Assembly (NCBI RefSeq): GCF_003073045.1
Contig: NC_037602.1
Location: forward strand, 1,240,001 to 1,304,000
Length of the DNA stretch: 64,000 bases
Source of the DNA: Pomacea canaliculata
Taxonomy: Eukaryota > Mollusca > Gastropoda > Architaenioglossa > Ampullariidae
Direction: 5' to 3'
Position 1 is the first letter of the stretch; each line of letters begins with the position of its first letter. Position numbers and translations under genes: made by a program. The notes beneath the pieces are model-generated. The model was not told the origin of the DNA. It was given only the letters and a program-made list of their open reading frames with translations, and did not search any database. Of this stretch, positions 1 through 64,000 are shown one piece after another.

Positions 1-105
1 GTACATCTTTATGACATACATCCGCCCACAGACAAGCCTGAAGCTTGTACACCAGCACTCGCACTACGACCACAAGATACGAAACAACACGTACAAGGCA
101 GAACA

Positions 106-3100
106 TCAAAGAATTAGCTGAGTCTCAGGAAGACGATGTGAACAGCGATAATAACGTACCCCCTTGTCGATGCTCATCAGTTTGTGGTTCCTGTGTTTCC
201 CGTGGCTGTCCTCCCGTTTATACCCAGAGCACTCGTCGTTGCCCTCCGGTTCTTCTCTTCCGGAGCTGAGGAGATAGTTGGCGACATTCTTGCGAGGACC
301 TTTCGCCCCCTTTGGCTTCGCGTTGACCTCGAGCGCGTACTCCGGGTCACGCGCATGCTCCGGAACCTTGACCGCAATGGTGACGTCATCGTCAGTCTGC
401 TCAACGTTGACGTTGGACGCGAGGTCGGACGCCGCCTGCTCTCGGTGCAAGAGGTTGGCCTCGAGGTCCAGCTCCTCCGTGCACTTGAAATGGAACTTGG
501 CTGTCTCCCCGGGGTTCACAACCACAAGGCCATTCTTCTGCGAGGATTGACAAGTCCTACTTCTTCGGCGGCCTTGCCCACCCCGAATCCTATCGCCGGG
601 TTACTCGGGTAGGGGCGAGTGTCCTCAGGGACCTGGTCACATTCCAGACGAAAGGAGCAAATATGGTGGCGAGAGTCCGTCACGCCAGTCACCTTGATTT
701 TGTAGATACCTGCTACTGGGAATCGAATTCGAAGACATTTTTTTCTCTCGTCTCCAAAGCGAATAACGTATTTGTCCAACTGCAAAGCTGACCTCAACTT
801 GTGCTCAGAGCTTCTGTCGTCGAAGTACAGGGAATAATCCAGGGCAGCATCGAGATACTCGGAGTGGCCCAGTGAAATGTCACATCTCCCTGAGGACATT
901 ACAAGACAGTTCAAGATGACAAAAAGTAGGAGATGCAAAGTATACAGGCTTTCCTTCCTTAGATGGTCAATCAAGGCTGAAGCAATTGAATAATCCCCAA
1001 CATACATAGTGTGCTAAATATGAACGCTGACTTGCTTTGCATATATTTAGAAAAACTTTGAAATACTGTTATATGTATTTTTATGTATTAAATATGACAG
1101 AAAAAAGACTTTATATACTCTTTTGATTATTGTGCAATGGAAACTGCTTTGACTGCCTGTAACTCTGACCGTTGTGGGACTTCAAGATGGCTGCGTGCTG
1201 GGAGGTGAGCGTCAGTCCACAGCCAAAGTAGTACTTGGTGAACTGTGGCACATTGACAAACTTGGACAGCTCCCAGGGTTGTTTCAGCAGCTGCCACTCA
1301 GGCTTTGATGCCAAGCAAAAGTAAACAAATTGTTCTGGATCTGTCAGGAACCAGAACTCGTCTGTGGTGTATATTTTTTTCCCTGAGGAGACCCGCTCCC
1401 TGCACAAGTAAATGTAGGAGTTACCTCCCTCAAAAACAACAAAGTACTTGTTTGCTTTTTCCGGCTGTTCCCCAACTTCTTCAACACCATTTAGATAAGG
1501 GGACGAAACTGGTGGAGGTTGGACAAGACAGAGCATCAGTAAGTAGTCTCAAGTCTCATGTAGTTCGCTACAAAAAACTTGGTCTAACACCGTGACTAAA
1601 GGTGACAGCAGACACCACGTGACAACACGTGACAACACGTGACACGTGACAACACTTACGCCTCTCTCAATGATTGGCCGTTCTCCTCCACTTTGGTCCA
1701 GCCACCCGGCTGGAAGCCCTTGAGCTCCACGGCGGCCCAGTACGGGTGCACGAGTCGCCAGGTGCCGTCCACCCACACGGCGTTCCACAGAGAGTGCAGC
1801 CCCACCATCCCCTGTTGCCCCACCTCGTACCCGGCGGCCTTCGCCACCCCGCGGACCACCACACAGGGTAGACCAGCCGCCCTGCAAACCGCACTTTGAC
1901 ATTTGAGGAGGGCTGATAGGGACTCGTTCACACGCTTAGAAACATTACAGAGAGTAGCATTCACTGATGGAAGGCATTTTCATTCTTTAACACATTCTCT
2001 TCATTCACTCTTTTTCTTCCTCTTCATCTTCCTGATACATGTCTGATAGTGTGAGCTGGTCTTCTTTTTATCAATGGCCCTAGGAAAGCAGGTTTGCGAA
2101 CAACCGGGGCTGGTACCCAAAGGTTTGTCCTTATTTTATAGACCCGACACAAAGCTCTGTGTATTGTGAAAGTTTTAACAAAAATTTAGTTTACTGCTCC
2201 CTAAGGACAGTTATACCTGACAAAGTAAAACTATTTATCGTTTTTCCATAAATTTTGTTAATAAATTTTTTCCATTTTTGTATATCATGTCTGGTGCAAA
2301 ATGAAATCTTCGCTATCTAAAGGTGAATATTTACCTGCAGAGTAAAGCGAAGAAGCCAGTGTAAGTACCCTCGCCCTGTTGAATTAATTTCATGTAGCCC
2401 TCTGGTGAGTAAGCGTTCTTCACCTTGGGGAATCTCATTATTTCAATTTGCTGAGCAGACAGCCATGCGAAGATCGCCCTGACCTTCTGTAAATCGCTGA
2501 CCACACCTTCCAGCAAGTATTCCATGAGAGCGCTGTAGCTGGAGTTCAAAGACTCCGGTGCCTGCAGAGCAAATAAGTTTTGAAGAAATAAATAGACGAA
2601 TCCATCAATTTAATTAAAATATACTGTGTAATGAAGTTGTTTTCAAATTATTGTCTCCTGCTCCATCCCGCCAAATCCCGTTGAGCTGTCGTCCTGGCTG
2701 CTGATGTCCTCGTCTCTTGTCGTTGGACTCGTGGCTTCCTGGACCCCAGCATCCGCTGCTGATGTCTTAATGCGTTTTACTTGGGACTTGTGTATTTATC
2801 ATGTTCATTTAAATGATTATACTTTCCGCCTGTGGTGTTTTCATCATGAAAATTCTCCAAAAGCAAATGTAAACATTTTGTTTTCACCTCCTGAGCTCTG
2901 GTGTCAAGTGCCTGAAAGAAGACGTGGGTGTAGATCTCCTCCTTCCGAGTCAGTGGCGGGCTGGGTGGAGGGTACCCGGGTTCTGTGTCCGGCACATCGA
3001 TCTGTCATATTAGCCGACAAGTTGGAAGTAATACATACGGATTTCGTTATAACCTGGTATGCATGAAGGAGGACAGAAAAACAAGCAAGCAGACAACCGT

Positions 3101-3275
3101 TCTGTCATGGATATCTACTCTCGTGGTAACAAAGGAGAGAGTCAGTCAGGTGATGTACAGCAGAGACTGAGATTGAGGCTGATAGAGAGAAAGAGATGTT
3201 TGAATGCAGCCAGACGGCCGGCCGGCCAGTACACACCGGCTCGATGGGAGGATCGTTGCTGAGTGCGGACCCCAT
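106..3275 (-). CDS. KY1: kyphoscoliosis-peptidase/hillarin-like protein, 3' part outside window
   Basis: Six exons read on the minus strand: 3275-3237, 3001-2888, 2561-2335, 1881-1660, 1399-1170, and from 889 leftwards. Codon phase is consistent through 889-546. The start ATG gives MGSALSNDPPIEP, a myristoylation-like N-terminus. Exons 3-4 hold a transglutaminase-like fold (ALLCRAAGLP, then LWNAVWVDGTWRLVHPYW). Exon 5 holds the KY-family segment EFWFLTDPEQFVYFC, and exon 6 holds two beta-rich repeats. Family members (vertebrate KY, fly hillarin, worm ltd-1) are cytoskeletal or muscle-attachment proteins. The Cys expected about 11 residues before LLC is absent, and the triad Asp reads His (VHPYW), so peptidase activity is unlikely. 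Near 543-546 the frame slips by one base compared with KY2. After about position 256 the open frame runs to a stop at 106 without resemblance to KY2, and the true splice donor there is unclear. The downstream stalk-like module seen in KY2 would lie beyond the left edge. Confidence 0.85.
1614..1654. repeat. Short CACGTG-bearing tandem repeat in KY1 intron 4
   Basis: About four imperfect copies of a ten-base unit ACACGTGACA lie just inside the intron, next to the exon 4 donor (GC|GTAAG at 1659). Each copy contains an E-box core CACGTG. It looks like a small slippage repeat. Confidence 0.7.
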
Positions 3276-3315
3276 GACGTTACGTCACGCCACGTGCTGC
3301 ACGTGCAAGCAGGTC
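3276..3315 (-). promoter_or_regulatory. CRE and E-box cluster directly upstream of the KY1 ATG
   Basis: Immediately before the KY1 start codon lie a palindromic-type cAMP response element core (TTACGTCA, about 3281-3288) and two CACGTG/ACGTGC motifs within 30 bases. The arrangement fits a proximal promoter or 5' UTR, but only the motifs are visible. No TATA box was found. Confidence 0.35.
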
Positions 3316-6242
3316 ATTCAATGGCGAGGTCAAGGCTATGCTGTCTTGTTGTCATCTCTGATGATGTGATCTCCTAGTGCGTCCTCCTCTGGCTGTCGTC
3401 TAGGAAACACGGCAACATCAAAAACACATCATGATTTGTCTAGACCATGGAATCATTAGACTAGAATACCTCAGTGTGTGAACGTTTATCAATAATTATC
3501 TTTACATATACAAAGAAAATCTCTAAACAGCCATGAAAGGTTTGAACTGGAATAGTCACTCAGAGAAATATATATTTTTCAGCAGCTGAACATTTCTTGC
3601 AGTTTTCACTTTCGAAAAAGTTATTGACACTGGGGTGGTGAGCTGCTGGTGGTATGATGGAGGTGATGCAGTGCTAGATGCTGTTAGTAGCCATGGTGTA
3701 CATAGGAGTGTGGACAGACGAGAGAGGACTGCTAATTAGTGAGACAACAAAACTCAGTTTTCCCCTGAGACAAGGTATGAGTGAGACAGAATCCGCTTAC
3801 TGTGTAGACTCGGGTATCCCACAGGCACGAACAGGCAGGTGATCAGCGAAGTTCACATAAACTGTTCACATCGATAGGTTCACATACACGAAGTTCACAT
3901 ACGTTAAACCACAAAAATTTGCCAACCAAGTGATTCTCACGACAAAGTTTGGAAATAAACTCCGAAGCACGAAAGACAATCTAGCTCAAACTTCCCGAGT
4001 CTGAAATATAGCCCCTCTCAGAAACAGTGCAGTATTTTGTTTTCTTTTTCTTTTTTCCACCTCTGACATCTACAGATTATGTTCGAGTCCATTAGCAGGC
4101 CGTGGCTAACACTCAAAGCTGTTGGACTTGAATACAACTGCAGGGCATTGTATCCAACCTGCGACAGTCTTCCACTGGCATCTGGTTTCCGTCAGTAGAG
4201 TGAACATGGGGCTGGAGCTCCCGACTATAAGGTCCCAATCACGAATTTTGTTGACCCCAGGACCTATCTACGGGGAAGTGGTGGCTCATTAAGCAAACAA
4301 CTGATTGAGTCGGGTGGAGGGTCAGGAGTTAAAATACTGGTGGCGGTAAATCAGACAGCACTCTATCAACATCCTCTCATTGCAAGTCTGATTACATATT
4401 TACACTTTAAACAACTGTTTACTGCTTCGTCAGTCAAGTCGGATCAAGATTTCAAGGAAACTGTTCTCTGAAGATTCTTCCTGAAACAAGTACGCGGCTT
4501 ACATATTGCTTCGTGTCAGAGAGGACTGAAGTGGCAACAAGTCCAAGCACTTCAACACGATATCTAAACAAGCTGTTTATAATGTTACAATGTGAATACC
4601 TGTTTATTTATTTGTTTGTTTGTTTGGACATGAAGTGAGATTAGTGTTGTAGTCAATTATAGCGTGGTTGTAAACTTCATACAGTGAAGACAAACATTTT
4701 CTATCAAAGTTTGCTTCTTAATTAATTTATATTAATCATTAATTTTTAATTATTTGTAATTTACTAATGCTGTGACTGAGGTGTTAAACTGCCGCCGTAA
4801 AGAAATCTTTGTAATCCGCAATGTTTCACTTTACTTTCTATCACCAGCTTGTATTAACGTGTCCGTGCTTTGGACAGGTGTGTGAGTGCGTGACCTTTGA
4901 TCTCTGACAGTAAAATACAGGTGACGTCATTACAACGTCATAAACTACGTCAGTCCTCGTCCTCACGTCACGATCGGTTTCTACTTGTGAAGAGGACAGA
5001 ACGACAATGGCGATAACAAGCAAGTGAGTAGCAATCGAGTTGCAATCAATTGAGTAACAATTAAGTGAGTAGCAGTCAAGTGAGTAGCAGTCAAGTTGCA
5101 ATTAATTGAGTAACAATCGAGTGAGTAGCAACCAAGCGAGTAGCAGTCAAGTGAGTAACATAAACATTGTGGACTGGAGGTGTATGGCCGCCACACAGTG
5201 CAGTAGTACAGACTGCGGTAAGTAGTGTTTACTGTCCTGTCACAATGCCACAACATTTGTTGTTGTTTCCTCAAATGGAGAAGACGGTAGACACACTTCA
5301 CACAGTCATTGTACTCACGTGGTGCTGTGGTGCTCGTAGTACTCGTTATAGCAACAGTAATTGTATCCACGTTTGCTGTTTCGTGGCTTTGTTCAAAAGT
5401 GTGTTCTCTGTTCTCATTGGTTCCCGACAACAAAACTTCCTTTCGTTTTAAAAAAAAAAGCCCCACAGTCAGTCTGCAAGTGTTGTAGTTCCTCATTTTC
5501 CGCAGTCAGTTAATCCGGATGTAAAATTGTTTTCTTTACCCAATGTTTATTTTTTAATTATTTTTATTTCGTTCCTTCGCAATTTCTCTTCTTTACAATA
5601 AGTAAGGGATTATTATCCTCTTATCTCCTATCTATGAGATTTTCTGGACATAAAACCACATAAAACCACTGACTGCACGAAGTCGCTCCTGACCCCTTAC
5701 CCCACCTGACACTAGGATGCCCTACTCGCCACACCCAAGCTTTACAGGGTGGTCTCATTAAGCCATGTGTCAATGCACCATAGTCTTAGTCACCATGGTG
5801 GACACCCTAGTGGCCAGAAGGTAGACTGGCTTCAAACAAAGGAGTGGACAAGGACTGCTCCCCACCCTGTCACACCTGTCAGCCGCTGTGTCCACTTTCT
5901 CCTTGCAATGACCAGTACTGTCCGACAACAACAATCAGTTGCTACTTGTAAAGAGATTGACAAATATGAGGACGACGACGATGACGACATCGATTATGAT
6001 GAAAGATGTTCAATAAAACCTGTTCAGTGCCAGTTATGGCCGTCTCCAAACTGGCTCGTTGTAGCAGTGCCAGCAGAAAAAACTAAATCTGTTATTCTCA
6101 TTTCTTATTGATTACTGACCATCGTCTAATAACGATTTGTGTTAATCTGTTCTCAGGTGTAAACAAATCCTGTCCAGAAGAATTATTGATCCTGATAGAA
6201 ATTCCGACATTCGAATTTTTTATCATTCTGCGCACGCATAAC
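3316..6242. other. Spacer between KY1 and the glycosyltransferase gene
   Basis: No gene recognised. It contains a 15-bp minisatellite (5017-5161) and AT-rich DNA. A 120-codon open frame (5749-6111) has an acidic run from GAC/GAT repeats; it has no recognisable domain and probably is not a gene. An acceptor-like TTCTCAG at 6150-6156 is followed by an open frame that runs in phase into the glycosyltransferase ATG. Confidence 0.6.
5017..5161. repeat. 15-bp minisatellite
   Basis: About nine to ten degenerate copies of a unit close to GTGAGTAGCAGTCAA, some shortened to 13 bases. Because 15 is divisible by 3 the frames stay open through it, which explains the repetitive open frames on the minus strand here. 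Confidence 0.8.
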
Positions 6243-8543
6243 ATGCTTTTATTTGGGTAAGTAAACAAGTTTATTGTTTGCTTGATTATTCTGGTTTTAT
6301 TTGTATTCAGTGAAGGTACTAGTCCTCAGTGTCATCGTTAGGGACATACCCGTAAAGCAAACAGCGGGTATTTTATATACACTGCAGGGTACTTGTGACA
6401 CATGTTATTACCTTTCATACTGAAATATTGAAGTAAAGAAGACTCGCCATCTGTATCATCCTCTCAGTCCTAGGGACCTACATCGCCCTTTACAGAGTCA
6501 CGTGTCTGTGAATGCTTTCCCGGTCAGTTGAAAACATAGCTATGTCGAAGATTAAAAGTACGACTATTATAAATAAAACTAATACCTCAAACTAATCATT
6601 TTCGTTGCTGTTGTTGTTTACAGCCTCGGAAGGTGGTTTTTTTACCGCCGCAAATCAAATATCTTCAGAGGCCGTGCTTTTTTATTGGCTGCCTTGGTTC
6701 TGGTTATCTTCCTTGTCAACAGACTTCCGCTTCCGATTTACCGATTTTTCTCTTCCCTTACCTTGCTGAGTGAGTAAAGCAATGATATTATTGTAGTTCA
6801 TGTGTCTTTGTAGTAAGCCTGGGCTGTACCACGTGCAGGTTCATTTTGAATATTCTACGACTAGCGAACAGCTCTCCAGCGAACCGCCGCCATATTGTTG
6901 AAGAATACTTTTTTACAAATGCATTCATCAGTCATTTCATCAGGGGTTGCCATGTAATCTGTGTAATCCAGACAGTCAGCCGGTCAGCCGGTCAGCCAGT
7001 AAGGTATTTTGTTTCCTGTCCGTATACTCTTTTCATGAAGCTTGTTTCAGCGCTGTTTTCTGTCCGCTATCAAGGATGCAGGTATCAGCTCGTTCAAGAC
7101 GATTTCTTCAACAACATGCCGATTCCCGAGGACCCACTGCTGTTGCCCTTCCCTGAGTTCAACACGTCGAGCCTTCCAAAAGAGGGCGACGCCATGATGC
7201 AGAAAAGAATTCACCAGATCTTTATGTCAGAGCAGATACCTATCGTCTATGAGTCAACAATCAAGTGAGCATCTTTCCCACAAACACTTTTGAAGCTGTT
7301 TTCTTTTGTCTTTGTTCAAACTCTCTGATGGTGTGAACAGCTTTTAGCAACAGCGTCTCTCTATGTTGCTGACGACATGTCTCCCGTGTGTTTACCATGA
7401 TGTTGTTGTGGTGGTTGTGCTATGTTGCTTTGTTTTTGTTTGGAAACAATATTCAGACCGTGGACGAGGAAGAGTTTACCTAGGTTTACTGCCACTAATC
7501 GACTACCATTAAGCACAGTGCCATAGACTGAAAGACAAGAAGTAATCTCAGAGAAAGCGGATAGCCGAGTGGTTAGAAGTCTGGAGTCCGAAACTGAGAG
7601 GAAGGCCGGTTCGATACCCTTGTAGTGCAGCAAACTGTGTCTTAATGTGCGTCTCACTGCAAGCTCGATATGTTCAGCCCTCTTCCTCCGGTCTTTACTC
7701 AAAAGGACAAGGATGTAGGTCTAGCATACCCCTCCATTGCCACAAGCCTTCTGGTCTATCTTTTCCAGATCATGGATGGTGCACCACCCGGACTGGGAGT
7801 ACAGGTTGTGGACACCTCAGCGACTGGAAGAGCTGCTGCAAGTCAAGTACCCTCATTTCGTCGATACCATCAACCTTTATGTCCTGGACAGCCAGAGGGC
7901 CAGTCTCCTGCGCTTTCTGGTGCTGCTGGAGTTCGGCGGCCTCTTCCTGGAGCTGAACATGCACAGCCTGCGCTCCCTCAATCCCCTCACCTACCAGTCC
8001 TCCTGCTTCCTTGTCATGGAACCTTACGAGACCTCCGTGTCTGATGCCACTTTCTTCGGGATGTTCAGCGACCACTTCATCGGCTGCAGAGCCCACCATC
8101 CTTATCTGAAGGCTTTGCTGGTGAAGCTGCAGTACCTGCGGTACTTTGAGAGTTTCGACAGACCCATCGCCTACTACATGCACTTCGTGTACACCATGTA
8201 CGCTGGAGCGCACGTCACCTTCAGTCCCACGCACCCCAACTACGTCCTCCTGATGACCCCTTACCCCGTGTTTCCCTTCTCTGATCCCACCAGGCACGAA
8301 GCCCTGTACCGGACATGCGCAGATAACTACGTCTATTTGTCTCCCTCACACAAGCGGGTGTGTCAGCATCTCAAGAGGCAGAAGCCACTCCAACAGCGGC
8401 TGGCATCAGCCTTTGCTTTGCGTCAGCCATGTCCCCTCTTAAGTGTCAACCGACTTTGGGCTGTTCCTTCCATGCACATCCGGGCTATTGTACCCAAGAT
8501 CAACATGACATTTCGTATTCGAGGTTCCAACGACTACATCTAG
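6243..8543 (+). CDS. GT32-like (Gly_transf_sug) type II membrane glycosyltransferase, DxD degenerate
   Basis: Four exons: 6243-6256, 6624-6769, 7075-7264, 7769-8543 (374 aa), with phase consistent at every junction. A short basic cytoplasmic tail (WFFYRRKSNIFRGR) precedes a membrane segment (AFLLAALVLVIFLVN, about residues 24-38), the layout of a Golgi type II enzyme. The lumenal part shows GT32-family landmarks: KRIHQIF, then WMVHHPDWEYRLWTPQRL, then QRASLLRFLVLLEFGGLF. At the position of the family's metal-binding DxD the sequence reads ELN, and the Asp normally found in the preceding QRADLLRY-type motif is Ser. It may therefore be inactive or use another mechanism; the substrate is unknown. 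Sequons NTSS and NMTF are present. The start is uncertain because the frame is open upstream of the ATG to an acceptor-like site at 6156. The gene lies between the two KY paralogues, on the opposite strand. Confidence 0.8.
7557..7640 (+). repeat. tRNA-derived SINE head
   Basis: An A-box-like TAGCCGAGTGG and a B-box GGTTCGATACC are spaced as in a tRNA-Ser/Leu-like promoter. They lie in intron 3 of the glycosyltransferase gene. No cloverleaf with a complete acceptor stem is evident, so a SINE or tRNA relic is more likely than a tRNA gene. Confidence 0.5.
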
Positions 8544-10633
8544 GACTACTAGCTTATCTACAGTTGCTAGCTTCACCAGCTGGCAACAATGGGAAATAGC
8601 TAGAGACAGAGGAGAGGGAAGGGATGGGTGATCAAGTGTTGGTGAGGGGAGGGATGCTCGGTTGGGAGAGTGAAAAAGTGTGAGAAAAAGTGTGTTTGAT
8701 TTTCAATGTTTCTTTTTTTCTGTAGAATAAGGTAGTCGTATTAGTTCACTGGGGCGTGGCCACTCCGATTCTATTTCTTTGAAATGATATTAATTAAAAT
8801 CATATCAATATATCATTTAATAGTAGTAATCTTAGTGTCAGAAACACCTTGTCAGTTTTGTTTAAAAGGCAACATTTAAACAAAATTTATTTAAATACAT
8901 TTATTTTATTTTATCTTTGTACTTAAAATAAACAATATTTTCTTACTACAAATGGGTCTAACCCCGTAAAAGTGGAAACGTTTTCATGAGACCAGTTACA
9001 ATGATTGATGGAAAAAAAATATAAGTACATTTTTATCAATCTTTGAAAAAAAAATTAACAGAAATCTTAACAATCGGCTGAAGTGCTTCTGTAATGTCTA
9101 CTTATTTTAAATACAGTGTTGTCGATCTTAGGAGTTGATATCTTGATTCCCTCTGTACACTTTGTAAGTGCTCTGGCTGATGTTTCGTCCTCAATGTTTA
9201 ATAAATACACCAATCAATCTTTTTCGTTTGTATAAACACAGACCACACAAAAAACACATCTTTGTCTCATGCAAGAACATTTACAAACATGTCAGATGTT
9301 GATCATGCATGCGCGCACACACACACAGAATATCACCCCTTCCTTAAACACATGTACGCACATGCACTGCCATAAACAAAGTAATTGTGAGAATACAACA
9401 TAACACAACATAATGCTACAAGTCTTTGTGCGTCGTTGACAATAAAGTATAATACACCATAATTCTACAAGTCTTAGTTCCTGTTGTTGACAAGCCCAGG
9501 CTGCCCTTCAGATCCGACATTTAACGTCTAAGGGACGCTATCATGTTCTTTACTGACGCAGTTACTTCCCTTACCTTGTATGTGAATTTTCCGTGTTTAT
9601 GGAGCATACGAGGCGCAGGCTTCATACGAAACAAACACAGACAACTAACTATGCAAGATAAAGCTCAGAAGAAAGACACTGAGGGACTCTGTTGATATAC
9701 AATATTTTGACATGGAGCATTTAAACATGTGAGTTAAGACTATGAGTTCTCTATTCTACCGGCGCTACCCTTGCTGTAGGTAACAACACGAGAAAACACC
9801 GCCAACGATTGATAATTTAGCTAAATATGGGTGATGAAACAAAGTCTTGTGCTTTATTGCTGTTATGGTTATGTAAACCCTAATACTTCGCCTTTAGTCG
9901 ACTTTTAGTCAACCTGCCGCTTGTGGCCACCCTGAATACAAGACAGCAAGTACCATAGCGAGCCCCCCAAGAGCAAAATCGAAAGAAAAAAAAAATAGGG
10001 CGAATTTCAAACATTAAGCAACTATAAGAATAAACAACTGTGTTGGACTGAGTGGGTCGACTTCCAGCCGTCACGGCACCGACAAAAGAGATGTAGTGGG
10101 GATAAATACAAACAATAATATTGATAATTATAGCAACTTATACACTGTCTTTCTGTTATTTATTCGTCCTTTGTTCCGGCAAGTATACATTAATTTACAC
10201 TTAAATACATTAAAACTACTTACAGATTCTAAAGCAAGATTTTCTGTCACAAACGAGGCCTAATGTAGCTCGACTCATGTCACGTGGGATACAGTGACAG
10301 CTCCACTCATGTCACGTGAGATACAGAGACAGCTCCACTCATGTCACGTGGGATACAGTGACAGCTCCACTCATGTCACACGTGACAGAGATCTCTCGAT
10401 TTGTGTCACACATCAGCGAGATGCTACCAGCTTCTCTTGTTTCTTCTTCTCTTGAACAATGTTACGACTCTGAAAACCCACAACACGTGAACAGATGGGA
10501 GGATATTCACCAAGATTTGTGGAAACAGTATCTTGCCCTGAGCTTTCCCAAGTGTTAGAAAAAAAACGTTTTCTCTACTGGACCTTTAAACAGTAAAGTA
10601 GAAGGGTTGACGAGTCAGTGCCCTGTGTCTTAC
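8544..10633. other. Convergent 3' region between the glycosyltransferase gene and KY2
   Basis: Candidate poly(A) signals AATAAA on the plus strand at 8927-8932 and 9200-9205 could end the glycosyltransferase mRNA. On the minus strand AATAAA (plus-strand tttatt at 9853-9858) could end KY2. A possible terminal KY2 exon follows an acceptor at about 9935 and would add GGHKRQVD before a stop, but nothing supports it beyond phase. Apart from a short CA repeat near 9318 and the 10268-10390 repeat, nothing else is seen. Confidence 0.45.
10268..10390. repeat. 32-bp tandem repeat with E-box cores
   Basis: Nearly four copies of a unit beginning CTCCACTCATGTCACGTG and ending GATACAGTGACAG. The first three keep CACGTG; the last is rearranged to CACACGTG. 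It lies downstream of the last identified KY2 exon. Confidence 0.8.
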
Positions 10634-13600
10634 CCACACATAGAAAGTTCCAGCTCCGGCACTCGACAGGCGCGCGTCAGGCTCTGGGCATGCGCTCAGG
10701 TTCCCTTCCGCTTTCTGCATTCTAGGGACCTTGAGGTGGTCGAAGTCGAATTGCTTGACACGACGAATAAGGCTTTCCTTTCCCTGCTTCCTTAGCAATG
10801 ACTGGATGAACTCCCATCGCTGGAAGCAAGTGCGTTATTTTAAAGTTAGTAAAAGCGAGGCATCCTGAGAATCAGTCCCCTACTTTTTGCACGCACTCGT
10901 GTCTGGGCAATGAGTGCAGGAAGTGCAGGTACCCTAAGACTAGCGTGGCATGTGTATATTTCAGGTTCCTACAGGGAGACAAAGCAGTTTAATCATGCCA
11001 AAGGAAGGATTAGGTTTAGGTATACCTACAGACACAGAATTGCAATGTTGTAAGTAGGAGACAGGACAGTTCGCGGTCAAGAACACAACAGACAGAAGAG
11101 CTCAGCCTCTGATGTTTGTGCTCACCTTGAGGTTCCGCTCCTTCTCGCCCAGCAGGAGGTAGGTCACTGCCATGATGCTGTGTACAATAGGTTGCGGCCG
11201 ACTGTAACTGAGGATCTCGGACACTGTGGACTGCTTCAGCTTGAGGATTCTCAGCAGGCGGGCCCGCACCAACCGACTTCTTAGATTGTCGGCCTTCATC
11301 AGCAGGTTCTTGTCCAGTCGAGACGAGACACGTGACTTCACCGCGCGCTCCAACGCAGCGTCCAGCTCCTCAAGGTCCTGGCTTGCCATGGCCTTCCGCA
11401 GCTCTGGATACACAAGCAAAGTGTTAAAAGCATTTCAGACTTGTTTATTTGAATCTGTCGGTTAGTCTGTTTGTAGTGGTGTACCATATGACAAGAGCAG
11501 ACGGCTACCCGGGTGTCAAAATGGTGGGCGAGTGGGGTCAAAAGTCTTGTTACCTTTTTGTAAATGCTGAATTAAACATATGTACGGTCCCTGTTATTTG
11601 AAAATTTTTAATTGTCTTTCAATACACATCATTTTATCTCAGATTATTTGTCATAAACATTCATGATCGGCGCAGTCCTTTGTCTTTGACAAAGCCACCC
11701 AGTATTTTCACTGATGATCAAAGGGGGCATTTTGCTTCGCGAACCATTGGAGCCCAAAACACCTGTCGGTCGGTCGGTTAGTTGTACAAGTATATAAAAA
11801 TATACAAACACATAAATCACTAGAAAATAAAGAAATAAGGAAACTAAGAAAGATAAAAGTCCAAAACATCTCTCTTCAAACATCGAAACATACCCTGTTC
11901 ATGAAGAGAGACAAGCTTCGCCTTTGCCTTCTCCAGGTCGCCATTGTCGGGGAGACCAGCTTCTTCAAACTTGATGACCGCGTTCTCTAGAGACTCGATG
12001 TCATTTTTCTCTGTGGCAGCTACCAGCTCCTCTCTGATCTTTTGCTTCTCGTTAGTCTAACGATCATTAATAAAACCACTTTATATTTTATAAACAAATT
12101 GACATTTACTATACAATAAATACTATGTCAACAAATGTCTATTTGTTTACTTGCAGATATTTAAGATGACCTTATCACTTTTTATAAACTGCTAGGCGAT
12201 CTTTTTTCTCATTTTCGTCTACCATCTTTTTCTTTATAGGGGGAGGTATAGGTACATGAGATGGGCACCGCACTCACACCGAGCTAGCCATGAAAAGCGA
12301 GGTCCTTAACAATTCATTCACTAATTGCTAGAAGAGGTCACATTTCTTTTCTTACAAACTAGTTCTTGCATGTTCTCTTTCTCTCCCTGCTGTTAACGAA
12401 GTTTAATTAACTTTCTACAATAATTGCTTCCTCAAAAAAACCGAGTTCAAGATAATCTTTAATATTTATCCCACCCCAGGAGAAGGCTGGATTATTTTTT
12501 CTGTTAAGTATAAGAGATAATTTTTGTCGTTTAATTATATCTAGGACACAAGCTGTTCTTCAAATAACATTTTCTGAGTCCTTTTACTTTTCTGTTCGCA
12601 TTTTGATATGATCTCTCATAGCTGTGCAATCTTATCCACTGAGCCACAACTCGCATGCCTCAGAACTGACCTCTTTCTTCTCCAGCTCCTGTTTGTCGTG
12701 GGTCAGCAGGTAGTTGACGACGTTTTCAAAGTTTTGGCGAGATCCTGCCGGCCTCGTGTTGACCTGCAGGGCATACTCGGGGTTGTGCGCGTGCTGGGGC
12801 ACAGTGACCTCGATGGTCACGTTGCCGTCGTCGTGGTTCTGTGTGACGTATGACGTCAGCTCGGACGCCGCCATGTCCTTGTGCACGAGCATTGCTTGAA
12901 TCTCCACCTTCTCTTTGCAGTCGAACTGGAACTTTACTTTTTCAGATTGCTTGACCACCATGACCCCTTTGACCTGCGACGGCTTGGACAAACCAGCTCC
13001 TTCGGCTTTTCGACCAAAGCCGAAGCCAATAGGAGGGTTGATGGGAAACGGCTGAACCTGTTTGAGGACGGCGTCGCACTCCAGTCGAATGTCACACAGG
13101 TCAAAGGAGGTGTAACTCGAGCTTCCTGACACTGTCACCTTGTAGATGCCCACCACGGGGAAACGTATCTTCAGGGTCTTCTGGTCATCTAGCTTCACCA
13201 CGTACCTGTCCAGCTGCAGTTCTTTGGGGATCTGCTCCATGGAGGCCTTTTCATTGAAGAAGAGCGAATAATCCACAGTGGCACTGCTGTCGCTATCGTG
13301 GCGAAATTTAATGTTGACCTCCCCTGAAACAAAAGCTGACTTCATGACAGGTGTTTCTCTTTTTGAATGGAATGATAAAATAATTTGCAAGGAAACTGGT
13401 AAACTCTTCCACTATTCATACAATCCAGATGCGATCTCCATTGTCTTTGAAAATGAGGATGAGCTCTGTCCTCGGACTGACGATGATGGATTCTGTAGGA
13501 GCTTCACCCAGTATTTTTAACCACACAAGATGAAGATAAAAAAATCTTATTGATTTTCTTAGACCTTTAATTGTAGATCAAGTTTTAAAATTATCAGAAT

Positions 13601-15141
13601 GTATTTACAGTAATATTGTGAGTTAAAATTTGCAATGTCTTTTTTCAGAAAAGCAGCACGCTTTCAAAGCAGTGGGCATGGACCGCAAAAGCTAACCTTT
13701 TTCAGATTTCAAAATCGCAGCATGTTTAGACACCAGCTTGAACCCACTGTCGTGGTAACGTCTAGTGAAGTAAGGGACATTTACAAAGGTATATACGGTC
13801 CACGGATTTTGCAGCAGCTGCCACTGGGGTCTTTCTTCCAGGCAGTGGTACATCATTTTCTCTGGGTCAGTAAAGAACCAAAACTCCTCCAGGTGGTACA
13901 CCTTTTGTCCTCCGGATGCCTTTTCCCTGCAGAAGAGTATGTTGCGGAGAAAAACAAAATTGAAAACGATTCTTTGTTTACTCGAGAAAATAAATATCCA
14001 TAAGTATCTTTCGATACAAAAAGACAGGTTCTGCTTCAGATTCCCCATTTAGTTCATATTTTACATGTTCTTGTGTATTTTGACAAATATTTTTAACATA
14101 GGTAAGGTTTTGGGTTCCACCTTTGTCTGACAGCCTGTCCACCTTCTTCCACCTTGGTCCAGGTCCCCGTGTTGAAGCCACTCACGCCCTCTAGTGCCCA
14201 GTAAGGGTGCACAAACCGCCACGACCCGTCCACATACACGGCGTTCCAGGTGCCACGAAGGTTGGACACGTCCTGCTGCCCCACCTCGTAAGTAACTGGT
14301 TTGCAAGGGCCCCTGAGGACAACACAGGGAATCCCTGCCGCCCTGTGACCAATGAAGTTTGGTGAAGTAACATCAAATTTAATCCATTCATGAAATTAAT
14401 GTCATTTGACATAAAATTGTTGAATTAGAACAGCTTACTCTTCTTGATAACTGTCATGTAGGTAATAATAATGTAAGTTAATAAGTATCATTGCAAAAAC
14501 GTTTACCTGCACAACAAAGCGAAAAAATATGAGTGGTGTCCATCTTCCTGCTTGATGAGCTTCATGTAGCCCTCCGGTGAATGGCCATCCTTGACATGAG
14601 GATATTTCATATCATATATTTTCTGTGCTGACATCCAAGCAAAAATGGACCTGACTTTGTCGATGTCTGACTTCGTATTTCTCATCAAATATTCTATCAA
14701 CGTTGAGTAGCTGGAATTGAGACTCCTTGGTGCCTGTAGATAGAGATGTTGTCCATGAAATAAATAAGTACCTAGGTCAAACTATTTCAAGTTATTTTGG
14801 ATCAAAGATAAGGTAAATAAATCTAGATTGATGGTATCTTCAGTTACGATACTGTTTACTATACATATAGAGGGCCCTGTGCTGCAGAAATGTGCATGTC
14901 TATAGAGTAATGTCCCTGTTTGTGTAATAACTCCCATATCTTTAAAGTTTTTTACATTTTTGTGTTTCTCTGCCACTCACCTGTTTGGCATATTCATCAA
15001 TTTGTTGATTGTTTTCTTTCACAAACACTTCTTTCTTGCTTTTGGATGGAGGGAACGGGGGAGGGTAACCATCCTCTGTATCGGGCACTTTGATCTGTTT
15101 CAAAACAAATCGTTGTTAGAAAGTTCTGAATCGTTACACCC

Positions 15142-15214
<73 letters not shown>

Positions 15215-15408
15215 GACTAATCCTATAATCTGCCTCTAAGCCAGACCCGCAGCTTCAAAGAGATAAGTAAGGTTTGAGGGGAGAAACACAAGGACAGAGA
15301 CAAATAAGGTGTTAATTAGAAACTGCAGGATCAGCCTATGACCCCATTACGTCAGACAATAAATCTTACCGGATCGATATTGACCTCGACGCTCGCGCCG
15401 CACCCCAT
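10634..15408 (-). CDS. KY2: KY/hillarin-like pseudo-transglutaminase with dynein-stalk-like C-terminal module
   Basis: Nine coding exons: 15408-15370, 15094-14981, 14733-14507, 14342-14121, 13926-13697, 13323-12671, 12056-11894, 11403-11126, 10819-10634. They sum to 704 in-phase codons; the last donor (TGG|GTAAGA) leads to a 3' exon not firmly identified. The N-terminus MGCGAS resembles a dual myristoylation/palmitoylation signal. Exons 3-4 form the transglutaminase-like fold, but the catalytic Cys, His and Asp positions are not conserved (RGTWNAV; VHPYW). Exon 5 has the KY segment EEFWFFTDPEK, and exon 6 holds tandem beta domains. Exons 7-9 are helical and charged and include YSRPQPIVHSIMAVTYLLLGE-type sequence, then FIQSLL, RVKQFDFDHL and AGTFYVW. 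This order matches the stalk/microtubule-binding region of dynein heavy chains. A membrane-anchored cytoskeletal linker is the inferred role. Exons 1-5 match KY1 in length exactly. Confidence 0.87.
15143..15214. repeat. (TAA)n microsatellite
   Basis: About 24 uninterrupted TAA/ATA triplets in KY2 intron 1. They generate an artefactual poly-isoleucine open frame. Confidence 0.97.
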
Positions 15409-15420
15409 GACCTTTGACCT
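15408..15420 (-). promoter_or_regulatory. DR1 nuclear-receptor-like element overlapping the KY2 start codon
   Basis: On the minus strand the sequence is two perfect AGGTCA half-sites separated by one base. The final A of the second half-site is the A of the start ATG. DR1 is a known HNF4/RXR-type binding pattern; function here is untested and the match may be coincidental. Confidence 0.3.
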
Positions 15421-15596
15421 TAAACGTGCGATATGGTGACACACTCGCCTGATCTTCCTCGTGCCGTGGGCATTAACACAGTTTTATAGCTTCCCGTCAT
15501 CGGGCCAGTGCCGCTGCTTCAAAATGTCCCCACCTGTTAGAAAGTTAGAAATGAAGAACAGTTTTATTACAGACACTTGATAGATACACATTGAGC

Positions 15597-15690
15597 TCCC
15601 TCTCTCCCTCTCTCCCTCTCTCTCTCCCTCTCTCTCTCTCCCTCTCCCTCTCTTCCTCTTTTTCTGTCTCTCCCTCCCTCTCCCTTACTA
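15597..15690. repeat. CT-rich microsatellite
   Basis: Impure (CTCTCC)n tract. Its open frame (SLSLPLSL-type) is compositional only. Confidence 0.9.
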
Positions 15691-16601
15691 TAAACCTATA
15701 TGTGCTAGGACAGATGCTGAATAGTGGGAACGATATAATGTATATGCTTATCTTAATTTATGTATCATGTATGTCAATGTTTGACTTCGATTGCTAAAAA
15801 TAAAACTGTATTTCACACTACTTTGATCCATTTATGTTTCTCAGAAAAAAAGCCATGCAATGATTTTTCAGGAGCTCTTGACATCAGCTCTCCCCCCAAA
15901 CATTGGCCTTAGGTTTAGGATCGCCAGCCAGCTGGACGGATTTCGTTGGTCCTTTGAAATACACGACAGAAGTACTGAATTTTAAAGTAAGGATATTAAT
16001 ATCTAAATAAATAACATTATAATAATGCCTGAAATAAATGATAATATAACTTATAGCTGGCCATGATTCACCAGGAAATGGAGTCACAAGAAATGTAGGC
16101 CTGAATGTAGGTTTGGAGAGTTATGACGATGTTGCAGAAGATGACATGAATGTACTAGAAGCAATTTAAGAGATTTTTGTACTTAAATTTGTATTTTGTA
16201 CATGAAAAAATAAGACATCCATTCAAAAACATCCCTCGTGCCTCTTTTGGGGAAAAAATTAGCATAGGTTCCGGTCTTACTTTCGGGGAAACAGGATGTG
16301 TAGAAATAGAATGAGAGAAAATGCTCGTGTAACAATGAAGGTACAAAGCCCTCACTCATCTCATTAGGAGAAACTTGTGTATGCTCTTTAACATCTTTTC
16401 CACATCATTGTGATTACTAAGACATGATTATATCATATTTTGATTACTAAGACATGAATATATTATGTTTTGGGATCAGGCTACCCATTTTTAAAGTGTG
16501 TGAAGCATTTTCTTTTCAACTCTCAAAGTGATGTATTTTGTTATATTCGTAATGAGAACAAAAATAATTCAAATATATTTAACTCGGAACTCCCGGTTTG
16601 T

Positions 16602-16602
<1 letters not shown>

Positions 16603-16649
<47 letters not shown>

Positions 16650-16680
16650 TTTGTTGTTGTTTTTTGTTGTTGTTTTTATT
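16603..16680. repeat. (GTT)n microsatellite
   Basis: About 22 GTT triplets interrupted by T runs. It lies in the spacer upstream of KY2. Confidence 0.95.
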
Positions 16681-18834
16681 TTATTTTTTTGACACATTTG
16701 CTGGCCTGCCAGTAATTATGCACCAATAAATGAGACAAATTGTGAATACCGCATTCATTGACATGCTTAGTAGAGTCCTTCCTACGAAACAACTCTTCTC
16801 GGGTAGTTTATTCAAAATAATCTTTGCCAGCGTGCGTGAGTGTCTGAGAATGCGTGGTAGGTAGCGAACATCGACAGTTCTGTACTTGTGGTAAATGTAA
16901 TTCTAGAGGTTAGTACGAAGACCAGGTCGAAATTGCAGCTTTTGGAAATAATCACCAATTTATGTTTAAATTCTGCTCGTTTGTGAAAAGGGGGAGGTGG
17001 GCGGTTGTCGCACTTCACGGTTCTTGCTGTGTGTGTGGGGGGGGGGGACAATCTCGGTACAATGAAATAATGAGAGACAATGCTTCTCATGGACAAGACT
17101 GTGTCCTCTGGCCTTTAATTAGCTGCGAGGTCCACGTGATCCTCACAAAGATGGATGTGGACACTAATCGGACTTGAAGAGTATTCAAGAACTTATTCAG
17201 ACAACAGTCTGTACACGAATCTTCTCATCAATGGTCGACAGCCCAGACACGGAGGATGCGTTTTTGAATACCAAACTAGGGAGCCAGGGTCCTACTCAAC
17301 CAATGACTAGATTTTGATTATTTTCTTTATTTTTATAACAACCCTGTTTTTGCTGTCCTTTATATTCAAAGACCAACTTCCGCTCAGTAGACTTTGCTAT
17401 ATCCGTCAATGCGTGCAAAAACAAATTAGAGCAAGAATGTCTACTTTAAACTTATTCAGACAGTAAACATTTCCTACAGGAACATATTTTGTATGTCTAG
17501 GCATAAAGTGATTCAATATTCAAGAAAATTTAAAAGTTTTTGAAAGAAATTAAGATAACGGAGAGTGAAATTTATCCATGGTGGTTGTAAGGTCTCTTCC
17601 TTCAAAGGCTCTTGAATAAGTTGTTTAATGAGAGATTGTTTAATCTGTGTACATACGAGTTAGGTCTACCCCAGGGTATACAATTTTATGATAAAACGTC
17701 ATTTTAGAAGCCAAGATGAGATTAAATTTACCAAAATTATAAAAAGCTCAATATGAGAATTAACACAAGATTCCAAGTTCTATCGAAGTAGTGAATGGAA
17801 ACAAATTTAAGAAACATTTAGAGGATATCGTTTATTCCAACTATTTATGTTTAACAGCCGTCGCTGATGTATACAATGAGTGTTTGTTGTCTGACAAGTA
17901 AATATATAAACAGCAGCATGCTACACTCACCTGCAGGAGCCAGTGCAAGGCCAGGTGTTTCTCTGTCAGACTAAAGGTGTGCAGGACACGGACCTCTCTT
18001 GTCATTTGACAACAAGTCGGCAGCAGACACTCGACTACCAGAGTAAACAAGGCAGCGGGACACTCGAGGACTGTCTGCAGAACCACTGAGTGTGGGCGTG
18101 TGTACCTTATCTCACATACTACAGCGTGTGTGTCAGTGTGTGTGTGAAGGTCTGTCTTCCACCCTTGTTCCAGCTTGTCACTACTCCTCTACTTCTGTCT
18201 CTCTGTATAAATGTGTGTGAGGTGTACAGTAGTTCTGCACTTTGAATTTTAAGTATATAGGTCAAAGAAACTTTTATAAATATATGTATGTTTAATTAAT
18301 TAAAATTATAATTTTTTGGCATTTTGTGTTGATGTCTCTTTAAAAAAATGTGCTTGAACCCACATGACTAGAGGTAAGTCGCCTTAAGACAAGGGTCAAG
18401 TCTTTTTCATTCTCTCATTCTTTCTTAGAAGGACGGAGGGAAGGGGAAAGAGAAGAAGGAGAAACACAAGAACAGACAGGAGAGCCAACAGTGCGTGGGG
18501 AGGAGCAGAAAGTTATTTAACTGGATTCCAGTGTTGCCGCGTATCGAGGTGAATGTATAAAGTGATCTGTGAACAGTAAGAGTACAGTGAAGTGTACACG
18601 TGATACCAAGCAATACATTCTGCCACTATTAGCAAGTCTGGTCTGGGATTGTTTGTGTTCGCCAGATTAATAAAGCATTACATTTATATTTTATAGAGTA
18701 ATTTCATGTATACATGTGAGTGTGTGTTTCAAAACTAAACGAAAACACGTCACACAGTAGCCTATACATGCGAACACAACCAGCAGAAAACCAAAATGTA
18801 AACAAATATCACAGTCTGAGAGGAGTGTGCCGGA

Positions 18835-18905
18835 ACCGAGATACGAATCCACGACACCTGATTCTCACTGTCGAGTGGACAAGCACGTGAGCCACTGCAC
18901 AGATA
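18835..18905 (-). repeat. tRNA-like SINE relic
   Basis: On the minus strand an A-box-like GTGGCTCACGTG is followed, about 45 bases on, by a B-box-like GGATTCGTATCTC. The pair fits the head of a tRNA-derived SINE; no cloverleaf closes. Confidence 0.4.
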
Positions 18906-20513
18906 TGCAAAATATTAACTGCTTTGGTAATCCTCTCCCCTCAGGTCGTCCTGATTATTCTATGAGAGTGTATTCAGCACGTCCATGCCTCTGGCTGTGA
19001 GATCGTCCTCAGTCTCCATATTTAAAATTATTCAGAAAGAAGCCCATCGTCTAGTCTTAATGGTGGCTAAAGGAAAGGTACATTTAATGTAAATATCTGG
19101 GCCTCAAAGTATTTTTTCCCCATTTGATTCGAATGCTTGTCAAGCATGATGAAGTTTGCAATATGACCTAGCCAGAAGTACCCTCACTGTCGACAATCCC
19201 CACTCAGCCATCACTGTGGCGCCTACATGTTGCTACCAAGTCGTTGAAGGGTCACCTCAGGGTCACCTCAGCTTGACACACCTTGTATGGAGTGAGAACC
19301 ACCCTCGTGCTACCCGGTGTGTGGAGAGGCCACTTGCTCTCGGCGCCCCACCTTTTTACCTACACCCGGGGTGTCGCTTTCTCGAGAAACTCGCGACGTG
19401 AAGAGGGCGTGGTAACGAGGGTTATCAACTGGTGCAAGGGAGGGGGAGTCCGCACACACATTTTGTATCATCTTCATAATGGATCAACCAAAGTCGATGT
19501 CTGAGAAAGGGTAGTAAAGTAGGAACGCATACAAGCGCTCACACAACACTCACTTGAAGCACGTGCAAACAAATGTACAAACACACACACACACACACAC
19601 ATATAAAAACTGCAGTGAACTCAGAACACTTGCACTGCCAAAGTTAAAAATAGAACACGTTTAAACAATCTGCTTTTAACGACAAAATGTTTTGCCCTCT
19701 GTCAACACATCGATAACATTGCCGACCTGAGGGTCTGTAAGTTGTTTTACATTCAGATGTATGTTTGCGGTACGCTACAGGAAAGCAGACGACACACGAA
19801 TGTTCTTTCTTTCTTCTGTAGATAACATCTCACTTCCTCGTTGATAACAAGAATGTGTGACGTAGGTTCGCCTTCAGCCTTGAGACAAACCAGTTTTTTA
19901 TCGATGTATTACCCCATAAAAAGTCCTCAACGATTTACCTGTTGCCGAGAGCGAGTGGACGAATTGCTACAAAACACAACCTCTACAAACAGTTGTAAAT
20001 GTCGTTCTTCAGGGAATATTTCCTAGCGGGTATCCAAACTAGTTGTCCTCGGTATTTGATTACAAGCAAACAAGTTGCTTGGAGATGTCTTACAATAGAC
20101 CTGTAATGTCTGAGGTAAAGTTTTCTCTAAAATGACCTTCATAACACAACCTGTAAAGCACCTGTGTCCCCTAACCTTTGTCAGATTGTCTGTAAAGTGA
20201 GTTGCTATACACCACACCCTGCTGGGGCCATCTTTTGGTGAGAGTGGGGATACATCTTCCTCAACCCTCTACGGAGTCAGGTCCCCATTCCACAGATTTC
20301 CATTGTTTAGAAGTACATGTTTCCATATGTAGCTCTTTTGGTATAGAGAACAGACAGAAAGAGAGTCAGTTTTACCTGAGCCATCCATAGTTGAACATCA
20401 CACTCGAAATACACTGGGCTGCAATATGTGTCTGGACTGGGGAACTAATGAGAATCAAGAAACTTTCACCAAACCTTAGGTGAAAAAAAGAAGTTTATTG
20501 CCAAAGGAGCAGT

Positions 20514-20690
20514 TTGCGCATACTGCACCTAGCACACTGCCCCATGACAACATTGCCCCGACAAATATTTAAGTGTTTAAATAAACTAGAAAATATTTTT
20601 GCTGACAATTATAAGCCTTGGTGTCCAGCGACACAACCCAGTGGTTTCCTTCTAATGACAATCTGCTGCACTCCAGTCGGCATCGTTTTG
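20514..20690 (+). pseudogene. Fragment resembling the hinge of an LGR/GRL101-type leucine-rich receptor
   Basis: The translated segment contains TTLPRQIFKCLNKLENIF followed by ADNYKPWCPATQPSGF and a nearby CC. Invertebrate LGR and GRL101-like receptors have the same order: last leucine-rich repeat, then a YK-[CW]-C-P hinge, then Cys residues before the first membrane helix. No other exons of such a gene are visible on either side, and the sequence drifts out of resemblance after residue ~60. It is probably a duplicated or retroposed relic; recognition is by motif only. Confidence 0.4.
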
Positions 20691-20961
20691 GACTCGCCAT
20701 CTTTGCCTCGTTGGCTTTACTCGGAAATACCGGAAGTTAGGTTTACCTTTGATTTCTCACAAAACCTCCGGCAACGTCAGGTACGATCGTCATCATACTT
20801 AGGAGCAGCAATAGTAGTAGCACTATAAGTAATACCAGCCATATGATAGGTCATTTCATTAACAAAATAATGTCATTGTCAACTTTTGGTCTGTCGCTGT
20901 AAGTCAAGCTTTAGCCATTCACGGCGTCTGTGTAGCGAAAATAGAAACTTGTAGTCTTGTC

Positions 20962-21201
20962 CACTTGTATTCTTGTATTCCTGTACACTTATATTCTTGT
21001 ATTCCTGTACACTTATATTCTTGTGTTCCTGTACACTTGTATTCTTGTGTTCATGTACAGTTATATTCTTGTATTCCTGTACACTTGTATTCTTGTGTTC
21101 ATGTACACTTGTATTCTTGTGTTCATGTACAGTTATATTCTTGTATTCCTGTACACTTGTATTCTTGTGTTCATGTACACTTATATTCTTGTATTCCTGT
21201 A
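20962..21201. repeat. 24-bp minisatellite, ten units
   Basis: Ten contiguous 24-bp units of the type CACTTGTATTCTTGTATTCC followed by TGTA. Variants TTATA, GTGTT and TTCATG recur in an ordered pattern, suggesting higher-order duplication. Since 24 is a multiple of 3, frames on both strands stay open (a YSCIPVHL-type repeat on plus, KNTSVQEY on minus). There is no sign of a real gene around it. Confidence 0.95.
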
Positions 21202-21982
21202 CACTGGCACGACTTTTGAGCGAACACGACAGCAACAAGCTTGCTTTCCTTTCCTGTCCTTCACATCCTTCTATGCTCTCTCTTTCTCTCTCTCTCTATC
21301 GCCAGTACCATGTTTTACTTACGATGTTTTTTTACATTCGTTATGCATGTCAGAGGTGCATCGCAATTTTGTCGCCGTTATATTTTTCATATTGGTATCA
21401 TCTTAGGAAAGAGGAAATAACACATCATATCTGACCAACGTTCCTCCTATCAAACAAAACTCGACCGACTCGTTATAGAAGTAAATGTTCCTGCAGACTT
21501 TGTCGACGATGGGACAAAAGGTATGGATCTGATCAGACTTCAAGCGCCATCTGCCACAGACCTCGCCACATGATTTGGTCTTATAAAATTTCTTTACACC
21601 AATCATATCGGGGATTTTTTTTACTGAGCTCCAAGTAATCATAATATTCATATAATTTTCATTAAAAATGCTTTTAATGACAGATTTCTAAATACAAGAA
21701 TCGAAAGAATAAACTACTACTTCGTGCTGGATTTGACATTAAGCGACAATGAGCTTGGCTGATGTCAATAAACGCGCTGTTGGCCACTGCATGTTGTAAA
21801 CAAACAAGAATCAACATCCACACGTCGGTCATCTAACAGGCACCTGTCTCTGTCCCTGCGCACTGTACTGTGACTGACTGGGGTGTGAGTCAAATCTTTC
21901 ATTCTCGTGATTTCTGTAGTGTGAACAGACACTTTGTGCAGGTGACACCACACTGGTGTTGAGGAGCACGGGCACGGTGTTA

Positions 21983-23389
21983 TTAATTATTAACCAACTT
22001 GATGATCTCAAGAATGTAGGTAAAAATGGCGATAACATCGATGTAGATGAAGAGGGCGGCCGGCACATAATCCTCGGGGGAAAGCTGGTATTGCCTGCCT
22101 GCCATCAAGCTCTGAACATCGAACAACAGCCACTGAAATATCAAACAGCAGCCATTAAAACAACATCAAGCAGCTACTGCAACATCAAGCATCAATACTG
22201 AAATATCAAACACCAGCCACTGTAACATCCAGCAACAACCACTGGCATATCAATGAGCCTAACACCAGAAACTCGTGTCAGGAAACACCAGCACCAGAAA
22301 CAGTGACGTCAGCAGTAGTCACCGACAAGCCACTCATCAGTTACAGCGAAAAACAAAGCCAATAACAACAACAACAACAACAACCAACACCAGCCATTCA
22401 GATAAACTCTGAAACACCAAACACTCATCCTCAAAAAAACCAAAACAAAACAAACAAAAAAACAACAACAACAACTGAAGCAATCAACACGAGAATAAGT
22501 AACATAAATATCTCTGCTGTGACAGAAAAATTCCTTTTTCAAGACTCGACCAGTGAAGCAGCAGAACCTGTTACTTCGCATGTTTTCAGTGAGTTTGCGT
22601 TGTCTCTAGTGTGTTTTCTATGTTAAATATATGTTCTCCTTTGTTTCATTTTCTTTATATTATCACCCAAAAATATTCCTTTCAAATAAATTCCCGAAAA
22701 ATATTCCTTTCAAATGACATATCTCTATGGACTCCAGACATTGTCTGCCTGTGTGTTTTTTTCTATCCCATCTAGGGTGGGGTGTGTGTTAGTGAATCAC
22801 TCCCTTTCTTTCTGTCCGCTTGTCTACCTGTCTCTCCCTCCCTATCTGCCTCGGATGCAGTCTTACCAAGCAAAACAGCAGTGCTCCCAGACTTGAATAG
22901 ACGATGGCAACAATCTGGAGACAAGATGAAAAAATAAAATAAAATCTCAGACTTGTACTCACTTCCTTCTGTCCGTTTTCTGCTGCCTACACAAGTCAAC
23001 CCTTAAGATGTATAGCGGGAATACTCATTGACAACTCCAAGTCTACCTACCCATGTCCTTCCTAAGATGAGCATCATGATGCCGGCCACCAACATCACAA
23101 TGGTGAAGATTATTAGTGCGCCAAACATGACTGTGAAGTCCCACTGAAACAGCGAGATGTCAACTAAATACTAGTCATCTCGGGTTGAAGGTAAGACTAG
23201 CGCCACACACACACCGAAATAGCAACACACACACAGTGAACAGCAAAACACACACACACCGAAACAGCAACACACACACACACCGAAACAGCAACACACA
23301 CACAGTGAACAGCAAAACACACACACACACAGAGGGAAACAGCAACACACACACACACACACCGAAACAGCAACACACACACAGTGAAC

Positions 23390-23430
<41 letters not shown>

Positions 23431-26400
23431 GGAAACAGCAACACACACACACACAGCGAAACAACACACACACACACACAAGAAGTAAGTTCAAGAGCGA
23501 CACAGACAAATCAAGATGATGCGTGGATGTGGGCTTAAATGTTCAGAACTGTATAGCATAAACTGGCTTGTACAGAATAAAATAAAAACTAAGTAAAAAT
23601 TAAAGCATAAACACGTGAGATCAGCTATTTTTAAAGAAAAAGAAAGTACTTGAATTACAAACTCAAGTCAGGTGATCTCAGGTTAGGTTTTCTAGGCCCA
23701 GTCTGCTCGACATGGGTCGACTAGGTCAGGGATCTCGGGTTTGATTCTTAGTGAGACAAAACTTACAATGACAACCAACAAACAACAAGTTACCTTTGTC
23801 TGAAGTGCAAATGCAGTAATGGACAAAGTTACTACCTGAAGAAAATAAAGACAAATTTTAAACAATTAAAGGGCCTGAAAAGCACACACACACATAAAAC
23901 CATCTACACATTCACACACACATAAAACCATCTACACATTCACACACACACACAGAGAGACTTCCATATAGTGGATTTTTTTATCTGAGACAGAAGGAAC
24001 AGCAAAACACAAAGTAAAATACAAAGTATTCTATATTCAACAATAAAGACATTATAGACATTATTCTTACTTACTATACTAATCTACTATTGTACACTAA
24101 ACAATAAAGTAACATTTAAATTATTGTCACATACTTTTGTAGTCAACGATTGTAGAGTAAATAAATACAGAAACATCAGACATTATTCAACTATTCAACC
24201 ACTTCACTCGCATCTTTCCTCTCTCCTCCTGTACACAGACACTTACTTGACTTCCTCCCTTCTGTAGATCCATTCTTTGTGATTGCTAGTTAGCCTACTT
24301 ACGTGACGGCTAGTTAGTCTATTAACCACTGCGACTGCTAGTTAACCTACTTACCCCTGTGATTGCTAGTTAGTCTATTAACCACTGGGATTGCTAGTTA
24401 GTCTACTTACCACTGTGACTGCTAGTTAGTCTATTAACCACTGTGACTGCTAGTTAGCCTACTTACCACTGTGCCTGCTAGTTAGCCTACTTACCACTGT
24501 GATTGCTAGTTAGTCTATTAACCACTGTGACTGCTAGTTAGCCTACTTACCACTGTGATTGCTAGTTAGCCTACTTACCACTGTGATTGCTAGTTAGTCT
24601 ATTAACCACTGTGACTGCTAGTTAGTCTATTAACCACTGTGACTGCTAGTTAGCCTACTTACCACTGTGACTGCTAGTTAGTCTATTAACCACTGTGACT
24701 GCTAGTTAGCCTACTTACCACTGTGCCTGCTAGTTAGCCTACTTACCACTGTGATTGCTAGTTAGTCTATTAACCACTGTGACTGCTAGTTAGCCTACTT
24801 ACCACTGTGCCTGCTAGTTAGCCTACTTACCACTGTGATTGCTAGTTAGTCTATTAACCACTGTGACTGCTAGTTAGCCTACTTACCACTGTGATTGCTA
24901 GTTAGCCTACTTACCACTGTGACTGCTAGTTAGCCTACTTACCACTGTGCCTACTAGTTAGCCTACTTACCACTGTGATTCCTAGTGCCAGAAGAATCTC
25001 TCCGTTAGTATACCTCCTGCAGACAGAGTCAGGCCAGCAGCAACAGTACAAAAGATGTCAGTGTGCTAGTTTCTTTTTCTCCGAACATTTACTCACTTTC
25101 TTCCTTCCTCGCTTTCCACCCTTTGGCTCATGTCTTTACACATTGACATGCAAGTAGTTTACAGTTGTATACAGCTTGTGCCAAGCTTTGTTAGGAAAGG
25201 AATGAAGGAATGAAGGGGGATGCTTGGGCACAGAAAACCCAGGCTATTTCACGAGTACTTAAGTCAGTCTATTCACTTTAGTATCATGGATAGACTAAAA
25301 GTCTTTGTGTATATGAGCTTGCGAGCCTGTGTGTTTGTGTGAGAGACCGCGTGCGTGCTTGTGTGCGTGCATAGGTGTGTTTGCATCATTGTTTGAGCTC
25401 GTCGTCTGTGCTTCGTGTGAGCGTGAGGGTCTCTCTGTACTATCAATACTTACACAGTGATTACTCCCAGCAGAATACCTTGCAGCGCAGTCTGCAATCA
25501 GTACATCATGTTTACTGAGCTCTCAGTACAAATTAGTGTACACTTCATGGCCTGCTTTGACAGTAAAACTGTGAAGTTTGCAGCAGCTTTTTGTCTGGGG
25601 TGGAGGGTGTGCTGGTGCACGTGTGTGCGTGCATTCAAGTAAAATGTTACATCTACGGTCAAGACTAAAATTAAAACAGAAAATTTCAAACAAAAAGGTA
25701 ACAATAAAATATTGCATAAATATGACTAGTTGAGATTGAAAGATGGTAGAAACACAGATGGACAAAAAGCACTCAGCAAAACAGACGAATGAATGAAGGA
25801 ACAGAGAAACAGACAGATTTGCGCACAAGAAAGCATGGAGACAAAAGAAAAAGACAGACTGAGGCTAGGGAGCAGAGGAGAAAGATGAAAACATCCGCTT
25901 GCAGCCTGTAACTTACGTAAACAAAGAGCAGGACGATGTTGATCGGATGCTGTCTGGCAACACCTTCACAGCACAAAAGGACCAGCAGCACAATGATCTG
26001 CGCTAATCTTCGCAAACAAAAACAAAAAAGACTGAGCGAAGAAAATAGCAATAGATAGAAAAACATAATCCATTAAAAAGAGATAAAATGGCGCAGGAAA
26101 AGGAAAGAAGATAAAAGGTGGACAGTTTGGCCAAGGTGGTGGTCGCCGGCCGACTACTCCTTAGGTGAATATTGTTCTGCTTTAAAATTAATAACAAACA
26201 GCATGACTTAGTTTAAAGGCCTAGTCACGTGCAATATTTCTTCTAATGACTGCGTGAATCTCAGTAGATGGGTTCTATTACCCTTTATCTAGGTAGACAA
26301 ACCTCCCTAATTGTGATTCACGAATACAAACAACACTGTGCACTGAAAGAGATCAACAACACCGAAGTGCGCATGGCTACCTTTACTTTGTAAAGGCTTT

Positions 26401-29400
26401 AACAAGTGGGAGAGCTGAGACAAGCATCATTATTTACACTGAGCATCTTGACTTGCATGCCCAGCTCTTGTGTCTATTGAATACTGTTCTTGAAATTGTT
26501 TAACACTAGAGATCGCCTCCAACTCAGTCTACTCTCTTTGAATGTGTTTTATTTTGAATATATTTTGCTCTTTATGTAAAGCGCATTGAGTTTACTTCAA
26601 AGAAGAGAAACATGCATTATAAATTTTTCGTATTTTTATTTGTTAATTAACCGCTTTCGAGATTAAATGGCACTTGACAAGTTTGCTGACTTTTTGTGCA
26701 TGGTGATGTTCACAAGCCAGTACGCCGAGAATGGAGGGTGGGGAGATAGGGGTATTCACTGAGATTTTGGAAAATAATATCCTCGACTAAGCTTTCCTCA
26801 GTCATTAAGGGACAATGTCTTCAAGATGACCGTTTACGTGGAATAGCTACAGCTAGAAACAAATAGCAACATGCTGCCATGACCGCAAAACATCCCTTAC
26901 AGACTCAGGTAGAAGATCCAGATGTACCGTATGATGGCATCCTTAATGTTCGGTCTGAAACAAAGAACAAGAAACTAAAATATCACGGCAGAAACATAGA
27001 ACTTAAACATAGGTACAGAAACATAGAAACAGGCCATCCACATAAATATACTGCTGGAAACATAGGAACAGGCCATCCGCTTAAATATACTGCTAGAAAC
27101 ATAGGAACAGGCCATCAAGTTAAAAAGAATCAGATTCAGTAACTCATCTCCTTACACACTCATCATCTACCCTCTCTACCCCTTCACAAAAAGCTAATCA
27201 GTAAAGACACAAAGCATTATACAGAATGATGTGTGTGCAAAGGCATTGTGAAGGAATGGAAGTGCGTGAATTCAGCCGCTTACTTGATAATAATAATTTT
27301 TATTATTTTTTTTTAATTCAGTTTTTCTGAGGTCATCTGGCTCATATCAACATTAAATACGATTGTGTGTGTCTGTCCGCTAATAGTATTCAATATCTTT
27401 GAGGGCATCTAAGTTATCCAGTAAACAAACTCCAGTCTCAGTGCAAACGAATGATGTCATAGAATGCACAAATATCAACACTGTTAGAATACATCAACAT
27501 AGAAACTGTTACCAGTCTAAGGCTACATTGCATGGCATAAATATTTTAAAAGTCGCATACAGACAGCGAACCATGATTGTTCAACATCTCAATGCAGTGT
27601 ATTTGAGGACAGAATCTCATCCTCTCATTCCACCCGTTATTTACTTCTCTGATCAATCAGACATCGACGTGGTGGGGACGGGCTTCATTCCGCTCCAAAG
27701 CTAGCAAACTGAACAATAAGTACGACACCTTCGCAACATAAATCGTTCTCATAATTTATACAAGGTCCTGCATTCTCATATAAACGTACACGTACACGTA
27801 CACGTACACACTGACGAACACATAGACATACACGTGAAACCCGCTCTATGCCTCAGATCAGTGTGTGTGGATAACGATGTACACACTTACATAAACATGA
27901 AGCAGGCCACTATGCCGCAGGTGACAAGAAGCTGAAGGAACAGGATGGCGAATACCTTCCGGATGAAACCTGCCGGCAAATGAAGCAGATTAAAAACTTC
28001 AATACTTTAGTAATTTATTTGATGGCAACTTGTTTTACCTTGATTTATTTGATCACACATTCAGTGACAACAGATATGTAAGAAGGAAAGATCACGTGAC
28101 ACAAGCAGGTGGGAATGGATGAGCCGTTATGAACTACTCAATGGTGAGTGTCCATATACAGATACATAGTCACATTGTATGCATAATATAGGCAAGGTTA
28201 TAAACAAAACTTTAGGGTGGGTACAAGTATGTTTATTGAATACAAATTACAGCAATTATATATTTGATAACTGATAGGATTTATGTTGCATGTTTGACTT
28301 GAAATATCTCAGCAGCCTTGATAGCTTGAAGTAATAAAGACAAAACCTAAAAATAAAAATACTCTTACTAAATTAACTCGATTTGCGAGATTATTTCTTA
28401 AAATTGTGACCTAGAATAACCTACTAGATATCAATATATGTTGATGTTGTGTGGATATGTCTAAGTACTTGTGAATTAAATAAGAGCGAAAAAGAGAAAA
28501 AAAATATTTCTCTAAACAATTATAATGTTCCTTGACTCCAAATGATGTGTAGCTTAATTTATTTGATTACATCTCCAGGGAAATATTTATGTTTTGACAT
28601 GAATGCATGAGGAAAGCAGCAAATGTGTGAGAGAGGGAGGGAGAGAGTGTACAAACAATACAACTGTCGTTGCAACTCACCTTGTCTGATTTCTTTGTCG
28701 TAAAACTCTGGCTGGGGAGTCATATCGCAGCATCCTAAACGGAAAAAAGATGTTTTCTGAACTGATATATATATACACTTAAATTTACTTATCTTCTGAT
28801 GTATGCTTATGTGAGTTCCCTTGGACCTGAGACTTTATCCATTATGGAACTGATACCTCGAGCTTGTGTATTTGGGATAGTTAAAAATGCTTTCTCTTTG
28901 AAACACAAAGAGAGAGGTAAACTTGATTTTTTCAAATTGTCAAAACCTACCACATATTATTTTATTTATTTATTATTTTTTGTGGTTTTTCCCACCGAGT
29001 AGGCATCCTATACGTCTTACAAAATAATTCAGTCATAACTCTCTTCCTCTCTGTCCTTTGCAATAACAACCCAGCAAACACACCAGTGTCCTACACAACA
29101 ACTACCAATGCAACTAATATTATTAGGCTTCATCTTTCCTTGACAGTGTGTGTTCACGCGCGCGTGCTTGTCTTCACGGCCACACTCCAGCATTTTAACT
29201 TTAACTATGACAGGCAACAGCGTTTACCTGTTTCTTTTTCCGCAGTCTGTTGCATGCGGACCGGCTGGTCCTCCCGCTCAGGTATGTAATACACAACATT
29301 AGTCTGGTAGCTTTGCTGCTGGGGATACTGATGATGGTACTGCTGTGGATACTGTTGTGGGTACTGCTGTGGGTACTGCTGGGGGTACTGCTGGGGATAC

Positions 29401-29561
29401 TGCTGAGGGTACTGCTGTGGGTACTGCTGTGGGTACTGCTGTGGGTACTGTTGAGGGTACTGCTGGGGGTAAGCACCATAGTAAGGCGGCGTAGACTGTT
29501 GCGGGGGTGGGGACGACTGGTATTGGTACTGGGGGGGATCTGTTCGACCCGTGTCACTCAT
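21983..29561 (-). CDS. Lifeguard/TMBIM family (Bax-inhibitor-1 superfamily) membrane protein
   Basis: Eleven exons: 29561-29228, 28734-28681, 27969-27891, 26954-26901, 26007-25917, 25491-25454, 25016-24971, 23835-23794, 23143-23051, 22914-22867, 22132-21983. They give 342 codons plus stop with every phase matching. The N-terminus is a Pro/Tyr/Gln-rich cytosolic tail with about eleven YPQQ repeats, like the proline-rich tail of GRINA. Then come FYDKEIRQGFIRKVF, the usual entry to the first helix, and seven hydrophobic segments. Family landmarks are LLALGITVV, TKWDFT, LFDVQ with its Asp, LSPEDYVPAALFIYID with the second Asp, and a short C-terminus IIKLVNN. Known members are ion-channel-like proteins of Golgi, ER or endosome membranes that modulate calcium and cell death. 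The gene is divergent from the AGA gene 875 bp away. Intron 7 carries the splice-donor array described separately. Confidence 0.92.
22125..22260 (-). repeat. Degenerate repeat copying the acceptor of the last TMBIM exon
   Basis: The true acceptor (GATATTTCAG|TGG, exon start 22132) has an upstream copy with the same GATATTTCAG ending at 22198. Both lie within CAA-rich degenerate repeats that also contain several CAGTGGCTG-like strings. A decoy 3' splice site about 66 bases upstream of the real one is possible. Confidence 0.6.
23205..23485. repeat. Interrupted (CA)n array
   Basis: CA runs separated by GAAACAG or GTGAACAG spacers, in TMBIM intron 8. The long low-complexity open frames on both strands here are artefacts. 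Confidence 0.95.
24285..24980 (-). repeat. 28-bp tandem array duplicating the TMBIM exon 7 splice donor
   Basis: About 25 head-to-tail units; the leftmost is 24 bp, the rest 28 bp. On the coding strand the unit is CTAGCAATCACAGTG, then GTAAGTAGGCTAA. The right-most unit overlaps exon 7: its AATCACAGTG is the exon end and its GTAAGT is the native donor (exon end 24971). Sixteen units keep GTAAGT, including the native one; nine carry GTTAAT instead, so they lack the consensus. The unit therefore contains about 14 bases of exon and 14 of intron. There are no spacers, so this is not CRISPR. Confidence 0.95.
26570..26640 (+). repeat. LINE/SINE 3'-tail-like fragment
   Basis: GTAAAGCGCATTGAG followed about 30 bases on by a GCATTATAAATT-like string matches the common AAGCGC...GCGCTATATAAAT tail of CR1/L2-type elements. 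It lies inside a TMBIM intron. Confidence 0.4.
27001..27122. repeat. 39-bp tandem repeat, about three copies
   Basis: Units contain GAAACATAGGAACAGGCCAT followed by an AAATATACTGCT-like end. They lie about 50-170 bp upstream of TMBIM exon 4 in the preceding intron. Confidence 0.8.
29339..29480 (-). repeat. 12-bp coding repeat (YPQQ)n in TMBIM exon 1
   Basis: About eleven 12-bp units encode consecutive Tyr-Pro-Gln-Gln, flanked by YHHQ and a final YPQQQ. Synonymous third-position variation between units indicates an established rather than very recent expansion. Confidence 0.9.
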
Positions 29562-30435
29562 GCTTGACCCTGACTGACCACTTGTTGGGGGTTAGCGCCA
29601 TGGTCAAACATCCAGTGAAGTGTCAACGCTCGCTGTGTCAGTCAGAAGCCTGTAACTCCTTGGTGCCACACATTCTCGCCAAGTCGCATGTTTTTCTTAT
29701 CTTCTATTTGTTTTCTTCCTCTTATCTTCCTCTTATCTGCCAGTCCGTTAATGTTGATGAGAGAGAGAGAGAAGCTGCTGACGCCACTCTCACATGTCAT
29801 CGTAATCATTACGTCAATAAAACACGTCATAATATCTGTAAAATGACGTAGACCTTGTCTTCTGTCAGACCTCCCCTCCACCATCCAACCCCCTCCCCCT
29901 CATTGTAATGTCTGCAGTAGACTGCATTCAAAAACCAAATTATTGTAATGTCTGCTGTGATTACTGTAATGTCTGCAATATACTGTCGGCAACTACCAAA
30001 TAATTGTAATGGCTGCAGTAGACTGGTAAGAAGCACCTTACACGGTACACGCTGCCCTAAACAAGCGCTCCCCGCCACAATCTGTATAACTGTCTTTTAA
30101 AAAAAATTGCCACGAGACTATTATTTTGAACTTTTTAATTTGCCTTCAAAAACTTATTTGATACTTAGGCGCAGTCACAATATATTTATACTAGATTTAA
30201 AAAAAGCTTCTTTGAAGAGTTTTAGTAGGACAAGCTACATATATGTATGCAGACCAAAGATACCGACTTATACTTTGTGCAGACCCTATAATTAACAAAT
30301 AATAAACACATACGTCCGTGGAGCAGACCTACTCGGTACAAGGTAGATAATTCCAATTCCATTTCCAGGTATTCCGGAAGTAGCAGACGAAATGCACTTT
30401 GTACGAGAATTTTTCCTCTCGCTTGTCTGATCACA
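29562..30435. promoter_or_regulatory. Shared upstream region of divergent TMBIM and AGA genes
   Basis: The two start codons are 875 bp apart on opposite strands. The region contains a TTACGTCA core near 29810 and three degenerate copies of TTGTAATGTCTGCAGTAGAC between about 29900 and 30025. No TATA box is obvious. A bidirectional promoter is inferred from geometry alone. Confidence 0.4.
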
Positions 30436-33400
30436 ATGAGTAAATGTATACCTACGGTTGTCGGAACATGGTCATTTTCAGCTGATCCTGTTAGACTAGC
30501 CGGCAGATTGATTGCATCTGGATCGTCATGCATAGAGAGCCTCGAAAAAGCTATAAACGGTGATCGTGCAATCTCAATCATAATAAATATTGCGAGGGAT
30601 GACAGTTGTAAGGGAAAGAATATCAATATACTTAGCCAACTAAAACTATTCGTTTGTATATGCTTGTGGGGAAGGACGTGAAGAGAGTTTAAGTAGTGCC
30701 CTAGACTTAACGAAAACTGACTATCTTACATCCCCGATAACTAACTGACGAACCATAGAGGCCGGACACAGTTTCATTATATTCGCCGTACACAAGCTTG
30801 TGATATTTACTTTCTTCAACTTTCAGTGGCAGAAGAGAATGAAAATTACGGCCAGTACTCTGTCGGAAAAGGCGGCGGAAGAAATGCCAGAGGTGAACTC
30901 GAGTTGGATGCTGCTATTATGGACGGGAAAAATCTTAACTTTGGTGCTGTCACTGCTTTGAAAGGGTCAGCACTTAGTTTATAGTTGCAAGCTCTAGACT
31001 GAGTCAATAAAGGTCAATGTGTGGCTTTAGAGGCAGTGAACAATTAGTGGCTCACAATATTTGTGGTCTATAGATAAATGAATCCACTTTCTTGTTCAGT
31101 CCCCATTTACCTTCTCTAAAAAAAAAGAAAATCAGGTAACACTGTTTACCTGTTGGACAGAGTGAAGTCTTCAGTCAGTGGCCCATTATCAAACCTTAAT
31201 TTCATAACTTTCTGGTCCTCAGTTAAGCATGCTCACGCTACATCTTTAAAAAAATCTACCCGAAGGTTGATAATTACATAAAATTGTGAAGTACATATAT
31301 GAGGAACCACAGATTGGCTTTTTAGTCTCAATGATTCTGACAACATTTAAAGTAAATTCTTATCTATACATATATAACCAAACAAACATTTTGACTAATG
31401 CTAAAGCAGTCATCTGATTAGATTTTTCTTCTGTCTACATTATTGCACATCTGTTCATATGTGATTTTTGAAGTGTGACTAGGGCCATATCTGTGGCCCG
31501 TTCTGTTATGGAGAAAAGTCCACACAGCATGCTGACAGGAAATGGAGCAGTGGACTTTGCAATCGAACAAGGATTTCAAATTGACTCAACACTTGTGCAT
31601 GTGAGATTTGTCTCCTTCAATATATATGGATGCTTCACAGTAAAATGTTAATTTTTAATTTAAGTTTTAATTTTGTTTGCCAATTCAATCTGAACATATT
31701 TGAGAATGATAAAAATAGCTCTTCACTGAATAACTTCAATCTAACTGTAAATTATATGCAGCATTCAGATGAAGTAGGCTTGTCCTTGGCAACAAAAGGG
31801 GAGATGATATGCAAGTCTAACATACAGCAGCAAACTGCTGGCCACGACACCTTGGGCCTGATTGTGTTGGACACTTATGGCAACATTGGGGCAGGTAGTA
31901 ACTATATCTAAGACTCATTAAAAAGCTGCAATTATTGAACTTGTACATTTCCTGAAAGTGAATTAATTACTACACATTTATCATTTCCAGTACATTGATA
32001 ACATTACCAACAAGCATATTTGCATATTTACTATGCATACGTGTTTCTGTTCATGTGGATATTCATTGCCATTTCTCTGTGTGTGTGCATGCATACATGA
32101 GTCTAAATCCACACATATTCAGATCATCCAATGATACTGTACTAATGTTTATATATTTCATCTACATGCAGGAATGAAAAGCACAGCATTCACAAAATCT
32201 TTAACATGCTAAAGCAGGTAATGTTTGACAAAACAGACCAATGCTTAATGTAACAGATAATCCAGTTCTACAGATAAGTTTGTTTCCACTTGCTTGGTGC
32301 CAGGTGTCAGTACAAGTGGCATGACAGGAAAAGCTCGAGGTCGTGTTGGGGACAGTGCTCTTCCTGGTTCTGGTCTTTATGCTGGTGAGCTTTGATCAGT
32401 CTTTTTGTAGTAATTTCATATGTTGAGTGTTAATGCTTAGGGTGTCTGAGCTACAGAAGACTGCCAACAACTTGACATGTTATGTAAGTATCTAAGAAGT
32501 ACAACTAATGATGCTACCAAGAAAACCCATGAAAGATGAAATTATGAAATCATAGAGGGTAAATGGACTGAAGAATCATTAGATAAATAACAATTAAAAG
32601 AGGCTGATATCAGAGACCTTGCAAGACTCAGAAAATCTTCGCCAAGACCTAAGCTTTAATGGCAACTTTTACACTTTCTTACTGTTTAAATGAAAGAGGC
32701 CTTTATAAATCTATTAATAACTACCATTTAATACTTTAGGCAGTACCATGATTATTATGCCTCTAAAACATTTAACAAGGAAACAGTTTTTTTTCCTAAT
32801 ATTATGTACTTCATTTGTAGGTTGATGTGTACATGCCAGTGTGATACACCTATGAATAAATGTTTATGCATTCATGCATGCGATTTCTAGATAATGAAGT
32901 GGGGGCAGTCTGCTGTTCAGGTGATGGAGACCAAATCATGAAATTCTGCCCCAGTTTTCATGTACTTCAGTTTTTAAAACAGGTAAATTTATTTATATAA
33001 ACAGCATATGATATGCGTACAAGTTGCCATACAAATTTTCCTGTGAGTGTACATGTGCAAGGCCATGTGTGTATATCAGGAATGAATACTTAAGACAAAA
33101 AACACTGACGCTTCTTTCAATTCACTTCTGCAGGGTCAGAGTCCAGAAGAAGCATGCCAGAATGTTGTGAAAAACATGGTCAGACGTGTAGGCTCCCCAT
33201 CATCAGTAGAAATAGGGATCATTGCTGTTAACTCCTTGGTATGTCATGCGATGACTTCTAAATAGATATTAGTGTTTTTCAGATGGCTGTAAGCTGTAGA
33301 GTTTAGTCAGACACTGATTCTTGACATACTTCTTTATGAAGCAGAGATGCATGTCCTTGAAACTATCGACACCAGCTATTATCAGACTTTGTTCAGTTGC

Positions 33401-33770
33401 TGTAAATCAAGGGAACCCCCACAGACTATTTTCAATGAAAGGTAAAGGGTCCCAAAACTTAGTGGCTGTAGGAAAAGTGTTTCACCATGACTAGGTGACT
33501 CCATGTGAAAGGCTTTCAAATAGATGACATGTCATCTAACCCCCACCTTTTTTGGCTTGTCTGCAGCTTTTGTAACATTTGTCTTCTTTGTGAGAGCTTC
33601 TGTACTTGTCACACTTTGTGCAGGGAGAGGTCGGAGCGGCAACAACAGTGAGAGAGTGGGTAGACAGTCAAACAGGACAGACATACCCAGGCTTTCCCTT
33701 CACAGTCTGGCATCCGACACAGCCTTCTGCAAACCCTCAAATCCATGTAGCGGAACAAATATATATTTAA
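30436..33770 (+). CDS. AGA: Aspartylglucosaminidase / N4-(beta-GlcNAc)-L-asparaginase-like Ntn hydrolase
   Basis: Eight exons: 30436-30559, 30827-30965, 31474-31600, 31762-31894, 32304-32384, 32891-32982, 33134-33238, 33624-33770. They give 315 aa and all phases agree. Family landmarks in order: VVGTWSFS (substrate Trp), ELELDAAIMDG, GAVTALKGVTRAISVAR, then TAGHDTLGLIVLD. The HD|TLG site is where these enzymes self-cleave to expose the nucleophile Thr. GRVGDSALPGSGLYAD keeps the substrate-binding Arg and Asp. The family's TGxGD reads SGDGD here. AGA removes Asn from N-glycan GlcNAc-Asn in lysosomes, but no signal peptide follows the chosen ATG. The frame is open and hydrophobic just upstream (LACLIT) but contains no Met, so an upstream exon may supply one. 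The linker before the cleavage site is short. Confidence 0.9.
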
Positions 33771-34129
33771 TTTAAACACAAATCAACTGGCTTCTGTGCT
33801 AAAGTAAGCGAAGATTAAGGGTCAATGATAAGAGTGCTGAAGTGTATTTTTGTCAGTGTAAGCGGTTTCTTGTGTATCTCTGTTTCTACTCGGCATGGTG
33901 GTTTTCAGATCCAAGGTATATAACTCATTATTCGGTCCCCAGTCATGAGCGATTTCTTTGAATTGTACTTGACGACATATATTGAAATATAAGTGTACAG
34001 GCATGTACGTGTGCCTGTTTGTGTGTCATGCAGGACTGCTTTGCTAAGAAACTATATAATAGAGCCATGTGGAAAAACGGTATTCTGGTATCATTTCATT
34101 GTTAAGAAACCGTATTTAAGGCCTGCTCT

Positions 34130-34330
34130 GTTTTTTGCGTAAGCGTACCCAAGTCTTCTCCCTATAAGCCTTATCTTTCCCAACCCTCTGTAAGACCAGG
34201 TCACCCTTCAACAGCTGGGTCAACTGGGGAAAGTATGCTGCGCATCACAGGAATCGATCCGGCTACTTGGCGCGCCTATTCGCCCTTGACGCCGATGTTT
34301 TAAGCACTCGGCATCTTTCTCCATCCAGTG
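34130..34330 (-). repeat. tRNA-derived SINE
   Basis: On the minus strand GCCGAGTGCTTAAAAC (A-box region of a Ser/Leu-type tRNA) and GGATCGATTCCTG (B box) are about 55 bases apart. They are followed by a non-tRNA body containing CCCAGTTGACCCAGCTG. This head-plus-body layout is that of a SINE. Confidence 0.5.
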
Positions 34331-36829
34331 TCATCATCATCATTTCCTTACTTGGCACCGACCTGCCCCGGAGCAAGCCGACCTGCCAGTACCACTCGAT
34401 CGTCGGGGAGACACGATTGAGTCCGATACAACGTATCAGTAGTGATCGAAGGCTTGCCAACCAACGGAGGCCGGTCGATCCAATGCTGCCTTTAGAAGGA
34501 CCTCTAGTTGACTGCTAGTCCACTTCTCACATTCGCAAGCCAATGAGGGAATTTCGTCAGTTGCAGTACACACTTGCCGGTGATTAAAACCTATAAGTGA
34601 AGGTCTGTTTGTTAGCCATTTGATCAGTTGCGTATTCTGAGATATACGAACATAAAGAAACGGGTAGAAAGATCACTGTTGTATTATAAATTGTCTCAAA
34701 GGTAAATTTTAAAATAGGCAGAAGAAGAGTTTCATGCTTTTCCAATGTAAATGCCTAAGATTTTTAAAAAACGGAATATAATTGTTGTAAACTATATATA
34801 AACAGAGAGAGAGAGAAAACTTTGTGCGGACACCCAAACTCTAACAGCTGTGTATGCTGTCATGCAACAGTTTATCTCAGGAGTCCATATAATTTGAATG
34901 TGTTCAATCAGCTAGATCCCAATATTACATAGGGATATGAAAGTCAGCGAAAGCTTACAAGCGATACTGCGACCAGCAAAACATGCATCTCTTACGGTGT
35001 ACCGCAACCACCTTTGCCAGGCTTAGAGAAAAATATCACAAAAGATACGTGTTGTAGCACCAGGCATTCCGACTTAACATATGGTGGACAAGTGTGAAAC
35101 CTAGCACTGTTACAAGATGTATACTTTAGCAAATAATCCGTCGCACAGTAAATGTTATTACAGGAACCCTTACAGAGAAAGAAGTGTGCTGAGTGATGTT
35201 TTGTTTACTACCTTTAAATTTCAGTGACGTGATTGTCTCTGATAAACAGTTTTACAGACCGAAAGACTTGCAGTTATTTGTACATTCTTGTCTGTCAACA
35301 TTTAACGGAGAGGTTATATCACCAGTGTGCTATCATTGAGTGTTAATAAGCTGTAGGCATTAGCCAGCCTGCTAACATGACCATGGGGCCGGATCAATGG
35401 AAAGCCCACTAATCTAAGACATCACGAGTAAGGTTTTGACACAAAAATGGGCGGTTCACAGTTGCATTGAAAACAAGACAACAAGCAAGATTTTTCACTG
35501 CTTTCATTTTCCACAAGAGTTACCAAAATGAACACACAAGAGTAATGTTTTATGTAGTACTCACCATCCTCAGCGTTAGTAGTGCCAGAGAAGATTACAA
35601 TATGCAAGCATTCCAGCAAGGTTCCACAAATACTTCTGTGGAATATGAATAAACCTTATAAGTTTAGAATGTTGAAAGCAAACTATTTGGGTTTAGGTGG
35701 GAGTGTGGGTGGGGAGAAGGTGTTGCGTGCTGTGTGGGTGTCCATTACTATAATAGACTGCCTACTGCTGAAAGTATTGTGGATCTTACTCATTTACTCC
35801 AAGTACAATGTGTTATGCTTTGCATTTCCAATTAGTGGAAACGGTAAAATCTATAAATACAATCTATTCCAACTGACATAGCCATAAAATTAGAAAATTA
35901 CAAAAATAAAACTTATATAAAAAATGCAATCTTTATCCCCAAAACATTTTAAAAATTCACAACAGTCAGGAACAGTCAGTAGTAAGGGTAATTTAAAAAA
36001 GAAAACCAAATACACAAGTAACTTTTTTTACGTGTGTGCACCTTGATAGGTTCCTTGTATGCTGCCTCCTCTGTGTAAAATCAAGCAGTACAATAACCAA
36101 TAACAAATGTGTATATCTTGTTAAATGCACTACAAATTTTGTTTGAAATGTGCTGCCTCCTAATCCTTTCTGTAAAGTCTCAGAGTTCTGAGTAACAATT
36201 CAGCAGACTATCTCATTCCTTGGTTAGGGATCAGAATGGTTGTCATGATTACTCTCACTCTTTACTGCCATCTCCCATAATACTGACAGATCTCTAGTCT
36301 TCCTCAGTTATCTGCTCCCTCATTTTTTGTGAGGAATGACTTAACTGGACTAAATAAATGAAACTAAGATTTTTTTTCTCACACAATCTTATAGCATATC
36401 ATAACACATACAAATTTTTTCATCACAAAAGAAGCACAATTTTTTTTAAAACTACTTGTTTGCATGTTATTTTCTTAATTCATTTGAAAATGTGTAACAA
36501 AGCATGCCTCCCCAAAACATTAACAAATTGGTTATTAACTTTAAAAAAAATGAAGACACTGAGCAAAACTAGCCCACATATCGTCTTTCCTTTAAGAAAC
36601 GCGTTTCTGTTTTTGAAGATTGGGTCACAGCATTGAGGATTGTGCTTTTGAGCTTCTTTAATAACATTATAATAACTTTCAGCTATTTACCAAAAATCCT
36701 GTGCAATGGTAGGGCTGTAGACTGCATCTGAGCTAATGGTATTCACCTCCTTAACACGAGCGGCTTCACTGGTGTCAAGCACCAGCATCCATTATTATTG
36801 TCACGTTTGATTGTTTTAGTCTTTTTGTA

Positions 36830-37035
36830 GGGTGCATTGTGTCTGCTTTTGATGGTGGGTTGTTTATATTTTACTGTGCAGTGTGTATGATGTTTCTGTG
36901 TATGTGTGTTCATGAAGGTATCTAATGATATGCCTGCCCTAAAAAGATATACTCGTATGTTTGTGCAGTGCTTTGAGTCAAGCTTATGCTGGAGAAGGGT
37001 GCTATTTAAATGTGCTTATTATTATTTTAAATATC
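36830..37035 (+). repeat. CR1/L2-type LINE 3' tail
   Basis: GTGCAGTGCTTTGAGTCAAG, then GGAGAAGGGTGCTATTTAAA and an ATT-rich end. This matches the GCGCTTTGAGC...GCGCTATATAAAT plus trinucleotide tail of CR1/L2-clade LINEs. Confidence 0.5.
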
Positions 37036-37146
37036 TGACTATACACTTTAAGCTTATCAAACAGTATTCTACATTCTACAAAGTAAAGCAAATTTTCCAA
37101 AGACCAAATTTTGCACCGGGAAGGAGACTTTAAGCATTAAAGTGCT

Positions 37147-40100
37147 TCACTTCATTGCAGTAGGTTGATAGCCCCAGTCATAATACGTGTACACAGGAGC
37201 ATATTCTAGAACCCCATGAGTGTATTCATTATCATCCTCATCTTTCACATTCACCTTCCCAAGGACACATTCGCTGTAGGAGGGTGGTGCTGAAATAGAA
37301 AAAAACATCTCATAAAATATAAATCAAGCAAAAATTATTTTGTTTCAAAAGAAAGATTTCAAAGTAATGAGATGTCAACAGTAATGAAAATGCTTGGAAA
37401 ATTAGAGGTGTTAAAGAAAAAATGGTCAAAGCATTAAAAGAAGAAAATGAAAAGGATATCTGCAGTCAAACGCCACTAAAATCCTCTTCAAAAAATAAAA
37501 TAAAAGTTCTGTATTTAATGCTAGGGCTATAGGTCCAGAATGCTTTCTGTAAGAAGGTAGAGAATGCATTCAACAATCTCCAGGTCAACAAAGTAACTGC
37601 TTTACACCAAGACTACAAGTCCCCAATTTTCACCACAATTCATTCATTCCACATGCCATTTACTTGATCAACTCTACTGGCCTTGATATTATGCTAGCCT
37701 GAGGTGATCCAAGGTCACCAACTGTATCTACTGTTGCTGGAAATATGTGTGTGTGTGTGAGAGAGAAGTTATTTCAACATGTATGTGTATTATCTTTATA
37801 TATTGCTAGTATGAGCATTATCTAGAATTGCCCTTGTAGACAAAGTTATATTATCTGAAAATATTTCAAATTAAGACTTAATGTAATTATTCAATTTAAC
37901 ATTGCAAAGGACAGAACTCAACACTTAATATTAAGAAACATTAAAACAAGAATATAGGAGTACCTGTAAATGCATGCACGCATGCACACACAGACACAAG
38001 TATTTAGTTCTCACATACGCAGATTAGGAATATGACTGGGTGGTTGGTAGGGCATCACAGGTTCAAAAGGTGCAGATGGTATGACACTCCCTCCATCCAT
38101 CCCAGAGATGTTAACAGCTTCTGTAGGAAGAGGGAATCCAACTGGTGGCTGGAACGGCTGTGGTGCACGAGGAGGGCATAACTCAACCACCTGACGAAGG
38201 GGGATGGTGCCGATAATGATCTCCAGTGGGACTTCCAGGTTCAATGACATGCCAGAGGGTTCAACGTTCAGCTTCAAGAAATCAGCATGAGTAAACATTA
38301 TTTGTCTTATAGCATTGCTCGTTCTCTCAATTTAACACTGGACTGGTGTTCTTTGAAAGCTATGATAAGTAGAGACCTAATAGAGTGGATGGGAATATTT
38401 GTGAGTTTTTTTGTGAATGTCACTTGGTACAATTTAGTATCTACCAATCTGAAACAATATCTACATTCATCTAAAGCACTCAGTAGGGCATAATACTACT
38501 GACTTTTCAAGTGACTTACCTTTCAGGTTGTTTTTATTGCCATTCTATTTAACTTACCTTTTAATCTGTTCTTATTGCAATTTTGATTAACTGACTATAG
38601 TGTTTAATTGAATGAAGACTTTAAAAATTTATATTTTATAATCATTTGCTTTGCAGAGGAAAATCTTTCAAGTAATTTCTAGAACATATTGACTTTGCAT
38701 GACAGGAGATACCTTCATCCAACCAGCATGCTAGTCAAACTTGTGGTTTGATTCAACATTTTGATTTAAACATCAAAGTTCTGCTGAGCTGCAAACTGTA
38801 CATCAATACACACCACTGGAAACCTCTAGCTCGTTCATGTATTTGTATGCCTAAAGTCATTTAATTGGATAAGAGAGGACCTGGTTTAGGAACAAAAATG
38901 TTTTAAAATGTGGCACAAAATAATGCAGTACTCATATTTACTGTATATATGTATTATGAAGCATCAAATGTTTGAAATAAAAATTCAACAAGATATGGCC
39001 TGAATGATTGCATCACCATCAGGATATCGGATTCATAACCAATCATTGACTAAAAATCTTGATTTTGCATTTACAGTGTCAAATATGCCAGTATATTTTC
39101 AAGAATATTAAGCCTGTGAAGTGCTAAGGTTGCAAGAATTCACATTTTTAGCCTGTGAGTGTGATGATCTGCCTTAAAGAAATGTGGCTATAAACCACAA
39201 TATTCTGACAACCTGCAACTTCCTTACCTGCAGAATGTATTTGACATCAATAATCCTGCATCCTGCAAGATGTGATGGGGGAAGTGGAGGAAGCACAAAT
39301 ACTTGCCCCTCCCATGAAAAGGACTGACCCTCTTCAATGGGACCCTCCAGTACCCTACCGACCTCCTTCACAGATGTTCGGTTCTTGGTTCTTGCATAAT
39401 ATGTTATTGTCTAAAGCAAGATTTTAAAACATTCTATTAGAATTGACAGTGTATTGCATCTATATCTTGCATACCAAATTGACTATAAATATATCTCTTT
39501 GATCATATTCATTAGTATACACAAAGGAGGTATAAAAGCTCTTTAACAAACTCAAAAGCATAAAGATCTCCTCATGTGATACATGATGTAATTAAATAAT
39601 ATATAATGTAATTAAGTGATAAGTTAAAATTTTTTCGTTCACATCCATGTCATTAAGTTCTTTATTATAGATATTTCTACTACATGTTTAAAGTAGCACA
39701 AGTTTTCTTTTTCAGGAAATTTTAGGAAACTGTCTCACCATTCTCAGGTCTACAAAAGATTTGTCCATTTTCTGGTTACTTTTGTTCTTGATATTTGCCA
39801 GCAATTTAATAGGTTCTCCTGGAACATAGCCACGGCGTTCAAGGTGAAACGATGCAGAGATGGGTCCACTGGCACAACACAGACAGCACAGAGTCTTCTG
39901 GTTCACACCCTCAACAGGTATCTGTCACAGAAAATGCTCTATACACAGCACCTAAGAAACTGAAAACCTAAAGCCATTGGTGGGTTTCTATCATGGGGTC
40001 TCTCATTTTGCAAAACCGAATTAGATAACATTACCATGCCAAATGTTATAAAAAACTATAATGAAGGTACTACCGAAGGACAACAATGCTGCGTTTTAAG

Positions 40101-43100
40101 TATGAGACAAAATACACTTTTAAGCAAATGAGGTGTTAGAGACTGAAGCTACATTGGTACCAACTTTTGTGTGAAGGTGGTGCCCTAGAGTGCTCAAAGC
40201 CAGCTAGTAACCTGCATGACAGAAATACTTTCCCTAACTAACTCATCTGTTGAATAGGTATCTAACTCCATTTTATCAAAGTTGAGGAAAAGAAGACATT
40301 TTAATATAGCACGTCTAACCAGGGTTGTGTTGCGCCCTTGGCGAAAAGCAAGTGCTGCAGCTCCTACCCCACAAAAAGTTAACCAGTTACATCATTTTGC
40401 AATTCTGTAGTCCTGGTCATTAAATTAATGCTTAAAACTTCACTTTTCTTGCTTTTTGATGAGTAAAAAGAGTTATCAGTTCCTTCAGATTTATTGCATT
40501 TGGCAAGTCATGCTCAATATATATAGTGGCCAGCCCAATCTGTCTTGCAGTATTGTTGATCTCATATAATTTTTAATAAATAAGCAAATAAAATTAAAGT
40601 TCGTTGACAATAAGACAAATATATAGTCTATATAGGTCTTAATACGCATTTTCTATTAATAGCCAATTTTAAATGGGACAGAAGACAGGTGAGGCTGCCA
40701 TGTCGTCCCATCCATCCTAGGAATACACCCAGATCATCTCATTCCCCATCCACCAAAGCCAACCCCTTCATACCCCGCTAGCATATCCCTCCTCCACTCT
40801 GGTTAGCTGATCACTTCAAATGTGCCCTCAAATAATGGAGCTTTGCTGTAATGCATGAACTGAGACACTTGGGTGATGAAGTCAACCTACAAGCAGAGGA
40901 AAGGTGTCCTGCAAATGTTGTTCCATGAAAATGATATTTTTCCCTAACATTTTTCATCACTTTAAAAAAATTAAACCGCAAGCCATTTTTGAAATTCCAT
41001 ATGTGACTGCACCACCAGCCCCTTACTCATCCATCAACGCCACCCCTCCCTGATCTGCCCTTGCCCTCCCCTCTATATCCCCCTCCACCCTCTACTTCCC
41101 TGCTGGTTAGATGGTTACTGCAAAACTGCAAATGCACCTTTGGATAATGAGGTTTTCCTGTAATACATGTACTGAGAAACTAGCGTGGTGCTCAAATAAA
41201 AGCAGAGGAAAGGTGTCCTGCTAATGTCGTTCTATAAAAATGATATTTTTCCTTAACACCATTCATCTTTAAACAAAACAGCAGGCCATTTTTGTGCCTC
41301 TTCCATGACTGCGCCCCAGGTAACTAGTTCGCCTGATGGTAGAACTGGCCCTACATTTTTATATTTAAATCTTACCACAGCATTGGCATCTGTATTTAGG
41401 TCCAAAATGCCAATGATGGTGAAAGGGCGCTTGGTTGTGTGATCAAACTTCCATGGCTTATCAATAGTAGCTTTCACAAAGTACCGCACATAACCATGTG
41501 TCCCTTCAAAAGACGATGGGAGGTTTGGAGGAAGAACAAAGCAGAATTGAAAAGTGGTCCGGCCAGCTGCAAGCTTAGTTGTGTCACTTCCCTGTCCTGG
41601 CCCTGAAGTGAGAGAAAAATAATTATATACCTTCTAGACTTAAAATCTTTGTTCCTACTCCCTAAATTGTTATAAATATTCTTTTACCTAAATGATTTTT
41701 TTCTCATTTTGAAATCTTTTCATCATGTATGCGGAGAGACTGATTATGTTATGTCCCTTTGCCTAATTGGCTAAGCAGACCAGCTCCCCTTGATTTTGTT
41801 TCTGCATTTTGTCATGTTTCCGTATGGATTAAATAGCTGGATCTAAATGTGCTTCTGCTGTGTTTGATCCCCTCTTTTATCTTGCAGTTGGACTATATAT
41901 AACGTTCTTCCAAACTGCGAACTGATTGGATCCATTGGATGGATTCTATTCTGGAGTGCTTCACTCACTTTGGCAGTGACCTTGATTTGCAGTGAATACA
42001 CTGAAGTGATGATCACCCTTTTGCTGCTTAATAAGCTAGCATTTCTCAAGATTTCTCAACATATTCTTATGTAACTAACCCTTGTTTTCTGAAGTCGTCA
42101 ACATTAAATCTGCAGTTATCACCCTCTACTGCCCAAGCGCAGCAAGTCTTCACATTGTTCTTCGTTCTACCTCTTTCTGACTATTTTGCGGATCCTCTTC
42201 AGGGCAATGATCTTGCCTTTTGGGTGAGATATTGTGCTATACAAAATAAATTCTTCTTATCATTATTATTTCATAATTTTATGTGAAACTCTTCCAAAAA
42301 CATGCAAGAATAAGATTATTTCAAAAAAGATAAAGAAAACTTTTAGCATCCAAAACAAGATTGTCACAAATATGCAAAAAGTAAAACACTGGTCTGTGCG
42401 TGTAAACAGAAACCTATATTTTTTTCTTGATCTTTTTATTCTCCAAGTGAAACTTTAATAGTAAAAGTATCTTAACATGATCAAGTTAAATGGTAATAAG
42501 AATGGAACACATATTTTGTATGGCTTGGTGTACTCCAAAATTAGTAGTTTTTATCAATGTCATAATGAAATGCATGCTCATGAAATAAGTAGCACAAACA
42601 ATATTACTTTTCATTCATAAGCTATTAGTTAGGTGTTGTATAAGCCCTTTAGAATTTACAGGATGAGAAGTAATTTATGCAGCTTACAGATTCCAAATAG
42701 TAGCACCTCTTGTTCAAAGTATTTTTCAGTGGCTGTGTAACTCTTACTTCCACTACCACTTGATTTTGATTCTGTCCAATGAACATACGCCTTGCCTTCA
42801 AATTTCAGTCTGATCCCTAGAAACAAAAGAAAAAATATTTATGCTCTCATCAGCAATGTTGTGTGATGAAGGAAACAGACTTTATATATTCTACATAGTC
42901 ACATTGTCTAGTCTATCATCAAAGACAGGGCATATAGCCAGTGAGTATTGAGGATCTCCAGAGAAACAGGTCCCCATGCATTCTCAAATGATAGCCGTGG
43001 ATCAATATGTGTGTTACTGGTGTCAGAAACTGAGACTATATCATGTCAAGAAAGTCCAGCCCTTTAAAAACCCCACCCAAAGAAAGATAATGCGTGCCAG

Positions 43101-43487
43101 AGACGAGCTGAAGCCCATGACTTATGATCCTGTCTGGGTAACATGCTTTACCACAACACAACCAGACTACTGCATCTACACAAACATCACAATGTCACAT
43201 GAATGTGCATGCATTTGGCCTCTCTCTGAACCACATAATTTCTATTCTTAATTATTTTGCTCCTGACATTGAGATTCTGACTGAAAAATGGAGACACTGT
43301 TTTCGCTTTTTAAGTTAATGCAAAGGAACAGTCCACCCCTACCCCCTCAATAAGCACAAAATGTATTACCTCTCATTGACATCTCCTCGTTTAGTTCCAC
43401 AGTGCAGTGACCCTGCACGTTTTGACCAGCATAGTACACACCCTGGAGATTGCTGAGTGTAATCTCAAAGATGTTCAGCTTGCCCAT
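37147..43487 (-). CDS. ARRDC-A: alpha-arrestin (arrestin domain-containing protein)
   Basis: Seven coding exons: 43487-43370, 42816-42688, 41602-41376, 39921-39739, 39410-39228, 38271-38019, 37289-37147 (411 aa), all in phase. The arrestin N-domain opens with MGKLNIFEITLSNLQGVYYA, then LKFEGKAYVHW and FPFCF-like and RPFTIIGILDLN strands. The C-domain begins with the Cys cluster CCLCCASGPIS and LERRGYVPGEPI, the ARRDC2/3/4 signature. Later come PPLPPSHLAGC and IIIGTIPLRQ. The tail has PPSY, a PPxY motif of the kind that recruits NEDD4-type ubiquitin ligases through WW domains, and LEYAPVY. Alpha-arrestins act as adaptors that ubiquitinate and internalise membrane proteins. An acceptor (TCTGCAAG) directly precedes the ATG, and a non-coding exon ending at 44508 with a GC donor probably joins there. 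Confidence 0.93.
40690..41330. repeat. Tandem duplication of about 310 bp in ARRDC-A intron 3
   Basis: Two adjacent diverged copies (about 40690-40995 and 41010-41330) share GCAGAGGAAAGGTGTCCTGC, ATGATATTTTTCC, a pyrimidine-rich CCCTCC tract and AAGCCATTTTT-like ends in the same order. The right copy ends within 50 bp of the exon 3 donor. Confidence 0.75.
42180..42262 (+). repeat. LINE/SINE 3'-tail-like fragment
   Basis: GGGTGAGATATTGTGCTATA followed by an AAATAAATT and ATTATTATT end resembles a degraded GCGCTATATAAAT tail. It lies in ARRDC-A intron 2. Confidence 0.4.
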
Positions 43488-43724
43488 CTTGCAGAAAATG
43501 TCCTTTTTGACAACAGAGCCAGACATTGCACCTTAACTCATTTTTTTAAGTACAATAAATGTCACACAATAAGTTTTGTTTGTTAAAATTGCAAAATTAA
43601 ACAGAACCAAACACAATGTGCAGAATGGGAAAAACACAAACACAGATAGTTGCAAAAGCTTAGCTTCAGCATGAGTATCAGATAAAAGTCCAGTCATTAC
43701 ATAAAAGAACTATTGTAGATAAAA

Positions 43725-43795
43725 TCAGAGATAAATTTATATAGTGCTTTACCAAAGTAAACTGCTTAGAGTGGTTCACAAATAAGAGAAGCTAC
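43725..43795 (-). repeat. LINE 3' tail, reverse orientation
   Basis: ATAAATTTATATAGTGCTTT, then AAACTGCTTAGAGTGGTTCA, is the reverse complement of the GCGCTTTGAG...GCGCTATATAAAT tail type. Confidence 0.45.
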
Positions 43796-44019
43796 AAACA
43801 GACCAGTCCTAAATAAACTTACATGCAAACATCCATGCATGTACTCCTACAACAGACATGCCCACAGAGTAAATAAAACACTTTATACAAGTACTCATCA
43901 TTAACATAAAGAGAGAACAGGACTTACGACTGAGCATTGTGGAAAACCAAATTTTATCTCAAGGAGATCCAACAGTTATTTACTTTTGAGAGAAAAGATT
44001 GAAGGAATTGAATGGAGCA

Positions 44020-44200
44020 GGTATACTTAGCCTGCATAGTGGTATTTTTTAAATGAGGGGATCATGATCAATGACTTCAAAGGCTTTAACATAGTCTATG
44101 AAAAGGCTGCAGTATATTGATGATAATTTATATTGCTCAGCGATTGATTCATGTACTATAGATGTTAGTTCTCTGTGGCTAAATCCAGATTGGTGCCTGG
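44020..44200 (-). repeat. Non-LTR retrotransposon reverse-transcriptase fragment (LINE)
   Basis: Translated on the minus strand it gives QSGFSHRELTS, then after about 20 residues LFIDYVKAFEVIDHDPLI. This matches the QSGFR...FIDFKKAFDxVDHDxLL block around the first catalytic Asp of LINE reverse transcriptases. The frame stops soon after, and no flanking RT motifs are visible. It is a 5'- and 3'-truncated relic. Confidence 0.7.
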
Positions 44201-44507
44201 GTGTGTGGGTGGTGAGGGGAAATTGGTGTTTTTAGGAAGAGCTAGCAGTCAGCCATGTAAATAAATGCTACGTGCAAAGAAAGAACATGCTCAGGACGGC
44301 CAGCCTTCACTGTTGATGAGCAGGGAGCACAAAGGCTCAATAGACGAGTAAAAAAAATATAAATAAATAAAGAGCTCTCCTGTTAATGGAAGTGCAAAAG
44401 ATCACCATTTACAGGTCTACGCTCAGCTGCTCGTGCCAACTATCCCCGGAGCAGATGTGCACCGGTACAAGCTTGCATTTTGGCACTGTCTTTTATAAAT
44501 CACTTGC

Positions 44508-44915
44508 CTCAAAAGTCGAGCTGATCAAATCCAGAGACGGGGTTAGAGCTAAGGGCTGGTGGATTCTATAAGCACTGAAACATGAGTACCTGGTACTGCA
44601 GCTTACAGCGATCTCGATCATCATCACCTCATCTTAATTTTTTTAAAGCACAAACCAGGGTTACAGCTGGATACCACATCATCAATCCAAGCACACTGAT
44701 TAAAATGGACAATATTCCCAACACTAATAATTGCAGCAGGTTGTGTGCATACCGGTGCCACGAGATGAATAACTTATCGTTTTCTCAGGCCTGCCTCTGA
44801 TTATGGTTTGTCATACCGAGACACGCCTGAAGGTCTCGACACTCCGCACGTGCTGCAGCTGCACTCAGTAATTATAATAATTATGCAGACCGTACAAGAA
44901 CTCTGTACACGGTTC
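44508..44915 (-). promoter_or_regulatory. ARRDC-A upstream block and leader exon with GC donor
   Basis: On the minus strand this block aligns with 48365-48796 of ARRDC-B: shared ACCGTGTACAGAG, AGAGGCAGGCCT, TATTCATCT, ATCAGTGTG, and GTCTCTGGA then TTGATCAGCTC at the exon end. The exon ends at 44508 as TTTTGAG|GCAAGTG, a GC-type donor where ARRDC-B has GTAAGTG. Matching sequence continues past the donor (TGATTTATAAAAGAC). This supports a conserved non-coding first exon. Confidence 0.6.
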
Positions 44916-45821
44916 GAGGTCACACCGCCTGTCTCCTTCACCCAAGCACCTTGCACTAAAACAATATGAATGTTCTGTACATTGTTTTAATGTAAACTTT
45001 CTATAACATTATAATTTTGTCTACCACAATTAGTAGGGAACAATTTAATCAGTCTTATAGTCAGCTGAAACTTTTCTTCTACTTATAACCATGCAGAGAG
45101 TGGAGCAGAAGAGTTTAAAATTGAATTAAACAATGACAAGTTTACAGGTGAACTGACATTGTCAATGCAAAATCACCTGGAGGAAAAATCACCAATATCA
45201 CCTGGAGAGAGAGAGAACCACCTGGAATTTGCCCTCAATTAACGTAAGGCCCCCTGACCTTTCTACGTGGAGGTCAAGTATAACAATTCTGCACATCAAC
45301 AAACCTTTTTACACATTAATCAGAAGTGTAAGAATTATTTCACTATGACAGTGCCGACTGTTGACCTGTTTGTATGCATGTATCCTACATTTCCATAGAA
45401 AAGTGATCTGGGTCTTCTCATTTTTAGCAGAAAAAGAAAAGAAGCATTTGAGTTTTTACTTACCTACTTCTCTCCTAAACCATTCAGCAAAAATTGTTCC
45501 TATAGTTAATGTTTCCACAGAAAAGACACTTTACTGTAGAACTTTTGTGTGTTTAGATCATTTAGGCCCTATCTAAATTTCAAGAACATTTACAGTAATA
45601 TCTGACAAGTATTTTTCTCGATGCAACAGTGGCTTGAACGAAATGCACTTTGAGAAGTGATCACAGCCATTCGGTTTCAGATTTTCAAAAAGGATTTATG
45701 TTTGCCCGTCCTATCTTTGCCCACACTTTAGAGAAACCACATAGGTAAAAGCATTTTTTAATCGATGCTAGGCAGTTTATCTCGGCATTCTAGACAATTT
45801 GTACTCATTGTCACGAAGCTG

Positions 45822-45872
45822 CTTGTTTGTTTGTTTGTTTGTTTGTTTGTTTGTTTGTTTGTTTTGGGGTTT

Positions 45873-45905
<33 letters not shown>

Positions 45906-45928
45906 TTCTCTTTTGCGGGGGGGGGGGG
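45822..45928. repeat. (GTTT)n-(GTT)n-(G)n compound microsatellite
   Basis: Roughly ten GTTT units, then nine GTT units, then TTTCTCTTTTGC and a run of twelve G. Confidence 0.95.
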
Positions 45929-48364
45929 GTTATTTATTTAAATCATGGAAAGCAAACAGATCAAAGGTGGGAGGATGGCGAGTGATTTGTGTGGGAGTGC
46001 ATGGGTCTGTCAAGGTAAGAAAGAGCTCTTCCACTTTTCCATTGAGCAGCACAAGGCTCCCAGAACTGACTTACAGTGACTGAAGGGTTCGCGCGATGCC
46101 TCTTCAACGTTTAATTTCCACATCACGTGGCACAACCCATTGGTACCAGACTCTGTCGGAGACTTTCTTGAAAAAAAAAAGTTATAGTTCAGATGTTTAC
46201 CGCACTGGAGGTGTTTTTCGATTAGGATTCGGTTGTTGAAGTTTTGTTCATCTGTGCTTCTGCCGGCTTCACGGTTGCTTGCTTCGTGCTCTTCCTGGTC
46301 CGCTTGCCGTCGAGCACTTCTTCCACAAGCTGCACGTGTCCTCGCATTTGCTTTGAGGTCAATAAGCGAGACCCACAAGTTATCCAGCCGCCACCCACCC
46401 ACACACAAACACACAAACACACGCCAACCCACAGAGAAGCCACCAACAGGAACAAGGAAGTAAAAGGTAGATAAGAAGAGAGAGAGAGAGGCTGAGGTGT
46501 TTTCGAGAATGTGGGTGGGTGGGTGGTAAAACCCTTCCTGGCTTTGGCTGAGTAGATTCACAATTCGTAGTTTCCTGTCACCTTTCTTTGCTGTCGTCTT
46601 ATTCTGTCATGCGTATCACCTGCGCTATTTTTATCCCAACTACAGCAGCCACATTCTTTCCCACACCAGTTTACAAAAAACAGGTTCAAGTTACTACCAC
46701 GACAGTAAACACCTTCGTGTAGTGTACTTGCTCTTCCTGGTATATATTTCCCATTTTCCCCAGTCTGTAATTAGTCGTGACAGACTGACAAGCAAACATC
46801 TTCAAACGTTTTAGCAAGTGAATTTCACGAAAGTATCCTCCCAACCTCATCCTCTCTTTTTCACCCACCCACAAACGCAAGTACGCACGCGCGCAATTAT
46901 AGAAGTGAATATGAAAAGAACACAAACTGACCAAGACAAGTTTTGTGGGATTCATCAAAGACAAGGATTAAGTCTATCGTAAGTTTGTTAAGACATAAAT
47001 AATTACGAGACTGCGGGCACAGTTCTGCCAAGTGCCATCATTCTGAGCCAAACAAAACGACGGTTGAGTCAACGGTCAGATTTCATCTGAATTAGTATCG
47101 TCAGGGACCGTGAGAAAAATGCTATGTGACACCAATAAGCTCTTTGAAACTGTATCTTACTATCCTAGTTACCAGGCAACTGCAGAACGGGTTTGTATCT
47201 GCCTGAAATCGAATAAAAACATATCTGAGAAGTCCAATGACACAGACATGTTTGAATAACTGTCTCCATCGTTATGCACGTGTTTAAACAGAGGGGTGGT
47301 CTGCTAAATCTGCATAAAATGGAGTTCATTAAAGCAGGTTTTTTGTTTGTTTGTTTGTTTTTGTTTTTTTTTTTCTTTTCTAAAAAAGGGGAAAATGGTT
47401 TTGACTTTTGCAATACACGCAGGTAGTTTCCAGTTTAAAAGTCGATCACAGCCAAACAGATATAAATTGTTCTTGTTATTCTCCCGAATCCTTTGTATTT
47501 TTTTCTCTTTTAATTTTGATTTGCTTTTTTTTAATGTGGATGTAACCATCATTTATTGTGGGCATATGGTGGAGTGAGGCAATTCTAAGTTTAAAAATTA
47601 CAAAAATTATTAATTACATTAAAACTATATTCCATGCCCATACATTTTAATCGAGACTTCACCAACAAATGTCATCGGTAACTGAATTAAAAGTAATCAC
47701 CTTGCGGCCGATTTCACGAAGCTATTCTCTCCTTCATCTTTCAGCCAATTTCTGAAATTCCTCACCTTGATTTCTTATTACCTTGTTTGCTAGTACAGTG
47801 TATCTCTAAAGAAGCAGCCGTAATGGACAAGTAATGACAATGACAATGACAATGACAATGACAATGATCAACTTTATGTGTCCCAGTGGCAAATTTGAAC
47901 ATGGAAAGGTGCTTCAGTCACAAAAGTAAAAGTTAGAAATAAAAATAGAAATAGGAGAGGCATTTACAAAGCCTACCGAAATGGCTATTTCTTGAAAAAA
48001 CCTCTAGTTTAGGTGAGGACGGGAGGCTTTCCAAATGTGTCCTGGTGAAAACTCTATCTTATCTGTATGTGCTTGGCACAGAAGTACATGACTACCTGCT
48101 ACCAGCTGTGGCCATACTCTGTGTACTATTGATAGTCCACTTCCTTCTTGTCCGTTTTTCAGAAAACTTGTCCCTGTATTTTCCAGTCAACCGGATACCC
48201 TATATTGTGTTTTGTCTTGCTAATAATGTCAATATTGACAGGCTCAGCAGGCTACACTAACTGCACCCCCCCCCCCCAGGGGTAGAAAAGGTTTCTTATA
48301 AATAAAGAAGGTTCATATTATTTTCGTGCAGAGTGTTTGGGTGAAGGAGACAAGCGGTGTGATA

Positions 48365-48796
48365 ACAAACCGTGTACAGAGCTTATACAGTTTTTATACA
48401 GTTTTTATCTTGTCCGATGCATGCGGGCTGCATACTTATCGAATGCAGCTGTCGAGAGCAGTAGATTCGACATTGAGTGACGAAATTTTTAGATATATTT
48501 GGTATCACAATTAACCACGACCAAGAGGCAGGCCTTAGAAAACCTTTCAATTATTCATCTGGAGGCAGCAGCACTCGCGCAGGCTTCTGGAATTATAAGT
48601 GTTGGCATTATTTCCATTTTCATCAGTGTGTTTGGATTGATCTCGAGGTATCCAGATTTACCCCTGGTTTGTGGCTAAAATATAATGAGATGGTGATGAG
48701 ATCGCTGTGAACTGTAATAGTACTATCAGGTACCAGAGTCCACAAGTCGCGAACTCTAACCTTGTCTCTGGACTTGATCAGCTCTTAGCTTTAGAG
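48365..48796 (+). promoter_or_regulatory. ARRDC-B upstream block and leader exon
   Basis: Homologous to the inverted ARRDC-A block. The leader exon ends TTTAGAG|GTAAGTG at 48796, and the next acceptor (TCTACAAG) directly precedes the ATG at 49020. A hydrophobic open stretch (SIFISVFGLI) is present in both copies, but a one-base length difference between A and B argues against conserved coding. Confidence 0.6.
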
Positions 48797-49019
48797 GTAA
48801 GTGATTCATAAAAGACGTTCTTGCACATGAAAATCAATTAATCAGTCGGTCAGTCTGTGTGTTTTCTATCATATGTATTCGATTGTGTGCAATTTGTAAT
48901 CATAGCAAACAAAATTTGTTCTGTGGAATGAATTGTACTATTTTTTAAAATATGGTTTCAGGTTCAACATCTGACTGCTGTGAGAAATTAATTAAGGTTT
49001 CTCTGCCATTTTCTACAAG

Positions 49020-52000
49020 ATGGGCAAGCTGAACATCTTTGAGATAACACTTAGTAATTTCCAGGGTGTGTACTATGCTGGTCAGAATATGAAGGGTCAC
49101 CTTACAGTGGAACTAACGAAGGAGATGTCAATAATAGGTGAGGTATTCTGTGGGCGGTATTTTTGTGTGCATGGAGAGGGTGGGGATGGATTATTCTTTC
49201 TGGCTTAAGTTAACCAAAAACAGTGTCTATATTTTTCAGTGAGAATCTTAATGTTAGACGCCAAATAATTAGGAATAAAAATTATATACTTCAGAGAGAG
49301 AGAGAGGCCAAATGTATGCACATTCATGTGACATTGTGATGCTTGTGTAGATGAAGCAGTATGGTTGTGTTTTGGTAAGGTATGTTACCAAGATAGTGAG
49401 GTTCATAGGTCATGGACTTCAGCTCGTCTTTGACACATATAATCGTTTTTGGGGTGGGGGGTTTTAATGGGCTGAATTATCTTGTCATGATAAAGCCTTA
49501 GTTTCTGACACCAATAACACACATGGTCATCATTTGAGAATGCGTGGGGACCTGTTTCTCTGGAGATCACCAATACTCACTGGCTATATGCCCTATCTTT
49601 GATGATAGACCAGACAATGGGACTATGTAGGATATACAAAGTCTGTGTTTCATTCATCACATAACACTGATAACGAGACCATAAACATCTTTCTCAAAAC
49701 ATTTGTGTTTGCAGGGATCAGACTGAAATTTAAAGGAAAAGCATCGGTTCGATTTAGCGAATCAAACATAATTCTCCTCGAGTCAACAACTTACCATTCC
49801 AGTGAAAAGTACTTTGAAGAAGAAATGCTACTATTTGGAATCCGTAAGCTGCGCTGATTGCTTTGCATCCTGTAAATTCTAAAGGGTTTTTAAAAAAAAC
49901 TGTTGGCCATGCTGTTCCTTCTTTGTATGTGGCATTTGTTTACAGGGCTAGCTGCCTTGCCATGATATATATATAGTCTTACTTGCTGTCTCGGGATGAA
50001 ACAATAACTCAGCCCCCTTCCCTTACAGCACCTAACTACTGGTTTATGAGTGAAAAGTAAAACAAAATGTTTTTGTGCTGCATATTCCACAAAAATAGGT
50101 CTGCACAAAGACTGCCAATAATAATATTTTAAAACAAAGATAAAACTACTTAGAGTACACCAAGCGCAATGCTCTGTTCTATCATTGCTATTCAACTTGA
50201 TCCTGTCAAGATACTTTTATTATTAAAGTTTCACTTGGAAAATCGAAAAATCAAGAAAAAGTATAGGCTTATACATGCACACACAGACCAATGTTTTCTG
50301 TTTTTGAGCATTTATGACAATCTTGTTTTCGATATTTATGGGTTTATTTATTTCTCTTTTCAAAATAATACATCTTATTCAGCTAGATTCTAGTTTGCTT
50401 TTGTATTGTTTTCACAGACCATTTTGAAATCAATCTCTCCACATATAGGATGAAAAGATTTCAGACTGAAAAAAGATTTCGTTTGGGTAAAAGAATATTG
50501 ACCCTAACCCTGACAGATTTTCAAGTCTAGGAGGTGAATATCTTAGTTGTCTCTCACTTCAGTTCCAGGACAGGGAAGGGACACAGTTAAACTTCCAGCT
50601 GGCCGGACCACTTTTCCATTCTGCTTTGGTCTTCCTCCAAACCTCCCATCGTCCTTTGAAGGGACAGATGGTTCAGTAAAGTACACTGTGACAGCTATTA
50701 TTGATAGGTCAGGGATGCATACTTCCACAAAAATTCGCCCATTCACCATCATTGGCATTATGGACCTGAATGCAGATGCCAATGCAGTGGTAAGATAAAT
50801 GTGATAGACATGTGTTGGATCAGAATGTCTTTTTTCTATCTTCTATTAGGTCAGATACCTATTCAAGAAATCGGTCAACTAGAGGAAATATTTCTGTGCA
50901 ACCTGGCCTTGAACGATGGTGCTCTAACCACTTGACTAAATGCTTCCCTTGGGAAGAGCAGGGCACCATTGTCACACCACCATCACACCACCATCACACC
51001 ACTGTTACACAAACGCTGGTCCCAATATACTGCAGTCTCTAACACCTCATTTGCTTAAATGTGTATTTTTTATTTAATTTGTTTTGTCCCATAAGTATTT
51101 TTAAAAACTGTATATTTGTCCTTTTTGTTACCTTCATTGTACAGGTAGTCCTCGACTTACGACGGTGATCCGTTCTTAACGCGGCGTCGTAAACCGAATT
51201 TCGACGCAAGTCGGATCATACGTTCATACAGTACTGTACCATAATAACAGTACAGTACTGCAAGCACTTAGCCTATCCAAACACCTATCCTAACACAGTA
51301 CCCTACATAATTATCAATAAACATAAGTACAGTACAATACTGTGCAGTACACTACACTTTATCACTGTCGCTGTCATAGGAGCAGATCCTGTCACATGTT
51401 CAAGGATGCGATCTTTATCCTTGATAATCGTAGCGACAGTCGAACGATTAAGTCCTAATGACCTGCCAATTTCTGTTGCTGTTTCCCCTTCTCAGACTGC
51501 CTTATGTCGTTATGTCTTCCGCCGTACGTGGAATGTGGCGCACGTACAGCTCGACTTACGACGCTAAACCTCGTAAGTCGGAATGAGCGTCGTATAAAGC
51601 GTCGTAACCACGAAACGACGTAACTCGAGACCGTCGTAACCCGAGGACTACCTGTACTTATTTATAACATTTGGCAGGGTCATCTTATCTTATTCTCTTT
51701 TGCAAAACGAGATGCCTTAATGCAAGAAAGCCACTAATGACTTGAGGTTTTCACAGTTTCTTATGTGCTGTATAGAGAGTATTCTCTGTGGCAGATGCCT
51801 ATTGAGGGTGCAAATGAGAAGACTTTGTTCGCCAGTGGACCCATTTCTGCATCATTTCATCTTGAACGCCGTGGTTATGTTCCAGGAGAGCCTATTAAAT
51901 TGATGGCAAATATCAAGAACAACAGTAAGACGAATATGAAGAGCTCTTACGTAGAGCTGAAAATGGTGAGACACTCGGTTTCCTTCTATTCCCTGAAAAA

Positions 52001-53104
52001 GAAAACTTGAACTACCTTAAACATGATTGGTTGATTTTTTTCAGCCTCTAAAGGGAGGCAATCGAAAGAGGAACGTATCCTAAAGGTTCCCGTGTTTTCT
52101 CCCTTATGTATTCGTTCATTTACGCACAGGGTTACAAATTAAGACACTACACTAATTACAGAAGTTACGTAAGTGCGTCGGGCTGCTGGATCCGACACGC
52201 AGCGATAGTGGGGGTATGGTTTGTCTGTCCAAATAGAAAGCTGTTGATGCTGTTTACCTGCCAGCTAGTATAACATTCCTGTGAACAAACAGTGAATGAA
52301 CTTCAACAATATAGTGTAGGATTAAATTTCTCTATGATCATAAAAACTAAGCCACGAAAAAATAGAACCTATTATTTTTCCAAAGAGGAGAGCCAGAGTT
52401 TACCCTTCACTGCCTGTCTCTGTTGGGTAGGCAATGTTACTTTTGCTACTTCAACACGTGACTTAGGTTACATAATGTCTGCTGACATGTCTCTTGAACA
52501 TGTTTCTCACATCTGTCGTTCTGCATACTATGAGCTCCGGAAGATCAGCTCCCTTCGCCATACTCTGTCCATCTCAACCACAAAAATTGTCATCTGCTAA
52601 TTTGTTCTGTCTAAACTAGATTACTGCAACTCTCTTCTTGCTGGCTGTCCACAGAACCTCATTGATAAGGTTCAGAAAGTCCAGAACTCAGCTGCTCGCC
52701 TCGTTTTCTGGACTCACAAATGTGGACATGTCACACCACTTCTTCACTTTCTTCATTGGCTACCAGTTAAAGCTACAATAGACTGCAAGCTGTCAACTCT
52801 ATGCTAGGGATTTTTTGAAGATTCCTTCCCCCCACCTTAACTACTTTACTGAAATCTTGTCTGTCCACACTCCTGTCCGAAACCTTGGCTCCTCATCAGA
52901 CTCCTGCATTCTGTCCTCCCTCCCACAAAGACAGTCACATACGGACAACGGACATCCTCCCACTGTGCTGCTAAGCAGTGGACCTCATCTTTATGTTGTT
53001 CAATGTGTCTATACTTGCCTCTCTGTCCACTGGCTGTTATCTTTATTATTGGTCTGCGCACAGAGTGCGATCTCTTGGTCGTGATGCTGCGCGTTATAAG
53101 TTCA

Positions 53105-53138
<34 letters not shown>

Positions 53139-55184
53139 GATTTTAAGCAATCCAGTGGTCTGCATTAGTATGTTAATGAGCAGTTCATTATGATGCAAAA
53201 CTTGGGTGTTTACCAAAAAGTGGTTGACTCGGCACACCTTTCAACGTCCCTGCTGCGATGAGTACCTTTGCTTTCGCGTTAAAAAGTTTTCTATGTATAT
53301 CCCTTGTACATACCAATAAATAAAGAAAGGTTTATTCATGGCGTATTTGGTTTATAAGATATATGTGTGATGATACTCAGTTAATTCCAATGCTTTGAAA
53401 TTTTGCTTTAGATAACAACATACCACACACCAGGAAAGAGCCAAACATCTAAGAAGGCGGTCAGTAGAGTAACGGGGGGTCCTATTGAAACGGGTCAGTC
53501 CTTTACATGGGACGGATCACAGATGTTTGTGGTTCCCCCGCTTCCACCCTCAAACCTTCCGGGCTGCCAGATTATTGACATCAAATACACCCTAACGGTA
53601 AGGGAGTTTGGAGATCCTCAGAACATTGTAATTTTCAGCCACGAGAAGCTCGAACTGTGAATTATTGTGACTGCAGCACCATACTGGCTTAAAGATATTC
53701 TTGCAAAATGTATTGGCATATCTGAGACTGTAAATGGGCAAAAATAAAGAAATTTTTTCAGTGATCATTATGGTCTATCCTCTATCGTGATCACGGTGCA
53801 ATCATACTGGCTGGCGTGTATTTATGTGCAGTTTACATCTCTGAAGAATTTTGATGTTTAAACAAAACTTAGGACTCAAACCTCATTTTTCGTTGGCTTG
53901 CTGGTTGGATGAAGGTATCTCCTCTCTTGTAAGGTCAATACATTCTAAAAATGATTAAAAATTACTTTAAAGATAACTTTCCAATGCAAAGCAAATGACA
54001 AGAACACTCTTCCTAAAGTTTAAAACTAATTAATTAGGGACAGACTTAAAGGTAAGTCAATTAGAATGGTAGTAATAAAAGACTAAAAGGTAACTCATTT
54101 GCCAGTATTAAATAATCTACAGTTAGCATAGGTTGATTTAGACATAGTTTCCTATTAATAGAGACTCTAGCAATTAAGTGACAACAAAACAATGACGTAT
54201 GGTGAAACTAAAAAATGTTCTCATCCACTGGATCAGGTCTGGATTAATTGTAGCCTTCAAAGCACACCAGTCCATTATTAACTTGACAGTATCCATAAGA
54301 TAAGTATAAGATAAATAATGTCGGTTCATTCTGATTTATTGAAGCTTAAAGTCCAGCCCTCTGCTCTGAAAGTCCCACTGGATATCATCATTGGTACCAT
54401 CCCCCTTCACGAGGTGGTTGAGTTATGTCCTCCTCGAGCTCCACAACCATTGCAGCCACAAATTAGATACCGTCTGCCTGCCTCCGGGATGTATGGAGGG
54501 GTTGTCATGCCGCTTGTATATTCTCAGCCTGCAATGCCCAGCAATGCTCCAGACCTGCGTATGTGATAACTAAATGCTTGTGTGTTCTATGTGTGTGTGT
54601 GAACGTGATTGCATTCGTCTATTCCTGTTAAGTTTCTTAATAATTAATATTGTGTCCATACTTTGAACTGTAGGATTGAATCTTAAGTTGAAATATCTTC
54701 ATGACTTTTTGTTCTTGGAGCAAAGCAATGACTTTGTTGACCTGGAGATTGTTGATTACATTCTTTACCTTCTCATAGTAAGCATCTAGGACATATAGCG
54801 CTACCATTAACTTTCATTTTTAGTTTAGAAGAGGATTCTTAGTGGCATTTGACAGCATATATCTTGTTTATTTTCTTGTAATGCTTTGACCGTTTCTTCT
54901 TCAACATCTCTATAATTAACATTATCATTGCTGTTGCTAAGTCTATTAATACACTTTTGAAATCTCTATTGAATAAAATAAATTTTGTGTTTGTGTTTGA
55001 TTTATCATTTTTGGTTGTTTTTTCCCTTTCAGCACCACACTCCTACAGGAAATGTGCTATTAAAAAGTGGGGAGAGAAAGATACAGAGGATAATGATGAC
55101 CCTCGGGGGTATCTAGAATATGCTCCTTTGTACATATATTATGACTGGGGCCATCAGCCTACCACAATGAGTGAAGCACCTTAA
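49020..55184 (+). CDS. ARRDC-B: diverged alpha-arrestin
   Basis: Seven exons: 49020-49137, 49715-49843, 50563-50789, 51795-51965, 53412-53597, 54345-54558, 55033-55184 (398 aa), in phase throughout. The arrestin N-domain (MGKLNIFEITLSNFQGVYYA) and C-domain (FHLERRGYVPGEPI) are intact. Exon 4 is 12 bp shorter than in A and C, removing the CCLCC Cys cluster (TLFASGPIS instead). The tail reads PPHSYRKC, so the PPxY of ARRDC-A is gone, although LEYAPLYIYYDW remains. Loss of the WW-binding motif predicts weaker recruitment of NEDD4-type ligases unless an adaptor helps. Introns are homologous to those of ARRDC-A (for example the stretch around 49500-49650), showing whole-gene duplication. Intron 3 contains a Tigger-type element and intron 4 a LINE. 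A poly(A) signal AATAAA lies at 55793. Confidence 0.93.
51142..51654 (-). mobile_element. Non-autonomous Tigger/pogo-type DNA transposon
   Basis: 513 bp with terminal inverted repeats CAGGTAGTCCTCGACTTACG (left) and, at the right end, the complement of CAGGTAGTCCTCGGGTTACG. It is flanked by TA on both sides (51140-51141 and 51655-51656), the duplication expected of Tc1/mariner-pogo elements. Further inside, GTCGTAAGT/ACTTACGAC motifs recur. On the minus strand at about 51390-51490 a reading frame gives GETATEIGRSLGLNRSTVAT then IIKDKDRILEHV, a CENP-B/Tigger-type helix-turn-helix. The DDE domain is absent, so it is an internal-deletion derivative inserted in ARRDC-B intron 3. Confidence 0.85.
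52292..53139 (+). mobile_element. CR1/L2-like LINE, 5'-truncated 3' end of ORF2
   Basis: Translation shows DLGYIMSADMSLEHVSHICR, then SKLDYCNSLLAGCP, QKVQNSAARLVF and LHFLHWLPVKATID, followed by SVHTPVRNLGSSSDSCIL and, in another frame, TYGQRTSSHCAAKQW. This order is the C-terminal part of ORF2 in CR1/L2-group LINEs. Stops and shifts interrupt it, for example after KIVIC and after LSTLC. It ends with a GCGCGTTATAAGTTC-like tail and a (TTG)n repeat (53105-53138), the usual 3' terminus. It sits in ARRDC-B intron 4 in gene orientation. Confidence 0.8.
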
Positions 55185-55792
55185 TGCTTATAATCTCCTT
55201 CCTGGTACAAAGTTTTGTCTTTTGAAAACTTGTTTTTTTATTGCAGAATGTAGAGCAAAAATAATTTTGTTGTTTGATAATTTAGACCAGATATTCCTTA
55301 AAAGAAAGTCAATATACAGATTATTTTGTTTAGTTTCCCTTCTTTTTATCTTTAAAGATTTATAGTCAATTGTTAGTATTGTACCTTTTGTAGCACACTG
55401 TGGCTTATATCTCCAAACAAATTAAGACAATAACATGAACATAAGCAGCTTTTAAATTGTGTGCTTTTTTATGATAAAATCATGAAGAAAAAAGTGTTAT
55501 GAATCTATCATTAAATGACACTGAGAAAAATACTTAGTTTGATTTGTGCATCTTTTTACTCATGTATGTACCTATATAGATCTACAAAGATAAATACTGT
55601 ATATATAAGCATATCTTTATATCTCTGAAGCCTATGATGCCTTCCCCACCCACCCAGCAAAAATTTGAACTGGGGAATGTGTTGACAAGTAAATGGAGAG
55701 GGGGGTGTGTGTGCATGTGTGTATGAATGTGAGTGTGGTTGCCGGTTGGCATGGGTATTTGTGTACACTATGCTAGTTACTCAAAGATGAAC

Positions 55793-55798
55793 AATAAA
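55793..55798 (+). terminator. Candidate poly(A) signal of ARRDC-B
   Basis: AATAAA in an AACAATAAAACTAG context, about 610 bp after the ARRDC-B stop. No other canonical hexamer was noticed closer to the stop. Confidence 0.4.
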
Positions 55799-58700
55799 AC
55801 TAGCTATAATTAATGCATTATTGTTAAAATTATTCAAGGGTAGGAAAATGTCACAATGTCAACTGCAGTGATGTTCATTATTGTGATATAACCCTTCCGT
55901 TAAAGGTTGATAAAAATGTACACATCTGTTACATAAGGAATATCAACCCGCCCTTGACAGCATAGCAGGACCTCTGAATGTTCATTGTGATTCATGGAGG
56001 CTTGTGATCGATGACAGATGGGGGAAACACTGTTTTCTTCCTGAGAAACTCTATCCACAACTCCCTTGACCTTCACAAAGAGTTTGACAGAGTCTAGTAC
56101 TGGTCTGGAAACAGTGAAATGGAGCAAACTTACCAGATTTGTTTCATGTTTTCCTCATTTACTAACCACTCACGTGTAAACAACTCTATGTTTAAGTAGG
56201 GATGTAGATACTAATGCACTTGTCCGAATGTTTAGAGTCTACATTAAGTTACTGAAATAAATGTAGATAGTGACAATTGAGTTGTAAGCATATTACTATA
56301 TACTGGGAAAATAATTTACGATTACAATTACAAGGGCCCCGGAGAGGTCGAATCCCCGGGGCCGGTGCTGGCTCTCGGAGGCCCTGCCTTTGACCATATA
56401 TATTCAATATACTGTCCAAAGTTAGCTACGTATGTGATGTACATTTGCCTCGGCTCGTTGGAGATGATGTGAGCTTTTATACAGGTATCTCAGCCAAAGC
56501 CAGGCTGTCCGCGCATTACAGACACAAAAACACAAGACAGACAAGATTCCTGTGGCTCTCAATACCAGGTCCTTCCTCTGCCGGTTGATATTGTGGACCA
56601 ATTTAAGATGTCGATGAGACAGGTCATGGGAAAGGCATGTGACTAGTGCAGAATAAATCAATATTCAGAAAAGTAAATGAAATCGTCCAGAGAATGCTCA
56701 CATCATCACAAAGCAGAAATTGCAGTACATGTAATTAAAATGATGGAGCACATGAATGTTTGGCACTGTCAAGTATATTGTAGGGACGACTTGTAAAAAA
56801 AAAATTTTTAACTGTGATTGCGTTAGCCAGAGAAGACTAACGGTGTTGAGAGAGTTGATACCAGGAGAGGAAAAATAAAAGGCCACAGGCAAGTAAACGT
56901 CTGTGGTCAAACACAATGCCGACGTCGTCAAGAAGTGCAGGTCGGAGAACCACATATATGTATAGGCACTATAGTACATGTCTACAAGTACAACAAATCC
57001 AAGTAGTAAAAAAAAAAAAAAAAAAAAAAAACAACAAATGAGGAGAGCTGTTCAGCGGTCAAGTCGTAGCACCACATCTGTGGTCTCCCGTCTCTTTGTG
57101 CCATGCAGTGAGCACCAGGGTTGATACACAATGCAATCAAGTTACGGCGGTCTACCCGACATAAAGGCGATCATGTATCTCCAGGGAGCCGCCTCGGCGT
57201 CCGTTGCTCTTTTGCGATATGCATTATGTATGTGCATGAATAATATATACAGTAAAGGCCCCGTGTTACAGTGGGTTCGACCCGAAAAAAGCGTCGCTCG
57301 GATGGTTTGTGATGGGAAAATTGGAGCCGTGCCATGCATCCAGCAGAGATGAATATCATCACTGACCTGTCAGGGATTTTACGAGTGCCTCTTCTACTCT
57401 CACATACGGGATTTGGAGGGGTGTGTGAGCACGCGCACATTCGGATGTATAGAGGATTATTTCTCATTAGAAAATACGTACTTTCAACCCTCATTCCTAT
57501 CCTATTCTACGACGACAACTATACCGGTCATTCTTTCCATCTGTCTAAGGTACTTCTCGCTAGCTCAGTCTCAAAACGCGGGTGAAAGCGTTCGGACGAG
57601 TTCTCGTACCGAGAGAAAAGGCGCGGACGCTGCCTTACGCCCGCATTTTGTACCGGGCAGCTTGGGTACTACGTCACCCGCTATTTGCACAGGGCAGCTT
57701 GGGTATTACGTCACCCGCTGCACAGGGCAGCTTGGGTATTACGTCACCCGCTGTTGCTGCACGTCTCGCGCTGCGCGCCGCTCGAGCGACCACGCGTGGC
57801 GTGGAAGGGATGTGGGATGGAGGGAACTATGCACAGTCAGCAGTACCTGCTGACCTAAAGAGCGCTCCCGCTATATATAATTATCCCTGACCTATATGCT
57901 AAACGCTGTTTCAGCGCAGCCACATAAATTATTCCTCTCGTAGCATCATATGCAGACAGATTTAGAGTTTGGGCAGAATTATTTGGCCATTAGTCACTGT
58001 TTGGATCGATGAAGCATACTGTCCATCATCTGAGACTTGACAGTGAGTCATCTGCTGAGCTGTGCTGATGGATGTCGGCTCGGAGCTTGGGGCTGCGCAT
58101 CAATAAACACCGTGAGATGCAAATAATTCATTCTGTATCACACTATGAGACACGCTCCTGCTGTGTTGTATGCATGAATCTGACATCGTCATAAAGTATT
58201 CAATCATTTAAAACACGTGTTGGTGCTGATCAGCTGTGACATAGTTCTGCCCTTTACTTGACAAGTGACATTTGGTCTTGATCAGAGCAAAACTTCTGAG
58301 GTAAGTGGCAGATGCTGGCTTATCATATTTGTTTCAATAATTTTCAGCCACATTCACTGAAATTTTTTTTACTAACAAGGTATCACCCTCATGAATTGCC
58401 TTCCAGGGCAGTAAATATTTACCCAAATTTTAATATGAAGATTCAGCTTTGTTTAGAGAGGGCTCATTACACACTGACACAGAAATATGCATCCTGAAAG
58501 TGGATAAACCTAGCCTGAACTCTAACCCCAATAAGCACTGTAATCCAAAACCAAGTTGTTTAGAAATCTGGATGACGCCAAAGTTTTAATGAATTGATTA
58601 TTTGTATGAATTCTAAGCGCCTTAAGCCTGCCAGTGAGGACCAAAAAATGCAATTTGAAACAATTATGATGGGACTACATAAAATATGTTGGTTTGACTG

Positions 58701-59029
58701 ATATATATATATACCTGCCTGCTACTTTATAATGTCTTCAAGTTACTTAGTTCAGTGGTAGAGATACATCACACCTTTGCTGTTGCTTTGTACAAAACAT
58801 TCTCAAAACTGGGGGCATTTTCTCTGAAATTTAATGTATGTTAAGAGGAAATGTGCAGTTTATCTTGTATTTTTTATCTGTTCCAGTGCTTTGTAATTTG
58901 TTCTCTGTAATATTTCAATTTTAATCTCAATTTTATCTCATGGCATTTAGAGCATTTTGAAGTCAGAACTTTTGACTTTCTGCTATGACAAAGTCATTTC
59001 ATGACTTTCTTGCCAATTTTTTCCTCAGA
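55799..59029. other. Spacer and upstream region of ARRDC-C
   Basis: AT-rich DNA without genes to about 57000. A 24-base poly(A) tract (57008-57031) is followed by tRNA-like strings (AGCGGTCAAG and GGGTTGATAC), perhaps a SINE. A GC-richer stretch (57560-57880) holds CRE repeats and a TATA box. The ARRDC-C leader exon appears to end at 58300 (TTCTGAG|GTAAGTGG, preceded by CTTGATCAG as in A and B). The remainder to 59029 is its leader intron. Confidence 0.5.
57655..57880 (+). promoter_or_regulatory. Three tandem CRE repeats and TATA box upstream of ARRDC-C
   Basis: Units starting at 57655, 57692 and 57725 share GGGCAGCTTGGGTATTACG then TCACCCGCT. Each has a (T)TACGTCA core, a CRE/ATF-type site. 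About 130 bp downstream is CTATATATAA (57871-57880), a good TATA box, and the predicted leader-exon donor is at 58300. This reads as an inducible core promoter for ARRDC-C. Confidence 0.5.
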
Positions 59030-62000
59030 ATGGGAAAGCTGAACATCTTTGAGATTACACTCAGTAATTTCCAAGGTGTGTTCTATGCTGGTCAGAATGT
59101 GCAGGGTCACTGTACTGTGGAACTAAATGAGAAAATGTCAATGAGAGGTGAAGTATTCTGTTTGGGGTATTTTTGTTTGGTTTAAGTACAGAGTGGGCCA
59201 CAAAAGTAGCCTGCCTCCTATAATATTCTTGGATGATTCTACAAAATTTTAATTCTGGCCTTGATAGATTGGATGTTAATAAACTTTCTACGAGCTCAAA
59301 CAGTGAAGGCAATGTGATTAGATAGGTAAATTATCTAGATTTATTTACTTACTTATGTAGCAATGGTGATTTGAGAATATTAACAGTTTATAACTGTAGT
59401 CTTGTTGAATTTAGAACAATAAACTTCTAGTAGCACTAGTAATTAGCAAGGCTGTGTGACTTATATAAAAGTCTGTCTTTGCTTAATTTTGTAAGACTGT
59501 TGACAAGAGAGTTTAATAAACATTTTTTTTTCTGAATGTTTGCATTTCCAGGGATAAGACTGAAATTTGAGGGCAAGGCATATGTTCATTGGACAGAAGA
59601 ATACTCAACAGGAACTGGCGATGATCGGAAAACTGAGATTCGCCATTACCGGGCTAGTGAAAAGTACTTTGAACAAGAGGTGTTACTGTTTGGGATCTGT
59701 AAGCAGCACTGGCTACATCTTATTTTACAAATTTTGAAGTTTAAATCAAGAAATATAGATTGTGTGACTACTCCCTAAATATGCACCTGTACATATTACA
59801 TGAAATTAAAAACATTGTTTGAAACAGGGCTAAAAATTACTATAGTAAACCAAAGCCCAGTAAAATATTTTCTATTCTATCTCTACTTGCCATTACACAA
59901 CTGAAAGAAAATATTCTTTTTATATTGTTAATGCAACCTGAACCTGTTAAGATACTTTATTACATTTATTATTTATTTTTAACTGAAGATCCAAAACACC
60001 AAGAAAATAGTCCAGTCATGGCAAAAAAGTAGTTTTCTGTCTTTCTGGTCATTAGGATGGGAGGTGTGATGGATCACACTTTTATCAGAGTTAGCTTTGC
60101 TGTGAGGGCAGTGCTTAACTCATGTCCATCTCTGATTTTCCTTCCCTAGCCTATTCAGGTACTATCACTCAGCTGGTCATATCAGGAAACTACCTTCACA
60201 CTTTGGGTATCAAACAATTAGCTATTGTGTGTGAAGCCAGTCTGGTATTGGTTCTTTAACCACTTGGCTGTCTGCTTCTGGGCATGACACTTGATAGGAT
60301 GCATGCACATTTGCAAATGCAAACCAGTTGTCCACTTTGCATATTCACGATAGCCTTACTGTCTTGCATCGTAATTGGTTTTTAATTTGCCCTTTTATTT
60401 ACATGTATTTCTGTTTGTATATTGTAAGATTGTTATAAAATAATCTGAAATAAACACCTTCTCATATATGATGCAGACACAACACTACATCCGGATTTGG
60501 TGGTTGGTACAGAGCAGGAGTAGAGATTTGCTAGACAAGTACAGGTTTTTGAAGTCTCATAAGTGTTCAGCACCATTCAGCTCTTTCAAAAAATATTTCT
60601 CTCTCATTTCAGGGCCAAAGCAGGGAAGTGATAAAATTAAACTTGCAGCTGGCCGGACCACATTTCCATTCTGCTTTGGTCTACCTCCAAACCTCCCATC
60701 ATCCTTTGAAGGGGCACATGGTTATGTGCGGTACTTTGTGAAAGCTATTATTGATAAGCCATGGAAGTTTGATTACACATTCAAGCGCCCTTTCACCGTC
60801 ATTGGCATTTTGGACCTAAATGCAGATGCCAATGCTGTGGTAACATTTAAAATGTCTATTTTTTTTATCTCAGAAAACTATTTGGATTATTTTCTTCGTC
60901 ATTTTATTTTTAAACAAGTAGCTGTCAAGACAGAATAAATAGTCATCTCGCCATCATTCAGGAACTTTTTTTGGTGGTGAAGTTCAATTGTTTGATTTTA
61001 ATATATTATAGAATAATCTGATTCGATTCTGTTCTGCAAAAAAGGAAAGCGACTAAAAGTATGTGGTCTGATGACCATATCCTAACTTTTTCCTGTCACC
61101 ACTACAACAACATACGGTCATAGGATTTTTAGTTACTATGCAGCAAAACAATGTAATTCTCTCCCCTTCCATATCCACCACCTCTCCACCATTAAGTCTT
61201 TTAAATGTGCACTGAAAAACGCACCTCTTCCTTGAGCATTACTCCATTATACAATGCTACTCTTTTTTTCAACCCCCTCTTTTCCGTTTATTGCTACTTC
61301 TCTACTCGTCTTCCTCTGTTAAATCACAACACTCTTAGTTCTTGTTACCTGATTCCTCTTTGCATTTTCTAGATTTGTCTTTTATTAGTCATTAGTACTG
61401 TTACTCTTCCTTCTGTTCCTTTATATGTTGTCCATGTCTCATTCTTATCTCAAGCACAATACACTCCTTACGAGCATGAGCGTGCACTATACCAATCATG
61501 AATTTATGATTATTATTATTGTTATTTTACCAATGGCTCTTTTTAGTTCAGTATATGCTGTGATTTTGGTATTTTACATGATAGATGCCTGCAGAGGGTG
61601 TGAACCAGAAGACTTTATGCTGTCTGTGTTGTGCTAGTGGACCCATCACAGCAGCATTTCACCTTGAACGCCGTGGTTATGTTCCAGGGGAGGCTATTAA
61701 ACTGTTGGCTGATATCAGAAACAACAGTAACCGGAAAATGGAAAAGTCTTATATAGACCTGAGAATGGTGAGACATGCAGTTTCTTATGATTTCATGAAA
61801 TAAATAAGCTGTGTGCTCACAAAAAGGTGTAATATCTGCTTGACATATTGTCTGGCTTAAAAATTAATGACATAATATTGTGTTATGTTGCTGTATTTCA
61901 TGTGTGGTTTGTGTTTATAGGAATATTGATGCTTAAATAATAGTTAGTCCAATCATCATTTATGTATCTGCTCCTATACCTTAAGTAGCCCTCTTAAACT

Positions 62001-63645
62001 TCAAGCAATAAGCAGCACAGTTTTTCATATTATTGTCATTACTTTTCCTGTTGATCAAAAATTTCCTCTGTGACTAATGTGGCATATTATCATGTATGAT
62101 CATAGAAATCTGAATTTCCTGTGGATTAATGGCTTATGTGAATTATGTGCCACATGATGAAAATATATATTTAAATCTTTATAGATAACAACTTTCCATG
62201 CAACCACCAAAACCCGCACAAATGTGAAGGAGATCGGCAGAATAGTGGAGGGTCCCATTGAAGAGGGTCAGTCCTTTTCATGGGAGGGGAAGGTATTTGT
62301 GCTTCCCCCACTTCCCCCATCATACCTTGCAGGATGCAAAATTATTGATATTAGGTACATTCTCCAGGTAAGGAAGTTTCCAGGTTGTCAATATATCATA
62401 GCCACACTTGTTTAAGGGAGATGTTTACAAGTAGCAACTATGAACTTCTCTATTCTTTGACCTATACTGGCATAAAATTATTCCTGTAAAATATATTTGT
62501 GCTATTTTTGGTTGTAAATGAGCAAAATAATGATGTTTGATCAATATTCAGTTAGAGTCATTGTCCTATTGGTATGTTTATTTTAAATGTTAGCTGCTTC
62601 AAAATGTACATATTTAGTAAATATAACCACCCCATATTTTTACTAGACCTTCTTATTGTGATAAGAAAAGAGCTTTTATGTGCAGTATTTGCATGTTTGT
62701 TTTTCATTTATTTTTCATTTTTTTAAGATTTTCATAAGAGCTTCTTAATCCATTAAAAGGAACTGTGGTCATATAAAAATAGATGGAAGAGTAAGATACT
62801 GGTTGAGAAAAAAAAATCTTACTTTTCCATCTATATGTGCTGTTTAGGTTTTTGCAGAACACTATGTATGTTTAAATACGACTGTCTACTCAACTACATT
62901 TTTGTATTACTGTCTGGTTAGGTGGAGGATTAAATAGCTAATGACTTGCAGATAATACTTGCTACAAATTATTTTAAATTGGGTGAAAGTTTTTCGCTCT
63001 AAAGAAAAACCGAATGAAGACATAATGCACTTTTGCAAAGTTTTCTTTGGATAGGAGACTAAATGGTTAGGGATTAGTGAGAAAAAAGCTTAAAACATTA
63101 AGCCACTTACATGCAAGTATGGTACTTGTAGTTGCTTTCATGTTTGCTTTGAATATCATTTGGAAAAATTAACTTATTTAACAATAAGATAATTATCTTA
63201 GATAAATTAGAAGAAAATGACACTTGACTAGGAAAAAAGTTTTACATTACCTATCAATATATCAGACCTTTAAATTCAAATTTTATCAACCTCACCTAAT
63301 TCTGTGTATTGAATCCACTGTGGGTTGGTCCACAAGAATTATACCTTTAAAGAACACCAGCCCAGCATGAGAAAAAAAATAATTTGTTTGTTTCTGGTTT
63401 CATGAAGCTGAATGTTGACCCTTGTGGCCCATCACTGGATCTGGAAGTCCCACTGGAGATCATTATTGGCACCATCCCTCTTCGCCAAGCTGTTGAATTA
63501 TGCCCTCCTTGTGCCCCACAGCCATTCCAGCCACCAGTTGGATTCCCTGTGACTGTAGGAGGGATAGGTGGAGTGGGTGCCACACCATCTGTGCCTCTTC
63601 AGCCTGAGATGCCCTACCTACCACCCAGCAATATCCCTAACCTGC
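59030..63645 (+). CDS. ARRDC-C: alpha-arrestin, last exon beyond window
   Basis: Six of seven exons are present: 59030-59147, 59552-59698, 60613-60839, 61585-61767, 62185-62367, 63408-63645. All are in phase (365 codons plus one base). The sequence is closest to ARRDC-A: VQGHCTVELNEKMSMRG, YVHWTEE, RPFTVIGILDLNADANAV, the Cys cluster CCLCCASGPIT, LERRGYVPGEAI, GRIVEGPIEEGQSFSWEG and IIIGTIPLRQAVELCPP. Exon 2 is 18 bp longer than in A and B, giving an extra charged loop (TGDDRKTEIRHY). Exon 6 ends at the same C|GTATGT donor as its paralogues, so a final exon with the C-terminal tail is expected right of 64000. Whether C keeps the PPxY motif cannot be seen. Intron 3 holds a LINE relic. Confidence 0.92.
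61085..61237 (+). repeat. CR1/L2-like LINE relic, C-terminal end of ORF2
   Basis: Translation gives YGHRIFSYYAAKQCNSLPFH then LSTIKSFKCALKNAPLP and a stop. This is the final block of CR1/L2-group ORF2 and the same family as the LINE at 52292-53139. Only about 130 bp is recognisable. It lies in ARRDC-C intron 3. Confidence 0.65.
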
Positions 63646-64000
63646 GTATGTATTCATTGGAACCCAATATTTGTACAGTTCTATCTAGAGAATGTGTGTG
63701 AACTTGTATTTGAATTTCTGTATTTGCATGAATTTATCCATGCTTGTTTGTATTTTTATAAATATAAATATTTTTACAACTTTAGTAATTCATTATGCTA
63801 TAATTCTTAAATTAAATGCTTATGTGTACTATTTACAATTCTCTGTAGTTTTTGCATATATTTTCATACTTTGATTTTATAGTTTAATATGGGTTAGATT
63901 ACTTTGAGATAACATTTCATTCTAAGGATCCATAATCCTAGTGTTAACTATAATGCTTCCAATTTTATCCTGTAAGATTTTCAGGAACATTTGATGGCAG
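63646..64000. other. ARRDC-C intron 6, partial
   Basis: AT-rich intron sequence after the exon 6 donor. No acceptor followed by a tail-like coding sequence was found before the window ends. Confidence 0.6.

Follow-up and report, generated by a model that had tools for sequence, protein, structure and literature searches.

Mirages, which are minisatellite-like, length-variable tandem duplications of exon–intron boundaries, occur in amphioxus at 5′ as well as 3′ boundaries, and RT-PCR suggests that regular splicing is not disturbed by them (PMC3087553). Further mirages were described in lancelets (PMC3902484), and the genes named as carrying them include Adh3, troponin C, the globins BflGb6 and BflGb9, and PGBD5 (PMC3087553, PMC3902484). 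Human IFI6 makes isoforms by splicing from two downstream units of its repeat as additional donors (PMC4526556). Intron gain via tandem duplication of exonic proto-splice sites was reported for Drosophila and for human segmental duplications (PMC2891723, PMC2812944). Minisatellites also lie within introns of a metallothionein gene of an earthworm (PMC12783039) and, length-variable and with a 27-bp unit, of an abalone kinase gene (PMC6905558), but the passages that describe them do not state that a splice site is crossed. No molluscan mirage was among the matches listed in the open-access literature, which does not prove absence, and the main text of a paper on the hemocyanin genes of Pomacea and relatives is free of the words "tandem," "repeat," and "minisatellite." Mirages are an already known, little-studied kind of repeat, and the array described here, in a gene of Pomacea canaliculata, is probably an example of it.

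The window, i.e., the whole 64-kb stretch of DNA that was analyzed, contains on its minus strand a gene model (Table 1) whose conceptual 342-aa product matches the Pfam domain Bax1-I (PF01027, E 1.3e-34, residues 130–336). With this domain the host gene is predicted to be a member of the TMBIM/Bax inhibitor-1 family, as the original prediction had it. Exon 7 of the model ends with ...GGAATCACAGTG/GTAAGT, the last exon base being 24971. Elsewhere in the gene, a coding 12-bp repeat in exon 1 (29316–29471, minus strand) encodes an N-terminal tract of QYPQ repeats in the TMBIM product, and a CA-rich repeat of about 275 bp (window positions 23204–23478) lies in intron 8, about 60 bp from the exon-9 acceptor.

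Table 1. Features of the TMBIM gene in the window, and exon ends recognized or suspected at other arrays in the genome. A slash marks an exon–intron or intron–exon junction.
Feature	Position or locus	Strand	Remarks
Conceptual gene, 11 coding exons, 342 aa	21983..29561	minus	GT-AG junctions, consistent phases
Coding exon 7, 46 nt, phase 2 at entry and phase 0 at exit	24971..25016	minus	acceptor CTGCAG
Intron 7, 1135 nt, array about 61% of it	23836..24970	minus	conceptual model
Coding exon 8, 42 nt, acceptor CTTCAG/GTAGTA	23794..23835	minus	conceptual model
28-bp units in donor register, 5′ end of intron 7	24278..24970	minus	16 GTAAGT and 9 GTTAAT
Exonic part of the unit, ACTAGGAATCACAGTG	24971..24986	minus	14/16 identical to unit consensus
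Native donor GTG/GTAAGTAG	24963..24973	minus	8 contiguous matches to the U1-complementary consensus
Decoy donors, 15 further GTAAGT interleaved with 9 GTTAAT	24297..24942	minus	donor-register units
Degenerate 22-bp array across the intron 10/exon 11 acceptor	22115..22244	minus	TRF; exon 11 starts at 22132
Choline transporter	L048		PDB E 3.9e-22 to last residue, query cut to exon-like 54 aa; no Pfam match
Class B receptor	L064		7tm_2 1.9e-14, to last residue
C-type lectin	L049		2.9e-11, to last residue but one
Peptidoglycan recognition protein	L063		PDB 7.3e-13, 40-aa query; Pfam 4.2e-4 to last residue, below curated cut-off
CUB	L068		1.9e-5, to last residue
Second C-type lectin	L057		PDB 7.4e-4, ends 12 residues before donor; no Pfam match
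Trypsin-like, weak	L046, L047		0.015, below Pfam cut-off; best PDB E 0.05 for L046
M12B propeptide, weak	L050		0.023, below Pfam cut-off; no PDB match up to E 1
Near copy of L057	L056		no Pfam match

The junction of exon 7 and intron 7 had been predicted to consist of a 28-bp unit amplified about 25 times, and TRF indeed placed a 28-bp array of 25.5 copies there (24278–24986, 87% matches). Its score of 1047 compares with 429 for the runner-up in the 64-kb window. The array is thus real, while the predicted span of 24285 to 25016 omits about 7 bp of its outer end. With the phase set at 24970, where the intron begins, the minus-strand unit is GTAAGTAGGCTAACTAGCAGTCACAGTG, and the 25 donor-register units comprise 23 full 28-bp units, a 24th that lacks 4 bp, and a partial 25th of 25 bp. 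The prediction of 16 donors of the CAGTG/GTAAGT type, the native one and 15 more, and of nine units with GTTAAT was borne out, with CAGTG exactly preceding 14 of the 16 GTAAGT. One GTAAGT (unit 22) follows CAGGG, and the outermost (24302–24297, minus strand) follows TCAC because four bases are missing there. Counting the native unit as 0, GTTAAT occupies units 4, 7, 10, 12, 13, 16, 19, 21, and 23. On the minus strand, 16 GTAAGT hence fall within the approximately 700 bp of the array, compared with 21 across the rest of the window. When the array DNA was used as a query against the whole genome, it matched only its own locus, a single match that is no proof of rarity.

The exonic part of the unit points to the exon 7 end as its source. 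This end agrees with the unit consensus at 14 of 16 positions, whereas the other nine exon ends of the gene match at only 0–8 of 16; the unit was therefore copied from this junction. With the last three exon bases excluded, 11 of 13 positions still match (shuffled-exon P 1e-5), a level reached by two of 63,258 other 13-mers on the same strand of the window, and the unit therefore includes exon sequence beyond the splice consensus. In a whole-genome search with part of the protein (at least 11 matches), the gene of the window was found together with at least three further loci, L013 to L015. Of these paralogs, L013 contains a homologous 46-nt exon with the same phases (4916–4961, ...GGCATCACAGCA/GTAAGTTT), followed by a 516-nt intron at the identical site and phase with a single donor. 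A tandem array is absent at that intron, the only repeats of the locus lying at 357–404 and 7166–7206, and the best 28-mer match to the array unit is 18 of 28. The exon-11 acceptor of L013 is likewise plain. In L014 and L015, the coding match continues across the exon 7/8 position without an intron. Since L013 shares the intron site and lacks the array, the junction predates the array. Most simply, the array would thus have arisen in the gene of the window, as a later addition to the junction. Together with the exon-end homology, the paralog bears out the earlier claim that the junction itself was amplified, and its intron position supports 24971 as the end of exon 7, as predicted and as found in the conceptual model. 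The single donor of the paralog also bears on a supportive function of the copies, in which they would remain uncut, recruit U1 snRNP, and aid inclusion of the short 46-nt exon. Such a landing pad would fit the 16 GTAAGT within 700 nt directly 3′ of exon 7, but the paralog's exon of the same length has a single donor and no array, and we regard this function as improbable.

The order of the units gives some insight into how the array grew. Its core, units 1–19, varies at sites 3, 5, 9, 20, and 21 only, and private variants are confined to unit 0 and units 20–23; a homogenized core is thus bordered by divergent edge units. Core units are most similar to each other at lags of 3, 9, and 12 units (permutation P 0.0056, 0.0052, and 0.0092), with P values of 0.058 at lag 6 and 0.72 at lag 13. 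Blocks of five units recur exactly, units 2–6 as units 14–18 and units 6–10 as units 15–19. All nine GTTAAT units carry the identical three substitutions, +3T, +5A, and +9A, and unit 20 carries a partial form with +9A only. A single altered unit followed by block duplication explains this pattern, so that nine independent losses need not be invoked. We therefore favor the reading that the GTTAAT units represent one three-substitution haplotype that was spread by a three-unit higher-order repeat. The original prediction had left the alternation of intact and disrupted units to either selection or higher-order duplication; the lags and the shared substitutions favor the latter. Selection would have promoted GTTAAT as a means to remove competing donors. 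Nine of the 24 decoys have indeed lost +3A and +5G, which breaks the contiguous run of matches and reduces them from 8 to 6 of 11 positions, as scored against the U1-complementary consensus. One linked haplotype of positions +3, +5, and +9, copied in blocks, however accounts for all nine, with unit 20 as a partial form outside them, and we consider selection for weak decoys very improbable.

A second array in the same gene spans the acceptor of exon 11. The first 18 nt of this exon have four intronic near-copies at 15 of 18 positions, three of them in the array (starting at 22154, 22219, and 22241) and one outside it (22396), and CAG precedes those at 22219 and 22241. No other 18-mer on the same strand of the window reaches 15 of 18 matches to the exon-11 start. 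This degenerate array looks like an older acceptor counterpart of the donor array at exon 7, and donor and acceptor boundaries would thus both be affected within one gene. Special targeting of splice junctions in the gene was considered and rejected: two of 20 junctions lie in arrays, compared with a rotation mean of 3.9. Tandem repeats with a period of at least 10 cover 19.6% of the gene, and two junctions therefore represent no excess. Apart from this gene, the window contains a 15-bp array (5017–5157, plus strand) with five donor-like GT[AG]AGT copies and a two-copy 38-bp repeat (38514–38592, minus strand) with GGTAAGT in each copy, the sequence upstream of which is not coding-like by eye.

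The exon-11 array also bears on a possible assembly error. Tandem arrays are error-prone, and short-read polishing could have blurred differences between units, so that the array at exon 7 might be an assembly artefact or a collapsed or expanded repeat. An array of about 710 bp is short, however, in relation to the long reads of the Pomacea canaliculata assembly, for which an average of 10.1 kb is given; unit variants moreover follow a higher-order pattern, and the gene has another junction array, the degenerate one at exon 11. An artefact is hence highly unlikely.

We consider it likely that the array is a mirage-type minisatellite that originated by duplication of the junction and subsequently grew, while the first donor was kept for splicing. 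Tandem duplication would have involved a 28-bp stretch that straddles the junction, with 16 nt from the end of exon 7 and 12 nt from the start of intron 7. Slippage or unequal exchange may then have enlarged the array, by single units as well as by three-unit blocks, with copies added on the intron side of the intact first unit. As the copies lie on this side, coding is unchanged as long as the 5′-most native donor is used. The native donor would be used in most transcripts, and the copies would leave with the intron, with at most a low level of unproductive use. Splicing thus most probably relies on the first donor, and the copies have little effect. The sequence itself shows the layout of the array, its source at the junction, the order of its units, the effect of each decoy on the reading frame, the array-free paralog, and the similar arrays at other exon ends, whereas donor choice, near-neutrality, and the mechanism of exchange are inferred.

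Use of the copies as donors would have pronounced consequences. Extension of exon 7 by 2–24 units in the conceptual transcript always leads to a stop at codon 244, also for in-frame multiples of 84 nt, and the distance from this stop to the last exon junction downstream is 203 to 819 nt. Decay (NMD) is expected for stops that far upstream of the last junction. The prediction that downstream donors would usually shift the frame was thus right in direction but too mild. Only the first decoy, 28 nt downstream, escapes the codon-244 stop; its frame is shifted yet stays open to codon 344. The copies could hence act as regulatory decoys, with downstream donors leading to NMD and tuning the output of a presumed cell-death regulator, and with decoy 1 providing an isoform with a different C-terminus. 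The native 11-nt donor GTGGTAAGTAG is identical in 13 of the 15 GTAAGT decoys; of the other two, one is off by a single base, and the outermost is off in its three exonic positions. SRSF1 can favor intron-proximal splice sites, and together with this identity decoy use is therefore possible. Furthermore, extensions of two or more units all stop at least 203 nt before the last junction, and two downstream units are used as donors in IFI6. A meaningful alternative C-terminus was rejected: among synonymous resamplings, 9% open a frame at least as long as the one that follows decoy 1. Similar arrays at unrelated genes, described below, argue for a general mutational process instead. Regulation by decoys is hence unlikely in our view, though it is the foremost alternative to silent copies behind a functional first donor. 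The earlier claim that the units form a series of competing donors is accordingly conjectural: lancelet mirages with copied splice sites reportedly leave splicing undisturbed, although two downstream copies are used in IFI6. RNA structure that hides the decoys was likewise rejected: the minimum free energy of the array RNA is −194.5 compared with a shuffle mean of −204.4 (z +1.32), and all but one of the 20 shuffles are at least as stable.

Similar arrays are present elsewhere in the genome. A pattern of three GGTAAGT with gaps of 15–40 gave 328 matches, many of them within the same long arrays, and those listed end on C8; further arrays, on C10 and C14, came from a second pattern. Clustering resulted in 27 distinct arrays, 20 with wide and seven with short flanks, all of which were examined. 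This number is a lower bound (at least 27) and the list incomplete, with patterns for GGTAAGTA and GGTAAGTT lying outside it. Six of the 27 show a recognizable protein domain or relative in a stop-free frame at the first donor, by similarity and not by transcripts; weaker or copied cases are included in Table 1. Six, perhaps 10, of these arrays may thus also begin at coding exon ends. No recognizable exon end was found at 17 of 27 in a scan of stop-free tails of at least 22 aa, which short or unfamiliar exons would escape. The scan covered 25 of 27 tails of one set, a hand-cut piece of L056, and all four of a second set; the two tails left out repeat L052 and L059. Matches near the limit of 0.1 were taken as chance (a second match of L049 at 0.089, L051 at 0.099, and L061 at 0.096). 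In the eight wide-flank cases that were read in detail, the TRF array overlaps the presumed exon by 4 to 28 bp; an overlap of only 4 bp, as at L049, hardly speaks for copied exon sequence. When the exon frame is extended into the array, a stop follows within about two units in seven of these eight, but L050 has 282 nt of open frame, about 11 units, so that decoys are not dead ends everywhere.

We do not claim a genome-wide enrichment of donor arrays. The raw numbers, 328 matches compared with 68 for the reversed motif, exaggerate the difference, as each long array is counted repeatedly. After clustering, 23 GGTAAGT arrays stand against 11 reversed-motif arrays between C1 and C8:3.5 Mb, and no fewer than four of the 23 nearly duplicate another one (pairs L046/L047, L052/L053, L056/L057, and L059/L060). 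Single GGTAAGT and reversed motifs number 15 and 14, respectively, in 92,993 background bases. Two related 20-bp arrays, L052:3480–4082 with 30 GGTAAGT and L053:3482–4122 with 18, have many copies of the form ACAG/GTAAGT, i.e., an acceptor-like and a donor-like signal per unit; no exon was recognized there. The array of GGTAAGT units at L062:3450–3577 (reverse strand) directly follows a possible exon whose own donor is GTGAGT, and the array copies may here not derive from the native donor.

How one of several identical 5′ splice sites is selected is mostly known from artificial duplications. Here, one gene offers 15 natural extra GTAAGT, mostly with near-identical flanks at 28-nt steps, plus nine weak versions. 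The array is thus a natural test of choice among identical donors, in which RNA reads could tell use of the first from use of the intron-nearest one. Arrays in the same genome lie at the ends of exons that resemble those of a choline transporter, a class B receptor, a peptidoglycan recognition protein, C-type lectins, and a CUB protein, which suggests that mirages are not peculiar to lancelets. These similar arrays, together with the regular succession of intact and disabled donors, lift the locus above a mere curiosity, and it also bears on tandem duplication as a feed for intron evolution. We may speculate, as a generalization that we ourselves rate as rather unlikely and slightly less probable even than regulation by decoys at this one gene, that donor-spanning minisatellites at coding exon ends form a class that is tolerated by reliable choice of the first donor, a minority of which was co-opted to set ratios of productive to unproductive splicing. 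If so, the TMBIM array, with its order of intact and disabled copies, would provide a ready-made titration series.

Among known systems, intron gain from proto-splice sites resembles the TMBIM locus in that tandem duplication puts copied splice signals into a transcript. In contrast, here the donor of a pre-existing intron was multiplied, and no new intron is implied. The units of IFI6 are 12 nt long and 26 in number. This gene, also called G1P3 or 6-16, reportedly harbors a splice-donor minisatellite, as the title of Turri et al. 1995 has it; like the TMBIM array, this minisatellite lies at an exon end, and its units carry donor sites. IFI6 differs in that its units are shorter than the 28-nt unit described here, and in that two downstream ones are used. 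Amphioxus mirages come closest. As far as they are portrayed in the accounts cited at the outset, they share with the snail arrays the occurrence at both 5′ and 3′ boundaries, the presence in several genes of one genome, and edge units that escape homogenization, and the units of the Adh3 mirage, at 10–72 bp, cover a range that includes 28 bp. The TMBIM array differs in its gastropod host and in its 25 copies with a higher-order pattern of intact and disrupted donors. Its unit lies across the exon–intron boundary, given the match of 14 of 16 positions and an array start inside exon 7. By this boundary-spanning unit, the two kinds of boundary affected, and the edge units, the array is best filed as a probable mirage-type minisatellite.
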